Shown one piece after another: positions 1-64,000 of a stretch of DNA of 64,000 nt (position 1 is its first letter; each line of letters begins with the position of its first letter). The stretch lies in the NCBI RefSeq assembly GCF_010122465.1, contig NZ_WLZY01000006.1, positions 186,001-250,000 of the forward strand. The letters are read 5' to 3'. The notes under the pieces are model-generated. The model made no database searches. It saw nothing but the letters and a program-made list of their open reading frames with translations, and had not been told where the DNA came from. This stretch comes from Phytoactinopolyspora mesophila (lineage in GTDB: Bacteria > Actinomycetota > Actinomycetes > Jiangellales > Jiangellaceae). The position numbers and the translations under genes are program-made.

Positions 1-698
1 CTGGAGAGGTTCGTATCATCCAGGGGCGCCGGTTTGGCGAAGGTGGAGGTATGAGTGGTGACATCGACGAGCCCGGCACGCCGGAGAGCAACCGGCCAGC
101 CGTAGGGCATCCGGACGTGACCCGGCAGGGACTCCCGCATCCGCGCGAACCACCGGTCTTCGGCGCTGTGGAGCCGGATCTCCAGGCCGGGCTGCCCAAT
201 GCCGAGGTCCCAAGGTAGATGGCGGCTGGGCAGTCCGCCTTCGGCCAGCGCGAGCCTGCCGCCGGAGGCGAGAAGTCCGGCCAAGGCGTCGATGGCGCCC
301 TGCTGATCGGCGAGGTGGTGGACGGAACCGGAGGCCCAGATGATGTCGGCCTCCGCAGCGGCATCGGCCAGCGTGCTGAGATCGCGTTCGAGGTCGGCCT
401 TCACCAGCCGGATGCGGCCATCACCGAGGCCGGCCTCGGTGATGTTGCTTTGTGCGGCGTCGAGAATGTCGTCGTCGCCGTCCACACCTACGACGCTCGC
501 CTCGGTCGGCAGTGCACGGGTTAGGGCGATGGCCATACCCGCTCCGCCGCAGCCGACATCGATCGCGAGCCGGTCTGACGGACTGACGAGCGCTTCGGCG
601 GTAGCCGCGTACCAAGCGCTGTCGCTGGCGAGTGCGGCGCCGATATGGGCAGCTTCGTCAGCCCAGTTGATCACTACCGATGGATCTTCTGCCGACAC
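1..698 (-). CDS. Class I SAM-dependent methyltransferase, 3' end outside window
   Basis: The frame stays open from a GTG at 698 to the window edge (232 codons visible), so the C-terminus is missing. The start is chosen because a GGAG Shine-Dalgarno lies about 7 bases upstream. Residues 46-54 read IDVGCGGAG, the glycine-rich SAM-binding motif I, followed by an acidic VGVDGDDD stretch that would contact the SAM ribose. A later WASGSVHHLAD segment resembles motif II of Methyltransf_11/25 proteins. The acceptor substrate cannot be inferred. It is transcribed in the same direction as the tRNA-Leu and second methyltransferase upstream of it. Confidence 0.8.
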   Translation of the reverse strand, partial: MSAEDPSVVINWADEAAHIGAALASDSAWYAATAEALVSPSDRLAIDVGCGGAGMAIALTRALPTEASVVGVDGDDDILDAAQSNITEAGLGDGRIRLVKADLERDLSTLADAAAEADIIWASGSVHHLADQQGAIDALAGLLASGGRLALAEGGLPSRHLPWDLGIGQPGLEIRLHSAEDRWFARMRESLPGHVRMPYGWPVALRRAGLVDVTTHTSTFAKPAPLDDTNLS

Positions 699-745
699 TG
701 TTCGTCTCCGGTAGACGCGGTAGGTATGGGCACTTCACGCCTGCG

Positions 746-831
746 TGGTGCGGGAGGTGGGATTCGAACCCACACGTCCGAAGACACACGGACCTAAACC
801 GTGCGCGGCTGCCTGATTACGCCACTCCCGC
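746..831 (-). tRNA. tRNA-Leu (anticodon UAG)
   Basis: The minus strand folds as a class II tRNA. The 7-bp acceptor is GCGGGAG/CTCCCGC, the T-loop is GGTTCGAATCC, and a long variable arm is present. The anticodon loop TTTAGGT gives UAG (Leu). The CCA end is encoded at 748-746. With CCA the gene is 86 nt. Confidence 0.95.
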
Positions 832-948
832 TGACGCCGACCTATGGTACGCCACCGAGTGGGCAGGTCCGTGGCCGGAGCCTTGGGCAGGTAAAACACG
901 ACGTGACTGCGGGTGCATGGCGCCGGCAGTCGGGCGCGCTGAGGCGGC

Positions 949-1623
949 TCACCGCGGCCGGGTGGCGACGCCGATGATGTGTGGCGAGGTCGGAGGTGAC
1001 AGGCGCGTGTCTGGGACGCGGAGAGAGTCCATCTGCTCGATGATGAATCCGGCCTCGGCAATGGCCGTTCCGGTGTCGCGGTGGGCGTGGCACCCGCCAC
1101 TGATGGACGGCCAGACGGTGGCGTCCATGGCCCGCTGTACGCGGCTCAACCTGGGACTGGTGGCCCGGACGTGTTCATAGAAACGGAGCTGGCCACCAGG
1201 GCGGATGACCCGGAACAACTCGGCCATCGCGATGGCTGGATGGCGGACTGAGCAGAGCACCAGTGAGGCGACGCCGGCATCGAATTCGGCATCGTCGAGG
1301 GGTAGTTGCTCGGCGATGCCGTCGACGACCTTCACGGGTACCGCAGCCCGAAGCGCCTCCTCCCAGGCCAGTCGCCTCAGGTAAGGCTCGGGCTCGACGG
1401 CCACCACCGAGGTGACCTCCGGCGGGTAGTGCGTGAAGTTCATGCCGTTGCCGGCACCTACCTCGACGATTCTTCCGCTCAGCCCGGTCAACAGCCGGCT
1501 TCGGTGCTCGCCTACCTCGCGCTCCATGGAGCGGCTGGCCTTGGCGTAGATGCGGGCGAAGACCGGATGGCGCACATGAGCCCTCGGCATATGGTCAAGC
1601 GTATCGCCCGGCTCATGGGGCAT
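949..1623 (-). CDS. Class I SAM-dependent methyltransferase
   Basis: A 224-residue protein if translation starts at the ATG at 1623, fourteen bases after the stop of the upstream lipoprotein gene. The frame stays open further upstream but overlaps that gene, so longer starts are unlikely; an ATG at 1590 is also possible. IVEVGAGNGMNF at about residues 52-63 is SAM motif I. AVEPEPYLRRLA is the acidic loop, and LVLCSVRHP with a later VIRPGG complete a Methyltransf_11 fold like UbiE-type small-molecule methyltransferases. The substrate is unknown. Confidence 0.8.
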   Translation of the reverse strand: MPHEPGDTLDHMPRAHVRHPVFARIYAKASRSMEREVGEHRSRLLTGLSGRIVEVGAGNGMNFTHYPPEVTSVVAVEPEPYLRRLAWEEALRAAVPVKVVDGIAEQLPLDDAEFDAGVASLVLCSVRHPAIAMAELFRVIRPGGQLRFYEHVRATSPRLSRVQRAMDATVWPSISGGCHAHRDTGTAIAEAGFIIEQMDSLRVPDTRLSPPTSPHIIGVATRPR

Positions 1624-1636
1624 CTTCGAGGTCACT

Positions 1637-3322
1637 TCAGGGCTCGGTGTAATCCATGTCGTACGGGAGCATCGACTCGCCGATGACAGTGGCCGAGCCG
1701 TCGTCGCTGACGGCCACGATGAAGCTGACCCCATGGGTGATCTCGGTCTCCCGTAGTTCGGTGTCGCCGGGCAGGATGCCGAAGCCGTCCTCGTCGAGGC
1801 GCATGTGGAAATCGTCGTCGGTCATCACCGCTGTTTGGGTGCAGCTGATCGAGGTCATGGCGAAGGCGCCGCCTTCGGCCGCCAGCCACTGCACGTCGTC
1901 GTCGGCCATGGAGCATGTGCGCTCGACGTCGACGTACTCGTCGTCGCCCTCGGGCAGGTGCAGCCCGTGCTCGTGCAGCGAGTCCAGTCCTCCGGCATGC
2001 GAGACGTCAACGTCCTCCGGCTCGTCGCCCGTCTCGGCGAACTCGGCGACGGACTCGAGGACATCGGCGCCGCGCACGGGCAGGTCGCCGCCGGCACGCT
2101 CGGCCACTCCGCCGTCGATGGCGGGTTCGACCAGCGGTGCGTCCTCCGACGGGTACACCGACAGCGACACCAGCCACGGTGATGACGCGTCTTCACGCGT
2201 CACCAGGTAGTAGCCCGCGCCGTCGGCCGGATCGCTCACCGCGACGAACCACATCGGGTACGCATCGAATCCCGGCGCCGCAACGATCGAGGGCGCGATG
2301 GTGAACGGCTCGATCGGATCCCGGCCCTGTACCTGCTGGATCTCGTAACCCATCTGGCTGGTCTGGAGCAGTGGGCCGGTCTCTACCGTGCTGATGAGTT
2401 CCGGATCCTGCTGGCTGTTGGCTTCGTTGTTGATCTCGGTGTAGTGCTCGAAGAACGCCTCGGCCGCATCCGGCGTCACGGCAGGCACCGTCGAGTGTGG
2501 CCCGGTTTCGGCCGTGCCCGGCAACTGGGCACATCCGGTGAGGAAGAGTGCCCCGGCACCGCCGATCACGGCCAGCCGGGGAAGCGTGCCTGGACGCTGG
2601 GGCGGTGTGGGAGGGGCCGGCGGTGGCTCCGGCGGCGACGGATCGGATTCGCCCAGCGTGGCCGCGAGATCGGTGTCAGTGTCGGTCTCGATGTCGGCGT
2701 CCAGGGCTCGCTCTTCGGCCCGGCGCCGTCGCCCGGCCCGCAACAGCAGGATCCCGCCGACGATGAAGATCACTCCGCCGGCCCCGACCAGCAACGCGGT
2801 CACGAAAAGCCCCTCGATCTCGGCGTCGACGAAGAGCTGGACCGTCACCGGCGTGCGCAGATCCGCGCTGGCCAGCACCAGCCGTACGGGTTCGTCGGTC
2901 ATCTCGAAACTGATCTGCTGTGCGCCGGATCCGGTTGCGTGGTCGCGCCACCAATCGAGACCGGCAGGGTCGGCCCGGGGTGTTGTCTCACCGCCGCCGA
3001 GCACGCTGTGGGTGAGGCCGCCACGCCAGCCGATGCCGGTGATCTGCTCGACGGTCACGTCGTCGAGATAAGAGTCGACGTGTACCGGGTGGGCGATCCC
3101 GATGAACGTGGGAGCCTCGCCGGCGTCGGCCGTCACGTGGAGGGTGGGGCCAGTGGCATTCAGCGCCGACGGCGTGGTGGCAACCACCGCGGCGTCAGTG
3201 GTGATCTGCTCTTCGATGACCTCCACGGTGTTGTCCGGGCCGACGTAGGCTGCTGCCACGCCGCCGGCTACCAGGAGCGGGGCGCCGAGTACAAGCAGCA
3301 AGACGCCGAAGAACGTGCGCAT
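1637..3322 (-). CDS. Membrane protein fused to a lipoprotein-like (DUF8094-like) domain
   Basis: 561 residues. An N-terminal hydrophobic segment (about 4-26) is followed by an extracytoplasmic domain, a second membrane span (about 173-195) ending in an arginine cluster, and a Pro-rich acidic linker. A third hydrophobic stretch (about 250-263) ends in LFLTGC at Cys264, which reads like a lipobox. The last 300 residues are acidic and resemble secreted actinobacterial DUF8094-type domains. The architecture suggests two envelope proteins fused in frame. No enzymatic motif is visible and the function is unknown. A short gap to the methyltransferase downstream suggests co-transcription. Confidence 0.65.
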   Translation of the reverse strand: MRTFFGVLLLVLGAPLLVAGGVAAAYVGPDNTVEVIEEQITTDAAVVATTPSALNATGPTLHVTADAGEAPTFIGIAHPVHVDSYLDDVTVEQITGIGWRGGLTHSVLGGGETTPRADPAGLDWWRDHATGSGAQQISFEMTDEPVRLVLASADLRTPVTVQLFVDAEIEGLFVTALLVGAGGVIFIVGGILLLRAGRRRRAEERALDADIETDTDTDLAATLGESDPSPPEPPPAPPTPPQRPGTLPRLAVIGGAGALFLTGCAQLPGTAETGPHSTVPAVTPDAAEAFFEHYTEINNEANSQQDPELISTVETGPLLQTSQMGYEIQQVQGRDPIEPFTIAPSIVAAPGFDAYPMWFVAVSDPADGAGYYLVTREDASSPWLVSLSVYPSEDAPLVEPAIDGGVAERAGGDLPVRGADVLESVAEFAETGDEPEDVDVSHAGGLDSLHEHGLHLPEGDDEYVDVERTCSMADDDVQWLAAEGGAFAMTSISCTQTAVMTDDDFHMRLDEDGFGILPGDTELRETEITHGVSFIVAVSDDGSATVIGESMLPYDMDYTEP

Positions 3323-3361
3323 GACCCTCCGAGGATGGTGAGCCCGAGATCTCGGGCGGTT

Positions 3362-3838
3362 TCAGTTGTCGAGGCCGAGCTCGCGCCACAACTTGGCCAC
3401 GTGCCCGGTGGCCCGGACGTTGTACATAGCCTTGTTGATCACCCCGTCCGCATCGAGGACGAAGGTGGATCGGATGACGCCGTTCACGACCTTGCCGTAG
3501 AGCTTCTTCTCACCGTATGCGCCGTAGGCCTTGAGAACGTCGAGATTGGGGTCGGACAAGAGAGGGAAGGTGAGACCGTCCTGGTCGCGGAACTTCGCTA
3601 GTTTGTCCGGTTCGTCAGGGGAGATGCCGAGCACGGCATAGCCGGCGGACTGGAAAGAGGCCAGATTGTCCCGGAAATCGCAGGCCTGTTTGGTGCATCC
3701 GGGTGTCATCGCCGCCGGGTAGAAGTAAATGATCACGTTCTGGCCCCGGTACGAAGCGAGATCGACCGGCTCACCATCGGTGTCGGGAAGTGTGAAGGTG
3801 GGTGCGGGGTCGCCTGGGGAGAGTCGAGTATCGTTCAC
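3362..3838 (-). CDS. bcp: Thioredoxin-dependent peroxiredoxin, Bcp/PrxQ type
   Basis: 158 residues from the GTG at 3838, the usual length for the family. It reduces hydrogen and alkyl hydroperoxides at the expense of thioredoxin in the cytosol. The peroxidatic cysteine lies in MTPGCTKQAC at about residue 47, with a second cysteine five positions later, the 2-Cys PrxQ pattern. The core YFYPAAMTPG and the later VLGISPDEP and FPLLSDP blocks are typical. The frame stays open upstream of 3838 to about 4048, but that extension is not family-like. Confidence 0.92.
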   Translation of the reverse strand: MNDTRLSPGDPAPTFTLPDTDGEPVDLASYRGQNVIIYFYPAAMTPGCTKQACDFRDNLASFQSAGYAVLGISPDEPDKLAKFRDQDGLTFPLLSDPNLDVLKAYGAYGEKKLYGKVVNGVIRSTFVLDADGVINKAMYNVRATGHVAKLWRELGLDN

Positions 3839-3984
3839 GGCTCTACGGTATCGAGCCGCGCCGAAATCCCAGCGATGGCGCGTCGGCGCCGATACGGTGG
3901 ATCTACAACACGGCGGTGGGGATGCCGGCTCTTGAGTGAGCCCCGATTCCGCGCAGGCCGGTGAGAATTGAACTGGAGGTGGAC

Positions 3985-4311
3985 GTGAGCACTCCCGAAC
4001 CTGTGCTGCCCAAGTCGCGGCAGCCGGTGCGTGTTCAGGAAACGGCACAGGAGGAGTCCGATCGGCGTCCCAAGCGTTCGGTCGACGAGATCGAACAGGC
4101 GATGGCGGAGCGCAGCGAGAGACTGTCGCGCAACGTCGATGATCTGGTCAACCGGATGAAGCCCGGTCGGCTGGCACGAGACGGCGTGCAGCGTGTCGGT
4201 TCAGCGATGACCACCGAACAGGGCGGTCCGAGACTTGAAGTGATCGGCGCCGTCGCGGGCGCTGCGGTGGTCGCCGCGTTCGTCATCTGGAGGGCCCGCC
4301 GGCGGCGCTGA
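3985..4311 (+). CDS. DUF3618 domain-containing membrane protein
   Basis: 108 residues from the GTG at 3985, chosen because GGAGGT sits a few bases upstream (3975-3980). An earlier in-frame GTG at 3961 has no such site. The protein carries the DUF3618 pattern: IEQAMAERSERLSRNVDDLVNRMKP, an amphipathic helix, then one C-terminal membrane span (about residues 83-103) ending in RARRRR. Such small actinobacterial proteins are membrane-anchored, with the charged helix probably cytosolic. Function is unknown. It is divergent from the bcp gene. Confidence 0.75.
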   Translation: MSTPEPVLPKSRQPVRVQETAQEESDRRPKRSVDEIEQAMAERSERLSRNVDDLVNRMKPGRLARDGVQRVGSAMTTEQGGPRLEVIGAVAGAAVVAAFVIWRARRRR

Positions 4312-4359
4312 ACACGGTGATGTGCTGATCCGATGCCCAAGCGCGTATCGTGTGGCGAC

Positions 4360-4692
4360 GTGAGCACTGAGAACCCGGACAAGTTGCCTATCCGCATGCT
4401 GCACGACCGCGTGCTCGTCTCGCTCGATCACGAGGCCGGTGAGCGAAAGTCGTCCGCTGGAATCGTGATTCCCGCTACGGCGGCCATGGGACGGCGGTTG
4501 TCGTGGGCACGTGTAGTCGCGCTCGGATCCAACGTGCGTACCGTCGCTGCCGGAGACCGGGTGCTGTTCGACCCTGAAGACAAGGCCGAAGTCGAAGTCC
4601 GCGGCGAGACGTACATCCTTCTGCGCGAGCGTGACTTGCATGCCGTCGCCTCGGAGCGCCTGCCTGACGGCCAGACCGGACTGTATCTCTGA
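4360..4692 (+). CDS. GroES-like co-chaperonin family protein
   Basis: 110 residues from the GTG at 4360; an in-frame ATG at 4333 would add nine residues, and neither has a convincing Shine-Dalgarno. The sequence follows the Cpn10 fold: LPIRMLHDRVLV at the N-terminus, SSAGIVIPATAA where the mobile loop lies, VVALGSNVRTVAAGDRVLFDP, and YILLRERDLHAV at the end. There is no groEL next to it and the mobile loop departs from canonical GroES. It is therefore best read as a GroES paralogue rather than the principal co-chaperonin. Confidence 0.8.
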   Translation: MSTENPDKLPIRMLHDRVLVSLDHEAGERKSSAGIVIPATAAMGRRLSWARVVALGSNVRTVAAGDRVLFDPEDKAEVEVRGETYILLRERDLHAVASERLPDGQTGLYL

Positions 4693-4749
4693 CACGGGCC
4701 GCGCCGGTCACAATCGGGTCCGCGCCCGCACAGGCCTGACCCCAGGACG

Positions 4750-5553
4750 TTATTCCCCGTCTGCCTGGGCTTCTTGCTTGCCCAGGCAGAGCAGCAACTC
4801 GATGAGTGACAGGTTGAGATCGAGACAGATCTGCTCGTTGTCCGTCGTCTCCGTCGGCGTGGGGGTGGGGGTGGGCGTAGGGGAAGGGGTGTTTGGCGGC
4901 GTGAGGGTGCGCGTGGGCTCGGGGCTCTTGGGGGTTTCGGTCGGCCGTGGGTCCTCAGGCGGATCGGACTCTTCTGGTGAGTTGTCCTCCGAAGGGGGAT
5001 CAACGGGTGGTGAGTCGCGACCGTCGTCGGTCCCGGAGTTGAACGACGTACTGTTCTCCGACCCGGAGTTTCCCGAGCCGTTCCCACCGGTGCGGCCGGA
5101 GTCGGACGAGCCCCTGGAACTGTCTCCGCGGGTGGTGTCGTCCGGATCCTGACCCTGCGCCGGCTGTCCGTCTCCGCCGTCGGCGCTGCCTTGTTCACTA
5201 CCCCCCTCGGCCGCCGGGGGCAGCGTAGGCTCGCCGGTCGGCTCGGAGCCGTCCGAGGCGTGGGGCGGGGCCGGGGTTCCAGTAGCCGTCGGATCGGAGC
5301 CGACGGCGGGATCAACGGCTGCGTGAGTGGTGACGAAGTGGGTGCCGCTGGCGATGCGGTCTTCGGTGCTGGGCACGACGAGATTACCCAGGGTGATGCC
5401 GATGGCGGCGCCGACCACGCAGGCCACTGCGGCGGGATGTCTGCGACCTTTGGCTGCGAACCAGCTCAAAGCGATCGAGAGCCGACCGTCGCGGGCGTGG
5501 GCGCCGGGCTCATGACCGAAATGAGGGCGGCGCTCGTTCTGGTGGCCGTGCAC
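4750..5553 (-). CDS. Low-complexity single-pass membrane protein, unknown function
   Basis: 267 residues. A basic, His-rich N-terminus precedes one membrane span (about residues 40-60). Then come roughly 160 residues of Ser/Gly/Asp/Pro-rich low-complexity sequence with a TPTPTPTPT run. The only ordered-looking part is the end, where ICLDLNLSLIELLLCLG places two cysteines around a hydrophobic helix. This reads as an exported stalk carrying a small C-terminal helix, possibly disulfide-linked. I recognise no family. The reading frame is supported by steady high-GC codon bias. Confidence 0.6.
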   Translation of the reverse strand: MHGHQNERRPHFGHEPGAHARDGRLSIALSWFAAKGRRHPAAVACVVGAAIGITLGNLVVPSTEDRIASGTHFVTTHAAVDPAVGSDPTATGTPAPPHASDGSEPTGEPTLPPAAEGGSEQGSADGGDGQPAQGQDPDDTTRGDSSRGSSDSGRTGGNGSGNSGSENSTSFNSGTDDGRDSPPVDPPSEDNSPEESDPPEDPRPTETPKSPEPTRTLTPPNTPSPTPTPTPTPTETTDNEQICLDLNLSLIELLLCLGKQEAQADGE

Positions 5554-5754
5554 TGGCGGGCTGATGGAACCGGAGTCCTTTCCTGTCCTGCGGTGATCGT
5601 CTCCGGTGTGATGTGCCCGGGCGACATGATCAACCTACTCGCGCGACAGCGTACCGACTCCGAGTTGCCGCCGAATATGGGGTGATCGGCCGATTTTTCG
5701 AGGCTATCCGCATGGTGCGACGTCGCAACCGGCCGGGCGGCACAAAAACAGGCC

Positions 5755-5778
5755 GCATGGCCTAGTATTAGGCCATGC
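5755..5778. promoter_or_regulatory. Palindromic operator and -10 box over the tetR start
   Basis: Two perfect 10-bp arms (GCATGGCCTA and TAGGCCATGC) flank GTAT. The right arm contains the ATG of the TetR gene. TAGTAT at 5763-5768 reads as a -10 hexamer, which would place transcription initiation at the A of the ATG, a leaderless mRNA. No good -35 is seen. Autorepression by the TetR product is the simple inference. Confidence 0.6.
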
Positions 5779-6401
5779 GAACTGAAAGTAGTCCGCGTGG
5801 CCGGAAGCGGTCGTCGTTCATCGAACAAGCGCGCCGTGCGCAGATCATCGAAGCGGCGACGGAAACAGTGGCCGAGGTCGGCTACTCCCGGGCCTCGCTA
5901 GCCGAGATCGCCCAGCGCGCCGGGATCAGCAAGAGCGTCATCTCGTACCACTTCGAGGGCAAGGACGAGCTACTCGAACAGGTGGCCGCGCGGCTCTTCG
6001 AGGAGACCTGGGCCTACATGGAGCCGCGGGTCTACGGCGAAACCTCCGCTGGGGCGCAGATCAGGGAGTGGGTCCGCTCTCAGTTGTCGTTTTTCAGCTC
6101 GCACCGGGTCTCGTTCCTCGCCATGGTGGAGATCGTCACGCACTACCAGCCAAAAGAGGGCAGCAGTCCATTTGCGCAGGCCATCGAAGAAGAGGCCGCG
6201 GAACTGGCCCGGATCCTGCGAAAGGGACAACAAGATGGAGAGTTCCGTGACTTCGATCCCCGGGCCGTGGCGGTGATCATCGGTCAAGCCGTCGAGGGTG
6301 CGCTCGGCCAGTGGATCGCCGACGACACGATCGACCTGGATACACATGCCCTGGCTCTCGTGGATTTCATCGACCACGCAATCCGTTCGGAAAGAGGATG
6401 A
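5775..6401 (+). CDS. TetR family transcriptional regulator
   Basis: 208 residues. The N-terminal helix-turn-helix (about 17-67) reads RRAQIIEAATETVAEVGYSRASLAEIAQRAGISKSVISYHFEGKDELLEQV, shown here only as the TetR_N pattern. The remainder is an all-helical ligand-binding and dimer domain of normal length. The gene overlaps the next by ATGA, so it is the first cistron of an operon with two PH-domain membrane proteins. It probably controls its own operon through the palindrome over its start. The ligand is unknown. Confidence 0.85.
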   Translation: MRTESSPRGRKRSSFIEQARRAQIIEAATETVAEVGYSRASLAEIAQRAGISKSVISYHFEGKDELLEQVAARLFEETWAYMEPRVYGETSAGAQIREWVRSQLSFFSSHRVSFLAMVEIVTHYQPKEGSSPFAQAIEEEAAELARILRKGQQDGEFRDFDPRAVAVIIGQAVEGALGQWIADDTIDLDTHALALVDFIDHAIRSERG

Positions 6402-6898
6402 CCCACATGCCCACGCCACAGCTTCGTCCACCCAAGCATCGAGTCGAACGACGAGCCATTGTGTGGTGGACACTGCAGTCGGCGCTGTTTGCCGGCCCGA
6501 TCCTGATAGGGCTGATCATCGCGTATGCCCTCTGGGAGGACGCCCGTCCGTGGCTGATCATCCTCCTGATCGGCGCTGGTGTGCTGGCCTTCATCGGCAT
6601 CGTCGTGGAGCCGTGGTGGCGCTTTGCTGTGCATCGGTGGGAGGACACTGATCAAGCCGTCTACGCTCTGACCGGATGGGTCGTGCGGGAATGGCGGGTC
6701 GCTCCGTTGTCGCGCATCCAGACGGTCGACGCGGTGCGGGGACCACTAGAGCAGCTGCTCGGGTTGTCGACGCTCAGGGTGACCACGGCGTCGTCCAGCG
6801 GCGCCATCAACATCGGCGGGCTCGACAAGGACGTAGCCGAACAAGCGGCCGAGCGTCTCACCACGATCGCGCAGATCACACCCGGGGATGCGACATGA
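6398..6898 (+). CDS. PH domain (bPH2, YdbS-like) membrane protein
   Basis: 166 residues from the ATG at 6398, which overlaps the tetR stop; an AAAGAGG Shine-Dalgarno precedes it. Two membrane spans (about 28-48 and 53-72) are followed by a bacterial PH domain: VYALTGWVVREWRVAPLSRIQTVDAVRGPLEQLLGLSTL describes its core pattern of a strand, a cationic loop and the conserved GLSTL turn. This is the YdbS arrangement, normally paired with a YdbT protein, as here. In Bacillus the pair has been linked to resistance to certain bacteriocins. The role in this organism is unknown. Confidence 0.8.
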   Translation: MTHMPTPQLRPPKHRVERRAIVWWTLQSALFAGPILIGLIIAYALWEDARPWLIILLIGAGVLAFIGIVVEPWWRFAVHRWEDTDQAVYALTGWVVREWRVAPLSRIQTVDAVRGPLEQLLGLSTLRVTTASSSGAINIGGLDKDVAEQAAERLTTIAQITPGDAT

Positions 6899-8502
6899 CC
6901 GAGCAGTTGCCCAAGTTCAACGACTACGCCCCGCCGGTCCCGGCGCAGAGCCCGCAGAATCGGTCCGACGGCTGGCAACGTCTGCACGTCAGGATGATCT
7001 GGGTGGACGCGATCCAGAGCGTGCTGTCGTTGACCCCGGCCGCGCTGGCGATATGGGTGTTCGGGGTGGAGCCGAGTCTGGGCAGCATGTGGCCGGTCAT
7101 CGCGGTGGCCGTATTCGGTCTTGCCGGAGCGATCGGCGATGCTGTGCGGTGGGTGTTCACTCGCTACCGGGTGACGCCGGACTATGTCGAACGACGCACC
7201 GGGTTGCTCGTGCGCAGCTACCGGTCGGTTCGCCGGGACCGGATCCGCAGCGTGGATTCCACGGCGAAGCTCCGCCACCGGCTGGCCGGGCTCAGAGTGG
7301 TCGAGATCGGTGCCGGGCAGCAGACCGCTGCGAACGAGTCCGCCTTCAGCTTGGACGCCATCTCCAAGGCCGAGGCCGAGGCGCTCCGGCACGAGCTGTT
7401 GTGGGGACGCAAACAGCAGAGCGACCCGGCGCAGGCGGTCGCCCGCCCGGCCGGCGCACCCACGGCCGACAGCGAAATCATTCTCAGCCCCGACCCTGCT
7501 GAGCAGGTCTTCGCGCGATTGCGGCCTTCCTGGGTCATCTTCAACATGTTCAACATCTGGGCCTACCTCTTGGCAGCGGGTCTTCTGTGGGGCGGTTACT
7601 GGCTGGCGACGACGTTCGGGCTGGATGTGGCCGACTTCGTGCAGGGGGCGGCGGACTGGGAAGCACTGGGGTGGGGATGGACCATCGCGATCGGAGTTGC
7701 CGTCACCGGAGCCATCGGTGTCGTCGGCATGGCGGTCGTGTTCTTCACCGAGAACTGGAACTTCGAACTCGCGAGAGTCCCGGGGGAGAAGGGCACGCTG
7801 CTGCGCACCAGGCAAGGGCTGTTCAAGACGCGGGAAATCAACCGGGACGACAACCGCCTGCGCGGTGTCGAGATCGCCGAGCCGCTGCTGTGGCGGTGGA
7901 TGGGGATGGCGGATACCACCATCATCACCACCGGGTTGGACGGGTCGGTGATGTCGAGTGCCACGACCATAGTGCCGCGTGGCCCAGTCGATGTTGCCCG
8001 GGTGGTGGCAGCCAGCATTCTGAACAAGACTCCGAACCCGCTGGAGACACCGCTGGAACGGCACCCCCGGGCCGCGTTGCGCCGTCGGCTGGTGTGGGCG
8101 TCGCTGACGGTCGCCGGGGTTGCTGGGGTGCTGGTCTGGCTGGCGGCTACCGACGTCGTTCCCTGGTGGTCGGTGGCGTTCGCCGCGGCATTCTTGCCCA
8201 TCGCGCTGTGGGGCGCTTGGGTGGCCTATCGTGCGCTGGGTCATGCCATCAGCGGCGAATACCTGGTGGTCCGGTCCGGACTGCTGAGCCGATCCACTGC
8301 CGCGCTGCAGCGAAAGTCCGTGAGCACCGTCGCCATCCGGGAGTCCGTGCTGCAGCGCCGGCTCGGTCTCAAGACGGTTGCGGCGATGACGGCCGCCGGC
8401 TGGGGCATTTACGAGGCTGCCGACCTCCGGGCCGGTGAAGCAGTGCCGTTCGCGCTGGACGCAGCTCCGGGCCTGCTGGAGCCGTTCCTCGTGCGCGACT
8501 AG
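6895..8502 (+). CDS. PH domain (bPH2, YdbT-like) membrane protein
   Basis: 535 residues from the ATG at 6895, overlapping the previous stop as ATGA, so the two are translationally coupled. Three YdbS/YdbT-type PH modules alternate with paired membrane spans. The first module is near residues 85-160 (VTPDYVERRTGLLVRSYRSV), a middle one near 280-370, and the last near 440-535 (LVVRSGLLSRSTAALQRKSV). An open frame further upstream runs through the preceding gene in another phase and is not used. The likely role is in the cell envelope with the YdbS-like partner. Confidence 0.8.
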   Translation: MTEQLPKFNDYAPPVPAQSPQNRSDGWQRLHVRMIWVDAIQSVLSLTPAALAIWVFGVEPSLGSMWPVIAVAVFGLAGAIGDAVRWVFTRYRVTPDYVERRTGLLVRSYRSVRRDRIRSVDSTAKLRHRLAGLRVVEIGAGQQTAANESAFSLDAISKAEAEALRHELLWGRKQQSDPAQAVARPAGAPTADSEIILSPDPAEQVFARLRPSWVIFNMFNIWAYLLAAGLLWGGYWLATTFGLDVADFVQGAADWEALGWGWTIAIGVAVTGAIGVVGMAVVFFTENWNFELARVPGEKGTLLRTRQGLFKTREINRDDNRLRGVEIAEPLLWRWMGMADTTIITTGLDGSVMSSATTIVPRGPVDVARVVAASILNKTPNPLETPLERHPRAALRRRLVWASLTVAGVAGVLVWLAATDVVPWWSVAFAAAFLPIALWGAWVAYRALGHAISGEYLVVRSGLLSRSTAALQRKSVSTVAIRESVLQRRLGLKTVAAMTAAGWGIYEAADLRAGEAVPFALDAAPGLLEPFLVRD

Positions 8503-8597
8503 ACGCAAGCCGCGCCCGTCCAGCCACGGCGCCTGCAACGGTCGGCCGGTATGTTGATTGGACGATCGTCGACGCGAGGCAGAAGGGGAGACGAGCG

Positions 8598-10292
8598 ATG
8601 GGCCCCATTGATTCGTTCCAGGCGGCGCGCGACCTGCTGTTCGAGCATCGCGGCGACCATGAGCGGGCCAAGGCGCAATTCCGTTGGCCCGAACTCGGCG
8701 AGTTCAACTGGGCGCTCGACTGGTTCGATCACGTGGCCGACTCCAGGAGTGACCAAACGGCCTTGTGGGTCGTCGGCACGGACGGCCACGAAACGAAACG
8801 GACTTTCTCGGAGCTGACCATACGGTCCAATCAGGTGGCGAACTTCCTCCGGGAATCCGGGGTACGGCGCGGCGACCGGGTCTTGGTGATGCTGGGTAAC
8901 GTGGCGCCGCTGTGGGAGATCATGCTGGCGCTGACCAAACTGGGGGCCGTAGTCATCCCGGCCACCACGCTGCTCGGAACCGACGACGTGGCCGACCGGC
9001 TTGAACGGGGCGATGTGCGCCACGTGATCACCGACGTGACCCAGACGGACAAGTTCAGCGGGCCGAGCGCCGGCTTCCAGCGGATCGTGGTGGACGCGGA
9101 GGCGGCGGGCTGGACGACGTTGGCTCACGCCGACGACGCGCCGGTCGTCTTCGAACCCACCGGTCCTACCCAGGCGTCGGACCCGTTGTTCCTCTACTTC
9201 ACCTCCGGCACAACGTCTAAGCCGAAACTGGTGGAGCACACCCACGCCAGCTACCCCGTCGGGCACCTTTCCACCATGTACTGGATCGGCTTGCAGCCAG
9301 GGGACATCCACCTAAACGTCAGCTCCCCAGGCTGGGCAAAACATGCGTGGAGCAACTTCTTCGCGCCGTGGAACGCTGAGGCCACCGCGCTGGTTTTCAA
9401 CTTCGCGAGGTTCGATGCCGCCGCGTTACTCGACGTGCTGGCCCGTTGCGAGGTCACGACGTTCTGTGCGCCGCCCACGGTGTGGCGCATGCTCATTCAG
9501 CAGGATCTCAACCGGTGGGACACATCGCTGCGGGAGGTGATCGGCGCCGGCGAACCGTTGAATCCTGAGGTCATCGAGCAGGTGCGCCGGTCGTGGGGAC
9601 TGACGATCCGCGACGGATACGGTCAGACGGAGACAACAGCACTGGTCGGCAACTCCCCGGGGATGGTGGTCAAGCCAGGCTCGATGGGCCGGCCGCTGCC
9701 TGGCTACGACGTCGTCCTGCTGGATCCGGACGGAAACCCGGCAGCCGAGGGCGAGGTCGCACTCGACCTGACCGAACGCCCGCTCGGCCTGATGACCGGC
9801 TATCAGGACGCCGAGTCCGGATCTGCTGATGCGGCGGCCGGCGGGTACTACCGGACCGGCGACGTCGCCTCCCGTGACGCGGACGGATACTTGACGTACG
9901 TGGGGCGCGCGGACGATGTCTTCAAGGCCTCCGACTACCGGATCAGCCCGTTCGAGTTGGAGAGCGTCCTGATCGAGCACGAGGCCGTGGCCGAAGCCGC
10001 GGTAGTGCCCTCGCCGGACGCGCTGCGGCTAGCGGTGCCCAAGGCATTCGTGGTGCTGGCCGAGGGGCATCCGGCCACGGCGGATACGGCCGAGGCGATT
10101 CTGAGTTTTTGCCGGAAACGTCTCGCTGCGTTCAAGCGGATACGCCGAGTCGAGTTCGGCGAGCTGCCCAAGACCATCTCGGGAAAGATCAGGCGAGTGG
10201 AGCTGCGGACCGCTGAGCTGGATCGAGGCCCCGGTGAGGCTCGTCGTCCGGGCGAGTACTGGGAAGAGGACTTCGTCGACAGCCGACGTTAG
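8598..10292 (+). CDS. AMP-dependent acyl-CoA synthetase/ligase
   Basis: 564 residues; the ATG at 8598 follows an AAGGGGA ribosome site. It should activate a carboxylic acid to acyl-AMP and then the CoA thioester. The P-loop is LYFTSGTTSKPKLVEHTH (about residues 195-212), A5 is DGYGQTET, the hinge region reads YYRTGDVASRDADGYLTYVGRADDV, and the catalytic lysine is in PKTISGKIRR near the C-terminus. The TSGTTSKPK variant and the overall layout resemble medium-chain fatty acid or acetoacetate-type ligases; the exact substrate is open. Its stop overlaps the convergent ACT gene by 4 bp. Confidence 0.88.
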   Translation: MGPIDSFQAARDLLFEHRGDHERAKAQFRWPELGEFNWALDWFDHVADSRSDQTALWVVGTDGHETKRTFSELTIRSNQVANFLRESGVRRGDRVLVMLGNVAPLWEIMLALTKLGAVVIPATTLLGTDDVADRLERGDVRHVITDVTQTDKFSGPSAGFQRIVVDAEAAGWTTLAHADDAPVVFEPTGPTQASDPLFLYFTSGTTSKPKLVEHTHASYPVGHLSTMYWIGLQPGDIHLNVSSPGWAKHAWSNFFAPWNAEATALVFNFARFDAAALLDVLARCEVTTFCAPPTVWRMLIQQDLNRWDTSLREVIGAGEPLNPEVIEQVRRSWGLTIRDGYGQTETTALVGNSPGMVVKPGSMGRPLPGYDVVLLDPDGNPAAEGEVALDLTERPLGLMTGYQDAESGSADAAAGGYYRTGDVASRDADGYLTYVGRADDVFKASDYRISPFELESVLIEHEAVAEAAVVPSPDALRLAVPKAFVVLAEGHPATADTAEAILSFCRKRLAAFKRIRRVEFGELPKTISGKIRRVELRTAELDRGPGEARRPGEYWEEDFVDSRR

Positions 10293-10600
10293 GAGCCGAC
10301 AAGCACACCGGCGCCGGAGTCCGCGGACGGGCTCCGCGCTTCCACTTCGACGGTCATGACGCCCACGATCCGGCGGAGTCTGGCGGCGACCCGCTGAACG
10401 TGCCAGTTGGCGGCGCCACTTTCAGTACGGCCGACCCGGACCGTGACGTTGATCACTCCCTCTGCTGACTCCGAGAACGAGAATCCGATGACCGGGTGTG
10501 GGTTGAGCACTGCCGTCAGGCGGGCCAGCATCCCGGAACTGGCCGTAGCTTCGAGGCGTAGCGTGGTTGACTCCGCGGGGTGGGTGGTCGTCGGGTTCAT
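10289..10600 (-). CDS. Orphan ACT-domain protein, IlvM/IlvN-like small subunit
   Basis: 103 residues from the ATG at 10600, with AGGAG 6 bases upstream. The central stretch (TLRLEATASSGMLARLTAVLNPHPVIGFSF pattern, then INVTVRVGRTESGAANWHVQRVAARLRRIVGV) has the beta-alpha-beta-beta-alpha-beta order of an ACT domain and the length of IlvM, the acetohydroxyacid synthase II small subunit. No catalytic ilvB/ilvG gene is adjacent. The gene lies behind an isoleucine leader peptide and attenuator, which supports a role in branched-chain amino acid control. A separate regulatory ACT protein is the alternative. Confidence 0.7.
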   Translation of the reverse strand: MNPTTTHPAESTTLRLEATASSGMLARLTAVLNPHPVIGFSFSESAEGVINVTVRVGRTESGAANWHVQRVAARLRRIVGVMTVEVEARSPSADSGAGVLVGS

Positions 10601-10635
10601 CGAAACTCCTGGGGTGAAGGAGGACACCAGAACGC

Positions 10636-10665
10636 AAAAAACCCTCCGCAGGATGCGAAGGGTTT
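10636..10665 (-). terminator. Attenuator terminator before the ACT-domain gene
   Basis: On the minus strand an 11-bp stem (AAACCCTTCGC with GCGGAGGGTTT, one G-U pair) closes a 5-base loop and is followed by six T residues. It lies between the Ile-rich leader peptide and the ACT gene, the position of a classical transcription attenuator. A second 9-bp hairpin (GCGCGCCGG/CCGGCGCGC, 10666-10698) sits just upstream and could act as the pause or competing structure. Confidence 0.8.
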
Positions 10666-10698
10666 GCGCGCCGGGGCCGTTGGGCGGGGCCGGCGCGC

Positions 10699-10725
10699 CT
10701 AGATAATGATCCGAGGTGTGAACAT
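10699..10725 (-). CDS. Branched-chain amino acid leader peptide MFTPRIII
   Basis: An 8-codon frame starts at ATG 10725 and encodes MFTPRIII before a TAG stop. The last three codons are ATC ATT ATC, all isoleucine. It is followed at once by a GC-rich hairpin and then a T-tailed terminator, and the ACT-domain gene comes next. This is the layout of ilv attenuators, where stalling at Ile codons prevents termination. Expression should therefore rise when charged tRNA-Ile is scarce. No strong ribosome site is visible ahead of it. Confidence 0.72.
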   Translation of the reverse strand: MFTPRIII

Positions 10726-10808
10726 TGGACACGAGAGTGCCACAGAACGTAAAGATGGCGGATAGGCCGACCGCATACTGGACGCGTAGCAACATCCGCA
10801 AGGCGAAA

Positions 10809-10884
<76 letters not shown>

Positions 10885-10981
10885 AAACGCCGAAATCTTA
10901 GCACCGGCGGTGGTCGTTGCGGAAATCGTATGGACACCGGGTGCCGACCGGGCGGCGACGGGCTTGTGGCACTGTTGTCAC

Positions 10982-11296
10982 ATGGCAAATCAGCCCAGCC
11001 GACGTGAATACGACCTGGACATCCCCACTGACGTCGAGTCCGGCATCTATGCCGACTTCGCGTCGATCTGGCATACGCCCGACGCATTCGTGCTTGACTT
11101 CGCTGTGGTCAAGCGGCCCCCGCGCTCCACGGTCGACGACGAGGGAAACCGGGTGACCAAGGTACCCACGCGGGTGGTCACCAGAGTACGGATCCCACCG
11201 AGCCAAGTGTTCGAGATCATGAAGGGGCTCGAGAAGCAGTTGTCGATGTGGGAGCGTAGCTACGGCAAGAAGCAGCGACCCCCTGAGGGTTCCTGA
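10982..11296 (+). CDS. DUF3467 domain-containing protein
   Basis: 104 residues from the ATG at 10982. It carries the DUF3467 pattern: an acidic N-terminal strand, ESGIYADFASIWHTPDAFVLDFAVV, then VTRVRIPPSQVFEIMKGLEKQLSMWE. Proteins of this family are small soluble and widespread; their biochemical role is not established. It ends a few bases before the convergent AAA ATPase stop. Confidence 0.8.
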   Translation: MANQPSRREYDLDIPTDVESGIYADFASIWHTPDAFVLDFAVVKRPPRSTVDDEGNRVTKVPTRVVTRVRIPPSQVFEIMKGLEKQLSMWERSYGKKQRPPEGS

Positions 11297-11303
11297 GCGG
11301 ACG

Positions 11304-12626
11304 CTAGAGGTACTGGCCGGTGTTCCCCCGAGTCTTCCACCGGCCGGAGGCCGCGACGGCGTGAAGGTCGTCCGCGGTGAACGAGTCTCCATGCTCGAGT
11401 ACGGCGCGGCGGACAATCTCGCGTAGATCCGCACCCGTCACGTCGGGGACGGCTCGCGCAACCCGGCCGACGTCCAGGTCCAGGCCGATCGAATCGAGAT
11501 ATCGGCCGAGAATCGCGGCTCGGCCCGCTTCGTCCGGTGCCGGAAGCGTGAGAATCGTGTCGAAGCGGGCTGACCGTTGCGCCGCCGGGTCGATGCCGCG
11601 TGGGTTGTTCGTGGTGGCAACCGTCAGTACGTCGCGACGGCGTTTGGCGCCGTCGACGGCAGCCAGGAAATCCGCCAGAGTGCGCGTTCGCGCGTGTTGT
11701 TGCCGGTTGCCGACGACGAGGTCGATGTCTTCGAGTACAACGACGGCCGGGCCCAGGTGATCGAGTTCGTCATAGAGGGCGAGAACATCTGTTGCGACGG
11801 TGGCGGCGTCGGCGAAGATCACCGTGAAGCGGCCGGCGAGCTCGGCCGCAAGCACACGGGCAAGGTTGGTCTTGCCCACTCCGGGCTGTCCTACCAGTAG
11901 GAGGCCGCGCGTCGTGCCGAGGCCGAGACGGTCCAGAGTTGCACGGCGGTGTGTCATCGAGGCGACGCACAGGTCGAGCTCGCGCCAGATCGCCTCCGGC
12001 AGGATCAGCTGTTCGCGCTGGTCCACGGGTAGGGGGAGAGGCGTGAATGTGAGGCTGTTCGATGCGAGCTTCGCCTGCAACACCCGGCCGCGAAGCGGAT
12101 TGTCCTCGCCTGCGGCGCGGTCGAGCAGTCCTTGGAGGATCTCGACGCCCGCGCCTTGCTCGGAGCGGAGGGTGTAGACGCGCAGGTGCTGGTCGAACGC
12201 GTCATCGAAGATCGAGACGCAGGCGTCGACCGATGCGAGCGTTCCCGCCGGGAAGTGGATGACCATCCTGACGGGAACGGACAAGGCTTCTGCGCCACCG
12301 GCGTCGAAAGGCGCCCACATCGGCGGATCGCCATGTCCGGGGCCACCGATGGTGATGTCGTCGTGTCGGGCCATGGTGTTGCCGAGGATCAGGCCTGCCA
12401 CCCGGAGGAGTGTTCTCGTCGGGCGGCTGTCCGCGGAGGCAAGTTCGTCCCTGGAAGCGCCGAGGGCCCGCCCGGCCCACGACGCCGGATTGTCGCGCTC
12501 TCGCGAGGCATGGCCCAGCAGGCGGGCGATGGCCTGGATCGTTTCTCGCGAACCGTACGGAAGGTCCGCCATCCAAGCCGGTGGCTGCTGGCTGGTATCG
12601 AGGCTGAGGGCAGTGCTGGACGTCAC
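11304..12626 (-). CDS. AAA family ATPase
   Basis: 440 residues, GTG start at 12626. An N-terminal half of unknown fold precedes one AAA module. Walker A is GQPGVGKTN (about residues 237-245), Walker B is VVVLEDIDLV, and the sensor I region reads VATTNNPRGIDPAAQRSARFD with an arginine finger candidate. A C-terminal lid (VPDVTGADLREIVRRAVLEHGDSFTADDL pattern) follows, as in FtsH, CDC48 and proteasomal ATPases. No protease or second AAA domain is attached. It probably remodels an unidentified protein target. The 440-residue length and single AAA module argue against proteasomal Mpa/ARC. Confidence 0.78.
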   Translation of the reverse strand: MTSSTALSLDTSQQPPAWMADLPYGSRETIQAIARLLGHASRERDNPASWAGRALGASRDELASADSRPTRTLLRVAGLILGNTMARHDDITIGGPGHGDPPMWAPFDAGGAEALSVPVRMVIHFPAGTLASVDACVSIFDDAFDQHLRVYTLRSEQGAGVEILQGLLDRAAGEDNPLRGRVLQAKLASNSLTFTPLPLPVDQREQLILPEAIWRELDLCVASMTHRRATLDRLGLGTTRGLLLVGQPGVGKTNLARVLAAELAGRFTVIFADAATVATDVLALYDELDHLGPAVVVLEDIDLVVGNRQQHARTRTLADFLAAVDGAKRRRDVLTVATTNNPRGIDPAAQRSARFDTILTLPAPDEAGRAAILGRYLDSIGLDLDVGRVARAVPDVTGADLREIVRRAVLEHGDSFTADDLHAVAASGRWKTRGNTGQYL

Positions 12627-12723
12627 GGGAGACGACGTTAGCGGCCGGAGATCGCGATAAGCCGGAAGCCGGTGTGCGATGCCGAGACGTTACCGGTTGA
12701 TGCTCCAGGCGTGACCGGATTGC

Positions 12724-13242
12724 TCAAGTGCGCAGTTGACGCGACGGGGAGTGCGGTGTGCCGCGGACCGCCCTTTCTGCATCTTCTTCGGCGTCCAGGC
12801 GGGCCAGTACCTGGGTGGCGATGGCTTCCAGCGTCTTGAGCTGCTCCGGCGTCAGATCATCGATGAACAGCCTTCGGACGGTCTCGACGTGCAGCGGGGC
12901 GGCCGCCTCGATGGCACGCCGGCCGCACTCGGTGATGACGACGAACGCGCTGCGTCCGTCTTCGGGACACTCCACCCTTTTGACCAGCCCGCGCCGTTCC
13001 ATCCGGGTGACATGGTGTGAGACTCGGCTCTTCTCCCAATGCAGCCCGTGTGCGAGCTGAGATGCTCGGAGCTGGCCCTCCGGGACATCGGTCAGAAGCA
13101 CCAGAACCGCGAAGTCAGACAGCGAAAGCTGCGAATCGGTCTGAAGCTGCCGGTTGAGTTGCGCGTTCAGTTTGGCCTGCATGCGAACGTAGCTTCTCCA
13201 GGCCCGCTGCTCAGCCTCATCCAGCCATCTCGGATCGCTCAC
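12724..13242 (-). CDS. MarR family transcriptional regulator
   Basis: 172 residues. Winged helix-turn-helix: LSLSDFAVLVLLTDVPEGQLRASQLAHGLHWEKSRVSHHVTRMERRGLVKR, followed by a wing with the conserved D-G-R-S of PEDGRSAFVVITECGR, and dimerising helices at both ends. It is divergent from the yceI-dioxygenase-hydrolase set. Two TGACACGTCA elements lie in the shared intergenic region. By analogy with MhqR of Bacillus, which controls a glyoxalase-like dioxygenase and a hydrolase, it probably represses the divergent genes and itself until a quinone or other electrophile is present. Confidence 0.85.
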   Translation of the reverse strand: MSDPRWLDEAEQRAWRSYVRMQAKLNAQLNRQLQTDSQLSLSDFAVLVLLTDVPEGQLRASQLAHGLHWEKSRVSHHVTRMERRGLVKRVECPEDGRSAFVVITECGRRAIEAAAPLHVETVRRLFIDDLTPEQLKTLEAIATQVLARLDAEEDAERAVRGTPHSPSRQLRT

Positions 13243-13264
13243 AGGGGAGACTTTAGCAGAAAGG

Positions 13265-13303
13265 TTGACACGTCACCTAAAACGAGTATTGTGTGACACG
13301 TCA
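13265..13303 (+). promoter_or_regulatory. yceI promoter with two MarR-type half-operators
   Basis: TTGACA (13265-13270) and TATTGT (13287-13292), 16 bp apart, form a good sigma-70-like promoter for the plus-strand yceI gene. The 10-mer TGACACGTCA occurs twice, at 13266-13275 and 13294-13303, 28 bp apart. One copy covers the -35 and the other lies just after the -10, ideal for repression by the divergent MarR protein. Confidence 0.65.
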
Positions 13304-13340
13304 ACCAATTTGAACGCAGCGACATGAGGAGTAACGAGCA

Positions 13341-13892
13341 ATGACTGACTTCACCGCTCTGACCGGCCAGTACACCATCGACCCCGAACACTCCCGGCTC
13401 GGCTTCGTGGCCCGGCACGCGATGGTTACCAAGGTGCGCGGTTCGTTCAACGCTTTCACCGGAATCATCAATGTCGACGGCGCGAACCCGGAGAACTCGA
13501 GTGCCCAGGTCGCCATCGAGACCGGCAGCATCGACACTCGCAACGAACAGCGCGACGGCCACCTGCGGGCCAACGACTTCCTCGACATCGAGAAGTACCC
13601 GGAGATCACCTTCGCTTCCACGTCGGTGAAGCTGGTGGATGACAGCACCGTAGAGGTGACGGGTGATCTGACCATCAAGGACGTCACCAAGTCCATCACC
13701 ATCCCCTTCGAGTACGGCGGCGCTGCCACCGACCCGTTCGGCAACTTCCGGATCGGCTTCGAGGGCGCCCACACCATCGACCGCAAGGACTACAACGTCA
13801 CGTGGAATGCCGCACTTGAGGCCGGTGGTGTTCTGGTGAGTGACAAGGTCACGCTGGAGTTCGAGGTTTCCGCCGTCAAGAACGCCTCCTGA
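13341..13892 (+). CDS. YceI family lipid/polyisoprenoid-binding protein
   Basis: 183 residues, preceded by GAGGAG. It has the YceI lipocalin-like beta-barrel pattern: YTIDPEHSRLGFVARHAMVTKVRGSF, then a central RDGHLRANDFLDIEKYPEITFASTSV block and KDVTKSITIPFEYGG. There is no signal peptide, so it is a cytosolic member, and it probably binds an isoprenoid or other amphipathic ligand. It is the first gene after the MarR-controlled promoter and is followed closely by the dioxygenase and hydrolase. The set suggests handling of quinone-like or lipid-derived stress compounds. Confidence 0.88.
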   Translation: MTDFTALTGQYTIDPEHSRLGFVARHAMVTKVRGSFNAFTGIINVDGANPENSSAQVAIETGSIDTRNEQRDGHLRANDFLDIEKYPEITFASTSVKLVDDSTVEVTGDLTIKDVTKSITIPFEYGGAATDPFGNFRIGFEGAHTIDRKDYNVTWNAALEAGGVLVSDKVTLEFEVSAVKNAS

Positions 13893-13926
13893 GAACCCGA
13901 ACGCCTCAGCTGTTGGGGGAAGTGTC

Positions 13927-14871
13927 ATGAGTACTGTCGCCCCGCACGGTCTGCATCACGTGACGGCGATCGCGGGCGAGCCGCAGCGCAACGTCGATTT
14001 CTATACGAATGTCCTCGGCCTGCGGCTCGTCAAGCAGACGGTGAACTTCGACGCTCCGGATACGTACCACCTGTATTACGGCGACGAAGCAGGCCGCCCA
14101 TCCAGTGTGCTGACGTTCTTCCCCTGGCGCGGTGTGCCGGCAGGGCGCAACGGCATTGGCATGGCCACGTCCACCGCCTTCAGCGTGCCTGAGGGTTCGG
14201 TTGGATGGTGGCATGCCCGGCTGAAAGCGCACGAGGTCCCGGTCGAAGCGCCCTACAGCCGGGACGGCGAAGACGTCGTCACCTTCCGTGATCCGGACGG
14301 AATGGTGATCGACCTCGTCGCCGCGCCCGGCGACGCCCGCTCCGGATGGGACGGCGTGGCCAGCATCCCAGCCGACCGTGCGGTCCGGGGTCTGCACGCG
14401 GTGACCATGAGTCAGCGGCTGCTCGACCCGACGGCCGACATGCTCACCTCCCGTCTCGGAATGCATCTCGGCGGTGAGGAGGGCGCCAGGGCGCGGTTCA
14501 CGATGGCGGAGGGCAGCTCCGGGGCCCTCGTCGATGTCGCGGCCGTCGATGACGACCGTGGTCTCCAGGCAGGCGGCACCGTTCACCATGTCGCGTTCCG
14601 GGCACCAGATCTTGCGACCATGACACGGTGGCGGGATGAGCTGGTGGACGCCGGTGTGAGCGTCACCGAGATCATGGACCGCCAGTACTTCATGTCGATC
14701 TATTTCCGGGAGCCCGGAGGAGTCCTCTTCGAGATCGCCACGGACACCCCGGGCTTCGACATCGACGAACCGTTGCTGGAGCTGGGCCGCTCGCTCAAGC
14801 TGCCGCCCTGGCTGGAGCCCAGCCGGGAAGCGATTCAGGCGTCGTTGCCGCCGCTGGAGATCGTCCCGTGA
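13927..14871 (+). CDS. Ring-cleaving dioxygenase of the glyoxalase/VOC family (MhqO/MhqA-like)
   Basis: 314 residues from the ATG at 13927, with GGGGGAAG upstream. Two VOC modules are evident: HGLHHVTAIAGEPQRNVDFYTNVLGLRLVKQTVNFD at the N-terminus and RGLHAVTMSQRLLDPTADMLTSRLGM from about residue 153. His13 (of LHHVTA), a later HHVAFR histidine and a C-terminal LFEIATD glutamate are the expected metal ligands. Family members open hydroquinone or catechol rings. It overlaps the hydrolase gene by GTGA, matching the MhqO-MhqD pairing known from Bacillus. Confidence 0.85.
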   Translation: MSTVAPHGLHHVTAIAGEPQRNVDFYTNVLGLRLVKQTVNFDAPDTYHLYYGDEAGRPSSVLTFFPWRGVPAGRNGIGMATSTAFSVPEGSVGWWHARLKAHEVPVEAPYSRDGEDVVTFRDPDGMVIDLVAAPGDARSGWDGVASIPADRAVRGLHAVTMSQRLLDPTADMLTSRLGMHLGGEEGARARFTMAEGSSGALVDVAAVDDDRGLQAGGTVHHVAFRAPDLATMTRWRDELVDAGVSVTEIMDRQYFMSIYFREPGGVLFEIATDTPGFDIDEPLLELGRSLKLPPWLEPSREAIQASLPPLEIVP

Positions 14872-15524
14872 CCACGCCAGACGGCGCGCCACAGGTAGGA
14901 AGTTCGCTGGCCCGGCCCCACGTATGGCAGCCGGGTCGCGCGGGTCCACCGTTGCTCCTGCTGCATGGCACGGGAGACAACGAGCATGGGCTTCTCGAGT
15001 TGGGGGAGCATCTCGCTCCCGGTTCCCCTCTTCTCTCGCCGCGCGGAACCGTGCTCGAAGGAACTATGCCGCGGCACTTCCGCAGGCTGCGCGAAGGTGT
15101 CTTCGACGAGGCCGACCTGCGGGTCCGTGCGGATGAGCTGGCCGAGTTCATCGACGTGGCGGCCGGACGTTACGGCTTCGCGTCGAGTTCTCTCGTGGCG
15201 GTGGGCTTCTCCAACGGTGCCAATATGGCGGCCGCGCTGCTGCTGACCCATCCAGGCCTGCTCAAGGCGGCCATCTTGATCGCCGCCGTGGCGCCGTTCG
15301 CCGAGCCGCCTGGCGCGGAGGAGGCACGGGCGCTGAGCGGGCACGACGTCTTGATCTCCAACGGGCTGCGGGATCCGATGGCTCCACCGGAGCAGGCCGA
15401 TCTGCTCGCCAAACAGCTCACGGCTCGCGGTGCGGCCGTCACATTGCTGACCCACGCCGGCGGACACCAGTTCGCGCCCGAGCACGTGCCCGCGATGCGC
15501 GAATTCCTGCAAGCGAACGCCTGA
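14868..15524 (+). CDS. Alpha/beta hydrolase, phospholipase/carboxylesterase family (MhqD-like)
   Basis: 218 residues from the GTG at 14868, coupled to the dioxygenase stop. The fold starts with PLLLLHGTGDNEHGL (oxyanion region). The nucleophile is Ser in VGFSNGAN (about residue 116), the acid is Asp in NGLRDPM, and the base is His in AGGHQFAP. No signal peptide is present, so it acts in the cytosol. With the dioxygenase it forms the MhqO-MhqD type pair, probably hydrolysing a ring-fission product or another ester. Confidence 0.87.
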   Translation: MTTPDGAPQVGSSLARPHVWQPGRAGPPLLLLHGTGDNEHGLLELGEHLAPGSPLLSPRGTVLEGTMPRHFRRLREGVFDEADLRVRADELAEFIDVAAGRYGFASSSLVAVGFSNGANMAAALLLTHPGLLKAAILIAAVAPFAEPPGAEEARALSGHDVLISNGLRDPMAPPEQADLLAKQLTARGAAVTLLTHAGGHQFAPEHVPAMREFLQANA

Positions 15525-15583
15525 CCGGCCGGTGCGTCGCGGGTTTCGTGGCCCCTGGTTGTTGAGTCCGGCGCTTGCTCGGC

Positions 15584-15958
15584 TCATGTCCAGACGACGG
15601 CCACCAGTACGGCAGCAATGCCGAGACCGGCCGCGCCGTCCGTCAGGGCCGGCGAACTCGTACCACTTGGCCGACGTGAGCGTCGGCCCCGGACGGCGAG
15701 TATCAGGAGTGTGAGCGCGGCGATCGCGAGGGCCAGCTTGACGACCATCTTGGCCTCCACGACGTGGTTGCCTTGGAGGCGGTTCGCTGCGATAAGCCCG
15801 TTGCCGGTCAAGACTTGCACGGCGGCGCCGGTGAGCATGATCCGCAGCATGGGGCGATCTTGCAGGTGTGGCCGGACCATTCTCGGCCCGATTAGGGCTG
15901 CCAGGCCAAGGAAGTGAAGAACTAGAAGAGCCAGCCGGAGGATTTCCAGGGGCGGCAT
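15584..15958 (-). CDS. Small four-helix integral membrane protein
   Basis: 124 residues from the ATG at 15958, which has GAGGTAG as Shine-Dalgarno. About four membrane spans cover most of the protein (LRLALLVLHFLGLAALIG; MLTGAAVQVLTG; VVKLALAIAALTLLILAV; LGIAAVLVAVV). Conserved-looking His in LVLHFLG and Asn/Lys in helix 2-3 recall small actinobacterial membrane proteins of unknown function. A near-perfect 22-bp palindrome lies just upstream, so expression is probably repressor-controlled. Confidence 0.65.
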   Translation of the reverse strand: MPPLEILRLALLVLHFLGLAALIGPRMVRPHLQDRPMLRIMLTGAAVQVLTGNGLIAANRLQGNHVVEAKMVVKLALAIAALTLLILAVRGRRSRRPSGTSSPALTDGAAGLGIAAVLVAVVWT

Positions 15959-15976
15959 TGCTACCTCGCTCGAATT

Positions 15977-15998
15977 GGTGGGTAAGTACTTACTCACC
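15977..15998. promoter_or_regulatory. Palindromic operator, TetR-like, no adjacent regulator
   Basis: A 22-bp inverted repeat centred on GTAAGTACTTAC has only one mismatch between its 11-bp arms. It lies 19 bp upstream of the small membrane protein start on the minus strand. The AGTAAGTACTTACT-like core resembles operators used by TetR-family repressors. No regulator gene lies next to it. Confidence 0.55.
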
Positions 15999-16112
15999 AT
16001 ACCGGCCGCACGGGGCAGTTGACCGAACAGGTGGGCGATTCAGCCAGAGGAGCGCAGGGCGCTGCCGAGGCACCGGGCGGCCGCCCGGACCCACCCGCCA
16101 CTGAAACCAAAA

Positions 16113-16147
16113 GACGGCCGAACCCACCACTATTGGGTTCGGCCGTC
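16113..16147 (-). terminator. Rho-independent terminator after tRNA-His
   Basis: A perfect 13-bp stem (GACGGCCGAACCC/GGGTTCGGCCGTC) closes a 9-base loop and is followed on the minus strand by TTTTGG. It lies 24 bp beyond the tRNA-His 3' end and would terminate its transcript. Confidence 0.8.
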
Positions 16148-16170
16148 CACGATGTCTTGAGACATCACAC

Positions 16171-16247
16171 TGGGGTGACCGACGGGATTTGAACCCGCGA
16201 CATCCTGGACCACAACCAGGTGCTCTACCTGCTGAGCTACGGCCACC
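16171..16247 (-). tRNA. tRNA-His (anticodon GUG)
   Basis: The minus strand folds with acceptor GTGGCCG/CGGTCAC, anticodon loop TTGTGGT (GUG) and T-loop GTTCAAATCC. The discriminator is C73 and the extra G-1 is encoded at 16247, as expected for tRNA-His. CCA is encoded. Confidence 0.95.
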
Positions 16248-16304
16248 ATGGCGCACCCGTAAGGATGCGGCTGGACAAGTATACGGGGTCCTGGGGTGTG
16301 CTCG

Positions 16305-16940
16305 TCACACCGCGGGGGGCTTGGCGTCGTCGGCGCCTACAGCGTGCTCGAGAGTCGCGGCTGCCGCTGCCCGGGAGGTGTCGGTGTCAGGTCCCGGGAG
16401 AGGCACGAACACCGTCTGCCGGTAGTAGCGTAGTTCGTTGATGGAGTCCTGGATGTCGCCGAGGGCGCGGTGGTTGCCGGTCTTGCTCGGGCTCGCGAAA
16501 TACACTCGCGGGTACCAGCGCCGCACCAGTTCTTTGATGGACGAGACGTCGACATTGCGATAGTGCAGCCAGCTCTCCAAGTCCGGCAGGTCGCGCGCGA
16601 GAAACAGACGGTCCATGTGGACCGTGTTTCCTGCCAGCGGTGCCTTCACCGGCTCCGGCACAAAGGTCTTGACGTAGTCCAGCGTGCGCTCGCGGGCCTC
16701 CTCCATGGAGATCCCGCTGTGGAGCTGGTCGAGTAGCCCGCTGGTGGTGTGCATCTCGCGGACGACGTCGCCCATCTGCTCGATGGTCTCGTTCGGTGGC
16801 CGGATGACGACGTCTACGCCGTCGCCCAGCACGTTCAGTTCTCCGTCGGTGACGAGCACGGCGACCTCGATCAAGGCGTCGCGGGTGAGATCGAGGCCGG
16901 TCATCTCGCAGTCGATCCATACGAGTCGGTCGTTGGTCAC
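16305..16940 (-). CDS. orn: Oligoribonuclease
   Basis: 211 residues from the GTG at 16940, with AAGGTGG five bases upstream. It degrades 2-5 nt RNA fragments and linear di-nucleotides such as pGpG in the cytosol. This is the DEDDh 3'-5' exonuclease fold: WIDCEMTGLD (Exo I, Asp and Glu), MDRLFLARDLPDLESWLHYRNVDVSSIKEL pattern (Exo II region) and KTGNHRALGDIQDSI (Exo III His and Asp). The last 20 residues form a polar tail beyond the usual end. The frame is open far upstream, but that part is not Orn-like. Confidence 0.95.
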   Translation of the reverse strand: MTNDRLVWIDCEMTGLDLTRDALIEVAVLVTDGELNVLGDGVDVVIRPPNETIEQMGDVVREMHTTSGLLDQLHSGISMEEARERTLDYVKTFVPEPVKAPLAGNTVHMDRLFLARDLPDLESWLHYRNVDVSSIKELVRRWYPRVYFASPSKTGNHRALGDIQDSINELRYYRQTVFVPLPGPDTDTSRAAAAATLEHAVGADDAKPPAV

Positions 16941-16974
16941 GGCGCCCACCTTACGTGGCTCAGGCAAGGCTGTC

Positions 16975-17400
16975 TCATCGCTTGTGTCGGCGTCGCCGGG
17001 CTCCGGCCCGTCGCGGACCCGGCTCGACGGGCGGCGCCTCGTCGGTATCGTCATCCGAGCCGGGCCGATGATCCTGCGCGCGGTGGCTGTCCCGGCGGTT
17101 CGGCTCACCCGGCTCGGATCGGCTTGGACGTGCTGGTTCCTCGCCATGATCAGTGGCGGCCGGGGGAGGTCGCCGGGTGCGCGCGGTGGCAACCGCAAGT
17201 AGCGCGAGGGTGAGCAGCGTTCCCAGCACCACACCGGCCGCGGCCCACCAGGGTTGGTCGGCGGCGAGCAGTAGAGCCGTCGCGACGCCGGCCGCGAGCA
17301 GCGCGTACACGGTGATCTCGGCCATCGACGGTGTCGCTGCCGGCGGGACCTGCCGTTTCGGCGCGCGACGGCCGCGAGTGGCATGACGACGTGCGGGCAC
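16975..17400 (-). CDS. Small membrane protein with charged C-terminal tail
   Basis: 141 residues; the GTG at 17400 follows CAGGAG. A basic N-terminus precedes two adjacent membrane spans (about 28-46 and 51-70) with a QPWW turn between them. The last 65 residues are Arg/Pro/Asp-rich and probably disordered in the cytosol. No family is recognised. It sits directly upstream of orn in the same direction with a short gap, so it may share its transcript. Confidence 0.5.
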   Translation of the reverse strand: MPARRHATRGRRAPKRQVPPAATPSMAEITVYALLAAGVATALLLAADQPWWAAAGVVLGTLLTLALLAVATARTRRPPPAATDHGEEPARPSRSEPGEPNRRDSHRAQDHRPGSDDDTDEAPPVEPGPRRAGARRRRHKR

Positions 17401-17539
17401 CCTGTCTCCTGATTGAAAGCCCCCGTTGCGAAGTCTCGAAGGAGAGCGAGTCTAGTGCCCCTCGCTGATCCGCGGTGCGAGCGCTGTCTACGTGGTGCGT
17501 GGCGCCGGACTTTTTGACTATCGACAGGCGAGACATCAA

Positions 17540-17575
17540 GTGATCTAATCACTAGCTAACTAATCGACGTCGATT
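17540..17575 (+). promoter_or_regulatory. Two palindromes upstream of the secreted DUF5005-like gene
   Basis: GTGATCTAATCAC (17540-17552) is an interrupted inverted repeat. AATCGACGTCGATT (17562-17575) is a perfect 14-bp palindrome centred on CG, the form of LacI-type operators. They lie 15-50 bp upstream of the gene start, so a repressor is likely. No regulator gene is adjacent. Confidence 0.5.
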
Positions 17576-17589
17576 GTTGTGGAGGTCTG

Positions 17590-18720
17590 ATGCGCCCGTT
17601 ACGTCCGCTTCGTGTGCCAGTCATGCTGCTGGCGGTTGCCACCGCCGGAGCTGTGACCATTCCGGTCGGTGTGGCCGCGGCCGACTCCGAGGACCCATCC
17701 GCCGGAACCTGCGGTGTCGTGGATTCGGACTGGCAGGTGAGCTCCCGTGTAGAGCCCCACCGGACCGAACTCTTCGACACCTACGGCAACTCCGGCACCG
17801 GGTGGACGGGTGGAGACAGCACCTACTCGGTGCGCTTGCCCGGCGGGCGCACCGCATGGATGTTCTCCGACACCTTCCTCGGCCCGGTAGAACCAGATCT
17901 GACCCGGCCGATCGAGACGCCGTTCCTCAACAACTCATTCGTGATCCAGAAGGGTGACTCGCTGACGACGGTGACCGGGGGGACAGCTGACGAGCCGGAC
18001 TCGCTGGTGCCGCCGGCCGAGCCGAACACATGGAACTGGCTCGGCGCCGGTATCGCAACACCGCGCTCGTTCGACATCATGTTCCTACAGTTCGGCACCT
18101 TCGGTCCCGGCATGTGGGACTTCGAATGGCAGGCGAACAAGCTGGTTCGCTTCGACCCTTGGACGTACGAAGTCCGCGACGTCGTGCCGATGCCGTCCGA
18201 GGCGGGCGTGCAGTGGGCGTCATGGATCGAGCGAGCCGGGCGTTACACCTACATCTACGGCGTGGACGATCAGGGTGCCTCGAAGTACATGCATCTGGCT
18301 CGGGTCAGGGGCAGCGATCTCACGAAGCCGTGGGAGTACTGGACCGGCGACGGCTGGTCGGACGAGGAGACGGACTCCGCGCCGATCATGCCGGGGGTGG
18401 CGAACGAGTACAGTGTCACGTCGTTCAAGGACGGCTACCTGCTGGTCACCCAGGACACCAACGAGCTGTTCAGCACCAACATCGTCGGCTATGTCAGCTG
18501 CACGCCGTGGGGCCCGTTCACGCCCGTGGGCACGCTGTATCAAACACCCGAAACCGGCGGGAACATCATTACGTACAACGCGCACGAACACCCCGAACAA
18601 CGCCGCGGCAACAAGCTGATCGTGACGTACAACGTCAACAGCCTGGACTCGGCCGAACTGTACGACGACGTGACGATCTACCGACCGCGCTTCGTCGAAG
18701 TCGAGCTCTCGAAGGGGTAG
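17590..18720 (+). CDS. Secreted DUF5005/DUF4185-like protein
   Basis: 376 residues, preceded by TGGAGG. A Sec signal peptide (about residues 1-31) contains VPVMLLAVATAGAVTIPVGVAAA. The mature part resembles the beta-propeller DUF4185/DUF5005 group: GWTGGDSTYSVRLPGGRTAWMFSDTFLG, GPGMWDFEWQANKLVRFDP, and YSVTSFKDGYLLVTQDTNEL. Related folds are found in carbohydrate-active proteins, but no catalytic residue can be assigned. Palindromes in the promoter suggest substrate-dependent control, as for secreted polysaccharide-acting proteins. Confidence 0.7.
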   Translation: MRPLRPLRVPVMLLAVATAGAVTIPVGVAAADSEDPSAGTCGVVDSDWQVSSRVEPHRTELFDTYGNSGTGWTGGDSTYSVRLPGGRTAWMFSDTFLGPVEPDLTRPIETPFLNNSFVIQKGDSLTTVTGGTADEPDSLVPPAEPNTWNWLGAGIATPRSFDIMFLQFGTFGPGMWDFEWQANKLVRFDPWTYEVRDVVPMPSEAGVQWASWIERAGRYTYIYGVDDQGASKYMHLARVRGSDLTKPWEYWTGDGWSDEETDSAPIMPGVANEYSVTSFKDGYLLVTQDTNELFSTNIVGYVSCTPWGPFTPVGTLYQTPETGGNIITYNAHEHPEQRRGNKLIVTYNVNSLDSAELYDDVTIYRPRFVEVELSKG

Positions 18721-18736
18721 GTCCCGAGCGAGGCCG

Positions 18737-19366
18737 TCAGGCCGGCTGGCTCCAGGTCTCCCGCACCGAACGGCGGATGGCGCCGGCCTGACGCAGCTGA
18801 ATGATGATGCCGATGATCGCGAGGGCGATACCGCCCGCGTACCACCATGGTTGGTCGCGGGCGGTCGTCTCGGCATCGAACATGGCGTCGATGTCGATGA
18901 CGTCGAATATGAGCATCAGGCCGGCGATCACCACGCTGGCGCCCGCGAAGGAACTGATGACGATCAGGAGTAATTGGGGGAGGCTCGCGACGATGGCGAG
19001 CAGGGCGAGCGCCGCGCCGCACAGCGCCCCGATCAGCAGCAACCCCCATGCTTCGGTGACGCCCAGCGCCGAGGCAAGGGTGCCCCCGAGCACGAATCCC
19101 ATCGACGCCATCCCCAGGATGATGCTGACGGCGAAGAACAGGTAGGCGAGGGCGGCAAATACGATGGCGAGCAAGATGGCGACCAGCCAGCCCGTCGCGG
19201 TGTCGAGATACCCCTGGTCGGTGAGGTTGTCGACGAGACCGGCCCCCACCGCGAAACCGACGAACGCGCCCCAAATCGCCAGCAGAAGGCGCATCGCCCA
19301 TTGCCCACGCAGGCACAGGAATGCGCCGATGATGACGGCCAGCAGGCCCACAACGATTTCGGTCAT
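18737..19366 (-). CDS. DUF4203-type multi-pass membrane protein
   Basis: 209 residues with about seven closely packed membrane spans separated by short loops. It begins EIVVGLLAVIIGAFLCLRGQWAMRLLLAIWGAFVGFAVG, the Gly-rich paired-helix pattern of the DUF4203/TMEM198-like group. A short acidic loop (DVIDIDAMFDAETTARDQPWW) precedes the final span and an amphipathic tail. Function is unknown. It converges on the DUF5005-like gene with 16 bp between the stops. Confidence 0.7.
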   Translation of the reverse strand: MTEIVVGLLAVIIGAFLCLRGQWAMRLLLAIWGAFVGFAVGAGLVDNLTDQGYLDTATGWLVAILLAIVFAALAYLFFAVSIILGMASMGFVLGGTLASALGVTEAWGLLLIGALCGAALALLAIVASLPQLLLIVISSFAGASVVIAGLMLIFDVIDIDAMFDAETTARDQPWWYAGGIALAIIGIIIQLRQAGAIRRSVRETWSQPA

Positions 19367-19539
19367 CGCGTACTCGCCCTCCGTTCTCTACCTGACTCCC
19401 GGCAGAAATCCCGGTTGACGCCAATCGCGGCGCCGATGACGCTATGGCCCATGATGACACCGACGCAGCCACTTCTGCCGCACGTCAGCACGAACCACTT
19501 GGCGGATGCGCCCGCGCGCATCAAGTCTGCGTGACGGCG

Positions 19540-20706
19540 TCAGCGACTCCGGTAGGTGTTCAGCCGGGCGGCTTGGCGGGTGAGGTGGTCGCGTTCGGCG
19601 AGGTTGGGCGCCTTCTGGGCTGCCTCGGCGTAGAGCTCTGCCGCCCGCGATAGGTCGCCGTCGCGTTCGCGGAGGTATGCCGCCACCGCGGTGTAGCGGG
19701 GCAGCGAGGTGTCGAGGAGCGCGAGTTCGGCGAGACCGGCTCGTGCGCCGTCGGCTTCGCCGACCGCGACCGCGCGGTTGAGCTGGACGATGGGGCTGTC
19801 GGTGAGTCGTACGAGTTCGTCGTACCACTCGACAATCTGTGGCCAGTCGGTCTCCTCCGCGGTCGGTGCGTCCGCGTGCAGTGCGGCGATGGCGGCTTGG
19901 GCCTGGAGCTCACCGAGCTGATCGCGTGCGAGAGCTGCCTGCAGGATGTCGACGCCTTCGGCGATCAGGCGGGTGTCCCACCGGCTGCGGTCCTGCTGGG
20001 CGAGCGGCACCAGACTCCCGTCAGGCGCGGTGCGGGCTGCCCGGCGGGCGTGATGGAGCAGCATGAGCGCGAGCAACCCTGCCACTTCGGGGTGGTCGAT
20101 GGCGGTCGTGAGCTGCCGGGTCAGCCGGATCGCCTCGCTGGCGAGGTCGACATCGCCGGAGTAGCCCTCGTTGAACACGAGGTAGAGGACGCGCAGCACG
20201 GTGGCGACGTCGCCGGGCTGGTCGAACCGCGCGCCGGACACGATGCGCTTGGCCCGGCTGATGCGCTGCGCCATGGTCGCCTCGGGGACCAGATAGGCCT
20301 GCGCGATCTGGCGGGTGGTCAGACCACCGACGGCGCGTAGCGTCAGCGCGACCGCCGACGCCGGGGTCAGTGATGGGTGGGCGCACAGGAAGTACAGCTG
20401 GAGCGTGTCGTCCGAGCCGGGCGCGGGCCCGGGGTCGGGCGCTTCGGGCTCAACGCTGATGAGGCTCTCACGGCGGCGGCGGGCAGCGTCCGAGCGAGCC
20501 GCATCGAGAAACCTGCGCCAGGCCACCGTGACCATCCACCCCTGCTGGTCACGCGGCGGGTTATCCGGCCAGACACGCAGGGCTTCGACCAGGGCGTCTT
20601 GAACGGCGTCCTCGGCCGCCGCGAAGTCGGCTCCGCGGCGGACGAGGATCGTGAGCACGCGTGGTGTGAGGCTGCGCAGCAGGACCTCATCCAGGCCAGT
20701 GTTCAT
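19540..20706 (-). CDS. ECF42-type RNA polymerase sigma factor with C-terminal SigF-like/TPR extension
   Basis: 388 residues from the ATG at 20706. Region 2 is near 20-75 (FAAAEDAVQDALVEALRVW, WMVTVAWRRFLDAARSD). Region 4 is near 115-165 (LTLRAVGGLTTRQIAQAYLVPEATMAQRISRAKR). About 220 further helical residues (YLVFNEGYSGD, then repeated AELALLD and AAELYAEA motifs) form the DUF6596/TPR-like tail typical of ECF42. This group has no anti-sigma factor and is normally encoded with a YCII (DGPF) protein, exactly as here. Its start overlaps the YCII stop. Confidence 0.9.
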   Translation of the reverse strand: MNTGLDEVLLRSLTPRVLTILVRRGADFAAAEDAVQDALVEALRVWPDNPPRDQQGWMVTVAWRRFLDAARSDAARRRRESLISVEPEAPDPGPAPGSDDTLQLYFLCAHPSLTPASAVALTLRAVGGLTTRQIAQAYLVPEATMAQRISRAKRIVSGARFDQPGDVATVLRVLYLVFNEGYSGDVDLASEAIRLTRQLTTAIDHPEVAGLLALMLLHHARRAARTAPDGSLVPLAQQDRSRWDTRLIAEGVDILQAALARDQLGELQAQAAIAALHADAPTAEETDWPQIVEWYDELVRLTDSPIVQLNRAVAVGEADGARAGLAELALLDTSLPRYTAVAAYLRERDGDLSRAAELYAEAAQKAPNLAERDHLTRQAARLNTYRSR

Positions 20707-21110
20707 TCTGTGATGGTGGGGGGCGTGCTGAGGAAGGGACGCACCTCGAGCCATTCGTGCAGCGGCTTCCCTCCGGCGCCGGGGGCGGCGGACAACTCGG
20801 CGGCCAGTTCGAGGGCGCGCTCGTAGGTTTCGACGTCGATCACCATCCAGCCGGCGATGAGGTCCTTGGTCTCGGCGAACGGCCCGTCGGTGACCGGCGG
20901 GCGCCCCTCGCCGTCGTAGCGCACCCACGCTCCGTCAGGCGCGAGGGCCTGACCGTCCACGTATTCGCCGGTGCCTTCGAGACGGGCGGCGAAGTCGTGC
21001 ATGAACTGCACGTGGGCCGAGATTTCTTCGGGTGTCCACTGCTCCATCGGCACGTCGTTGACCGGCGCCGGAGCACCTCGATAGTGCTTGAGCAACAGGT
21101 ATTTGGCCAT
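20703..21110 (-). CDS. YCII-related (DGPF domain) protein
   Basis: 135 residues from the ATG at 21110, with GGAGGG upstream. It shows MAKYLLLKHY at the start, VDGQALAPDGAWVRYDG, the diagnostic VTDGPFAETKDLIAGWMVIDV motif, and a final WLEVRPF. YCII proteins are small dimeric alpha-beta barrels, often next to ECF42 sigma factors, where they are thought to link a signal to the sigma factor. It overlaps the sigma gene by 4 bp. Confidence 0.9.
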   Translation of the reverse strand: MAKYLLLKHYRGAPAPVNDVPMEQWTPEEISAHVQFMHDFAARLEGTGEYVDGQALAPDGAWVRYDGEGRPPVTDGPFAETKDLIAGWMVIDVETYERALELAAELSAAPGAGGKPLHEWLEVRPFLSTPPTITE

Positions 21111-21316
21111 GGTGGCCCTCCTCGTTACTGGTGCGACCATTGTGGTCGCGTTCACCACAGGAACGGAACCAGATCCTGGTTCTCGACATGACCGACCGGC
21201 CTTTTTTGAGTAGGCGCAGCCACAGGATCTCCTGTTGGTCACGTTGGATGGTCCTTGCTACACGAGCCTGGAAGAAGTAGTCGAGGCCGGGCATGGTGCA
21301 CGTACTTGTGGTTCCC

Positions 21317-21358
21317 ATCTAGGTAGAACAGATTTACGTAGGTACGATTTACCTAGAT
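21317..21358 (+). promoter_or_regulatory. Inverted repeat upstream of the DUF234-type ATPase
   Basis: Perfect 9-bp arms ATCTAGGTA (21317-21325) and TACCTAGAT (21350-21358) flank a 24-bp spacer holding TACGTA. GATTTAC occurs twice at 15-bp spacing inside it. The AT-rich block stands out from the surrounding GC-rich DNA and ends 23 bp before the ATPase start, so it probably holds the promoter and a repressor site. Confidence 0.5.
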
Positions 21359-21381
21359 TATGGCTACATTGGAGGCGCGAC

Positions 21382-22830
21382 ATGGCAGGGAGATTTGTCG
21401 GAAGAGCATCTGAGCTTGCCTTGCTGCGCAAACGGCTGGATTCGGTTGCCCAGTCCCGGACCGGGACCGCGCTGGCCATACGGGGGCGGCGCCAGGTTGG
21501 AAAGTCACGGCTCACGCAAGAGTTCTGTGATGCGGCAGGCGTTCCCTATGTGTTCTTCACTGCAACCAAGGGATTATCGCCCGTCGAAGCGATTGGCGCG
21601 TTCCTGCGGGAGGTTCGGGAGTCCGGTCTTCCGTCCGATCCTGGTGCGCTCCCCGAGAATGCTCCTGGAAGTTGGTTGGACGCGTTGCGCGTCCTCGCTG
21701 CCGCGCTGCCCGACACTCCGAGCATCGTGGTGTTCGACGAGTTGCCGTGGTTAGCGGAGCAGGACGAGGCGTTCGACGGTGCACTGCAGACCGCCTGGGA
21801 TCGGTTACTCTCCCGGCATCCGGTGCTGCTGGTCATGCTGGGTAGCGACATCCACATGATGGAGCGCCTGACCGCCTATGACCGGCCCTTCTACGGGCGA
21901 GCGGACAATCTCGTCCTGGGGCCGCTCAATCCGGCTGAGACTGGCCAGGCTGTTGGACTCGACGCCGCGGACGCGGTCGATGCCTACCTGATCTCTGGAG
22001 GCCTGCCCGGAATCCTGCGCAGCTGGCCAGTCGGGATGTCTCCGTTGCCGTTCGTTGAGCAAGAGTGCGCCGATCCGGCAGCACCGCTGTTCAGCGTGCC
22101 GGAAGCGACGCTTCTGGCTGAGTTTCCGTTGCCGGACCAGGCACGGCGCGTGCTAGAGGCGGTCGGTAGCGGGGACCGTACATATGGAGCGATTGCGGCC
22201 GCAGCTGGCGGCGGTAAGGGACCGCTCGCATCGGGCGCCTTATCTCCGTTGCTCCAACAGCTCGTCCGGGAGAAGCATGTGGTGGCTGTCGATCAGCCGC
22301 TTTCCACCCGGCCGGGAAAGCCCAATCTCTATCGCATTGCCGACTCCAACCTCCGCCTGTATCTGGCAGCACTACGATCGAGCCAGGAGCTCGTCCGGCG
22401 TGGGCGTCCCGAGGCCGCATTCCAGATGTTCGCACGACGCTGGGAGACCTGGCGCGGACGAGCGGTCGAGCCCCTCGTGAGAGATTCCTTGGAGCTGGCA
22501 GGCGCGTCTGGAGCGCTACCATGGCCCGAAGTAGAGACGGTCGGAGGCTGGTGGAACCGGCAGTTCAACCCTGAGGTCGATCTCGTCGGCGCGGATCGGT
22601 ATCCGGTGGCTCGACGGCTGTGGTTTGCTGGGTCGATCAAGTGGCTGAAATCGCCGTTCGACCGCCACGACCTTGCCGTCTTGCACCGCCGCGCGCCACA
22701 AGTGCCGGGATTCGAACCCGACCGAACCGGGCTCGTCATCGTGTCGATGAACGGGGTCGACTCTCACATCGAACGTGACTCGGCCGATGTGGTCTGGAAT
22801 GCGGCTGACGTGATCTCCGCGTACATCTGA
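21382..22830 (+). CDS. ATP-binding protein, archaeal-type ATPase with DUF234 C-terminal domain
   Basis: 482 residues from the ATG at 21382, with TTGGAGG upstream. It starts FVGRASELALLRKRLD, followed by Walker A RRQVGKSRL (about residues 36-44, a GRRQVGKS variant without the usual first Gly spacing) and Walker B IVVFDELPWL. A winged helix near 250-330 is followed by a C-terminal DUF234/PD-(D/E)XK-like domain with FNPEVDLVGAD and SIKWLKSPFD. Family members are suspected toxin-like or defence ATPases, but no function is established. Codon use looks less GC-biased than neighbours, and tRNA-Arg follows it, so horizontal acquisition is possible. Confidence 0.75.
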   Translation: MAGRFVGRASELALLRKRLDSVAQSRTGTALAIRGRRQVGKSRLTQEFCDAAGVPYVFFTATKGLSPVEAIGAFLREVRESGLPSDPGALPENAPGSWLDALRVLAAALPDTPSIVVFDELPWLAEQDEAFDGALQTAWDRLLSRHPVLLVMLGSDIHMMERLTAYDRPFYGRADNLVLGPLNPAETGQAVGLDAADAVDAYLISGGLPGILRSWPVGMSPLPFVEQECADPAAPLFSVPEATLLAEFPLPDQARRVLEAVGSGDRTYGAIAAAAGGGKGPLASGALSPLLQQLVREKHVVAVDQPLSTRPGKPNLYRIADSNLRLYLAALRSSQELVRRGRPEAAFQMFARRWETWRGRAVEPLVRDSLELAGASGALPWPEVETVGGWWNRQFNPEVDLVGADRYPVARRLWFAGSIKWLKSPFDRHDLAVLHRRAPQVPGFEPDRTGLVIVSMNGVDSHIERDSADVVWNAADVISAYI

Positions 22831-22842
22831 GGTTGAGCTGAG

Positions 22843-22915
22843 CGCGCCTGGAGGGATTCGAACCCCCGGCCAAGAGCTTAGAAGGCTCCTGCTCTATCCA
22901 CTGAGCTACAGGCGC
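22843..22915 (-). tRNA. tRNA-Arg (anticodon UCU)
   Basis: The minus strand gives a 73-nt cloverleaf with acceptor GCGCCTG/CAGGCGC, anticodon loop CTTCTAA (UCU) and T-loop GTTCGAATCC. No CCA is encoded, unlike the other three tRNA genes here. Confidence 0.95.
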
Positions 22916-22965
22916 AGGTCATGGCGTGGCATGGTGCGGTCACTATTGTGACCCACCGGTCGATG

Positions 22966-23514
22966 TCAGTGCACCGGTACACCGAGTCCGTCGACGATCT
23001 CAGCGCCTGGCCAGGCGGCCAGCTGTGATCCGGGCACCGCGATCTTCGATCGGCGCAGGCCACTACCGATCACCGCGTATGGTAACGCGGCGACGGCGGG
23101 GTCCACGAGGACGGGCCAGCTTCCGGGCAGACCGAGCGGGGTGATTCCGCCATATTCCATCCCGGTCATGGCAACGGCGTCGTCCATCGGTAGAAACGAT
23201 GCCTTGCGCACGTCTAGACGGCGCCGGACGACGCCGTTCACGTCGGCACGGGTGGTCGCCAGCACCATACACGCCGCAACCCGCAGCTCACCGGCCCGTT
23301 TACCGGCAACCACGACGCAGTTGGCCGAGATCTCCGGTGCGACGTCATACGCCGCGCAGAACTCGGTGGTGTCCGCGAGAGTTGGATCGATCTCGGCGAC
23401 GAACGCCTCGGTGGCGGGCTGGTGCTTCAGCGCGAACTGGACGGGATCGGCCAGGAGGTCAGGCCGCTGTGTGGCGGGTGCGGTCGGCAGCCGCCCGATG
23501 CTAGGCGTCGTCAT
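22966..23514 (-). CDS. YbaK/EbsC family aminoacyl-tRNA deacylase
   Basis: 182 residues. The YbaK core is present: ANCVVVAGKRAGELRVAACMVLATTRADVNGVVRRRL, then the invariant lysine region RKASFLPMDDAV and EYGGITPLGLPGSWPVLVD, and a terminal SGLRRSKIAVPG. Such proteins hydrolyse mischarged aminoacyl-tRNA (Ala-, Ser- or Cys-tRNA-Pro) in trans. The N-terminal 20 residues are an extension. It could clear any of several mischarged tRNAs; the specificity cannot be read from sequence. Confidence 0.85.
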   Translation of the reverse strand: MTTPSIGRLPTAPATQRPDLLADPVQFALKHQPATEAFVAEIDPTLADTTEFCAAYDVAPEISANCVVVAGKRAGELRVAACMVLATTRADVNGVVRRRLDVRKASFLPMDDAVAMTGMEYGGITPLGLPGSWPVLVDPAVAALPYAVIGSGLRRSKIAVPGSQLAAWPGAEIVDGLGVPVH

Positions 23515-23617
23515 GGCATCTGCTTTCGGGACGCCACCAGGGCTTCTCGTGCGTCACCATGGCCGCAGACCTGTCGATGGACGAGGAAACCCACCAAACA
23601 TGATCATTTGGGTGGGG

Positions 23618-24172
23618 TCAGTGGGAGTAGGTGGGGACGACCATGCCTCGGCCCAGGGTGTGGAAGGCGAGGTTGAACGAGACCACGGCCGGTGTCGCGT
23701 CCTCGGTGACGCCCTGGTCCGCCAAGGACTCGACATCAACCGCGTGGACGACGAAGAAATACCGATGGGGGCCGTCGCCCTGGGGCGGCGCCGCTCCGGC
23801 GTAACCCATGCCGCCGGTGTCGTTGCGCACAAAAAACGCGCCGTCAGGCAGGCCCAGCCCGTCGGCGGCGCCGGCGCCTCGGGGCATCTCGGTGATCCGG
23901 GCCGGGATGTCGACGACGACCCAGTGCCAGAAACCACATGGTGTGGGCGCATCGGGATCGAAACAAGTCACGACGTAACTCTGGGTGCCTTCTGGGGCTC
24001 CGGACCACCGCAAGTGCGGCGAAAGGTTCACGCCGGTCATGCCCCAGTCGTTGAAGAGGAAGTCGTTGGCGAGCTGCTGGCCGTCGCTGACGTCGTCGCT
24101 CTCCACGTGGAACTCCGCGACGGCGGGCAGCAGTTCATAAGGGTTCGGAGCGGCCGGTCGCTCGAGCGACAT
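23618..24172 (-). CDS. YbhB/YbcL family Raf kinase inhibitor-like (PEBP) protein
   Basis: 184 residues from the ATG at 24172, with GGAGGA upstream. The PEBP ligand pocket signature is present: [44 protein letters not shown], where the DPDAP and WHW segments form the anion site. [16 protein letters not shown] block follows. No signal peptide is seen. Bacterial members have no settled function. The frame upstream of 24172 is open but not PEBP-like. Confidence 0.88.
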
Positions 24173-24228
24173 GGAATCCTCCAGAGTGTTGTCGGCGTCG
24201 TTCTTGACGTTAATGCAAACATGGCGGT

Positions 24229-25158
24229 GTGGCGCAACCATCCGACGAACGTATGTATGACGCTTTGAGTGTTTTGCGGCGGTTGGTGGGCGAAATCGAT
24301 TTTCCGTTCGACTCGGCCAGCTCAGCCAAGACCCGGCGCGAACTCGACGATGCCCGGACACTGCTGGATCATTATTTGTTGGCTCGGCTGCGCCGGATGG
24401 ACGCGCCGTTGCTGGTCGCCGTTGGTGGTTCGACCGGTGCCGGGAAGTCCACGTTGGTCAACGGCATCGTCGGCGATGTCGTCACTTCGCCGGGGGTGTT
24501 GCGGCCGACCACACGCATCCCCGTCCTGGTGCATCACCCCGACGACACACCCGAGTTCCCGGCTGAGCATGTTCTGTCCGAGCAGCGCCCGGTCGACGGC
24601 ATTCCCCGAGGACTCACCCTCATGGACACGCCTCCGCTGGCCTCGGTCGCCGACGAAAGCCGCTCGCAGGCACCGGCCGCGCTGGAGACGGCCGACCTGT
24701 GGATCTTCATGACCACGGCGGCGCGTTATGCCGACGCGGTTCCGTGGCAGGTTCTGGCCAGGGCCGCAGAGCGCAGGATGTCGGTTGCCGCGGTGGTGAA
24801 CCGGGTGCCACCCGGCGCGGTGAACGAAATCAGATCTCATCTGGCCGGTTTGCTTGCGTCACGAGGGCTCGGTGATGCACCGTTGTTCGCCTTGGAAGAA
24901 GCCACACTGGACAGTTCCGGGATGATGCCGCCGCATGTCGTGGAACATGTGTCTCGCTGGCTCCACGAGTTGGCCGGCGGCGACGCCGCGCGGGCGGCCG
25001 TGGTCCGGCGCACCGTGGACGGGGCCGTCAGCCACGTGCTCAGTCGCGTGTCCAGTTCACTTGCCCAAGCTGAGGTGGATGTGTTTGACGACGCTGCTCG
25101 TGCCGACCTGACTGAAGCCGTCGCGGCCGGGTGGCGGGCCCGGGGTGAGGCCGAATGA
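24229..25158 (+). CDS. YfjP/dynamin-like GTPase, soluble member
   Basis: 309 residues from GTG 24229; an ATG at 24253 is an alternative. G1 is [15 protein letters not shown] (about residues 66-80), a Thr in PTTRIP serves as G2 and MDTPPL as G3. The G4 position reads VVNRVPPG instead of NKxD, so guanine specificity may be weakened. The C-terminus is helical with no membrane span. It is coupled by ATGA to a larger GTPase that does have membrane helices. The pair resembles the tandem bacterial dynamin-like proteins found in actinobacteria. Confidence 0.75.
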
Positions 25159-26657
25159 CCACTCGTCTCGGGGCGATCTCGGGCGCGCTGGAGGCCGGAG
25201 CCGGCCGGTTTTTCGATCCGTCCACCACTGAAGCGCGGGCTGTGCTGGAACGGGCCGGCGCCCGGCTGGAACTCTCACTCGAGCACACGGTGGTCGCGCT
25301 CGCCGGATCCACCGGCAGCGGAAAGTCGTCACTGTTCAACGCGATCTGTGGCATGGACATCGCGCGGGTAGGCGTCCGCCGGCCCACGACGTCCTTGCCG
25401 TTGGCGTGTATCTGGGGCGCCGAGGGCGTTGACCCTCTTCTCGACTGGCTGGAGGTACCCGCCCTTAACCGGGTCTCAAGAGAGAGCGTCCTCGACTCAG
25501 GCGAGGACGACGCTCTGGACGGCTTGGTGCTCCTGGATCTGCCCGACCACGACTCCACGGAGAGCATGCACCGCGACACAGTCGATCGGCTGGTTGAGCT
25601 GGTCGACCTTTTCATCTGGGTGATGGACCCGCAGAAGTACGCCGACGCCGTGATCCACGAGCAGTATCTCCGGCCGCTGTCCGCGCACAGCGATGTGACG
25701 GTGGTTCTTCTCAACCAGGTCGATCGCTTGCCGGAGGCCGATGCCGAGGCATGCCTGAACGACCTTCGCCGGTTGCTCGACGAAGACGGGCTTGCCTCCG
25801 CGCCGTTGCTGCCGGTCTCCGCGGCCACTGGAGTCGGCCTGGACATCCTGACGGAACGGCTGCGGGTCGCGGTGCTCGAACGACAGGCGATTCGGAACCG
25901 GATCGAGGCCGACGCCCAGCGCATCGCCGCCCGTATGGAATCTGCACTCGGATCCACCTCACCCGGCGAGATCGGCGAGACGGAAACCGAGAGGCTGGTC
26001 GCGTCGTTGGGGGCTGCCGCCGGCATCGACGTCATGGCTGAGCAGGCCGGCGAGGCTTATCTGCGCAGGGGAAGCGCTGGTGTGCTGCCGGAGCCGCCGC
26101 CGGTGGATCGCCCTACGGTTGAGGCCGCCGTTCATGAGGTGGGCCGGGCGGCCATGGGCTCGCTGGCCGGCGGATGGGGCGGGTCCGTCCGGGCGCTCGC
26201 GGCGGAACAGGCCACAAAGGTGCCGGCCGCGCTACACGACACCTTGATGGCCGTCGACCTCTACCGCCCACCGAGCGGGCGGTGGCGCCTTTCCGGCGTG
26301 CTCGAGTGGCTCGCGCTGATCGCGGGTCTCTTCGGCGGGTTGTGGGCACTTCTGCTCGAGCTGGCTGCCCGGCTGGATCTCGCGTGGCTAAACGAGATCG
26401 ACTTGCCTGACCCCGACGTCGCCGGCAGCTCGTTGCCGTTGATCCTTTTGGTAGCCGGTGGGTTCGTCGGGCTCGTTCTGACAGCCGCGAGGTTCGGCGT
26501 GGCGCGGCGGGCGCGCCGGCAACGGACCGAGGAAGCCGAGCGGCTACTCCGCGACGTGGTGGCCGATGTAGCGGATGAGATGGTGATCAGCCCGCTTCGA
26601 GTCGAGATTGATCGATATCACACGTTTCGTGCAGCGCTGGCCGAGGCGAGCGAGTAG
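25155..26657 (+). CDS. YfjP/dynamin-like GTPase, membrane-anchored member
   Basis: 500 residues from the ATG at 25155, overlapping the previous stop. G1 is AGSTGSGKSSLFNA (about 49-62), G3 is DLPDHDS, and G4 is LNQVDRLPE (NQxD, closer to canonical than in its partner). A helical middle is followed by two membrane spans (about 380-405 and 432-455) and a basic cytosolic tail. As in other tandem bacterial dynamin-like pairs, one soluble and one membrane protein probably act together in membrane remodelling. No neighbouring division gene identifies the process. Confidence 0.78.
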   Translation: MTTRLGAISGALEAGAGRFFDPSTTEARAVLERAGARLELSLEHTVVALAGSTGSGKSSLFNAICGMDIARVGVRRPTTSLPLACIWGAEGVDPLLDWLEVPALNRVSRESVLDSGEDDALDGLVLLDLPDHDSTESMHRDTVDRLVELVDLFIWVMDPQKYADAVIHEQYLRPLSAHSDVTVVLLNQVDRLPEADAEACLNDLRRLLDEDGLASAPLLPVSAATGVGLDILTERLRVAVLERQAIRNRIEADAQRIAARMESALGSTSPGEIGETETERLVASLGAAAGIDVMAEQAGEAYLRRGSAGVLPEPPPVDRPTVEAAVHEVGRAAMGSLAGGWGGSVRALAAEQATKVPAALHDTLMAVDLYRPPSGRWRLSGVLEWLALIAGLFGGLWALLLELAARLDLAWLNEIDLPDPDVAGSSLPLILLVAGGFVGLVLTAARFGVARRARRQRTEEAERLLRDVVADVADEMVISPLRVEIDRYHTFRAALAEASE

Positions 26658-26670
26658 GTCGGCCCCCGAG

Positions 26671-26712
26671 TTGTCCACAGTCCAGCCGTTGAAGGACACG
26701 AAGTTGTCCACA
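26671..26712 (+). promoter_or_regulatory. Two DnaA boxes upstream of the SSB gene
   Basis: The exact 9-mer TTGTCCACA, the actinobacterial DnaA-box consensus, occurs at 26671-26679 and 26704-26712 in the same orientation, 33 bp apart (about three helical turns). Both lie in the intergenic region before an ssb gene, so DnaA-responsive control is likely. Confidence 0.7.
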
Positions 26713-26800
26713 TTCGCTGAGTGAGGCCTTCCGGGCCCGCGCCGTGGCGGGAAGTGTCGTAACCGTCATCTCGAACGGCTACGAGCACAGGAGGATCCAG

Positions 26801-27478
26801 ATGGCCGCTGCAACCTTGACCGTCACCGGGAACATCGCCACGAAGGTGGCGCGGGAGCGCAAGAAAGACACCGGCGAGCCGTGGGTGCATTTCCGTATCG
26901 CATGCAACGAGCGTCGCTACGACAGCCGGACCGGAACGTGGCTCGACGGTGAACCGTCGTTCTACACCGTTGTGTGCTGGCAGTCGCAATTGGCCAAGAA
27001 CGCCGACGCCTCGTTGAAGAAGGGGGATCCGGTCATCGTGCACGGCAAGGTCAAAGTCCGGGAGTGGCGCGACGACAACAACGTCCAGCGCTATACCACC
27101 GAGATCACCGCCACCTCTATCGGTCACGACCTGTTCCGTGGTGTCTCCGCGTTTCACAAGAACCTGCGTGCATCGCAGTCTTCGCCGGATGCCGAAGAGG
27201 TCAAGGAGAAGCTGTCCACCTATGTGGTGGACGCGAACGGAGTGGACCGGGCAAGTGGTGAGGTGGTGCCGGCGCTGGCGAGTACCGATGACAGCGAGTG
27301 GGCCGAGCGCAACGCCGCGGGGTGGGCAACGCCTGAGGCCGACGACGCGACGCTCGGAGCCGGCGTGAACTCTGCTGAGCCGGGCGCCGGCGCCGCGCCG
27401 CAGTCGGGCCCGGACGAGGAATCCGAGTCCGGCGACGACGAATCGGGAGAGCTGGCCGGGGTCGGACTGGCAGCCTGA
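26801..27478 (+). CDS. ssb: Single-stranded DNA-binding protein (paralogue)
   Basis: 225 residues from the ATG at 26801, with AGGAGG 7 bases upstream. An OB fold spans about residues 3-115: LTVTGNIATKVARERKKDTGEPWVHFRIACNERRYD, FYTVVCWQSQLAKNADASLKKGDPVIVHGKVKVREW. It binds single-stranded DNA during replication, repair or uptake. The C-terminal 110 residues are acidic and Gly/Ala-rich but lack the DDDxPF tip of the canonical replicative SSB. No rpsF/rpsR neighbours occur. It is therefore best seen as a second SSB. Two DnaA boxes precede it. Confidence 0.88.
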   Translation: MAAATLTVTGNIATKVARERKKDTGEPWVHFRIACNERRYDSRTGTWLDGEPSFYTVVCWQSQLAKNADASLKKGDPVIVHGKVKVREWRDDNNVQRYTTEITATSIGHDLFRGVSAFHKNLRASQSSPDAEEVKEKLSTYVVDANGVDRASGEVVPALASTDDSEWAERNAAGWATPEADDATLGAGVNSAEPGAGAAPQSGPDEESESGDDESGELAGVGLAA

Positions 27479-27679
27479 AGCAGCGCATCCATCGGCAGGA
27501 CATCATCGGGGTGGAACCAACGTTCGATGGCGATGGCGGTGCCCCGCTTCTCCGGCACCCGCTCGTCCGGAGGCCGCGCAGGTGGGCAGCATGTGAGCGC
27601 CCCGGTGACGCACTATTTGCGCGGCCTCTTACCTCCGATGATGGGATTACGCCGCCGAGGCCGTAGGCTGGACAGCGCT

Positions 27680-29356
<1,677 letters not shown>

Positions 29357-29370
29357 ACCGGTCCGCCGAC

Positions 29371-30249
29371 ATGCCTCGACACATCACCGAGGTCCCGTTG
29401 CGGTGGGCCGACATGGACGCGTACCGGCATGTCAACAACACCGCCTACCTGCGCTACCTCCAGGAGGCGCGGGTCGACATGCTGTTCGTGCATGCCGCGC
29501 AGCGGGGCGCGCCGGAGCTTGCCGCGGGCGTGGTGGTCAATCGGCACGAGATCGACTACCTTGCCCCGCTGAGGTTCCGGCTCGCGCCGCTGCGGGTCGA
29601 GACCTGGGTGCGCGAGGTGCGTAACGCCACGTTCACGCTTGGCTACGAGATCCTCGACGCGGACAGTGAGCACCGTCATGTCTATGCGCGGGCGACCACG
29701 GTCCTCGTCCCGTACCACCTGGCCACCAGCTCACCAAGGCGGGTGTCGGCTGACGAGCGGGCCGTCCTGGAAACGTATGTGGATGCCGACGGCGCCCGCC
29801 CGCGGGCCGGTGGGGCGGCGCGTCCGGCCCGCAGCGAGGTGGCCAAGACCCATGTGTACTCGTGTGCGGTGCGATTCGACGATCTCGACTCGTACGGTCA
29901 CGTCAACAATGTGCAGTTCGCGGAGTACATCCAGGAGGCGCGGATCGACTTCGTCGAGCACAGCTTCGCGGGCGGGGTGGCCAATCATGGGGGCTCGGTC
30001 GTGGCCGGACAGAGCATCGAATACCTGGCACCGGTGCCGTTTCGAATCGAGCCGCTCCAGGTGTACGTGTGGGTGAGCCGGATCGGCGCGTCGTCGTTCG
30101 ATCTGGCCTACGAGGTCGCCGACGAGCATCAGGTCTTCGCCCGCTGCGCCACGATGATCGTGGCGTACGACTTCGACGCGCATCGTTCGCGTCAGCTGAC
30201 ACCGACCGAGCAGGCCGGGCTCGAACCATTCCTGAAGGTAGGAACATGA
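29371..30249 (+). CDS. Acyl-CoA thioesterase with two hotdog domains
   Basis: 292 residues. Two 4HBT-type hotdog domains are fused. The first (about 5-130) has VPLRWADMDAYRHVNNTAYLRYLQEARVDML. The second (about 158-285) has CAVRFDDLDSYGHVNNVQFAEYIQEARIDFV. Each contains the D-x-x-GH/RHVNN catalytic pattern of FcoT/YbgC-like thioesterases. It hydrolyses an acyl-CoA of unknown chain length in the cytosol. The gene lies 14 bp after ettA and overlaps the next gene as ATGA. Confidence 0.88.
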   Translation: MPRHITEVPLRWADMDAYRHVNNTAYLRYLQEARVDMLFVHAAQRGAPELAAGVVVNRHEIDYLAPLRFRLAPLRVETWVREVRNATFTLGYEILDADSEHRHVYARATTVLVPYHLATSSPRRVSADERAVLETYVDADGARPRAGGAARPARSEVAKTHVYSCAVRFDDLDSYGHVNNVQFAEYIQEARIDFVEHSFAGGVANHGGSVVAGQSIEYLAPVPFRIEPLQVYVWVSRIGASSFDLAYEVADEHQVFARCATMIVAYDFDAHRSRQLTPTEQAGLEPFLKVGT

Positions 30250-30884
30250 CGTATCTGGCGCCCGCATATCCAGGAGCCACCGCGGACCTGGCGACGTTCG
30301 CTCAGCGGGTCGCCCGGTTCGAACCGGAAGCGGTGGCACGCATCGTCGCCTCCGGATCGGTAGCGGGATGCTTCGCCGAGACTCCGTTCGACGCGCTGGC
30401 GCTGCGCGCGGTAGCGCTGGCCGAACCGGCGGAGTTCGACATCGTCGTCGAAGCTTCGACACTGGCCGCGAAAGCGGTCGGCGCGGGCGGGAAGCTGGAG
30501 CTGCCGCCGGCGCTGCCCGCTCTGCGCTGGGCCAGTAGCCTTCCGCCGCGTTCTGGCTGGACCGAGATGGGCCGGCTGCCGCTGGCCGATGTCACCGCCA
30601 AGGTCGAGGAAGGCATCGCCGAGTTCCGCCGGCGCGCGCCCGAGGAAACCGGTGGCCGGGATCTGCGAGCCGGCCGCGCCGCCCTGGAAGGCCTGGCGGC
30701 CCAAGTATGGGATGTCGAGCTGGCCCACGGTGTACCGCTGCGGCTGGCGCACGCGTCGTCGTCGTACGGCTTTCTCAGCGGCCAAGGAGACGTCGTGCTG
30801 CGCTCCGTCGGCCCGTGGCAACGCCTGGACGCCCCCAACGGCACCGTGCTGGCCCGCGGCGGCCTCGCCCTGTTTGCGCTCTAA
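30246..30884 (+). CDS. Conserved hypothetical protein following the thioesterase
   Basis: 212 residues from the ATG at 30246, overlapping the thioesterase stop. The sequence is Ala/Leu-rich and soluble, with no signal or membrane span. Patterns such as GCFAETPFDALALRAVALAEPAEFDIVV and WDVELAHGVPLRLAHASSSYGFLSGQGDVVLRSVGPWQRLDAPNGTVL point to an alpha/beta protein conserved in actinobacteria beside EttA and thioesterase genes. No catalytic motif is apparent and no function can be given. Translational coupling suggests a shared pathway with the thioesterase. Confidence 0.7.
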   Translation: MTYLAPAYPGATADLATFAQRVARFEPEAVARIVASGSVAGCFAETPFDALALRAVALAEPAEFDIVVEASTLAAKAVGAGGKLELPPALPALRWASSLPPRSGWTEMGRLPLADVTAKVEEGIAEFRRRAPEETGGRDLRAGRAALEGLAAQVWDVELAHGVPLRLAHASSSYGFLSGQGDVVLRSVGPWQRLDAPNGTVLARGGLALFAL

Positions 30885-30954
30885 GCTCGCTCGACAAGCT
30901 AAGGCCCAAACCGCCGCCCACCGTGCTTTCACACGTGGAGGTGCCCCAACACGA

Positions 30955-31070
30955 GGCTCCGGCGGATGGAATCTCTCCATGGTGTGGTGGGCATCAGCGA
31001 GGGAGGTCGATGGCGAAGCCTCTCCCCGACCGAGTCTGCTGGGCGAGGAGAGATTCCATCCGCCGGAGCC
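30955..31070. repeat. 24-bp perfect inverted repeat between convergent genes
   Basis: Perfect 24-bp arms (30955-30978 and 31047-31070) flank a 68-bp loop that itself contains the complementary pair GGTCG/CGACC. The element lies between the hypothetical gene and the convergent GH13 gene. It could act as a bidirectional terminator, although it lacks T-tails, or be a small non-autonomous mobile repeat. I did not find a second copy in the window. Confidence 0.7.
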
Positions 31071-31079
31071 GTTAAGGCG

Positions 31080-32723
31080 CTACACGGCTAGCCAGGCGGT
31101 AGTGTCCGCCGGTAGCCGGCCGTCGTCGGTGAGCGGCCCGCTGGCCAGGAGCACGTCGCGGTGTTCCGGCAGGGTGACCGGCTCGGCGCTGAGGTTGACC
31201 ACGCAGGCGAATCCAGGCTCGCGGCTGAAAGCGAGAACATCAGCGCCGCGATCCGCCCACGTCATCTCCGCCGACTGGAAAGCCTCGTGCTGGCGGCGCA
31301 GGCGCAGAGCCGCGCGGTAGACCTCGAGCATCGAGTTCTGATCGCCGGTTTGCGCCTCGACCGACATCTGGCCCCATCCGCTCGGCTGGGGTAGCCAGGA
31401 GCCATTGGAGCCGAAGCCGTACGACGTGCCCGCCGTGCTCCACGGCAACGGGACCCGGCAGCCGTCCCGGCCGCGCTCGGTGTGTTCCGACCGCTCCCAG
31501 ACCGGATCCTGCAGAGCCTCTTCGGGAAGGTCGAGCACCTCGGGCAGGCCTAGCTCCTGGCCCTGGTAGATGTAGGCGCCGCCGGGCAGGGCCAGCATGA
31601 GCAATGCCGCGGCCCGGGCACGCTGCCGGCCGAGTTGCTCGTCGAACACCCGCTCGGCGGGGCGTTCCCGGACGGTGCCGCCCGTGGTGTCGATCCGGCC
31701 GTACCGGGTGACGACGCGTTCGACGTCGTGGTTTTCCAGCACCCACGTCGCCGGGGCGCCGACCGAGCCGAGCACGGTTATCGACTGCTCGATCGACTGT
31801 CGCAGATCCGACGCCGACCACGCTGCCTTGAGGTAGTCGAAGTTGAACGCGCTGTGCAGCTCGTCGTCGCGGAGGTAGCGGGCCAGCCGCTCGGGGGGCT
31901 CCACCCATGCTTCGGCGACGAACAGGCGCGGGGGATCGTAGGAGTCAGCCACCTCGCGCCAGCCACGATAGATCTCGTGGACGCCGTCCCGGTCGAAGAA
32001 CGGGTGATCGGCGATCTTGGGAGAGTCCAGCAGATTCGACTCGTCGTACGGCAGGTCAGGCGCGTCCAGATCCTTCACCATGCCATGTGCGACGTCGATC
32101 CGGAATCCGTCGACTCCGAGGTCGAACCAGAATCGGAGCACATCGAGGAACTCGGCATGTACTTCTGGGTTGCTCCAGTCGAGGTCCGGCTGGCTGACGT
32201 CGAAGATGTGGAAGTACCACTGGCCCGGTGAACCATCGGGTTCGGTGATACGTTCCCACGCGGGGCCGCCGAACACGCTTCGCCAGTTGTTGGGCGGCTG
32301 GTCGCCGTCGGGGCCGAGGCCGTCCCGGAAGATGTAGCGCGCGCGTTCGGGTGAGCCCGGCGGCGCCTGGAGCGCGGCCTGGAACCACTCGTGCTCGGAG
32401 GAGCTGTGGTTCGGCACGATGTCGAGGATGATCTTCAGATCCAGTGCATGCGCCTCGCCGATCAGCTCTTTCGCCTGCGCGAGATCACCGAAGAGTGGAT
32501 CGATGTCGCGATAGTCGGCGACGTCGTACCCGCCGTCGTTCAGCGGGGACGGATACCAAGGATTGATCCAGAGTGCGTCGATGCCGAGATCACGCAGATA
32601 CGGCAGCTTCTGGCGCAGGCCGGCGATATCTCCCTCGCCGTCTGCGTTGCCGTCGGCGAACGACCGGATGTAAACCTGATAGATGGTGGCGCTGCGCCAC
32701 CAGTCGGTGCGAGATGCTGTCAC
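31080..32723 (-). CDS. Alpha-glucosidase, GH13 family
   Basis: 547 residues; GTG start at 32723. It hydrolyses alpha-1,4 or alpha-1,6-linked glucosides in the cytosol (no signal peptide). GH13 conserved regions are I DIVPNHSS, II GFRIDVAHG (nucleophile Asp near residue 200), III FVAEAWV (acid/base Glu) and IV ENHDVERV (stabilising Asp). WWRSATIYQVYIRSFADGNADGEGDIAGLR is the oligo-1,6-glucosidase/AglA subfamily start. It is separated from the glycan operon by several unrelated genes, with no linked sugar transporter. Confidence 0.92.
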   Translation of the reverse strand: MTASRTDWWRSATIYQVYIRSFADGNADGEGDIAGLRQKLPYLRDLGIDALWINPWYPSPLNDGGYDVADYRDIDPLFGDLAQAKELIGEAHALDLKIILDIVPNHSSSEHEWFQAALQAPPGSPERARYIFRDGLGPDGDQPPNNWRSVFGGPAWERITEPDGSPGQWYFHIFDVSQPDLDWSNPEVHAEFLDVLRFWFDLGVDGFRIDVAHGMVKDLDAPDLPYDESNLLDSPKIADHPFFDRDGVHEIYRGWREVADSYDPPRLFVAEAWVEPPERLARYLRDDELHSAFNFDYLKAAWSASDLRQSIEQSITVLGSVGAPATWVLENHDVERVVTRYGRIDTTGGTVRERPAERVFDEQLGRQRARAAALLMLALPGGAYIYQGQELGLPEVLDLPEEALQDPVWERSEHTERGRDGCRVPLPWSTAGTSYGFGSNGSWLPQPSGWGQMSVEAQTGDQNSMLEVYRAALRLRRQHEAFQSAEMTWADRGADVLAFSREPGFACVVNLSAEPVTLPEHRDVLLASGPLTDDGRLPADTTAWLAV

Positions 32724-32806
32724 GAGCGGCCAGCCTATGACGGCTCGGTGATTTCGGCGAAAGCGGAGCTCGTGTGTGGTGAATCACATGCCCGCGTGGG
32801 TAAGAC

Positions 32807-32841
32807 GATCACATGGACATGATCGAAGGGGAGATGTGATC
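32807..32841 (+). promoter_or_regulatory. Inverted repeat spanning the ribosome site of the DinB gene
   Basis: Perfect 8-bp arms GATCACAT (32807-32814) and ATGTGATC (32834-32841) flank GGACATGATCGAAGGGGAG. The Shine-Dalgarno GGGGAG is in the loop and the right arm ends 2 bases before the ATG, so it could be a repressor operator or an RNA hairpin affecting translation. Confidence 0.4.
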
Positions 32842-32843
32842 AG

Positions 32844-33362
32844 ATGCGAAGCGTTGAGCTGCTGAGCGACGCGTTCGACAGGATCCGAACCGGAACACAT
32901 GACGTCGTCGCCGACCTGACTCCGGACCAACTGGCGGCCCGGCTGGATAATCGCGCCAACTCGATCGCCTGGCTGATCTGGCATCTCACCCGGGTGCAGG
33001 ACGACCACGTGGCTGACGCCGCCGGCACCGAGCAGGCCTGGACGGCCGAGGGTTGGTCCGATCGGTTCGAGCTGCCGTTCGACCGGTCGGCCACCGGGTA
33101 CGGCCACAGCAGCCGCGACGTCGCGCAGGTGCAGGTGAAGTCCGGTGAGCTGCTGGCGGAGTACTACGACGCGGTCCACGACCGGACGCTTCGGTTCCTC
33201 GAGGGCCTTCACGACCGTGACCTGGATCGCATCGTCGACGAGTCGTGGGAGCCGCCGGTGTCGCTCGGTGTGCGGCTGGTGAGCATCGTGGACGACAGCG
33301 CCCAGCACATCGGCCAGGCGGCGTTCATCCGTGGCGTTTTGCAACGGCGTAAGCAGCGCTGA
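32844..33362 (+). CDS. DinB-family / DUF664 protein
   Basis: 172 residues. The protein is a four-helix bundle of the DinB-like/mycothiol-dependent transferase group: LLSDAFDRIRTGTHDVVADLTPDQLAARLDNRANSIAWLIWHLTRVQDDHVADAAG. The metal histidines expected in the family are in WHLTRVQDDH and in the C-terminal DSAQHIGQAAFIRG. In actinobacteria such proteins are often thiol transferases using mycothiol, or are metal-binding proteins of unknown role. Specific function is not inferable. Confidence 0.8.
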   Translation: MRSVELLSDAFDRIRTGTHDVVADLTPDQLAARLDNRANSIAWLIWHLTRVQDDHVADAAGTEQAWTAEGWSDRFELPFDRSATGYGHSSRDVAQVQVKSGELLAEYYDAVHDRTLRFLEGLHDRDLDRIVDESWEPPVSLGVRLVSIVDDSAQHIGQAAFIRGVLQRRKQR

Positions 33363-33400
33363 CGTCGGCGCTCGCCGCACCAGGTCGAGCTGGCGGCGTG

Positions 33401-33790
33401 TTATTCCTCGAAGGTGTTGACCAGAGAGTGAGCTGCCCGTTCGAGGTAGTCCCACAGCATCTCGTGGTACACCGGCGGTAGTTCGATCTCGTCCACGGCG
33501 ACCTTCATGTGTTTCAGCCACCTGTCCCGAGCCGCCGGGTTGACCTTGAACGGCGCGTGGCGCATCCGCAGCCTGGGGTGTCCACGCTGATCCGAATACG
33601 TGGTGGGGCCGCCCCAGTACTGTTCGAGGAACATCAGCAGCCGTTCTTCGGCCGGACCGAGGTCTTGCTCAGGGTAGAGAGCCCGCAGCTCTGGATCCTC
33701 CGCCACTCCTTCGTAGAAGCGGCGCACTAGCCGCACGAAGGTGTCATGTCCGCCGATGGCTTCGTAGAAGTTGTCTACACGCGTGGTCAC
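33401..33790 (-). CDS. glbO: Group II truncated hemoglobin (HbO type)
   Basis: 129 residues from the GTG at 33790. It binds heme and O2 in the cytosol, associated with respiration and oxidative or nitrosative protection. The HbO pattern is clear: [79 protein letters not shown], with the proximal His in RMRHAPF and the conserved Trp at the G8 position (RDRWLKH). The frame is open upstream, but the extra Arg-rich residues are not family-like. Confidence 0.93.
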
Positions 33791-33897
33791 ATCACCATTG
33801 TCGCAAGCCCGCCGTCGCCGCTGCCACAACGGAGGGGCAGGATGGGAGATGTTCGATCGTGTATGGACCCCATGTTCACTCTGGAAAGGACCCTCGT

Positions 33898-34323
33898 ATG
33901 GCTACCACTCGTACCGCCAGCACGCGCTGGGAAGGCACTCTGTTCGAAGGCTCGGGGCGGGTGACCCTCGAGTCGTCGGGTCTGGGCACGTACGACGTGT
34001 CGTGGCCGGCCCGTGCGGAGCAGCCGGACGGCAAGACGTCCCCTGAGGAGCTCATCGCCGCCGCGCATTCGTCGTGCTTCTCGATGGCGTTGTCCAACGG
34101 CCTGGCGAAGGCTGGCACCCCGGCCACGTCGCTCGACACGAGTGCTGACGTCACGTTCCAGCCCGGTGAAGGCATCACCGGGATCAAGCTGAGCGTACGC
34201 GGCGTGGTTCCCGGTATGTCTGCTGAAGACTTCGTGGCGGCGGCCGAGGCGGCCAAGGACGGCTGCCCGGTGAGCCAGGCGCTGACCGGCACCACGATCA
34301 CCGTGGACGCGGCGCTCGCCTGA
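33898..34323 (+). CDS. OsmC/Ohr family peroxiredoxin
   Basis: 141 residues from the ATG at 33898, with GGAAAGGA upstream. This is a cysteine-based thiol peroxidase of the OsmC fold that reduces organic hydroperoxides. The two catalytic cysteines are in [15 protein letters not shown] (about residue 60) and [12 protein letters not shown] (about 124), and the family arginine/glutamate environment ([13 protein letters not shown]) is preserved. It follows OsmC spacing rather than Ohr. No OhrR-like regulator is adjacent. Confidence 0.9.
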
Positions 34324-34343
34324 TAGCCGGGGCCGCGTTCAGC

Positions 34344-35459
34344 TCACACCTCCGGCGCCGGGGGGCGCTCGGCCTTTTGCTGTTGTTCGTCCGGCGTATC
34401 GGCCGTGGGCGTGAGTTCTTCCTCGCCGTCTGAGCCGGCGGCCGCCGGCGGCTGCTCGGTCGTGGCAGCCGCCGGGCCCGACGCTGGTGGGGCGGGCGTC
34501 AGGGGTGTCTCGTCCTGCGGGCCGCCGTCTTGGCGCAGCCACAGGGTGCGTTGCGGGAACGGAATCTCGATTCCTTCGGCATCGAAGCGTCGTTTGATCC
34601 GTTCCCGCAGTTCACGGGCTACCTTCCACTGCTCCAGTGGCCTAGTCTGGACCACCAGCCGGATGTCGACGCTGTCGGTGTTGAGCGCCTCGACGCCCCA
34701 GACCTCCGGCTCCTCGAGGATGAGATCGCTCCAGACCTCCTCGGCCGCCATCTCGTTGCTGACCTCCTCGAGCAGGCGCCGGACGACGGCCGTGTCGGAG
34801 TCGTAGGCGACACCGACGTCGATCACCGCCCGGGCCCAGTCCTGGCTCGAATTGCCGATCCGCATCACCTCGCCGTTGCGGACGTACCAGACGGTGCCGT
34901 CCACCGCACGCAGACGGGTGACCCGCAGGCTCACCGACTCGACGACGCCGGCGGCCTCGCCCATGTCGATGACGTCACCGACGCCGTACTGGTCCTCGAT
35001 CAGCATCGCGATGCCGGCCAGGAAGTCCTTGACGAGGTTCTGGGCGCCGAAGCCGAGAGCAACCCCGGCGATACCCGCGGAGGCGAGCAGTGGCCCGATC
35101 GGGTAGCCCAGGATCTCCAGCGTCATGACGATCGCGACGGTGGCGACGAGCGCGGTGCTGACGCTCTTGCCCAGCGAGCCCAGCGTCTGTACGCGCTGCA
35201 CCCGGCGATCCGAGTAGACGCCGGCGCCCCCGAGCACGACGCGGGCCGCGGTCTTCGAACCGAGAACCCGGGTACGCGGCTCCTTCTCGACCGAACGGTC
35301 GACCAGCCGCCTGATGAGTTTGTGTAGCAGGTAACGGATGACGAGGGCGATCAGGACGAGCGCGGCGATGTGTATGGGCCGGTCCAGCAGCACATCAGCC
35401 CACCAGTCGCTGGTGAAGCGTTCGAGGTCGTCGTTCTGGGTCTGGATGAATACAGTCAT
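34344..35459 (-). CDS. Mechanosensitive ion channel, MscS family
   Basis: 371 residues; GTG/ATG start at 35459 overlaps the prolyl oligopeptidase stop. A small-conductance channel opens under membrane tension to release solutes. Membrane helices lie at about residues 30-50, 97-117 and a third, pore-lining, helix, GYPIGPLLASAGIAGVALGFGAQNLVKDFLAGIAMLIEDQYGVGDVI pattern (TM3 glycine/alanine spacing). A cytosolic beta domain follows with the MscS_2 motif, and the final 60 residues are Pro/Ala/Glu-rich and disordered. Confidence 0.9.
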   Translation of the reverse strand: MTVFIQTQNDDLERFTSDWWADVLLDRPIHIAALVLIALVIRYLLHKLIRRLVDRSVEKEPRTRVLGSKTAARVVLGGAGVYSDRRVQRVQTLGSLGKSVSTALVATVAIVMTLEILGYPIGPLLASAGIAGVALGFGAQNLVKDFLAGIAMLIEDQYGVGDVIDMGEAAGVVESVSLRVTRLRAVDGTVWYVRNGEVMRIGNSSQDWARAVIDVGVAYDSDTAVVRRLLEEVSNEMAAEEVWSDLILEEPEVWGVEALNTDSVDIRLVVQTRPLEQWKVARELRERIKRRFDAEGIEIPFPQRTLWLRQDGGPQDETPLTPAPPASGPAAATTEQPPAAAGSDGEEELTPTADTPDEQQQKAERPPAPEV

Positions 35460-37573
35460 TGTGGATCAAGGCCTAGCTGGGCGGCGAGAAACCCCAGCTG
35501 ATCGGTGGCGAGGTCAACGGTACGTGAGACTGCCCGGGCGCCGTGGCCGACGTTGCGCTCGGCGCGTAGCAGCACCGGGCGCTCGGCGACGTCGCTCGTC
35601 GTCGCCTGCTGGAGGGCTGCCGCCATCTTGCGGGCGTGCAGTGGATCGACGCGGGTATCGCCATCGAACACGGTGAACAGCACAGCGGGGTAGGCGGTGC
35701 CGGGTTCGACGTGATGGTACGGCGAGTACCCGAGCAGCCAGCTCAGTTCCTCCGGGTCGGCAGCGGTCCCGTACTCGTCGTTCCAGGTGGCGCCGAGCCC
35801 GAACTGCTCATACCGGACCATGTCCAGCAGCGGTGCCGAGCACACCACGGCACGGAATGAGCCGGGGTGCTGGGTCAGCGCCGCACCCACCAGCAGACCA
35901 CCGTTGGATCCTCCGGAGATGCCCAGCTGCCGCGGGGTGGTCCAGCCCTGCTCGACGAGGTATCCGGCGGCGGCATGGAAGTCGTCGAACACGTTCTGCT
36001 TCTGCTCGCGCATTCCGGCGCGGTGCCACGCTTCGCCCTCCTCGGAGCCGCCGCGCAAGCCCGCCACGGCCCAGACCCCGCCGGCCTCGACCCAGGCCAG
36101 AATGCTGGCCGAGTAGGCAGGTGTGAGGGCGATGTTGAAACCGCCGTATCCGTACAACACGGTGGGGCGCGGCCTGCGTGAGGCGTCGCCGGCCGCCGGC
36201 GAGACGATGACCATCCGCACCTCGGTGCCGTCCTTCGACCGGTAGGTCACCTGCTCGGAGCGCACGTCCGGGATGTCGATCGTGCCCGGACTGGGCGCCC
36301 AGGTGGTGACGTCGCCACTGCGGGCGTCGACGTGGAGCACCAGTGACGGCGTGGTGTGATCGGTGTAGCCGAACCACGACTCGTGGCCGCCTTCTGGCCG
36401 CTCGCTGAGTCCACCGATGCTGCCGAGCCCGGGTAGTTCCAGCGTACTCTCCCGGTGACCGGTGGCCAGATCGTGCACCGTGACCTCGGAGATCGCGTGC
36501 CGGGTCCGGGACGCCAGCAACACTGGCCGCTCGAGCTCCGGGCCGTCGAGGATCGCGTAATCGTCCAGCACCGCGGAGCCGTCTTCGGGCAGGAGGTCTC
36601 GCCAGTGTTCCGGTTCAGGTGTGGCCGGGTCGGCGACGGCCAGCCGCCGACGGGGCGCATCGAGATCGGTCAGGACGTACAGGCGACCGTCCCGGCCGAC
36701 GTGCAGGTGGGTGCGGGCGTCGGCGCCGACGATGACCGGCCGCAGGTCCGGTGCGGCTGGATCACCGGCGTGCAGATCGGCGATCCAGACATCGTTGCGC
36801 GGCGCGGTGCCCTGCGCGGCGGAGACGATCAGCCAGCGGCCGTCGCGGCTGACCGAGGCCCCGTAGTAGTTGGTCTTGTCCATCCCGGAGCCGAAGATCT
36901 CGACGTCGTTCGCGGTGTCGGTGCCGATCTGATGGAGGTACACCCGGCGGTGGTACTGCTCCTCGCCGTCGGGCACGGACTCCGGCGGCAGCCGCCGGAC
37001 GTAGTAGAACGACTTGCCACCAGGCAGCCAGCCGATGGGGGAGTACCGCGCACGGTCGATCGGCCCGTCGATCACCTCTCCGGACACGACGTCGAGCACC
37101 CGGACCACCGATTCCTCGCGGCCGCCCTCGGAGACCTGGTACGCAAGCAGATCGCCTTCTTTGGAGGGCTGCCAGGCGTCCAAGGTGGTGGTGCCACTCG
37201 GATCGAGGGCGACGGGGTCGATGAGCACTCGTTCTTCGCCGCCCGGATCGGTGGTCAGCAACACCGCATGTTCCTGGTCTGGTGTACGGCGGGTGTGGAA
37301 GCTGCGCTCACCCCGCCAGACCGGCGCCCCTACTGTGCCGGAGCGCAGCAGCTCGCTCAGCCGTTCCCGGAAGTGGTCACGCGTGGTCCAACGGTCGCGA
37401 TGTGCGTTGAACAGCGCGTCCTGTGCCTCACCCCAGACGGTGGTCTCCGGGGCGTCCGGGTTTTCGAGGGCGCGGAACGGATCGGGCACCGTGACGCCGT
37501 GCAGGACGTCGGCGTCGTGGCCCTCTGGAGCGGGTGGGTACTGCGACGATGAGTTCGAGGTAACGGAATCCAC
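35456..37573 (-). CDS. Prolyl oligopeptidase (S9A family)
   Basis: 705 residues from the GTG at 37573. It cleaves short proline-containing peptides after Pro in the cytosol (no signal peptide). The N-terminal half is the seven-bladed propeller. The C-terminal alpha/beta-hydrolase domain has the nucleophile in GISGGSNGGLLVG (about residue 553), the acid in FDGDTRVDPLHARK and the base in NVGHGARAVS. The start lies 10 bp after the GH3 stop, so it may be read through from the glycan operon. Peptides released with glycans are one possible substrate. Confidence 0.92.
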   Translation of the reverse strand: MDSVTSNSSSQYPPAPEGHDADVLHGVTVPDPFRALENPDAPETTVWGEAQDALFNAHRDRWTTRDHFRERLSELLRSGTVGAPVWRGERSFHTRRTPDQEHAVLLTTDPGGEERVLIDPVALDPSGTTTLDAWQPSKEGDLLAYQVSEGGREESVVRVLDVVSGEVIDGPIDRARYSPIGWLPGGKSFYYVRRLPPESVPDGEEQYHRRVYLHQIGTDTANDVEIFGSGMDKTNYYGASVSRDGRWLIVSAAQGTAPRNDVWIADLHAGDPAAPDLRPVIVGADARTHLHVGRDGRLYVLTDLDAPRRRLAVADPATPEPEHWRDLLPEDGSAVLDDYAILDGPELERPVLLASRTRHAISEVTVHDLATGHRESTLELPGLGSIGGLSERPEGGHESWFGYTDHTTPSLVLHVDARSGDVTTWAPSPGTIDIPDVRSEQVTYRSKDGTEVRMVIVSPAAGDASRRPRPTVLYGYGGFNIALTPAYSASILAWVEAGGVWAVAGLRGGSEEGEAWHRAGMREQKQNVFDDFHAAAGYLVEQGWTTPRQLGISGGSNGGLLVGAALTQHPGSFRAVVCSAPLLDMVRYEQFGLGATWNDEYGTAADPEELSWLLGYSPYHHVEPGTAYPAVLFTVFDGDTRVDPLHARKMAAALQQATTSDVAERPVLLRAERNVGHGARAVSRTVDLATDQLGFLAAQLGLDPQ

Positions 37574-37583
37574 CCGCCCGACT

Positions 37584-39767
37584 CTATGAGATACACGCCT
37601 CGGCTTCCGCTACCCGGAGTATGTACCTGTCGGCGACCGGTACCGGAACCTCGACGGTGTGCGCCGTGTTCGCGGGGATACGAACCCGCTTGAACCCCAC
37701 GAGTTCGCGCCGGCGGGGGACGACGAGTCCATCGCGCCGGTAGGCGAATACCTGGAGCACGTCCGCCGCATCTTCGGCCCCGGCATTCTCGAGCCGCACG
37801 CGCAGGTGTACCGGCGGGCCGGTGTTGCCGGCCGGTGCCTCCTCGGTGACGGCCGTGCCGATGGTGACAGCGGCCGGGGCCCGCCCGCCGTGTCCGAATG
37901 GGCGCAGTACGGGATCCGGGGAGTCGGTATAGACGGCGCCGGGCGGATGCCGGTCGTCGTGGCGTACCGGGACGGCACCACCCGCGGCAGGCAGCGTCAT
38001 CGGCAGCCGGCCAGGGATGGGACGCTCCGCGGTGAGCGCGTCGATGACTGCGTCGGCGCCGTACGGACCGGGATATCCCGCCCAGACGGTGGCATCGGCG
38101 TTGTCGAGCACACCGGTCAGAACGTGCGGACGACCCGCGACGACGACGGCGACGATGGGCGCGGTGGTGGCGGCGCGCACCTGGGCGAGCAGCTCGTCCT
38201 GGTCCCCGGGTAGTCGGAGGTCCGCGAGGTCCACACCTTCCCCCGAGGTGGCCCGGGCGCGGCCCGAGTCCGCGGTCAAGTCAGCGGCTCCGACGTTGGT
38301 GAACGCGTCGCTGTACTCGCGGTGGCTGGTCCCGCCCAGCACAGCGATGACGAGGTCGGCTTCCGCCGCGATGGCGGCGAGCCCGGAGCGCGGCGTCGGT
38401 ATGGCGTCGAGTCGCGTCGTGGGCGGCAGGCGGTCACGGAGGGCATCGACGACGCTTCGGGCCTCACCAGCTGGCAGCGGTGGAACGTAGTCACCGAGTA
38501 GCGCGGTGGCCTCGCCCGCGTGCGGGCCGATGACGAGCACGCGGCGTGGCCGGGCGAGGTCGATCGGCAGGAGGCCGTCCGCGTCGTCCAGGAGGACCAG
38601 CGACTGCCGGGCGAGCGCGGCGGAGCATTCGCGAGTCCGTGCCCGAAGGGCAGTCAACCGTTCCCGGCCGCGTGTCGCGGAGGCGGGAGCAGCGGCCCTC
38701 GGAAGGAGACCCAGCAGCTGTTTCACATGCAGGACTCGCCGGCACGCCTGATCGATGGCGTCGCGCACGCCGGCGTCGGCAGCGGCGATCTCATCCAGCA
38801 AGGTGTAGGCCTCGTCCCAGAGCGACAGGTCGACACCACCGAACAGCGCGAGGCGCGCGGCCGCGCGGGCCGATCCGGCGACTTCTTCCAGGCGATCGAT
38901 CGCGTGGCCGTCGGCCATGACCAGTCCGTCGAACCCCCACTCGTCCCGCAGCAGGTCCCGCAGCAGGCCGGGGTTCGCGCAGCACGGCACCCCGTCGATG
39001 TCGTTGTACGCCGCCATGATGCCGACCGCGCCCGCCCGCACGCCGGCCTCCGCCGGAGGTAGATGGATCTCGCGTAACTCACGCGGTCCGATCGCGGCGG
39101 ATTGGCCGTTGCGCCCGCCGATGGCCTCACCCTGCGCGGCGAAGTGTTTGAGTACGACGCCGACGCCGTCCGCGCCCAGCCGGGCCCGCTGCGGACCCTG
39201 CATCCCGCGTACGATCGCCTCGGCCATCCGGGCGGCCAGTAGTGGTGATTCTCCGAGGCACTCTTCGCAACGTCCCCAGCGCGGATCGCGGAGCACGTCC
39301 AGAGCCGAGACGAGAGCGATGTCCACGCCGCTGCTGGCGAGTTCCGCGGCGACGGCGGCCGAGGCTTCTTCGACCAGGTCGGGGTCCCATGTCGCCGCTA
39401 GGTTGAGTGGCACCGGCAGGATCGTGCCGCCGAGCGCCTGATGCCCGTGTGGTGCCTCCTCGACGATCAGCGGCGCGATGCCTCGTGTGCTGCCCCGGCG
39501 TACCGCGCCGACGACGAGCTCGGCGACCTCGGCGCGCTCGTCGGGATGGATGCCGTCCGCCCAGGATCGGCCCGACCACGGGTCGGCGCGGAACAGTCCG
39601 TAGAGTGCACCGAGGCCATCCCAGCGTTCCAGCTCGGTGTGGAACGTGGCGGTGAGCCGCCACCGGCCACTCCGCTTCTCAACACACTGCCAGCCGAACA
39701 GGCGCTGGTTGAGCTGGCCGACCTTCTCGCGCAGCGACATCCGCGCGAGCAGGTCGTCGACGCTCAT
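37584..39767 (-). CDS. Glycoside hydrolase family 3 (beta-glucosidase-type)
   Basis: 727 residues; ATG at 39767 overlaps the GH5 stop. It is cytosolic (no signal peptide). An (alpha/beta)8 barrel domain has LKHFAAQGEAIGGRN and the nucleophile Asp in LVMADGHAID (about residue 287). An alpha/beta sandwich follows, then a C-terminal fibronectin-III-like domain (VHLRVRLENAGAEDAADVLQVF). The three-domain layout fits beta-glucosidase, beta-xylosidase or beta-mannosidase-like GH3 enzymes and not NagZ. In this operon it probably removes a remaining beta-linked sugar from imported glycans; the exact linkage is open. Confidence 0.88.
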   Translation of the reverse strand: MSVDDLLARMSLREKVGQLNQRLFGWQCVEKRSGRWRLTATFHTELERWDGLGALYGLFRADPWSGRSWADGIHPDERAEVAELVVGAVRRGSTRGIAPLIVEEAPHGHQALGGTILPVPLNLAATWDPDLVEEASAAVAAELASSGVDIALVSALDVLRDPRWGRCEECLGESPLLAARMAEAIVRGMQGPQRARLGADGVGVVLKHFAAQGEAIGGRNGQSAAIGPRELREIHLPPAEAGVRAGAVGIMAAYNDIDGVPCCANPGLLRDLLRDEWGFDGLVMADGHAIDRLEEVAGSARAAARLALFGGVDLSLWDEAYTLLDEIAAADAGVRDAIDQACRRVLHVKQLLGLLPRAAAPASATRGRERLTALRARTRECSAALARQSLVLLDDADGLLPIDLARPRRVLVIGPHAGEATALLGDYVPPLPAGEARSVVDALRDRLPPTTRLDAIPTPRSGLAAIAAEADLVIAVLGGTSHREYSDAFTNVGAADLTADSGRARATSGEGVDLADLRLPGDQDELLAQVRAATTAPIVAVVVAGRPHVLTGVLDNADATVWAGYPGPYGADAVIDALTAERPIPGRLPMTLPAAGGAVPVRHDDRHPPGAVYTDSPDPVLRPFGHGGRAPAAVTIGTAVTEEAPAGNTGPPVHLRVRLENAGAEDAADVLQVFAYRRDGLVVPRRRELVGFKRVRIPANTAHTVEVPVPVADRYILRVAEAEACIS

Positions 39768-41038
39768 GACTCGCTCACCGGCGCGTAGACACTCTGACCG
39801 CCGGGCGCGGGCTGGACCACCGACAGCACGCCGCGCCCGGCCAGCGTGGTCGGGTCGGAGGCGTGCCGCGACGTCACCAGCGCCGGCCGGTCACCTGAGC
39901 GAGCGAGCTCCATCCATCGAGTGAAGACGCCGCCGCCCGGTGCGAGGTCGCCGCGCCGCAGCGGCACGTCGTTTTCGTCCACGGGTATCTCGACGGCTAC
40001 CGACCGCGCGGGGACGGGGGCGCGCCGCGCCGCGAACTCGGCGGCGACCGAGGCGAACCGGTGGCCGATCGGCTTGGGTTTGCCATCCTCGTCGAAGAGC
40101 CCGAGGGTGTGCTCGAGTTCGGGGAAGTCGGCGAGGCTGCGGGAGACGTCGTGCGAACACCACCACGTCACGCCCCAGAGATGGGCGGTGTCGGCGGCAT
40201 GCCGGACAGTGTGCTCGCAGAAATCAGCCGCCTGGTGTTCCTCCAGGCAGTTGAGCGGAGCGCCGATCTCCTGTAGCCAGATCGGCCGGTCGGGTTGGAC
40301 GGCGAAGGCGCGAGACAGCTCGATCAGGTATTCCGCGTGCCGGAGGCTTTCCTGGGACATGCCGCCGTAGTGCTGGGCGGTGCCATTGAAGATCCAGGAG
40401 TGGATCGCCGTCATGTCGCCCATGCGGCTGGCGTGGGTGGGGAGAAACGGGTGGCCGTCCAGGTACCAGGCGGCGTCGTATTCGGCATGCAGCCGGGCGA
40501 CGGGAGACCCGGGTGGGACCGCATCCAGCAGCGCCCCGAGCCAGGCCGTGACGTCCTCAGGCTGTGCCGCCATCGGGGAGGGGTGTGGCTGGTCGGCGAA
40601 CTGGTTGAGTTCGTTGCCCATGGTCAAGGCGAAGAACCCGGGAGCGCCGGTCAGTGCCTCGTGGAGCGCCTCGACCAGGCGGGCTTGGGCTTCCACGGCG
40701 TCGGTGTCGGTGAACATGCTGCGGCGGTGCCACGTCGACATCCAGCTGGGCAGGAAGTCGAAGCTGGACAGATGCCCCTGGATGACGTCCACCGCGGAAC
40801 TCAGCCCGGCCCGGCCGGCGAGTTCGACGGTGGTGCGGACGTCGTCGAGCGCCTGTTCCCGGATGAGTGCCCGGTTCGGTTGCAGCAGCGGCCAGAGCGG
40901 AAAAATCCGCACATGGTCCAGTCCGAGCGCGGCGATCGCATCGAAGTCCCGCCGGACGTCGTCCCACGAAGGCTCCAGCCACGAGTAGAACCAGCCGGTG
41001 GACGGCGTGTAATTGACACCGAAACGCAGAGAACTCAC
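39764..41038 (-). CDS. GH5-type glycosidase, probable beta-mannosidase (GH5_18-like)
   Basis: 424 residues from the GTG at 41038, overlapping the permease stop as GTGA. It is a TIM-barrel enzyme: FGVNYTPSTGWFYSWLEPSWDDVRRDFDAIAALGLDHVRIFPLWPLLQPN at the N-terminus, acid/base Glu in LTMGNELNQF (about residue 152), and nucleophile Glu in IWLQEIGAP (about 268). The pattern matches GH5 subfamily 18 beta-mannosidases, which split the Man-beta-1,4-GlcNAc core left after alpha-mannosidases. The neighbours GH38 and GH85 support this, but the subfamily is my inference. There is no signal peptide. Confidence 0.78.
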   Translation of the reverse strand: MSSLRFGVNYTPSTGWFYSWLEPSWDDVRRDFDAIAALGLDHVRIFPLWPLLQPNRALIREQALDDVRTTVELAGRAGLSSAVDVIQGHLSSFDFLPSWMSTWHRRSMFTDTDAVEAQARLVEALHEALTGAPGFFALTMGNELNQFADQPHPSPMAAQPEDVTAWLGALLDAVPPGSPVARLHAEYDAAWYLDGHPFLPTHASRMGDMTAIHSWIFNGTAQHYGGMSQESLRHAEYLIELSRAFAVQPDRPIWLQEIGAPLNCLEEHQAADFCEHTVRHAADTAHLWGVTWWCSHDVSRSLADFPELEHTLGLFDEDGKPKPIGHRFASVAAEFAARRAPVPARSVAVEIPVDENDVPLRRGDLAPGGGVFTRWMELARSGDRPALVTSRHASDPTTLAGRGVLSVVQPAPGGQSVYAPVSES

Positions 41039-41853
41039 CCCTTGATACCTCCGCTCTCCAAGCCCCGGAAGAAGAAGCGCTGGAGAGCGACGAAGAAAAT
41101 GACGATGGGAACGAGCGCGATGATCGTCCCCGCGGCGACGAGGCGCGGATCGTCGACGAACGTGCCCCGAAGATGGTTGAGCCCGACGGTCAGCGTGTAG
41201 TTCTGCTGGTCGGACAGGACGATGAGCGGCCAGAGGAAGTCGTTCCATGCCCCCATGAAGGAGAAGATCACGACGACACTCATCATGCCCTTGACCTGTG
41301 GCAGGCAGACCCGCAGGAAACGCTGCCAGGCGTTGGCGCCGTCGATGACGGAGGCTTCCTCTAGTTCCCGCGGTATCGCCATGAAGGCGTTACGCATGAG
41401 CAGCACGTTGAGTGCCGCGACGAGCGACGGCAGCGCGACCCCGACCAAGGTGTCGTTGACGTTGATGGAGCGCACCAGCAAGAACTGGGCGATGATCACC
41501 GTCTCGATGGGCACGAGCAGCGCCGCGACGAACACGAGCGCCGCGACGCCGCGGCCACGGAAGCGAAGCCGGCCGAGGGCGTAGCCCGCGAGCGTCGCGC
41601 CGATGAGGTTGCCCCCCACGACCAGCGCGGCGACCACCGTGGAGTTCCAGACGTAGCGCAGCAGCGGCAGCCGGTCGGTGACGGCGGCGTAGTGGTCGAA
41701 CGTCGGATCGGTGGGGATCAGCTGCGGCGGCCGGGCGTAGATGTTGTCGCCGGCGCCCTTCAGCGACAACGACAGCTGCCACACCAGAGGGCCGGCGAGC
41801 AACACGAACATCAGGACGAGGATCGCGTAGCGGACGACGGTACGAGAGCTCAC
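41035..41853 (-). CDS. Carbohydrate ABC transporter permease, MalG-type
   Basis: 272 residues; GTG start at 41853 overlaps the upstream permease stop. Six membrane spans are predicted, with the first at about 9-30 and the last ending FFFRGLESGGIKG, the typical C-terminus of CUT1 permeases. The EAA loop reads EEASVIDGANAWQRFLRVCLPQVK, which docks the ATPase. With its partner permease and binding lipoprotein it should import oligosaccharides. No ATPase is encoded in the operon; a shared MsiK-type ATPase elsewhere is expected. Confidence 0.92.
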   Translation of the reverse strand: MSSRTVVRYAILVLMFVLLAGPLVWQLSLSLKGAGDNIYARPPQLIPTDPTFDHYAAVTDRLPLLRYVWNSTVVAALVVGGNLIGATLAGYALGRLRFRGRGVAALVFVAALLVPIETVIIAQFLLVRSINVNDTLVGVALPSLVAALNVLLMRNAFMAIPRELEEASVIDGANAWQRFLRVCLPQVKGMMSVVVIFSFMGAWNDFLWPLIVLSDQQNYTLTVGLNHLRGTFVDDPRLVAAGTIIALVPIVIFFVALQRFFFRGLESGGIKG

Positions 41854-42779
41854 GCGTCCTCCCGGTCACGCCGCTGGAACCAGAGCTGGCCGAGGAGGAG
41901 GACCCCCATGATCACGAACATCGCCATGCTGATCGCGCCGGCGTACCCGGTCTCGGCCTGCAGGCCCGTCCCCTCGTTCTGGATCAGCATGGTCATGGTG
42001 ATGTTGCGCCCGCCCACCCCGCCGGTGCCGCCGGTGAGCACATAGACCTCGCCGAACACGCGGAACGCCGCGATCGAGGAGAACATGCCGATGAGCATCA
42101 TGGTCGTGCGCACTCCCGGCATCGTGACGTGGAAGAACGTCCGGACGACGCCCGCACCGTCGACGGCCGCTGCGTCGTAGAGCGACTGATCGATGTTCGC
42201 GAGCGCGGCCAGATAGATCACCATGTAGTAGCCGAGGCCGGACCAGACGGTGACGAACATGGCGCTGATCAGCAACAGCCAGCGGTCGGTGAGGAACGGG
42301 ATGGGCCGTTCGATGACGCCGAGCCAGCCCAGCAGCGAGTTGACCAGGCCCCGGCTGTCGAGCAGGTTCGTCCAGATCAGCCCGATGATCACAACCGACA
42401 TGACGACGGGTAGGTAGTACGCCGTCCGGAAGAAGCCGAGCAGCCGCCCTTTCCCCGCGACCAGCGTGGCGAGGATCAAGGGCAGCAGCACCATGAAAGG
42501 AACGACGAACACCACGTACAGCGACGAGTTCAGCAGCGCCGTGCCGAAGCGCGGGTCGTCGAACATCCGCCGGAAGTTGTCCAGGCCGATGAACCGCCCG
42601 TCTCGCAGCAGCGTGGCGTCGGTGAACGCGAGCGTCAGGGTGTTGAAGAACGGGAAGAGAATGAACGTGACGACCACGGCCAGCCCGGCCGCCAGGAACA
42701 GCCATGGCACATACCAGCGCTGATGGGTCCGCAGCCCGGACCTGAAGCCGGTCCGGGCTGCTTCCCGGGTACGAGTCAC
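41850..42779 (-). CDS. Carbohydrate ABC transporter permease, MalF-type
   Basis: 309 residues; GTG at 42779 overlaps the binding-protein stop. Six membrane spans occur, the first at about 28-48 (VPWLFLAAGLAVVVTFILFPFFNTLTLAFTD). The EAA motif is DAAAVDGAGVVRTFFHVTMPGVR. It is the CUT1-family partner of the MalG-type permease, in the order binding protein, MalF, MalG, and belongs to the N-glycan operon. Confidence 0.92.
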   Translation of the reverse strand: MTRTREAARTGFRSGLRTHQRWYVPWLFLAAGLAVVVTFILFPFFNTLTLAFTDATLLRDGRFIGLDNFRRMFDDPRFGTALLNSSLYVVFVVPFMVLLPLILATLVAGKGRLLGFFRTAYYLPVVMSVVIIGLIWTNLLDSRGLVNSLLGWLGVIERPIPFLTDRWLLLISAMFVTVWSGLGYYMVIYLAALANIDQSLYDAAAVDGAGVVRTFFHVTMPGVRTTMMLIGMFSSIAAFRVFGEVYVLTGGTGGVGGRNITMTMLIQNEGTGLQAETGYAGAISMAMFVIMGVLLLGQLWFQRRDREDA

Positions 42780-44095
42780 TCTGCCGTGAGCCTCTCGTTG
42801 GCGTAGTCCGCGGCGTCGTCGAGCGCCTCTTGCGCGGACTTGCTGCCCTGGATGGCGAGGGCGATCTGCTCACGCAGGTAGTCGGCCGACTGCGCGGAGA
42901 AGGCCGGCGGCCAGTAGACGACGGCCTCTTCGACCTGTTCCGCCGCCGCCACCCGGACACGGGAGTCGTCGGTGTCGTCCTCTTCGGTGAAGAACGGGTC
43001 GTCGAGGATGCCCTGGGCGGACGGGAAGATGGCCGCCTCCTGCGAGAACGCGAACTGGTTGTCGGCGTTGGTCACGAATCTGGCGAATGCGATGGCCAGG
43101 TCCTGGTTCTCTGACTGGGCGTTCACCGCGATCGACTGGATGTACATGTTCGGCGCCGCGTTCGCGATCAGTGGCCCGATTGCGACGTTCTCGTACACGT
43201 CAGGCGCGGTCTCGCGCAGGTCCTGCAGTGTGTACGAGCTCCCGGGCAGCCAGCCCAGCAGACCCGCCTTGAAGCCTTCGAGCTCGCCGGTCTGCTGCTC
43301 GTTGAGGCTGTCCTCGGTCAGCCCGCCCTCCTCGTAGAGCGTCTTGTAGTGCTCGACGAGCTCCACGCCGTCGGGGTTGTTGAACGTGAATTCCGTTCCT
43401 TCGGCGTTCATCAGTTCGACCCCGTACATGCCGAAGGTCTCGATCGCGGGCATCCGCCCGATCATCGGGGTGTCGGCGCACTCGTCGGCCATCACAGTGG
43501 CCTGCTCGAAGAGCTCGTCGAACGTTTCCGGCAGGTTCTCGGAGTCGAGACCGCACTCCTCGAACAGTTCGGTGTTGAAGAACGACGGCCCGGTGTTCAG
43601 GTACCACGGATATCCGTAGGTGCCGCCACCGAGCCCGTCGAAGGTCATGGCCTCCAACGACTTCGGCAGGTAGGCCTCCTGCGCTCCCGGGTCGGCTTGT
43701 GCGATGTCGAGCAGGATGTCCGCGCTGGCCAGCGTGTAGGCGGCCTCCGGGCCGATATCCACGACGTCGGGCAACGTGCCGGCGGCGGCGTCGGCGGAGA
43801 GCTTGTCCTGGTATCCCTCGGCCGGCTGGTCGATCCAGTTGATCGTCGTCTCTGGGTTGTCTGCCTCGAAGTCGGCGATCAGGTCGGTGAAGTAGTCCTC
43901 GTAGCCGCCCTGAAGATTCCAGGTCTGGAACGTGATCTCACCGGAGAGCTCGACGTCGCCGGTGTCACCGGGATCGGCGGTGTCACCGGGATCGGCGGTG
44001 TCGGCGGAGTCGTCGTCGCCTCCGCCGACCCCGCAAGCGCTGAGAACGAGTGCCGCGGCCACACCGGTCAAGCCGGCGCGGGTGAGCCTTCTCAT
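42776..44095 (-). CDS. Extracellular sugar-binding lipoprotein of the ABC importer
   Basis: 439 residues; ATG at 44095 overlaps the GH38 stop. A lipoprotein signal with LVLSACGVGG puts the lipidated Cys near residue 21. An acidic linker follows, containing two tandem 18-bp repeats, then a two-lobe SBP_bac_1 domain (EITFQTWNLQGGYEDYFTDLIADFEADNPETTINWIDQPAEGYQDKLSADAAAG). It should capture oligosaccharides released by the GH85 enzyme. The ligand is inferred from the operon only. Confidence 0.9.
   Translation of the reverse strand: MRRLTRAGLTGVAAALVLSACGVGGGDDDSADTADPGDTADPGDTGDVELSGEITFQTWNLQGGYEDYFTDLIADFEADNPETTINWIDQPAEGYQDKLSADAAAGTLPDVVDIGPEAAYTLASADILLDIAQADPGAQEAYLPKSLEAMTFDGLGGGTYGYPWYLNTGPSFFNTELFEECGLDSENLPETFDELFEQATVMADECADTPMIGRMPAIETFGMYGVELMNAEGTEFTFNNPDGVELVEHYKTLYEEGGLTEDSLNEQQTGELEGFKAGLLGWLPGSSYTLQDLRETAPDVYENVAIGPLIANAAPNMYIQSIAVNAQSENQDLAIAFARFVTNADNQFAFSQEAAIFPSAQGILDDPFFTEEDDTDDSRVRVAAAEQVEEAVVYWPPAFSAQSADYLREQIALAIQGSKSAQEALDDAADYANERLTAE
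43961..43996. repeat. Two tandem 18-bp repeats in the binding-lipoprotein linker
   Basis: GGTGTCACCGGGATCGGC occurs at 43961-43978 and 43979-43996, in frame, encoding repeated Asp-Thr-Ala-Asp-Pro-Gly units in the flexible linker just after the lipidated cysteine. Linker length may vary between strains by repeat slippage. Confidence 0.9.
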
Positions 44096-47000
44096 GGTTC
44101 ACTCCTTCGTGTTGGCGGTGCGTCTGGTGTTGGGGTGGACGGCCGGATCCGCAGCGTCGCCACCTGGAACGGCCCGAGTTCCAAGAACCCGTGCCGAGGG
44201 TCGTGGAGGGCTCGCGGAAGGTCGTCGGAACTCGGGTCGAGGGGACGCTCCAGCAGGTCGGTTTCGACGACGGTCGCGTCCTCGCCGAGGCCGGCGCACC
44301 ATCGGATCCGGCCGGTGGCCCGTCCACCCCGCGCTTCGAAGATGCGGACGACGACGTCGCCGGAGCCGTCGTCGGCGAGTTTGACCCAGTCGATGACGGC
44401 AAGCCCGTCACTGAGTTCGAGGGACACGAGCGGGTCCACGTCGGGCGCCGCGTCCAGCTCGGGCGCGTTGATGTCGTAGGCCGCGTTGATCGTGTCGGCG
44501 ATGTCAGGTGCACAGACCACGGACCACCGCATGTGGTGCCGGCCCTGGTCAGCGTCCGGGTCCGGGAACCTGGCCCCGCGTAGGAGAGACAGCCGCACCA
44601 GAGTGCCGCCCACCGGGTTCGGTAGCCGCGACACGTCGGCGCCGTAGGTGGAGTCGTTGACCACACCCACCCCGAAGCCAGGCTCGGCCACATGGACATA
44701 GCGGTGGGTGCACGACTCGTAGCGCGCCTCGTCCCAGGCCGTGTTGTCATGGATTGCCCGCTCGACGTGGCCGTACTGCGTTTCGAACCGCGCGGTAGTG
44801 GTGCGGACGGCGACCGGCAGGCATACCTTGAGCAGCTGCTCTTGCTCCTGCCAGTCGATCTCGCATTGCATGTCGAGGCGGCGAGCGCCAGGATCGAGCT
44901 GGTAGGCCAGGCGGGCCCACGAGGCGCCGAAGCGGCGTTCGACGACGACCCGGGCTGAGCCGTCGTCAGTGGTTTCCGCGTTGAGCGACGTCATTTCGGC
45001 CAAATCCACACCGAGACCGAATACATGCCGGTCGATGTCCCAGGCGTCCCAGCGCGCTGGTTCGTCGCGGAAGAGTTGCAGCAGCCCGAGTAGTTGTCCG
45101 GGCGGCACGAGTTCGCGGCCGGTGCCGAGATCGAGGATCGACGGCACGTGCCCGGTCGTGTCGATCGTGACCCGGAGCAGGCCATTGTCGAGCACGGTGT
45201 CGCCCTCGGTGGTCGTCGAGACGTGCGTCTCGTGGCCACCGGCGGCACCGGACCTGCGAGTGTCCCACGAGGCGGTACCCCGGCCGGTGGCCGGGACGAG
45301 CCGTCCCGGGTTCAGCTCGGAATCGGTGCTCAGAGCTCTCGCTGATCGGTTGATGAGCACACTGAGGCGCTCTTCGAGCCGCTGGTACGTCTCGCGGGCC
45401 TCCCGGTGTACCCAGGAGATGGACGAGCCGGGCAGGATGTCGTGGAACTGGTTGAGCAGTACTGCGGACCAGATCTCGTCGAGTTCGCCGGCAGGGTAGG
45501 GCTCGCCCGTGGTGATGGTGGCCGTGGCGGCCAGGTATTCGGCGGTGCGGAGCATGGCCTCGGCTCTGCGGTTGCCCTGTTTCATCGCGATCTGGGAGGT
45601 CAAGGTTCCGCGGTGCAACTCGAGGTAGAGCTCGCCGAACCAGACGGCGGGATCGCCGGCGGCGACGATCTCGGCCTCGGCCTCGGCGAAGAACGCCGCG
45701 GGGTTGCGGACATCGACCCGGGGAGCGCCTTCGAGGTCGGCGAATCGCCGGGCCCGGGCCAGCATCTCTCGCGTCGGCCCACCGCCACCGTCGCCGTAAC
45801 CGAACGGGAGCAGCGAATGGGATGAGACGGCCTTGTCCCGGAAATTGGTGACAGCGTGGCGCAGTTCGTGGGCGGTGACCTCAGCGGCATAGGTATCGGC
45901 CGGCGGGAAGTGGGTGAAGATCCGCGTGCCGTCGATACCCTCCCAGAAGAACGAGTGGTGCGGGAAAGGGTTGGTGTCGTTCCACGAGATCTTCTGGGTG
46001 AGGAACCACCTGAATCCCGCTCGCCTGGCGAGCTGGGGCAGGGCGCCGGAGTATCCGAAGCTGTCCGGTAGCCAGACTTCTTCCGGCTCGATTCCGAACC
46101 GGTCGAGAAAGTAGCGCTTCCCCCGGGTGAATTGCCGGACGAGGGACTCACCCGTCGGCATCACCGCGTCGGACTCCACCCACATGCCGCCCACCGGCAC
46201 GAACCTGCCTTCGGCGACCCGGGCCCGCACCGGCTCGAACAGGTCGGGATGGTTCTCCTCCAGCCAGGCGTACTGCTGCGCCGACGACATGGCGTAGACG
46301 AAGCCAGGATCGGCATCCATGAGGTGCAGAACATTGGCGACCGTCCGGGCGACCTTGCGCTCGGTCTCTCGCAACGGCCACAGCCACGCCGAGTCGATGT
46401 GCGCGTGCCCAACAGCGGCTATCCGGTGCGCGGTGGCGTGGGCCGGCGCCGCGAGCACCGGGGTGAGGGCGGCTCGGGCGAGCGGCGCCGTGCGCTCGAC
46501 GGCGCTCGGGTCGAGCGCGTTCAGCGCATCGTCGAGCGCGCGGACCAGCCGCCAATACCGCGGTTCGCCGGGTGAGACTTCCGCGGCCAGGCCGCCGGCC
46601 ACCTCGAGGTCGCGGGCCAGCTCCCAGGTCTCGGTGTGAAACCCGCAGAGCTCAGCCCGTCTGAACTGATAATGCTCGAAGCTCCGTGCGTTCTTCTCGC
46701 CGAGATCGGTGACGACGAACGGCGGCAGGCCCAGAACCAACGGATTGGCCGCGGCCTCGATGTAGACGGTGAAGGTCCCGTCCGGGTTCACGATGCCGGA
46801 GGCGGCTCCCGGGCCGCGCAGCCGGAGCCAGCCGGCACGCGGGTGCAGCCCTTTGACCACTGACGCGTCCGGGCGATAGACGAGTGCTTCACAATGCCCG
46901 CCCACCGAGTGGTCCTCCCACCCGAGATCGACCACCAGCTCCACGACGGGTGGCGCGCTGTCCGGGATGCTCCCGTCGATGCGGAACCACGTCGTGCCCC

Positions 47001-47229
47001 ATGCCGGCGCCCAGCGTGAGCCGAGCTCGAACGGTGCCCAATCGGGCCGCGCGCGGCCGGGGATCGGGTCCATGCCGAGGGCGTGTGTGGCGGGCACCGG
47101 CTCACCGTCGGCGTCGACCTGCCAGGCATGCAGGCTCACCGGGGCAAGTGGTGAGTGAACGTTCGGCGCGATGCGCTCACGGAGCACTCGTTCGAGCCGT
47201 TCGAGTGTCAGCTGGGGGTGCGAATGCAT
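44092..47229 (-). CDS. Alpha-mannosidase, GH38 family
   Basis: 1045 residues; ATG at 47229. It removes alpha-linked mannose from imported N-glycan fragments in the cytosol (no signal peptide). The GH38 domain starts near residue 260 with VGHAHIDSAWLWPLRETERKVART (zinc His and Asp) and the nucleophile Asp is in EVWLPDSFGYSG (about 382). TQKISWNDTNPFPHHSFFWEGIDGTR and a C-terminal beta-sandwich domain follow. The length and order fit the bacterial/class II (MAN2C1-like) group. It is the first gene of the operon after lacI. Confidence 0.93.
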   Translation of the reverse strand: MHSHPQLTLERLERVLRERIAPNVHSPLAPVSLHAWQVDADGEPVPATHALGMDPIPGRARPDWAPFELGSRWAPAWGTTWFRIDGSIPDSAPPVVELVVDLGWEDHSVGGHCEALVYRPDASVVKGLHPRAGWLRLRGPGAASGIVNPDGTFTVYIEAAANPLVLGLPPFVVTDLGEKNARSFEHYQFRRAELCGFHTETWELARDLEVAGGLAAEVSPGEPRYWRLVRALDDALNALDPSAVERTAPLARAALTPVLAAPAHATAHRIAAVGHAHIDSAWLWPLRETERKVARTVANVLHLMDADPGFVYAMSSAQQYAWLEENHPDLFEPVRARVAEGRFVPVGGMWVESDAVMPTGESLVRQFTRGKRYFLDRFGIEPEEVWLPDSFGYSGALPQLARRAGFRWFLTQKISWNDTNPFPHHSFFWEGIDGTRIFTHFPPADTYAAEVTAHELRHAVTNFRDKAVSSHSLLPFGYGDGGGGPTREMLARARRFADLEGAPRVDVRNPAAFFAEAEAEIVAAGDPAVWFGELYLELHRGTLTSQIAMKQGNRRAEAMLRTAEYLAATATITTGEPYPAGELDEIWSAVLLNQFHDILPGSSISWVHREARETYQRLEERLSVLINRSARALSTDSELNPGRLVPATGRGTASWDTRRSGAAGGHETHVSTTTEGDTVLDNGLLRVTIDTTGHVPSILDLGTGRELVPPGQLLGLLQLFRDEPARWDAWDIDRHVFGLGVDLAEMTSLNAETTDDGSARVVVERRFGASWARLAYQLDPGARRLDMQCEIDWQEQEQLLKVCLPVAVRTTTARFETQYGHVERAIHDNTAWDEARYESCTHRYVHVAEPGFGVGVVNDSTYGADVSRLPNPVGGTLVRLSLLRGARFPDPDADQGRHHMRWSVVCAPDIADTINAAYDINAPELDAAPDVDPLVSLELSDGLAVIDWVKLADDGSGDVVVRIFEARGGRATGRIRWCAGLGEDATVVETDLLERPLDPSSDDLPRALHDPRHGFLELGPFQVATLRIRPSTPTPDAPPTRRSEP

Positions 47230-47247
47230 GGTGCGCCGAGACTAATC

Positions 47248-47284
47248 CGCTTTAGTGAACGTGTCAACGATGCTTTGAAAGCAT
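47248..47284 (-). promoter_or_regulatory. Operators upstream of the GH38 operon
   Basis: ATGCTTTGAAAGCAT (47270-47284) is a perfect 15-bp palindrome with a central G. CGCTTTAGTG (47248-47257) recurs exactly in front of the GH85 gene. Both sit in the 95-bp gap between lacI and the GH38 start, so the LacI product probably binds here. Confidence 0.6.
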
Positions 47285-47324
47285 TCATCTTCCCGTGCGA
47301 GTGGGAATCCTGATGCCGGAGCCG

Positions 47325-48338
47325 CTACGTGCTGGCGCGCACCACGAGTTCGGGAGTCTTCTCCTGGCCGCCGTGGTCCTCGTTACCGTCCAGCAGGTTG
47401 AGCAGATGCCCGGCGACGTCCGCCCCGAACCCGGACGTATCCCGGTGCAGGGCTGTCAGTGCTGGCTGAACGGCCGCGCAGATCGGGGTGTCCTCGCAGG
47501 CCACAATAGCTACGTCGGCGGGAACGCGCAGCCCGGCGGCGTGGATGACGCCCATTCCGGCGACGGCGAGCACCTCGTTGTCGTAGATCACCGCGGACGG
47601 GCGGCTGTCGGTCGCCAGCAGCCGCTGGGTGGCGCGGACGGCTGAAGGTGCGGAGAAGTCGGTTTGAAGGACGTCGGCGGCCTCGAGCCGGTAGTCCCGG
47701 CCGGACCGCAGGAACGCCTCCACCCGGCGATGAACATGCAAGAGGGTGGGGCTTCCGGACACGTAGGCGACCCGGGTGTGGCCACGATCGCGCAGGTACT
47801 CCATCACCGAGCGCATGGCCGCTGCATCGTCGATCGAGACGGCGGGCACGGTTCCGCTCGGGTCGGGTCCGCCGGCAAGGATGGCCGGCAGGCCCAGCTC
47901 ATTGACAACCCGCGGCCGTGGATCGTCGGTCCTGAGGTCGACGAGGACCACGCCGTCCACCCGCCGCTCGTCGGACCACCGCCGATAGAGGTCGAGTTCG
48001 TCGCCGACGGAGTCCACGACCTGGAACAGCAGTCCATAGCGGTTCCGGCTCAAAACCGTGTGCATGCCGGTCATGAGCCGAAGAAAGAACAGTTCAGAGC
48101 CGACTTCTTGCGCATTGCGGGCCACCGCGAGGCCGATGGTCATGGAGCGAGCGCCGGACAGGACCTGAGCCGCATGGTTGGGGGTCCAATGCAGCTCTTC
48201 GACGATGTCGAGAACTCGGCGCCTCGTTTTCTCGGAGACGCCCGGCTTGCCGTTCAGCGCGAACGAGGCCGCCGTCTCGGACACCCCGGCGCGCGCTGCG
48301 ATGTCCCTGAGTGTGGGGCGGTTTCGCGGAGCAGGCAT
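47325..48338 (-). CDS. LacI family transcriptional regulator
   Basis: 337 residues from the ATG at 48338; a longer start at 48395 is possible but precedes the conserved N-terminus. The HTH is PTLRDIAARAGVSETAASFALNGKPGVSEKTRRRVLDIVEELHWTPNHAAQVL. The periplasmic-binding-like effector domain contains VPADVAIVACEDTPICAAVQPALTALHRD. It is encoded between the GH38 operon and the divergent GH85 gene and should repress both until a glycan fragment is bound. It is transcribed with the GH38 operon. Confidence 0.92.
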   Translation of the reverse strand: MPAPRNRPTLRDIAARAGVSETAASFALNGKPGVSEKTRRRVLDIVEELHWTPNHAAQVLSGARSMTIGLAVARNAQEVGSELFFLRLMTGMHTVLSRNRYGLLFQVVDSVGDELDLYRRWSDERRVDGVVLVDLRTDDPRPRVVNELGLPAILAGGPDPSGTVPAVSIDDAAAMRSVMEYLRDRGHTRVAYVSGSPTLLHVHRRVEAFLRSGRDYRLEAADVLQTDFSAPSAVRATQRLLATDSRPSAVIYDNEVLAVAGMGVIHAAGLRVPADVAIVACEDTPICAAVQPALTALHRDTSGFGADVAGHLLNLLDGNEDHGGQEKTPELVVRAST

Positions 48339-48420
48339 CGAACCTCGAACTCGTCGATCGGTGAGGGTGCTGAGCATGGTAGCCGGAACGAGCATCCGGC
48401 CGCGGGTCTTGTGGAGATTA

Positions 48421-48436
48421 CTTTAGCGCTTTAGTG
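48421..48436 (+). promoter_or_regulatory. LacI-type operator upstream of the GH85 gene
   Basis: CTTTAGCGCTTTAG (48421-48434) has a central AGCGCT and imperfect flanking symmetry. It shares CGCTTTAGTG (48427-48436) with the site before the GH38 gene. It lies about 42 bp before the GH85 ATG, on the intergenic side shared with lacI. Confidence 0.55.
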
Positions 48437-48477
48437 TGTCCAGTCACGTACGCCGACGGATCGAAGAGGAGACGAGC

Positions 48478-50604
48478 ATGGGTGATGGACGTCTAGGGCG
48501 TCGCAGGTTCCTGCAGGCCACGGGGATCGGCGCGGCAGCGTCGTTCCTGCCGTGGACCGCCGTCGCGGCGGAGGCAGCGGCGTCATCGAGGAGCGGATCA
48601 GCCAAGAGCACCGGATTCGGCCCGGAACCGCCCCTCATGCACGGCTACTCCGCGGCCGAGGTGAAGGCATGGAGCCCGGACTCCGATACCTATGCTCCGT
48701 ACTTGCGGGCGCGCGTCCCGCTGGCCGACCGGATCCCGGTCTTCGAACCGACCCAGGCCCGGCGTGGCCTCGATGCCCGGCCGAAGCTGATGTCGCTGGC
48801 CAACGACTACCTCCAGCCCGGGCACGTCACAGAGGGATACCCGTACGGACCGGGGTTCGACGCGTACGCGTTGCGGTTCTGGCAATACCCGGACCTGTAC
48901 GCCTCGTGGCACGGGTTGCCGCTCGAGGGAGAGCATGACGCCGACGAACCAGCCTACGGGCTGCTCAACCTGCCCAACCCGGGATACACCGAGGCAGCAC
49001 ACCGCAATGGTGTGCTGAGCCTGGGCTGCTGGTTCTGGCCCCGCCCCGAGGACTTCGCCGAGGTGGTGGAGCAGCGGGACGACGGCTCTTTCCCGATGGT
49101 TGACAAGCTGATCGAGATGGCCGAGTACTTCGGGTTCGATGGCTATTTCATCAACCAGGAGGCCGTGATCCCGTCCGAGCAGGCGGGACTGCTCATGGAC
49201 TTCTTCGTCTATTTTGCCGAGCGCGCCCCGTCCGGCTTCCACCTGCAGTGGTACGACTCTCTGACCGTGGACGGACAGGTGAGCTACCAGAACGAGTTCA
49301 ACGAGGTGAACTCGCCGTGGATCGTGGACGAGGACGGCCATCGAATCTGCGACAGCATCTTCCTGAACTACTGGTGGAACGCTGAGCGGGTCAAGCGTTC
49401 TCGCGAGCACGCGCTGGCCCTGGGGCTCGACCCGTACGAGGTTGTGTACACCGGCCAGGAAATCGGACTCAACCGCTTTGCCCAACCCTACGATCCGCGC
49501 CACATCTTCCCCGAGGACGAGGAGCCCCGCACCAGCTGGGCCTATCTCGGCGCGGAAATGGTCTGGTACACCGTCGACGGCGACAAGGACACCGTCGAGG
49601 CGCAGGCTCCCGCGTATGAGCGGGAACGGCACCTGTGGTGCGGACCGTTGCAGGACCCGTCCCGCACCGGGCGGCTGGCCGACCCGGACCCTGACGACCA
49701 GCACGACCCGCGCGGCTGGGACGGCACGGCCCACAACATCGTCGAGAAGTCGGTGATCGGGGCGTTGCCGTTCACGACGAGTTTCTGCGCGGGCACCGGC
49801 ACCCGGTTCTTCATCGACGGGGAGCAGGTGGGGGATGAGCCGTGGTTCAACATCGGCATCCAGGACGTGCTCCCGACCTGGCAGTGGTGGATCCGCGACG
49901 GCGACGGCGAGCCGACCGACACGATCACGGTCGACTACGACTACTCGACCGCGTACAACGGCGGGTCCAGTCTGGTCCTGTCCGGAGCCCTGTCCGCCGG
50001 AGACTCGACTGTCGTCAGGCTCTTCAAGACCGCGCTGCCGGTGGGACGTACGACGATGCTCGATGTCGTCCATGACATCGCCGAGGGGGTCGAGGCCGAA
50101 ATCGGGCTCATCTTCGAGGACGAACCAGAGCAGTGGGAGTGGCTGGGGATCGACGAAGGCAACGAAGCCGGCGGCACCTGGCGGCGATCGAAGCGGCCGC
50201 TCGCCCGCTGGTCGGGCCGGACCATCGCGGCGATCGGGCTGGCCGTGCGCGCCGTCGGTGATGCCGTGCCAGAGGTTGCGGTGCGCTTCGGACAGTTGAC
50301 GATCGCCGATCGGGGACCAGTCCGGCCGCCGGCCTCGCCTTCGGGTCTCGTCATCGACCGGATCGCGCGTGAAGCTGACCTCGCGAGTGTCTACCTGCAA
50401 TGGGAGCCGGCCAGCCGTGCCGCGTACTACGACCTGTTCCACGGTGAAGGATCGGCGCGCAGGTGGGTGGGGCGGACGTACGGAGAGGCCTTCTGCGTCA
50501 GCGCGCTGCACCTGGCTGATGCCGACGGCCGGCAACCGATGGAGGTCGAGGCCGTGACCGCCGAAGGCCGGCGCAGCGCACCGGCCCGGGCCTGGCTGGA
50601 CTGA
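48478..50604 (+). CDS. Endo-beta-N-acetylglucosaminidase, GH85 family, Tat-exported
   Basis: 708 residues from the ATG at 48478, with GAGGAG upstream; an in-frame GTG at 48437 would precede this site. A Tat signal peptide with RRRFLQ and a hydrophobic stretch ends near residue 34. The GH85 barrel holds FDGYFINQEAV (about residue 225), where Asn and Glu match the catalytic pair, and WSPDSDTYAPYLRARVPLADR is the family N-terminus. It cleaves the chitobiose core of N-glycans outside the cell. C-terminal beta-domains probably bind carbohydrate. It is divergent from lacI. Confidence 0.92.
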   Translation: MGDGRLGRRRFLQATGIGAAASFLPWTAVAAEAAASSRSGSAKSTGFGPEPPLMHGYSAAEVKAWSPDSDTYAPYLRARVPLADRIPVFEPTQARRGLDARPKLMSLANDYLQPGHVTEGYPYGPGFDAYALRFWQYPDLYASWHGLPLEGEHDADEPAYGLLNLPNPGYTEAAHRNGVLSLGCWFWPRPEDFAEVVEQRDDGSFPMVDKLIEMAEYFGFDGYFINQEAVIPSEQAGLLMDFFVYFAERAPSGFHLQWYDSLTVDGQVSYQNEFNEVNSPWIVDEDGHRICDSIFLNYWWNAERVKRSREHALALGLDPYEVVYTGQEIGLNRFAQPYDPRHIFPEDEEPRTSWAYLGAEMVWYTVDGDKDTVEAQAPAYERERHLWCGPLQDPSRTGRLADPDPDDQHDPRGWDGTAHNIVEKSVIGALPFTTSFCAGTGTRFFIDGEQVGDEPWFNIGIQDVLPTWQWWIRDGDGEPTDTITVDYDYSTAYNGGSSLVLSGALSAGDSTVVRLFKTALPVGRTTMLDVVHDIAEGVEAEIGLIFEDEPEQWEWLGIDEGNEAGGTWRRSKRPLARWSGRTIAAIGLAVRAVGDAVPEVAVRFGQLTIADRGPVRPPASPSGLVIDRIAREADLASVYLQWEPASRAAYYDLFHGEGSARRWVGRTYGEAFCVSALHLADADGRQPMEVEAVTAEGRRSAPARAWLD

Positions 50605-50608
50605 CGCC

Positions 50609-51196
50609 CTACTGGGGGTCGCGCCACATCGTGATCAGCGCCGGACCGCCGGGCAGCTGGATCTCGCCGGTGGCGCGGAACCCGTAGCGCTCGTAGATGG
50701 GCACGTTGCCCGGAGCCGACGACTCCAGATACGCCGGCATCCGGGCAGCGTCGACCCGGTCCAGGCCGTCACGCAGCAGCTGCCCGCCGATGCCCCGCCC
50801 GGCCTTGGCCACACCGATGGTCTGCAGATACCAATGCGGGGGAGACTTCGGGCGAACGCGGCCGATGGTGCGGAAGGATCGAAGCCCGGAGGGCAACGAC
50901 TGGCCGAACGCCCGGACGAGGTCCGGGATGTGCCGGACGAACGGCACGAGGGCAGAACGCTGGCCCGGGATGGCCCACAACGCAGCGCCGGCGACTTCTC
51001 CTTCGTCCACCGCCACCCAAGTGCCGTGCGGCGTCGTGGCGGCCTCGAAGGTGAAAAGGGCGGTCAGCCGGCGACGGTAGTGGTCATTGGGGACGATGTG
51101 GCGCATGGTGGGGTCGTTGTCGAAGGCCATGGCCAGCACAGCCGCTACCGTGGCGAGATCGGACCGTTGAGCTTTCCGCACGACTGGACTTGCCAT
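50609..51196 (-). CDS. GNAT family N-acetyltransferase
   Basis: 195 residues from the ATG at 51196; a GTG at 51205 lies three codons upstream. Acetyl-CoA motif A reads QTIGVAKAGRGIGGQLLRDGL with the R/Q-x-x-G-x-G/A core, and motif B ends IYERYGFRATGEIQL. The N-terminus (DLATVAAVLAMAFDNDPTMRHIVP) fits actinobacterial GNATs. The acceptor is unknown. Its stop lies five bases past the stop of the convergent GH85 gene. Confidence 0.85.
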   Translation of the reverse strand: MASPVVRKAQRSDLATVAAVLAMAFDNDPTMRHIVPNDHYRRRLTALFTFEAATTPHGTWVAVDEGEVAGAALWAIPGQRSALVPFVRHIPDLVRAFGQSLPSGLRSFRTIGRVRPKSPPHWYLQTIGVAKAGRGIGGQLLRDGLDRVDAARMPAYLESSAPGNVPIYERYGFRATGEIQLPGGPALITMWRDPQ

Positions 51197-51209
51197 GCTG
51201 CTCACTTTA

Positions 51210-51251
51210 GAGGCCGCGCAAATAGGGAGCCGCCCCTATTTGCGTGGCCTC
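51210..51251. repeat. Imperfect 18-bp inverted repeat between two divergent genes
   Basis: Arms at 51210-51227 and 51234-51251 pair with one mismatch (G/T, a wobble in RNA) around a 6-base loop. The core CAAATAGGG/CCCTATTTG stands out from the GC-rich background. It lies 14 bp upstream of the GNAT start and 138 bp before the aminotransferase, so it may be a regulatory hairpin or operator. Confidence 0.6.
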
Positions 51252-51388
51252 GTATCCGGCGTGTCCCGCCGGCGAGCCGGACTCAGAGGAGACACTGGTA
51301 GCCGGATGGTCCGTGAAGGGAACGGGAGGTCTCGGCGGTGGGGGATGCGTTCGCCGGGCACCCACGGAGTGCGAGGAGTGGGTAGAAC

Positions 51389-52561
51389 GTGGGTCAGGTC
51401 GAGGGGTTCGACTCGTTTACCGTGGCGGAGTTGCGGCAGCAGGGCAGCGTCAAGTGGTCCAAGTATCCGGACGCCATCGGCGCGTTCATCGCGGAGATGG
51501 ATTTCGGCACGGCCCCGCCGATCCTCGACGCTTTGCGCTCCGCCGTCGACTACGCCAGTTTCGGCTACCTCCCCGATTCCCTGGCCAACCGGATGGCCAA
51601 GGCATGTGCCGGCTGGCAGGCGCAGCGATACGGCTGGACGGTCGACCCCAGCCAGATCCATCCCGTCGCCGATGTGCTCCGCGGCCTGGAGATCGTCATC
51701 CGGCATTTCTCGCCGCCCGGAAGTGCGATCGTCCTGCCGACGCCGGCGTATATGCCGTTCCTGTTCGTGCCGCATCTGATGGGTCGCGAGATCATCCAGG
51801 TGCCGATGTTGCGGCAGGACGACCGGTGGGTGTACGACCTCGAAGCTCTCGACCAGGCGTTCGCGGCCGGTGGCGGACTGCTGATCCTCTGTAATCCGCA
51901 CAACCCGCTGGGGCGGGTGATGCGGCACAGCGAGCTGGTGGCGATCAGTGAGGTGGTCGACCGGCACAACGCACGGGTCTTCAGCGACGAGGTGCACGCC
52001 CCACTGGTCTACGAAGGGCACCGGCACGTGCCCTACGCCTCGGTCTCGCCGCTGGCCGCGGGGCATACCGTCACCGCCACGTCGGCGTCGAAGGCCTGGA
52101 ACATCCCCGGTCTGAAATGTGCGCAGCTGATCATGTCGAATGACGCCGACACCACCACCTGGCACACGATCGAAGGCCTGGAGGAGTATCGGTACGGCGC
52201 GAGCCCGCTGGGTGCCGCCGCCAACGCCGCCGCCTATCAGTCCGGCGGGCCGTGGCTAGATGACATCATCGGCTATCTGGACGAAAACCGACGGTTACTA
52301 GGATCGCTACTCTCGAAACACCTGCCTGGTGTCGGCTACACCATGCCGGAGGGTACGTATCTGGGGTGGCTGGACTTCCGTGAAGCCGGTTTCGGCGACC
52401 AGCCCGGGAGCGTCATCCGCGAACACGGCGGCGTCGCACTCACCGATGGCGCCGAGTGTGGTGCGGCGGGTACCGGTTTCGCCCGTATCAACGTCGCCAC
52501 CCCGAAGCCGATCCTCGAAGAGATGATCACCCGTATCGCTCGGGTCAGCAAGGACCTGTGA
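51389..52561 (+). CDS. Pyridoxal-phosphate aminotransferase, MalY/PatB-type (cystathionine beta-lyase-like)
   Basis: 390 residues; GTG start at 51389. It is fold type I and uses PLP to cleave C-S bonds of cystathionine or related thioethers. FIAEMDFGTAPPILDALR, LCNPHNPLGRVMRHSELV, FSDEVHAPLVYEGHRHVPYAS, and the Schiff-base lysine in SASKAWNIPGLK (about residue 235) match the MalY/PatB group. It stands alone between a GNAT and a small gene remnant. An aminotransferase function rather than lyase remains possible. Confidence 0.88.
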   Translation: MGQVEGFDSFTVAELRQQGSVKWSKYPDAIGAFIAEMDFGTAPPILDALRSAVDYASFGYLPDSLANRMAKACAGWQAQRYGWTVDPSQIHPVADVLRGLEIVIRHFSPPGSAIVLPTPAYMPFLFVPHLMGREIIQVPMLRQDDRWVYDLEALDQAFAAGGGLLILCNPHNPLGRVMRHSELVAISEVVDRHNARVFSDEVHAPLVYEGHRHVPYASVSPLAAGHTVTATSASKAWNIPGLKCAQLIMSNDADTTTWHTIEGLEEYRYGASPLGAAANAAAYQSGGPWLDDIIGYLDENRRLLGSLLSKHLPGVGYTMPEGTYLGWLDFREAGFGDQPGSVIREHGGVALTDGAECGAAGTGFARINVATPKPILEEMITRIARVSKDL

Positions 52562-52610
52562 TGGCGCTCAGCTCGACTCACGAACCAGCGCGACCGGATC
52601 GGTAGCTTAC

Positions 52611-52871
52611 TTACTTCAACGATCGAGATATTGCGACAGCGGCTGCCGTAAGGACCATCGCCGCCACGGTGAGTCCGATCGCAAAGTACTGCCAGCCATC
52701 GCCAAGACCGTTACCCCACCATTCAGCCCACAAGCCAAAATAGAACAGAGGAACGATGACTACGGGCGCCAGAACTGCCAGCCAACTTTGGGCCGGCTTC
52801 TGGAGCGGATCACGCCGGGCAATCCGATGGTCGACGACCCGGCTTGCGGAACGCGTCTGACCGCAGCGAAT
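52611..52871 (-). pseudogene. Two-helix membrane protein frame without a start codon
   Basis: The stretch 52562-52933 holds no ordinary gene. The minus strand keeps one open frame of 86 codons from a TAG at 52874 to a TAA at 52611. Two clear membrane spans are encoded (WLAVLAPVVIVPLFYFGLW and YFAIGLTVAAMVLTAAAVAI), joined by AEWWGNGLGDGWQ. No ATG, GTG or TTG occurs before the first span. Either the 5' end was lost, a frameshift exists, or an unusual start is used. Function is unknown and base composition is less GC-rich than neighbours. Confidence 0.45.
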
Positions 52872-52933
52872 CTACCGACGCTTTGGTGGCTATCGCCACC
52901 ACATTGTCGATAGATTTCGACTGGCGCCAAGCC

Positions 52934-54463
52934 CTACTCATAGATCGCTTCGGCGAACCACTGGCCGTTTTCGACGGTGAGCAGCCACGCGCGGCCGTCG
53001 TCGGTGGTGACCTGGAAGCGGGCACAGCGGCGACTCCTCTTCTGATCCCACCAGTACTCGCGCACCGGCCAGGGGCCGGTCCAGCCGGTGATGGCGAACT
53101 CTTCGCGGCTGACCACCAGCCGGGCGGGCGGAGCCGAAACGACCGAGCGGCCACTGACCGCCACCGGTGCGCCGGAGGCATCAAGAACCCGGACCGGACG
53201 CGGGCTAGGGGGCACGACGGACGGCGACGGCCGGGGGATACGTCCAGGCCACGGCCGATCGGCTGGTGGGGCGGAGGTGAGCGAATCTCCCCACGGCACC
53301 CGGACTACCTGTTCACCTGGTCCGCGGCCTCCGGCTGGGCGAGGCTGAGTGACGGCGGTATGGCCGAGCATCACCTGGATCCGGGTGGCTGCCCGGGCCA
53401 CCTGCTCGTCGTTCTCGGCTTGCCCCCACAGCGCCAGCTGCCGCCCGGTGTCGATCACTACCTGGTCCGGTGACAATGTCAGCCGGGTCAGGCTTCCAGT
53501 TAGCCGGCCCGCGGTCCGCCACGCGTCGAGTTGCCAGCGGACTCGCTCGGCCACCGCCAGGCTGGACAGCAGGCCGTCGTGCCGCCACAGCCGCGCCAGG
53601 CTCTGCCCGTCGGTGGTGCCGACTTCGACCTCGACCCGGACGCAGGCTAGCCCACGTTCGCCGAGCTTGGCGTGCATCAGGTCCGCGAGGCTCTTCGCGG
53701 CGAACACCGCGGGTTCGGACTGGTCGATGGGCGGCTCGAACTCGAGGTGCGCCGAGAGGTCTTCATCGGGTGGGCGAGTGGCCGGCGGCCGGGCCTCCAG
53801 GCCGGAGGCCAGCCGGTGGGCGGTGGCTCCCTCGGAGCCGAAGCGGGCGAGCACGTCCCGTAGCGGCAGATTCGCCAGCTGTCCCAGGGTACGGATGCCG
53901 AGCCGGACCAGAACATCGGTCAGCTCAGGCATGTCCAGGGCAGATGCCGGATGCGGCGCGAGAAACTCACGCGTGGACGCCGGCGGGACGACGCGTACGC
54001 CGTCGTCATCGTCCAGTGCGGACCGCGCCGCCAGATTGGCGGTGAAGGTGCCGTCGGCCACCCCGACCGCGCAGACGAAATCGCGGGCCAGCACGGCATC
54101 ACGCACCAGCGCCGCTACTGCTTCCTCGCCGCCGTAATACCGGCTCGGCCCGCGGGCGGGTACCGCGACCAGCCCGGGCCGGATCACCTCGACTCTCGGG
54201 CAGATATCTTCCACCACGGCCACGACGTGTTCGAATGCACGGGTCTCGCCTTCTGGGTCCTCCTCTAGAACGGTGACGTCGGGGCAATACCGCTGGGCAT
54301 CACGTAGCCGCTGCCCGCGGCGTACCCCAGCGGCTCTGGCCGCTGCCGTGCAGGCCGACACCCGGCCGGAGGCCAGCACAATGGCGGAGATCGCGGGGTC
54401 GGTTCCAGCGGCTGTCAGCGGCCAGTCGGGGCACCAGACGACCAAAGCGCGGGGTGCCGTCAT
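52934..54463 (-). CDS. imuB: ImuB-like Y-family DNA polymerase homologue
   Basis: 509 residues from the ATG at 54463. It is a catalytically dead Y-family relative that joins DnaE2 to the clamp for translesion synthesis. It begins APRALVVWCPDWPLTAAG, then AVPARGPSRYYGGEEAVAALV, LGIRTLGQLANLPLRDVLARFG (HhH-like) and a little-finger domain. The acidic metal-binding residues of active Y-family polymerases are not in the expected DxD/SxDE positions. It overlaps imuA by one base (TGATG). dnaE2 is not within the window. Confidence 0.88.
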   Translation of the reverse strand: MTAPRALVVWCPDWPLTAAGTDPAISAIVLASGRVSACTAAARAAGVRRGQRLRDAQRYCPDVTVLEEDPEGETRAFEHVVAVVEDICPRVEVIRPGLVAVPARGPSRYYGGEEAVAALVRDAVLARDFVCAVGVADGTFTANLAARSALDDDDGVRVVPPASTREFLAPHPASALDMPELTDVLVRLGIRTLGQLANLPLRDVLARFGSEGATAHRLASGLEARPPATRPPDEDLSAHLEFEPPIDQSEPAVFAAKSLADLMHAKLGERGLACVRVEVEVGTTDGQSLARLWRHDGLLSSLAVAERVRWQLDAWRTAGRLTGSLTRLTLSPDQVVIDTGRQLALWGQAENDEQVARAATRIQVMLGHTAVTQPRPAGGRGPGEQVVRVPWGDSLTSAPPADRPWPGRIPRPSPSVVPPSPRPVRVLDASGAPVAVSGRSVVSAPPARLVVSREEFAITGWTGPWPVREYWWDQKRSRRCARFQVTTDDGRAWLLTVENGQWFAEAIYE

Positions 54464-55170
54464 CACGCGACCTCGGCCGGATCGGCTTCTGCGCTGGCAG
54501 CCCTCTTGTCCTGCAGGTTCGTCACCGAGGCCAGTTCGGCACGGCTCACCGAGCCGTCGGCGTCCGGCAACCACAGCCAAGCCGAGCGTGGCCGTCCGCC
54601 CGTGCCGCGGCCCTCGGCGACCACTTTGACCCGGCGGCTGTGGAGATGGCCATGGCCTTGCTCGACACCCATCCAGGCCGACGATTCCACCCGGAGCCGC
54701 AAGGAAGCACCCTCCCAGGATCCGGCGACGATCAGAGTGGAACCGGCCTTGCGGGCCAGCGCGGTCAGCCGGCGGATGAGGCCGGTCTGCGGACGGGCCG
54801 GTGGCTGAAGGAGCACGGCATCGACGGCTTCCAGCAGGACGGCGGTGACATCGGCCCACCGGTCCGCGGGCTCATCCACCAGCAGGAGCCGGTCAAGGTC
54901 GCAACCCAGCTCAGCGGCGGCCATGGCGCCGAGCTCGGGCATGCCCACGATCCCGCACCAGGAGCCGTCCTGCGACGCGCCCGCGAGCAGCGCCAGCGGA
55001 AGTGCGCCGACGCCGTCCACGGTCATCACCTGGCCGCGGCCGAGCCCGGGAAGCAGGCCGTGAAAGGCGGGAAGTACCGGCAACCCAGTGTCTTCCGGCA
55101 CACTGACATCCGCCGTCCCGGCCACGCTGGCCAGCGCCTCTGCCGCTCGCTGACGTCTCGAAGGCCCCAT
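54463..55170 (-). CDS. imuA: ImuA/SplB-like mutasome protein
   Basis: 235 residues from the ATG at 55170; a longer in-frame start at 55206 would lie inside the SOS box. It is RecA-like but degenerate: GVGALPLALLAGASQDGSWCGIVGMPELGAMAAAELG and DRLLLVDEPADRWADVTAVLLEAVDAVLLQPP. It probably works with ImuB and DnaE2 in damage-induced mutagenesis. The exact pairing with imuB and the LexA box 11 bp upstream support this identity. Walker motifs are not conserved. Confidence 0.82.
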   Translation of the reverse strand: MGPSRRQRAAEALASVAGTADVSVPEDTGLPVLPAFHGLLPGLGRGQVMTVDGVGALPLALLAGASQDGSWCGIVGMPELGAMAAAELGCDLDRLLLVDEPADRWADVTAVLLEAVDAVLLQPPARPQTGLIRRLTALARKAGSTLIVAGSWEGASLRLRVESSAWMGVEQGHGHLHSRRVKVVAEGRGTGGRPRSAWLWLPDADGSVSRAELASVTNLQDKRAASAEADPAEVA

Positions 55171-55180
55171 ACCCCAACTA

Positions 55181-55196
55181 TCGAACTTGTGTTCGA
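55181..55196 (-). promoter_or_regulatory. LexA (SOS) box controlling imuA-imuB
   Basis: The 16-bp sequence TCGAACTTGTGTTCGA has perfect TCGAAC/GTTCGA arms around four bases and matches the actinobacterial SOS-box consensus. It lies 11 bp upstream of the imuA ATG. Confidence 0.88.
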
Positions 55197-55323
55197 GGAA
55201 AGTCAAGCGGATGGTGCTCGCGAAGATGTCGATTCCGGCGTCTCATGTTCGACGCATGGATGAAGGCGGGGTGTGCGCCGGGACAGCACGTCCTGGGCCC
55301 CGCCACTGATCGGAGCGATAGAC

Positions 55324-55935
55324 ATGGGAACAGTGGCTGTGACGGCATTCGCGTCGATGGATGGTGTCGTTCAGGCTCCGGGCGGGCCGGGCGAGGACGA
55401 AAGCGGTGGTTTCGCCCTCGGTGGCTGGCTGGTGCCGTATGTCGACGACGAGATGGGGCGCATCGTGAGCGAGCGATTCGCCCGGGCTGACGCCTTCTTG
55501 CTGGGACGCAAGACGTATGAGATCTTCGCCGGGTACTGGCCGGCCGTGACCGATCCGGACGACCCGGTGGCGAGCCGTCTCAATACGCTGCCGAAGTACG
55601 TCCCGTCCACGACGCTCAGGACAGCTGACTGGACCGGCACCACGGTGCTCGAGGGAGACATCGCCGACGAGGTCGCCGAATTGAAGCGGCGGCATGCCCG
55701 GGAGATCCAGGTGCACGGCAGCGGCCACCTCATCCAGTCCTTGCGGGAGCACGAGCTGGTCGACCTGTACCACGTATGGACGTATCCGGTGGTGCTGGGC
55801 ACCGGCAAGCGCCTCTTCCCGGAGGGGTGTGCGTCGTCGGCGCTCGAGCTGGTGGATACGCAAACCACCAGTACAGGGGTCGTCGTCAGCACATACCGGC
55901 CCGCCGGCAAGGTCGAAACAGGGACCTTCCTCTAA
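55324..55935 (+). CDS. Dihydrofolate reductase-like (RibD C-terminal domain) protein
   Basis: 203 residues from the ATG at 55324; an upstream in-frame start at 55273 would add 17 residues. It has the RibD_C reductase pattern: VAVTAFASMDGVVQAPGGPGED, ADAFLLGRKTYEIFAGYWP, and IQVHGSGHLIQSLREHELVDLYHVWTYPVVLGTGKRLFPEG. It presumably uses NADPH to reduce a small heterocycle, but many such paralogues lack a known substrate. It is not in a riboflavin cluster. Confidence 0.88.
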   Translation: MGTVAVTAFASMDGVVQAPGGPGEDESGGFALGGWLVPYVDDEMGRIVSERFARADAFLLGRKTYEIFAGYWPAVTDPDDPVASRLNTLPKYVPSTTLRTADWTGTTVLEGDIADEVAELKRRHAREIQVHGSGHLIQSLREHELVDLYHVWTYPVVLGTGKRLFPEGCASSALELVDTQTTSTGVVVSTYRPAGKVETGTFL

Positions 55936-55943
55936 AGGGCCGG

Positions 55944-56687
55944 CTAGAAGGTGCTGCGCAGCAGTAGGGTGACGAAGCCGAGAACACCGCGATAGCCGTG
56001 CAGCCAGGTGTGCCGGTGTTTCCCGGCGGCTTCGAGTGCGTCCTGGTGGTCGGGGTCGTCGGGGTTGTCGAGGGCCCAGCGGGAAACGCTGCCGGTCCAG
56101 GACCACTCGTAGTCATCCCATTCCTGCATGGTGCTCACGTGGCCGTACAGCGGAGTCCAGCCAGCGGCTGTGATGCGGTCCACCGTGGTCGCGAGATCGT
56201 CGTACTCGTCGATGGTGAAACCGGCGTCCAGGGTGACCTGATTGGGTTCGCGCTCCCAGAAGCACTCACCGAGAAGTACGCGGCCGCCGGGAGCGAGATG
56301 CGTGCGCGCGGCTTCGAGGGTGAGAAGCATGCCGTCGAAGGCATGGGTGGAGCCGACGTTGAGCACCACGTCGAACCGGTGCGGGGAGGTGAACTCCTTG
56401 GCGTCCACGGCGTGCAGGTTCAGCCGGTCGGAGAGGCCGGCCTTAGCGGCCGACTCCCGTGCCTGGGCAATGGTCTCGGCGTCGATGTCGACACCTTCGG
56501 CATGGATTCCCGGATGGTCGTTCAGGGCGTGAACCAGCCACGCCGCCTCGGCGCATCCGAGGTCCAGGACACGTTCGTCGCCGCTTGTGATGGCGCGGCC
56601 GAGAAGCCTCCGTACGGTGTCGTCGCCGAGCGGCGAGGCGATCGGGTGGTCTTGGTGGGCGATGGCGCTGATGCGTCGACGATCCAT
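55944..56687 (-). CDS. Class I SAM-dependent methyltransferase
   Basis: 247 residues from the ATG at 56687; the frame stays open 24 codons upstream. Motif I is VLDLGCAEAAWLVHAL (about residues 41-56), with Cys-Ala-Glu in place of the Gly-rich loop. The ribose acidic residue is in AEGVDIDAETI, and NVGSTHAFDGML matches a post-motif II region. WDDYEWSWTGSVSRWALDNPDD near the C-terminus is a diagnostic actinobacterial block of this subfamily. The substrate is unknown. Confidence 0.82.
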   Translation of the reverse strand: MDRRRISAIAHQDHPIASPLGDDTVRRLLGRAITSGDERVLDLGCAEAAWLVHALNDHPGIHAEGVDIDAETIAQARESAAKAGLSDRLNLHAVDAKEFTSPHRFDVVLNVGSTHAFDGMLLTLEAARTHLAPGGRVLLGECFWEREPNQVTLDAGFTIDEYDDLATTVDRITAAGWTPLYGHVSTMQEWDDYEWSWTGSVSRWALDNPDDPDHQDALEAAGKHRHTWLHGYRGVLGFVTLLLRSTF

Positions 56688-56713
56688 CGGGGCATCATCG
56701 CCGCCACGCGCCG

Positions 56714-57103
56714 ATGGTGTCGCCCGATTTTCGGTCGTTCCGCGGTGGCGGGAGCCCATCTATTTACCACCATGATCGTCCCGTGGCCTACCTGCTGGTG
56801 GGGAACGTCGACGGCTACGCGCACGTGGAACAGGTCTCGGTGCATCCGGAATATGCGCGCCGGGGACTGGGGCGCCGGCTGGTCGAGGTTGTCGAGCAAT
56901 GGGCGCGCGAGCAGGGCCTCTCCGGGGTGACGCTCACCTCCTACGCCGATGTGCCGTGGAACGCTCAGTACTATGAGCGCCTCGGATTCCGGACCCTGGG
57001 CGACGCTGAGCTGACCGACGGGCTGCGGAACATCCGCCAGCACGAAGCCGACCGGGGTCTGGACGCCTGGCCGCGAGTCACCATGCTGCGCCCGTTACGG
57101 TAG
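56714..57103 (+). pseudogene. N-terminally truncated GNAT acetyltransferase
   Basis: 129 codons from an ATG at 56714. The frame is convincing from DRPVAYLLVGNVDGYAHVEQVSVHPEYARRGLGRRLVEVVEQWAREQGLSGVTL onward, with motif A (VHPEYARRGLGRRL) and motif B (YYERLGFRTLG). The first 20 residues (MVSPDFRSFRGGGSPSIYHH) do not resemble the GNAT N-terminus, and about 50-60 residues of the usual fold are missing. It may be a remnant, or a short functional protein. It starts 27 bp from the divergent methyltransferase gene. Confidence 0.5.
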
Positions 57104-57140
57104 TTCTCGCCTGCCGCTTCGACTCGGCCCGGGGGTCGAT

Positions 57141-57185
57141 TTGTTCTGTGAGATCCGCATAGCTATCGTGTGAGAACGATTATCA
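57141..57185 (+). promoter_or_regulatory. Metal-repressed promoter with Zur/Fur-like box
   Basis: TTGTTC (57141-57146) and TATCGT (57164-57169), 17 bp apart, form a -35/-10 pair. TGAGAACGATTATCA (57171-57185) follows immediately, over the expected start of transcription. It has the TGA-N-AA...TT-N-TCA form of Zur/Fur boxes. It precedes the metal transport and chelatase operon by 23 bp. Confidence 0.6.
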
Positions 57186-57208
57186 GAGTCGGAGCGGCAT
57201 GGAGTGAG

Positions 57209-58342
57209 ATGCGATCTCGGGAGGCGGAGCAGGGCGACGCCGCGCCCACCGGGACAGCACCCGAATCCGACACCACCGATACACGTGAGGGGGCCCATAC
57301 CCCTCCCAGCACCCGTGCCATCGTCGCCCGTCCGCGGATCCGCCGTCGGGCGATTGTCGCGCTGATCACGCTGACAACGTTGCTGGCTGGTGCCGTCATC
57401 CTGGCCGTGTCCATCGGCCCGATCCGGATTCCGTTCACCGAGACGATCCAGATCGTGCTCGGTGACCGGAGCGGCGAGTACGCCTCGATCATCGACACCA
57501 TACGCCTGCCCCGGGTGCTGGTGGGGCTCTTCGTCGGTGCTGCCCTGGGCGTGGCCGGTGCGGTGATGCAAGCCCTGTTCCGCAACCCGCTGGCCGAGCC
57601 GGGAGTGCTCGGCGTCTCCAGTGGCGCGGCGGTCGCGGCCGTCGCCGTGATCGTCACCGGAGCGACGGCGCGGGGCGCCTGGGTGCTGCCGCTCGGCGCT
57701 TTCGCCGGCGCGCTCGGTGCGCTGATTCTCGTCTACGCCGTCGCGAGTGCTCGCCGGGATCGGTCCATCGCCACGCTGCTGCTGATTGGGATCGCCCTCA
57801 ACGCGCTCTTCGGCGCGGTGGTCAGCGCGATGGTCACCAACGCCCCCGACGACGACACATTGCGCGGAGTCGTTTTCTGGCTCAACGGTGACCTGGTCGC
57901 CCGCACCTGGAGCCACGTGCAGATGGTGGCGATCCCGGTGGCCGTCGCTCTCGCGGCCGTGCTCGTCTTCACCCGCGATCTCAACGTCATGCTGCTCGGT
58001 GAGACTCAGGCCCAGGCCAGCGGCGTGGACGTGATACGGCTGCGCCGCGTCCTGCTGGTGCTCGCCGCAGTGCTCACCGGTGCCGCGGTCGCCGTCGCGG
58101 GCATCATCGGCTTCGTCGGTCTCGTGGTGCCGCACCTGATCCGTCTGGTCCTCGGCCCGGATCACCGGTTGCTGTTGCCGAGCGCCGCTTTGCTCGGCGG
58201 CACGTTCCTGGTGCTCGCGGATCTCGTGGCGCGGATGCTCTTCTCACCGATCACGCTCCAGACGGGCACCGTGACGGCGTTCATCGGCGCGCCGGTCTTC
58301 CTTCTGCTGGTTCTGCGCCGGCGGCGGGCGCCGCGAGCATGA
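57209..58342 (+). CDS. FecCD-type ABC transporter permease (iron-chelate/metal)
   Basis: 377 residues from the ATG at 57209, chosen because GGAG lies just upstream and the earlier GTG at 57170 would lie within the Zur/Fur-like box. After a polar N-terminus of about 45 residues come about nine membrane helices of the FecCD fold: SIGPIRIPFTETIQIVL, RLPRVLVGLFVGAALGVAGAVMQALFRNPLAEPGVLGVSSGA, and VAGIIGFVGLVVPHLIRLVLGPDHRLLLPSAALLGGTFLVLAD. It moves a siderophore, heme, cobalamin or metal chelate through the membrane. It is coupled by ATGA to the ATPase. Confidence 0.93.
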   Translation: MRSREAEQGDAAPTGTAPESDTTDTREGAHTPPSTRAIVARPRIRRRAIVALITLTTLLAGAVILAVSIGPIRIPFTETIQIVLGDRSGEYASIIDTIRLPRVLVGLFVGAALGVAGAVMQALFRNPLAEPGVLGVSSGAAVAAVAVIVTGATARGAWVLPLGAFAGALGALILVYAVASARRDRSIATLLLIGIALNALFGAVVSAMVTNAPDDDTLRGVVFWLNGDLVARTWSHVQMVAIPVAVALAAVLVFTRDLNVMLLGETQAQASGVDVIRLRRVLLVLAAVLTGAAVAVAGIIGFVGLVVPHLIRLVLGPDHRLLLPSAALLGGTFLVLADLVARMLFSPITLQTGTVTAFIGAPVFLLLVLRRRRAPRA

Positions 58343-59202
58343 GCACCTCGAACGGAGCTGCCCCGGCGGGCAGGAACGGAACCGGACCGCCCACGCGGGG
58401 GTTGCGGGCCGAAGGCGTTGGTATCGACATCGACGGCCGCGCCATCGTCCACGACGTGTCTCTGGTGGCTGAACCGGGCCAGGTGCTGGGGCTGATCGGG
58501 CCCAACGGGGCCGGCAAAACCACACTGGTCCGTGCCCTTGCCGCCGTCACGGCGCCCGCCAGAGGTGTGGTGACCATCGCGGACCGGCCGGTGCGGCGCA
58601 TGCAGGCCCGCGAGCGCGCCCGTCAGATCGCCTACGTGCCGCAGGACACCGCGCTGGATTTCGACTTCACCGCCCGCGACGTCGTCCTGATGGGCAGGCA
58701 TCCGCACGTGGGCCGCTTCGAGCCGCTGCGTGTCATCGACCACGACGTCACGGATGCGATGCTGGCCGAAACCGGAGCGTCGCACCTGGCCGGGCAGCTG
58801 GTCACCACGCTCTCGGGGGGTGAGCGCCAGCTGGTGCACCTGGCCAAGGCGCTGGCGCACCAGCCGGACGTGCTTTTGCTGGACGAGCCGGTGGCCGCCC
58901 TCGACCTCCGCCACCAGTTGCATGTCCTGCAGTTGCTGCGCCGCCAGGCCGCGCGCGGGATGGCAGTGGTGGCCGTGCTGCACGACCTCGACCAAGCCGC
59001 CCGGTTTTGCGACCGGCTGGCGCTGATGCACGCCGGCCGGCTCGTCGCCGCCGGCAGTCCACGTGAGGTGTTGACCGAAGAAAGTCTTGCCGAGGTCTAC
59101 GGCGTCCACGCCGTCGTCGCCGACGACGTCACGACGGGAGCTTTGCGGATCACCGCGCTCGACGTCCTGCCCGGCCTCGCGGCAACCGAAAAGAGGAAGT
59201 GA
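58339..59202 (+). CDS. ABC transporter ATP-binding protein, FecE/HmuV-type
   Basis: 287 residues; ATG at 58339 overlaps the permease stop. Walker A is GPNGAGKTTL (about 55-64), the Q-loop VPQDTALDFDF, the signature LSGGERQLVHLAKALA, Walker B VLLLDEPVAALD, and the H-loop AVLHDLDQAA. It drives the FecCD permease. It belongs to the heme/siderophore/B12-import branch; the sequence alone does not distinguish the substrate. Confidence 0.93.
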   Translation: MSTSNGAAPAGRNGTGPPTRGLRAEGVGIDIDGRAIVHDVSLVAEPGQVLGLIGPNGAGKTTLVRALAAVTAPARGVVTIADRPVRRMQARERARQIAYVPQDTALDFDFTARDVVLMGRHPHVGRFEPLRVIDHDVTDAMLAETGASHLAGQLVTTLSGGERQLVHLAKALAHQPDVLLLDEPVAALDLRHQLHVLQLLRRQAARGMAVVAVLHDLDQAARFCDRLALMHAGRLVAAGSPREVLTEESLAEVYGVHAVVADDVTTGALRITALDVLPGLAATEKRK

Positions 59203-59210
59203 AACACTCG

Positions 59211-61040
59211 ATGACTGCTGTATCCGAACAGGAAACGGGCCGCCGTTCCCGCCTGCGTACGGCCGGCTGGGTCCTGGCGCCCGTGCTCGCCATGGTGCTG
59301 GCCGCCTGCGGCAGCGACGACGAACAGCTCGCGGCCAGTGGCGACGAACCGGTCGCCACCGACGGGCCGGCCAGCGTGGCTGCCCTGTCCAGCGACACCG
59401 CGGAGGCCGTCCGCGCGCTGGCCGGCACCGACCGGCTCGTCGCAGTGCCTGCCAGCACCACCAACGAACACCTCGGAAATTACCCGGACGAAATGGCACA
59501 GGTGCCGAACCACGTGCCGCCCAGCGGCAATCTCGACCCCGAACAGGTGCTGTCGTGGGAGCCTGACCTGGTGGTGGTGACCGCACGCCACGACGGCGAA
59601 CAGGATGCCGGAGACCTCCTCGACCAGAGCGACGTGCCGCTGGTGACTATCCAGAACAACTGGGGCAGCGTCGAGCAGTTGCAGGAGAACTACGAGGTCA
59701 TCGCCGAGGCTCTGGGGACGCAGGAGCAGGCCGACGAGCTGATCGCCGGCATGGACGCGGATCTGGCCGAGATCGCGGCCCAACTCGACGACGTCGACGA
59801 GGAGCCAACCGTCCTGGTGCTGACCAACCAGGCGGAGAACCCGTTCATCGCCGGCCCCGACTCGATGTCCACGGATATCGTCCGGCATGCCGGTGGCACG
59901 CCGGCTGTCGAGGACGCCGGCATCGAACGAACGATGCCGGCCGATCCCGAGCAGATCATCCGACTCGACCCGGACGCGATCCTGCTGGTCGACGTGATGG
60001 GCAAGGGAGAGGAGTCGTTCGACGGGCTCCTGGGTAACGACGCCGTGGCTGAGCTGCCGGCGGTGGAAGAGGATCGCGTGCTGATGCTGCCCGGCCGTTC
60101 GGCGATGGCCGCGGCCGGTGTGCACGTCGTCGACGGTGTCCGCGAGATCGCCGCCTGGCTGCATCCGGACGTGGTAACCGGCGCTGCGGCGCCGGACGCC
60201 GCCGAGGACGGAGCGGAGCGTATCGCGGCGTTGTCCGGTGACGCCGCCGAAGTGCTGGTGGAGCTCGTCGGGCCGGAGCGGCTGGCCGTCGTGCCGGAGA
60301 GCACCACCACCGAGGAGTCGGGGAACAATCCGGAGCTGATGCGGCAGGTGCCGGACACCATACCGTCGGTGTCGAACATCGATCCGGAGCAGATCCTCGC
60401 CTATGAGCCGGATCTCGTGGTCCTCACCACCAGGCACGAGGCCGAGCAGGACGCGCGGGACCTGCTGACCGACAGCGGGGTCCCGGTGATCGCCATCGAC
60501 AACAACTGGGAGACGTTCGAGCAGATCGCCGACAACGTGACCATGCTGGGGGAGGCAGTCGAGGCCGAGGAGCGTGCCGATGAACTGGTCGCCGAGTTCG
60601 GGGATCGGATCGCCGAGGTCACCGCGGCAGTCGCGGACGTCGAAGACAAGCCGGTCGTCCTGGTCATGCTCTCCCTTGGTGCGGACAACCCGTACCTGAT
60701 CGGTCCTGACTCGATCAGTTCCGGAATCGTCCGCGACGCCGGAGCCGAGCTGGCGGTGGAGCAGACCGGCATCACGAAGAGCATGCAAGCCGACCCGGAG
60801 CAGGTGGTGAAAGCCGACCCGGACGCGATCGTCCTGATCAACACCGGCGGGCGGGGCCTGGATGATTATGCGGACCTGCTGGCCAACGAGGCGGTCGCCG
60901 GTCTCGACGCCGTCGTGAACGACGAGATCCTGCTGCTCGACTCCACCAAGGCCACGGCGACCGCCGGGCTTCGGACCGTCGACGGGCTCGAGGAGGTCGC
61001 CCGCTGGTTGCACCCCGGCCAGTTCGGGGAGGACAACTGA
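59211..61040 (+). CDS. Lipoprotein with two tandem FecB/HmuT-type substrate-binding domains
   Basis: 609 residues from the ATG at 59211; a GTG at 59199 that overlaps the ATPase stop is the alternative, and neither start has ideal spacing from GAGG. A lipoprotein signal ends LAACGSDD with lipidated Cys33. Two homologous binding domains follow, about residues 55-322 and 333-605. Both start ALSxDxAE, repeat LDPEQ-VLSWEPDLVV-TARH versus IDPEQ-ILAYEPDLVV-TTRH, and share a NNW segment, showing intragenic duplication. Single-domain proteins are the norm. A metal or macrocycle chelate is the likely ligand. Confidence 0.88.
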   Translation: MTAVSEQETGRRSRLRTAGWVLAPVLAMVLAACGSDDEQLAASGDEPVATDGPASVAALSSDTAEAVRALAGTDRLVAVPASTTNEHLGNYPDEMAQVPNHVPPSGNLDPEQVLSWEPDLVVVTARHDGEQDAGDLLDQSDVPLVTIQNNWGSVEQLQENYEVIAEALGTQEQADELIAGMDADLAEIAAQLDDVDEEPTVLVLTNQAENPFIAGPDSMSTDIVRHAGGTPAVEDAGIERTMPADPEQIIRLDPDAILLVDVMGKGEESFDGLLGNDAVAELPAVEEDRVLMLPGRSAMAAAGVHVVDGVREIAAWLHPDVVTGAAAPDAAEDGAERIAALSGDAAEVLVELVGPERLAVVPESTTTEESGNNPELMRQVPDTIPSVSNIDPEQILAYEPDLVVLTTRHEAEQDARDLLTDSGVPVIAIDNNWETFEQIADNVTMLGEAVEAEERADELVAEFGDRIAEVTAAVADVEDKPVVLVMLSLGADNPYLIGPDSISSGIVRDAGAELAVEQTGITKSMQADPEQVVKADPDAIVLINTGGRGLDDYADLLANEAVAGLDAVVNDEILLLDSTKATATAGLRTVDGLEEVARWLHPGQFGEDN

Positions 61041-64000
61041 TGACCACGGATCCGGCCGCGCCGGTACGACTGGTTACGCTGGGATTCGAGTCGCACGGCG
61101 CACTGGCTTTGCGGCAGGGCGTAGATCTCTACGCCGGCGGCGCCGGGCCGGAGCTCCACTGGACGCGGTTCGACCGGACCGTCCTGGCCAGTCCGGACCG
61201 CCTGGCGGAGGCGTTGCGCGACGCCGATGCGTTACTGGTGCACGCGGTGCATGACGTCCCGGATGCGGAGGCACTGGCCGGCGTCGTAGCGGCCGCACCG
61301 GAGCTCGCCGTCGTGCCGGTCCAGCCCAACGCCGTCGAGGTGATGGCGGCGACCAGGCTGGGCGGCTTCGGCACCGATCCGGCGCGGACGCGTACCGAAC
61401 TGGCGGCGGCCGCGGGCGCCGCCGCCAGGGCGGGCCGGCATGTCCCGCCTGAGCTGGACCAGGTCCTGCGTGTCCTGCCGGGCATCGGCCGTGAGCTGCC
61501 GCCCGAGGCGACAAGCCTGACCGCGCTGGCCAAGATCACCGAGGCGTTCCGGCACCTGTGCGCCGCGAACGTGGCTCTCGCGCTGGAGGTGCTCGTCGCC
61601 CGGCTCCGGCCAGGAGCGCTGCCCGAACCGGGCTGGCCGCGGCCGCTGCCCGTGGGCGGGTTCTGGCATCCGGAGCTGGACATCGCCGAGCGGTGGGACG
61701 AGTTCGAACCGAGGCTGCGGGGTCATTGGGCCGGGCGCGGCGCTGAACCGGTCGGGCGCGTCGTCCTGGTGACCATGCCCAGTCAGGTGCTCTCCGGCAA
61801 CGCGGCGCATGTCGATGCCCTCGTCACGGCGCTAGAGGCCCGCAGGATCGAGGTGATCGGCTGGCTCGGCAACCTCGAGGCACTCGGCGAGGCGTCGACC
61901 GTCACCGACGTGCCTGGGATCGACCTGTGGATCAATGCGAGCGGGTTCACCCTCACCGGCTCGCACGGCCAGCCGAACGTCGAGTTCGACATCGAGCTTC
62001 TGTGGTCTCGCAACACACCGCAGCTGGCGCCGGTGCCGCTGTTCCGGCAGAGCCTGCCCGAGTGGCAGGGCAGCCGGGTCGGGTTGACCCCGGCCCAGGT
62101 GGCCATGCAGCTCGCGGTTCCGGAGCTGGAAGGTGGCGCTGTCCCGCTGATCCTCGGCGGCCGGGATGAGCAGAGCGACGCGATGGTCCCGTTGGCCGCG
62201 CACGTCGACCGGCTGGCGGGAACAGTGGCGCGGACGGTCGCGCTGCGCCGCAAGGCCAACGCGGACAAGCGGGTGGCCATCGTGATCTTCGGCTACCACG
62301 CGGCGCACGGCGTGGTCGGGACGGCGTCGCACCTGGACGTGTTCGCCTCGTTGCACCGGGTGCTGCTGCGCCTCGCCGCCGCCGGCTACTCGGTGGACGT
62401 CCCGGAGACGCCGGAGGCGCTGCTCGACCTCGTCGTCACCGACGACGGTGGGGGCCGTCGCACCGAGACGAACGTCGCCGCCCGCTATCACGCCGCCGAC
62501 TACCTCCACGCGATGCGCCGGCATGCCGAGCGGGCCACACCCATGTGGGGCCGCCCTCCCGGAGACATCGACACCGACGGTGTTCACCTCGACATCGGCG
62601 GTGTCGTGCTCGGCAACGTCTTCGTCGGGGTGCAGCCGTCATTCGGGTACGACGACGACCCGGTTTCGCTGTTGTTCGCCGACCCGCCGGACTCAGCCAC
62701 CCCGAGCCACAGCTTCATCGCCTTCTACACCTGGCTCCACCAGGAGTTCGGCGCCGACGCGCTCCTTCATTTCGGCACCCACGGCGCGCTGGAGTTCATG
62801 CCGGGCAAACAGGCCGGGCTGGCCCCGGTCGACTGGGCGAACCTGCTGGTCCACGACCTCCCGCATTTCTACCTCTACTGCATGAACAACCCGTCCGAGG
62901 GGACCATCGCCAAGCGTCGCTCGCAGGCGACTCTGGCCAGCTACCTCACCCCGCCCCTCGACCGGGCCGGAACCTACGGCGTGCTGGCCTCGGTGAGCGA
63001 AGGGGTGCGCGACGCGCTGGGCCACGAAGAGCCGGGGCGCCGGGCGGCTGCCGCGCGAGACCTGGTCGAGCTGGCCGGCTCGGCCAACCTGGACGCTGAC
63101 CCGGCACTGGCCGAGACCGACCCCGACGCCTATCTGCGCCGGTTGCAATCCAGCGTGGACGAGGTAGAACAGGCATTGATCCCCATCGGCATGCACATCG
63201 TCGACCGCGGAATCGAGCCGGAGGAGGCCCTGGTCATTCTCCGGGCCGCCTGCGACTACGAGCGGCCCGACGCCGCGCTGCCGGCGCTCACCATCGAGTT
63301 CGAGCAAGAGCTGACCGGCGGCACACCGGTCACCAAGCTCCCGCCGGACGACGATGGCCGGATCCAGGTGGAGAACCGGCTCGCCGAGCTCGTCGACGCG
63401 GTGGTGGACGGGAAGCCGGCCGAGGACGACGGATCGCTGCCCGCCCGCTGGCACGGCTTCCTGACCGATCTGCGCGACCGGCTGAGCGGCAACGACGAAG
63501 CAGGGGCGTTGCTGCGTGCCCTGGACGGCGGATATCTGCGGCCCGGACCCGGCGGTGACCCGGCCCGGCAGCTTGCCGCGCTGCCCACCGGACGCAACAC
63601 GCACGCTCTGGACCCGCAACGGGTGCCGACGCCGCTGGCGATCAGCCGGGGTCAGGCCGGTGCCGAAGCGCTGCTGGAGTCCGCCCGGGAAGCTGACGGG
63701 CAGTACCCGGAGACGGTCGCGATCGTGTTGTGGGGAATCGACAACATCAAGAGCGGCGGCGAAGCGTGTGCCCAGGTGTTCGCGCTGCTGGGCGTCGAGC
63801 CGGTCGCCGACACGCTGGGCCGGGTCAGCCGGTTCCGGGTGATCCCGCTGGAAGAGCTGGGGCGGCCCCGGATCGACGTCGTCTGCACCGGCTCCGGGGT
63901 CTTCCGGGACGTGCTGCCAACGACTATCGAGCTGCTCGATCGCGCCGTACGAGCCGTCGCGGTGCTCGACGAACCCGCTGAGCAGAACTACGTGCGCGCG
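61040..64000 (+). CDS. Metal chelatase large subunit (BchH/ChlH/CobN family), 3' end outside window
   Basis: 987 codons are visible from the ATG at 61040 (TGATG with the upstream stop) and the frame is open to the window edge. It begins with a DUF3479-like domain, followed by FGYHAAHGVVGTASHLDVFASLH and FGTHGALEFMPGKQAGL. LPTGRNTHALDPQRVPTPLA and LWGIDNIKSGGEACAQVFALLGVEPVADTLGRVSR match magnesium-chelatase H. LEELGRPRIDVVCTGSGVFRDVLP and the final EQNYVRA continue the ChlH pattern better than CobN. It inserts a metal into a tetrapyrrole together with I/D-type subunits, which are not seen here. Confidence 0.9.
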   Translation, partial: MTTDPAAPVRLVTLGFESHGALALRQGVDLYAGGAGPELHWTRFDRTVLASPDRLAEALRDADALLVHAVHDVPDAEALAGVVAAAPELAVVPVQPNAVEVMAATRLGGFGTDPARTRTELAAAAGAAARAGRHVPPELDQVLRVLPGIGRELPPEATSLTALAKITEAFRHLCAANVALALEVLVARLRPGALPEPGWPRPLPVGGFWHPELDIAERWDEFEPRLRGHWAGRGAEPVGRVVLVTMPSQVLSGNAAHVDALVTALEARRIEVIGWLGNLEALGEASTVTDVPGIDLWINASGFTLTGSHGQPNVEFDIELLWSRNTPQLAPVPLFRQSLPEWQGSRVGLTPAQVAMQLAVPELEGGAVPLILGGRDEQSDAMVPLAAHVDRLAGTVARTVALRRKANADKRVAIVIFGYHAAHGVVGTASHLDVFASLHRVLLRLAAAGYSVDVPETPEALLDLVVTDDGGGRRTETNVAARYHAADYLHAMRRHAERATPMWGRPPGDIDTDGVHLDIGGVVLGNVFVGVQPSFGYDDDPVSLLFADPPDSATPSHSFIAFYTWLHQEFGADALLHFGTHGALEFMPGKQAGLAPVDWANLLVHDLPHFYLYCMNNPSEGTIAKRRSQATLASYLTPPLDRAGTYGVLASVSEGVRDALGHEEPGRRAAAARDLVELAGSANLDADPALAETDPDAYLRRLQSSVDEVEQALIPIGMHIVDRGIEPEEALVILRAACDYERPDAALPALTIEFEQELTGGTPVTKLPPDDDGRIQVENRLAELVDAVVDGKPAEDDGSLPARWHGFLTDLRDRLSGNDEAGALLRALDGGYLRPGPGGDPARQLAALPTGRNTHALDPQRVPTPLAISRGQAGAEALLESAREADGQYPETVAIVLWGIDNIKSGGEACAQVFALLGVEPVADTLGRVSRFRVIPLEELGRPRIDVVCTGSGVFRDVLPTTIELLDRAVRAVAVLDEPAEQNYVRA

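Follow-up and report, generated by a model that had tools for sequence, protein, structure and literature searches.

A predicted Zur operator ahead of an operon for an ABC importer and a Mg-chelatase-type H-I-D set in Phytoactinopolyspora mesophila

Many proteins of the chelatase superfamily fall outside the known roles in B12, chlorophyll and heme and have no reliable annotation (PMC12583661; papers given by PMC number are cited here for the parts of their text that were available). HmuS, an NADH-dependent, membrane-bound iron de-chelatase encoded in an uptake operon, removes iron from heme (PMC12583661). In Pseudomonas aeruginosa (PA1921-PA1925 and PA2911-PA2914) Zur controls the cobN-like gene PA1923 together with a FecCD-type ABC importer (PMC4542158); the role of the PA1923 operon was there called undetermined, and a review suspects PA1922-25 of the import of non-chelated zinc (PMC10393844). 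For actinobacteria a 21-bp Zur motif has been published, taaTGaNAANNNTTNtCANta, and the motif obtained by ChIP with Zur of Streptomyces coelicolor is tGaNNatSatNNtCa (both PMC5472717).

Here we describe how an operon of Phytoactinopolyspora mesophila compares with these systems. The operon begins near the end of the window, by which we mean the whole stretch of 64,000 nucleotides that was analysed, and it extends beyond the window end.

The operon and its start region

The operon comprises six genes, coding for a permease, an ATPase and a binding protein and then for the H, I and D subunits of a chelatase; with the starts as used, neighbouring genes overlap by 1-4 bases. The first-pass annotation spoke of a chelatase-transport operon, which was right in joining an importer with a chelatase and understated the case, since the full Mg-chelatase-type H-I-D set is present. 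The features are as follows.

57119..57139, + strand: terminator-like hairpin separating the operon from the GNAT-type gene upstream (consensus scan)
57141..57146, + strand: candidate -35 hexamer TTGTTC, weak (read from the sequence)
57164..57169, + strand: candidate -10 hexamer TATCGT, after a 17-base spacer (read from the sequence)
57171..57185, + strand: predicted Zur-type operator TGAGAACGATTATCA, presumably overlapping the transcription start (pattern search)
57209..58342, + strand: FecCD (BtuC-like) permease (family profile scan)
58339..59202, + strand: ABC ATPase, nearest curated models those of corrinoid and heme importers (family profile scan)
59199..61040, + strand: substrate-binding lipoprotein, a single chain containing two Peripla_BP_2 domains (Pfam; lipobox by eye)
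61040..64000, + strand: Mg-chelatase-type H subunit of 1243 amino acids, truncated by the window end, its gene ending at C6:250771 (profiles)
C6:250768-251697, outside the window: I subunit (AAA+), 309 amino acids (Pfam and motif)
C6:251697-253319, outside the window: D subunit (VWA, DASGS), 540 amino acids (Pfam and motif)

The permease is nearest to the BtuC, corrinoid and heme importer models, yet stays below its curated cut-offs, and the ATPase lies just over the cut-off of the heme importer model PRK13548 (262.6 vs 261). The binding protein (59199-61040) is an internal duplication, its domains each sharing 41% identity with the one-domain counterpart in G314, an actinobacterium of another family. 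ImuB-, ImuA' (RecA-like)- and DnaE2-type genes, recognised by eye, flank the region (52934-55206; L018:8436-11774), an arrangement that would fit insertion of the operon close to a mutasome cluster.

The consensus scan for terminator-like hairpins found one, vs 0.1 expected in shuffles. The promoter proposed in the first-pass annotation, TTGTTC-17-TATCGT, has its hexamers and its spacer where they had been placed, but it is weak: the two hexamers agree with the E. coli consensus in 7 of 12 positions, and a strict sigma-70 promoter scan reports no promoter there. TTGTTC is the weak part, as a -35 element, while TATCGT fits TAnnnT and is separated from the box by one base. With this promoter just 5' of the box, transcription would be expected to begin near 57176, within TGAGAACGATTATCA. 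The longest open reading frame of the permease begins at the GTG at 57170, touching the box; as the start we prefer the ATG at 57209, which follows GGAG.

The Zur-type operator and other sites of its kind

The box TGAGAACGATTATCA, read directly from the window sequence, occupies 57171-57185 of the + strand; it is the same 15-mer that had been noticed there before, and the TGA-N-AA..TT-N-TCA form then ascribed to it is borne out by an exact match to the 15-bp core TGANAANNNTTNTCA. In the 64-kb window this is the only exact match (mean of 0.01 in 100 dinucleotide-preserving shuffles). When up to two mismatches are allowed, the window has 4 matches vs 4.44 expected, and therefore the exact match alone is informative. 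The whole genome (6,512,012 bases in 27 contigs, searched with IUPAC patterns) contains two exact matches, TGAGAACGATTATCA being one of them, where a first-order Markov model of the window predicts approximately 0.48; with the second lying at a zinc locus, the site scores better than random background. With at most one mismatch there are 40 sites (2 exact and 38 with one mismatch) vs 12 for the reversed control pattern.

Of the published motifs, taaTGaNAANNNTTNtCANta agrees with TGAGAACGATTATCA in its core, and the S. coelicolor ChIP motif does so in 10 of its 11 set positions. Where the 21-bp motif has the outer bases taa...Nta, TGAGAACGATTATCA is flanked by GTG and GAG, so that none of these bases is matched. 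The flanks of the motif were not treated as defining because they are printed in lower case or as N in the available text (PMC5472717) and are absent from the S. coelicolor motif.

The gene context was read for 32 of the 40 sites, that in the window included. It should be noted that contexts here and in G314 come from a simple purpose-written gene finder, so that gene starts at these sites are approximate. The second exact site lies 21 bases 5' of a ZnuA-family gene and 193 bases 5' of a divergent gene for a Zur-like Fur-family protein. Sites with one mismatch are found between the L28-L33-S14 ribosomal protein genes and a CobW_C (COG0523-type) GTPase gene, ahead of an S18 ribosomal protein gene, and (L028, C14:132241) 56 bases 5' of the gene for an AztD-type zinc metallochaperone, whose identity is given by an NCBIfam score of 481.2 vs a cut-off of 400. 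L28-L33-S14, S18, the CobW_C GTPase and AztD are classic Zur targets. Many of the one-mismatch sites look like chance matches, given the 12 sites of the reversed control; several of the remaining ones are located inside genes. Among 1,255,404 bases of 64 loci with other CobN-like genes no exact match to TGANAANNNTTNTCA occurs.

Three further one-mismatch sites lie close to genes that resemble those for making or transporting metallophores: at L036 (C1:437725) a non-ribosomal peptide synthetase (NRPS) with a condensation domain lies opposite an AMP-binding enzyme, at L023 (C13:70454) an ABC transporter lies opposite an aminotransferase-decarboxylase pair, and at L035 (C2:499616) a FecCD/binding-protein cluster lies opposite an ABC pair. 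Possibly these sites mark a zinc metallophore system in the genome.

The genome has two Fur-family genes, so that a regulator of the family presupposed by the first-pass annotation is present. One product is Zur-like: its best matches are S. coelicolor 3mwm (184.5 bits) and Mycobacterium tuberculosis FurB/Zur 2o03 (151.6 bits), and Fur proteins trail with 68.1 bits and below. 3mwm, deposited as "putative metal uptake regulation protein", is what we take to be S. coelicolor Zur. The Zur-like gene adjoins the ZnuA-family gene; the regulator gene and the second exact site thus share one zinc locus with it, which strengthens the earlier suggestion of zinc as a plausible signal. On the evidence of motif and gene context, zinc rather than iron is supported as the probable signal for TGAGAACGATTATCA.

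The second Fur-family gene has to be considered, too, because the box could be bound mainly by its product, a PerR/CatR-like regulator, or could be a chance match. Boxes of the Fur family generally look alike, and about half an exact match per genome is expected by chance. The second protein, however, scores highest with PerR (45.2 bits), although only narrowly ahead of 3mwm (42.5 bits), and its gene adjoins a catalase-like gene (recognised by eye). Furthermore, the second exact site and several near sites are at zinc genes, and a similar box precedes the same operon in G314. Another main regulator, or chance, is therefore highly improbable.

The comparison with G314 carries most weight. The BchH model TIGR02025 is passed in only 2 of 393 genomes of the class, the present one and G314. 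G314 is the only one to have it among 341 genomes of its own family, and the present genome is the only one among 396 of a phylum sample at E <= 1e-280; the six-gene module is rare in the class. An ortholog of H is lacking in all four congeners, whose matches are 33-38% identical. In G314 all six genes recur in unchanged order (identities: H 56%, I 69%, permease 57%, binding protein 41%), and the H of G314 likewise passes the BchH and fails the CobN cut-off. The box TGAAAACGGTTTTCG lies 70 bases 5' of the G314 permease gene. The pattern TGAWAANNRTTNTCR has five exact sites in G314, that of the operon included; since the pattern was narrowed once the operon box had been seen, the operon hit is not independent. 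Three of the four other sites are at classic Zur targets, namely 5' of a ZnuA-family gene, between L31-L28 and CobW_C-S18 genes, and 5' of an L31 gene. At L181 (G314:C35:61712) an exact box is found 13 bases 5' of a gene for a CbiA/ParA-type ATPase.

Zur control is supported most strongly by the recurrence of a zinc-type box, ahead of this operon, in a second family. As judged from these sequence comparisons, TGAGAACGATTATCA at 57171-57185 is very probably an operator of the zinc sensor Zur, and the predicted repression of the operon by zinc is well supported.

Identity of the H, I and D subunits

The Pfam label of H is CobN-Mg_chel, which covers two kinds of enzyme. The curated models separate them: H is over the cut-off of TIGR02025 for BchH (1052.9 vs 829) and under that of TIGR02257 for CobN (582.8 vs 822.05). 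H is also under the cut-offs of two other Mg-chelatase H models (PRK12493, 1063.7 vs 1300; PRK13405, 876.1 vs 1166), as are I under that of BchI (367.7 vs 466.95) and D under that of BchD (160.1 vs 499.55). Among solved chains, compared at full length, H scores highest with cyanobacterial ChlH (753.4 bits), followed by CobN (437.7) and HmuS (9d26, 362.5). The genome has a separate CobN (C11), which is of the B12 type (1128 vs 822.05 bits on TIGR02257). BchM does not reach the TIGR02021 cut-off in either of the two genomes, this one and G314, the best score being 55.5 vs 158.9.

The motifs agree with this. HxGKHG and NDPGE are present in 19 of 19 B12-side CobN rows. HFGTHG is shared by H and four of five BchH rows; the remaining BchH row has HFGMHG and the G314 protein HVGTHG. 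NNPSE is found in all seven. In a quick tree of 28 rows H pairs with the G314 protein (SH-aLRT 100), apart from the B12-side rows; 21 extra loci had been hand-picked from more, of which 19 gave a protein passing the filter and two (L111 and L179) none. The tree carries a long-branch warning and has L063 and L103 also on the BchH side, and it was therefore used solely to place H apart from the B12-side rows. By the TIGR02257 cut-off, the motifs and the tree, H as B12-type cobaltochelatase CobN is ruled out: H, I and D are a Mg-chelatase-type set and not a B12 cobaltochelatase.

H is 36-40% identical to four BchH rows. Its cleft motifs are HFG(T/A)HG and DHxxE (DHYFE), the four aligned BchH rows having DHYFD or DQYFD. 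E660 and D1177, which we take to be catalytic residues of ChlH, align with E620 and E1088 of H if a 20-residue offset of the solved chain is assumed. Plasmid records matching H number 159, each with less than 60% identity (the ten best, 37.2-40.9%). From five that were inspected, three (H1, H2 and H6) have the match among bacteriochlorophyll genes and one (H40) among cobalamin genes; H11 is without annotation.

L063 and L103 encode H-type proteins of gammaproteobacterial metagenome-assembled genomes, with ChlI- and VWA-like genes nearby according to a simple gene finder; in that stretch no bacteriochlorophyll genes were recognised by eye, and L063 is over the BchH cut-off (1192.7 vs 829). They are possibly another non-photosynthetic Mg-chelatase-type set.

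The transporter could also be a siderophore or B12 importer whose partner chelatase serves iron or cobalt metabolism, zinc control being incidental. The models nearest to the permease and ATPase, and the narrow pass of the ATPase on PRK13548, would fit. Against it are that H is not of the CobN type, that Zur-type boxes precede the operon in two families, and that no riboswitch family reaches the gathering score in the window. We regard this as improbable. Regulation of the operon by B12 was rejected: only four tRNAs in the window reached the Rfam gathering score, and no riboswitches.

Proposed function and comparison with known systems

In the following scheme we infer Zur binding, the transcription start and the direction, substrate and metal of the chelatase. 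When zinc is sufficient, zinc-loaded Zur would sit on the predicted transcription start and block the tightly coupled six-gene operon; when zinc falls, Zur would leave TGAGAACGATTATCA and the operon would be expressed. It would supply a BtuCD-F-like importer, made up of the permease, the ATPase and the two-domain binding lipoprotein, together with all three subunits of a Mg-chelatase-type enzyme: H, the AAA+ protein I and the VWA protein D. A metal-carrying chelate would enter through the importer, and inside the cell the H-I-D complex would take the metal out or exchange it, in the way that HmuS acts on the iron of heme. Because of the precedent of HmuS, the Zur targets of P. aeruginosa, the zinc control and the B12/heme/siderophore class of the importer, we favour, tentatively and by analogy, a pathway in which a chelate is imported and its metal is then removed or exchanged; the most plausible such chelate is a zinc metalloporphyrin. 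Zinc-starved cells may thus use the chelatase to gain metal from imported compounds.

The main rival to metal removal or exchange is metal insertion. The operon would again be repressed by zinc, and the chelatase would work forward, putting cobalt or another metal into a tetrapyrrole in a zinc-sparing manner, the importer bringing in the ring or a metal chelate. Indeed, the biochemically characterised relatives ChlH and CobN insert metal, H retains the Mg-chelatase motifs and has its full I and D partners, and cobalt eases zinc starvation in P. aeruginosa, a species with a Zur-controlled cobN-like gene (PMC13083405). However, the genome has a separate CobN for B12 and no BchM over the cut-off, and all three chelatase genes are joined to those of an importer, in the style of an uptake system. 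A forward chelatase is possible, if rather unlikely.

Removal of metal can be put more specifically: the Zur-controlled importer would bring in a zinc tetrapyrrole (e.g., Zn-coproporphyrin), from which the AAA+-powered H-I-D complex, working in reverse, would free zinc. In this form the proposal is possible but doubtful. Zn-coproporphyrin (zincphyrin) is an actinomycete product, and a zinc-porphyrin substrate is therefore plausible but unproven. The literature search returned no paper with coproporphyrin as zincophore in these words in title or abstract. If true, reverse action of H-I-D on a zinc tetrapyrrole would be a route of zinc acquisition not found in the accessible literature that was searched.

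By the predicted operator, one chelatase is now tied to zinc starvation and, by the operon, to an importer and to I and D partners. What such a chelatase does under zinc limitation can thereby be tested on a single promoter, a single importer and an enzyme of three proteins. No report of a Zur-controlled H-I-D operon was recognised in the literature searched, as far as its text was accessible, which was mostly outside subscription journals.

With the actinobacterial Zur regulon (S. coelicolor and Corynebacterium glutamicum) the locus has the 15-bp core TGANAANNNTTNTCA in common (PMC5472717, PMC2823685), and the targets znuA, ribosomal protein paralogs and COG0523 carry the box in this genome, too. 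A chelatase H-I-D operon, in contrast, does not appear in the published target lists in their available parts (PMC6103462 Table 3, PMC2823685). In P. aeruginosa the genes lie at two loci with TonB receptors, whereas here they form a single operon that includes the I and D genes; PA1923 is likened to H by its description in the available text.

HmuS of the Bacteroidota hmu operon belongs to the same superfamily as H, and both are encoded in an uptake operon. The HmuS cleft motifs HFG(T/A)HG and DHxxE, as printed in the available text (PMC12583661), are present in H; the full HmuS motif ends in EFMGG, where H has EFLGG. H differs from HmuS in having AAA+ I and VWA D partners and a zinc-type operator and in being nearer to ChlH. 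With the bacteriochlorophyll Mg-chelatase BchH-BchI-BchD the locus shares all three subunit types and the pass on TIGR02025. It differs from that system in that its genes form an operon with an importer, that BchM is under the cut-off in both genomes, and that I and D are under the BchI and BchD cut-offs. With the B12 cobaltochelatase CobN, finally, H shares the Pfam family, but it has NNPSE and HFGTHG in place of NDPGE and HxGKHG and fails TIGR02257; a "CobN" label can mask a different enzyme.
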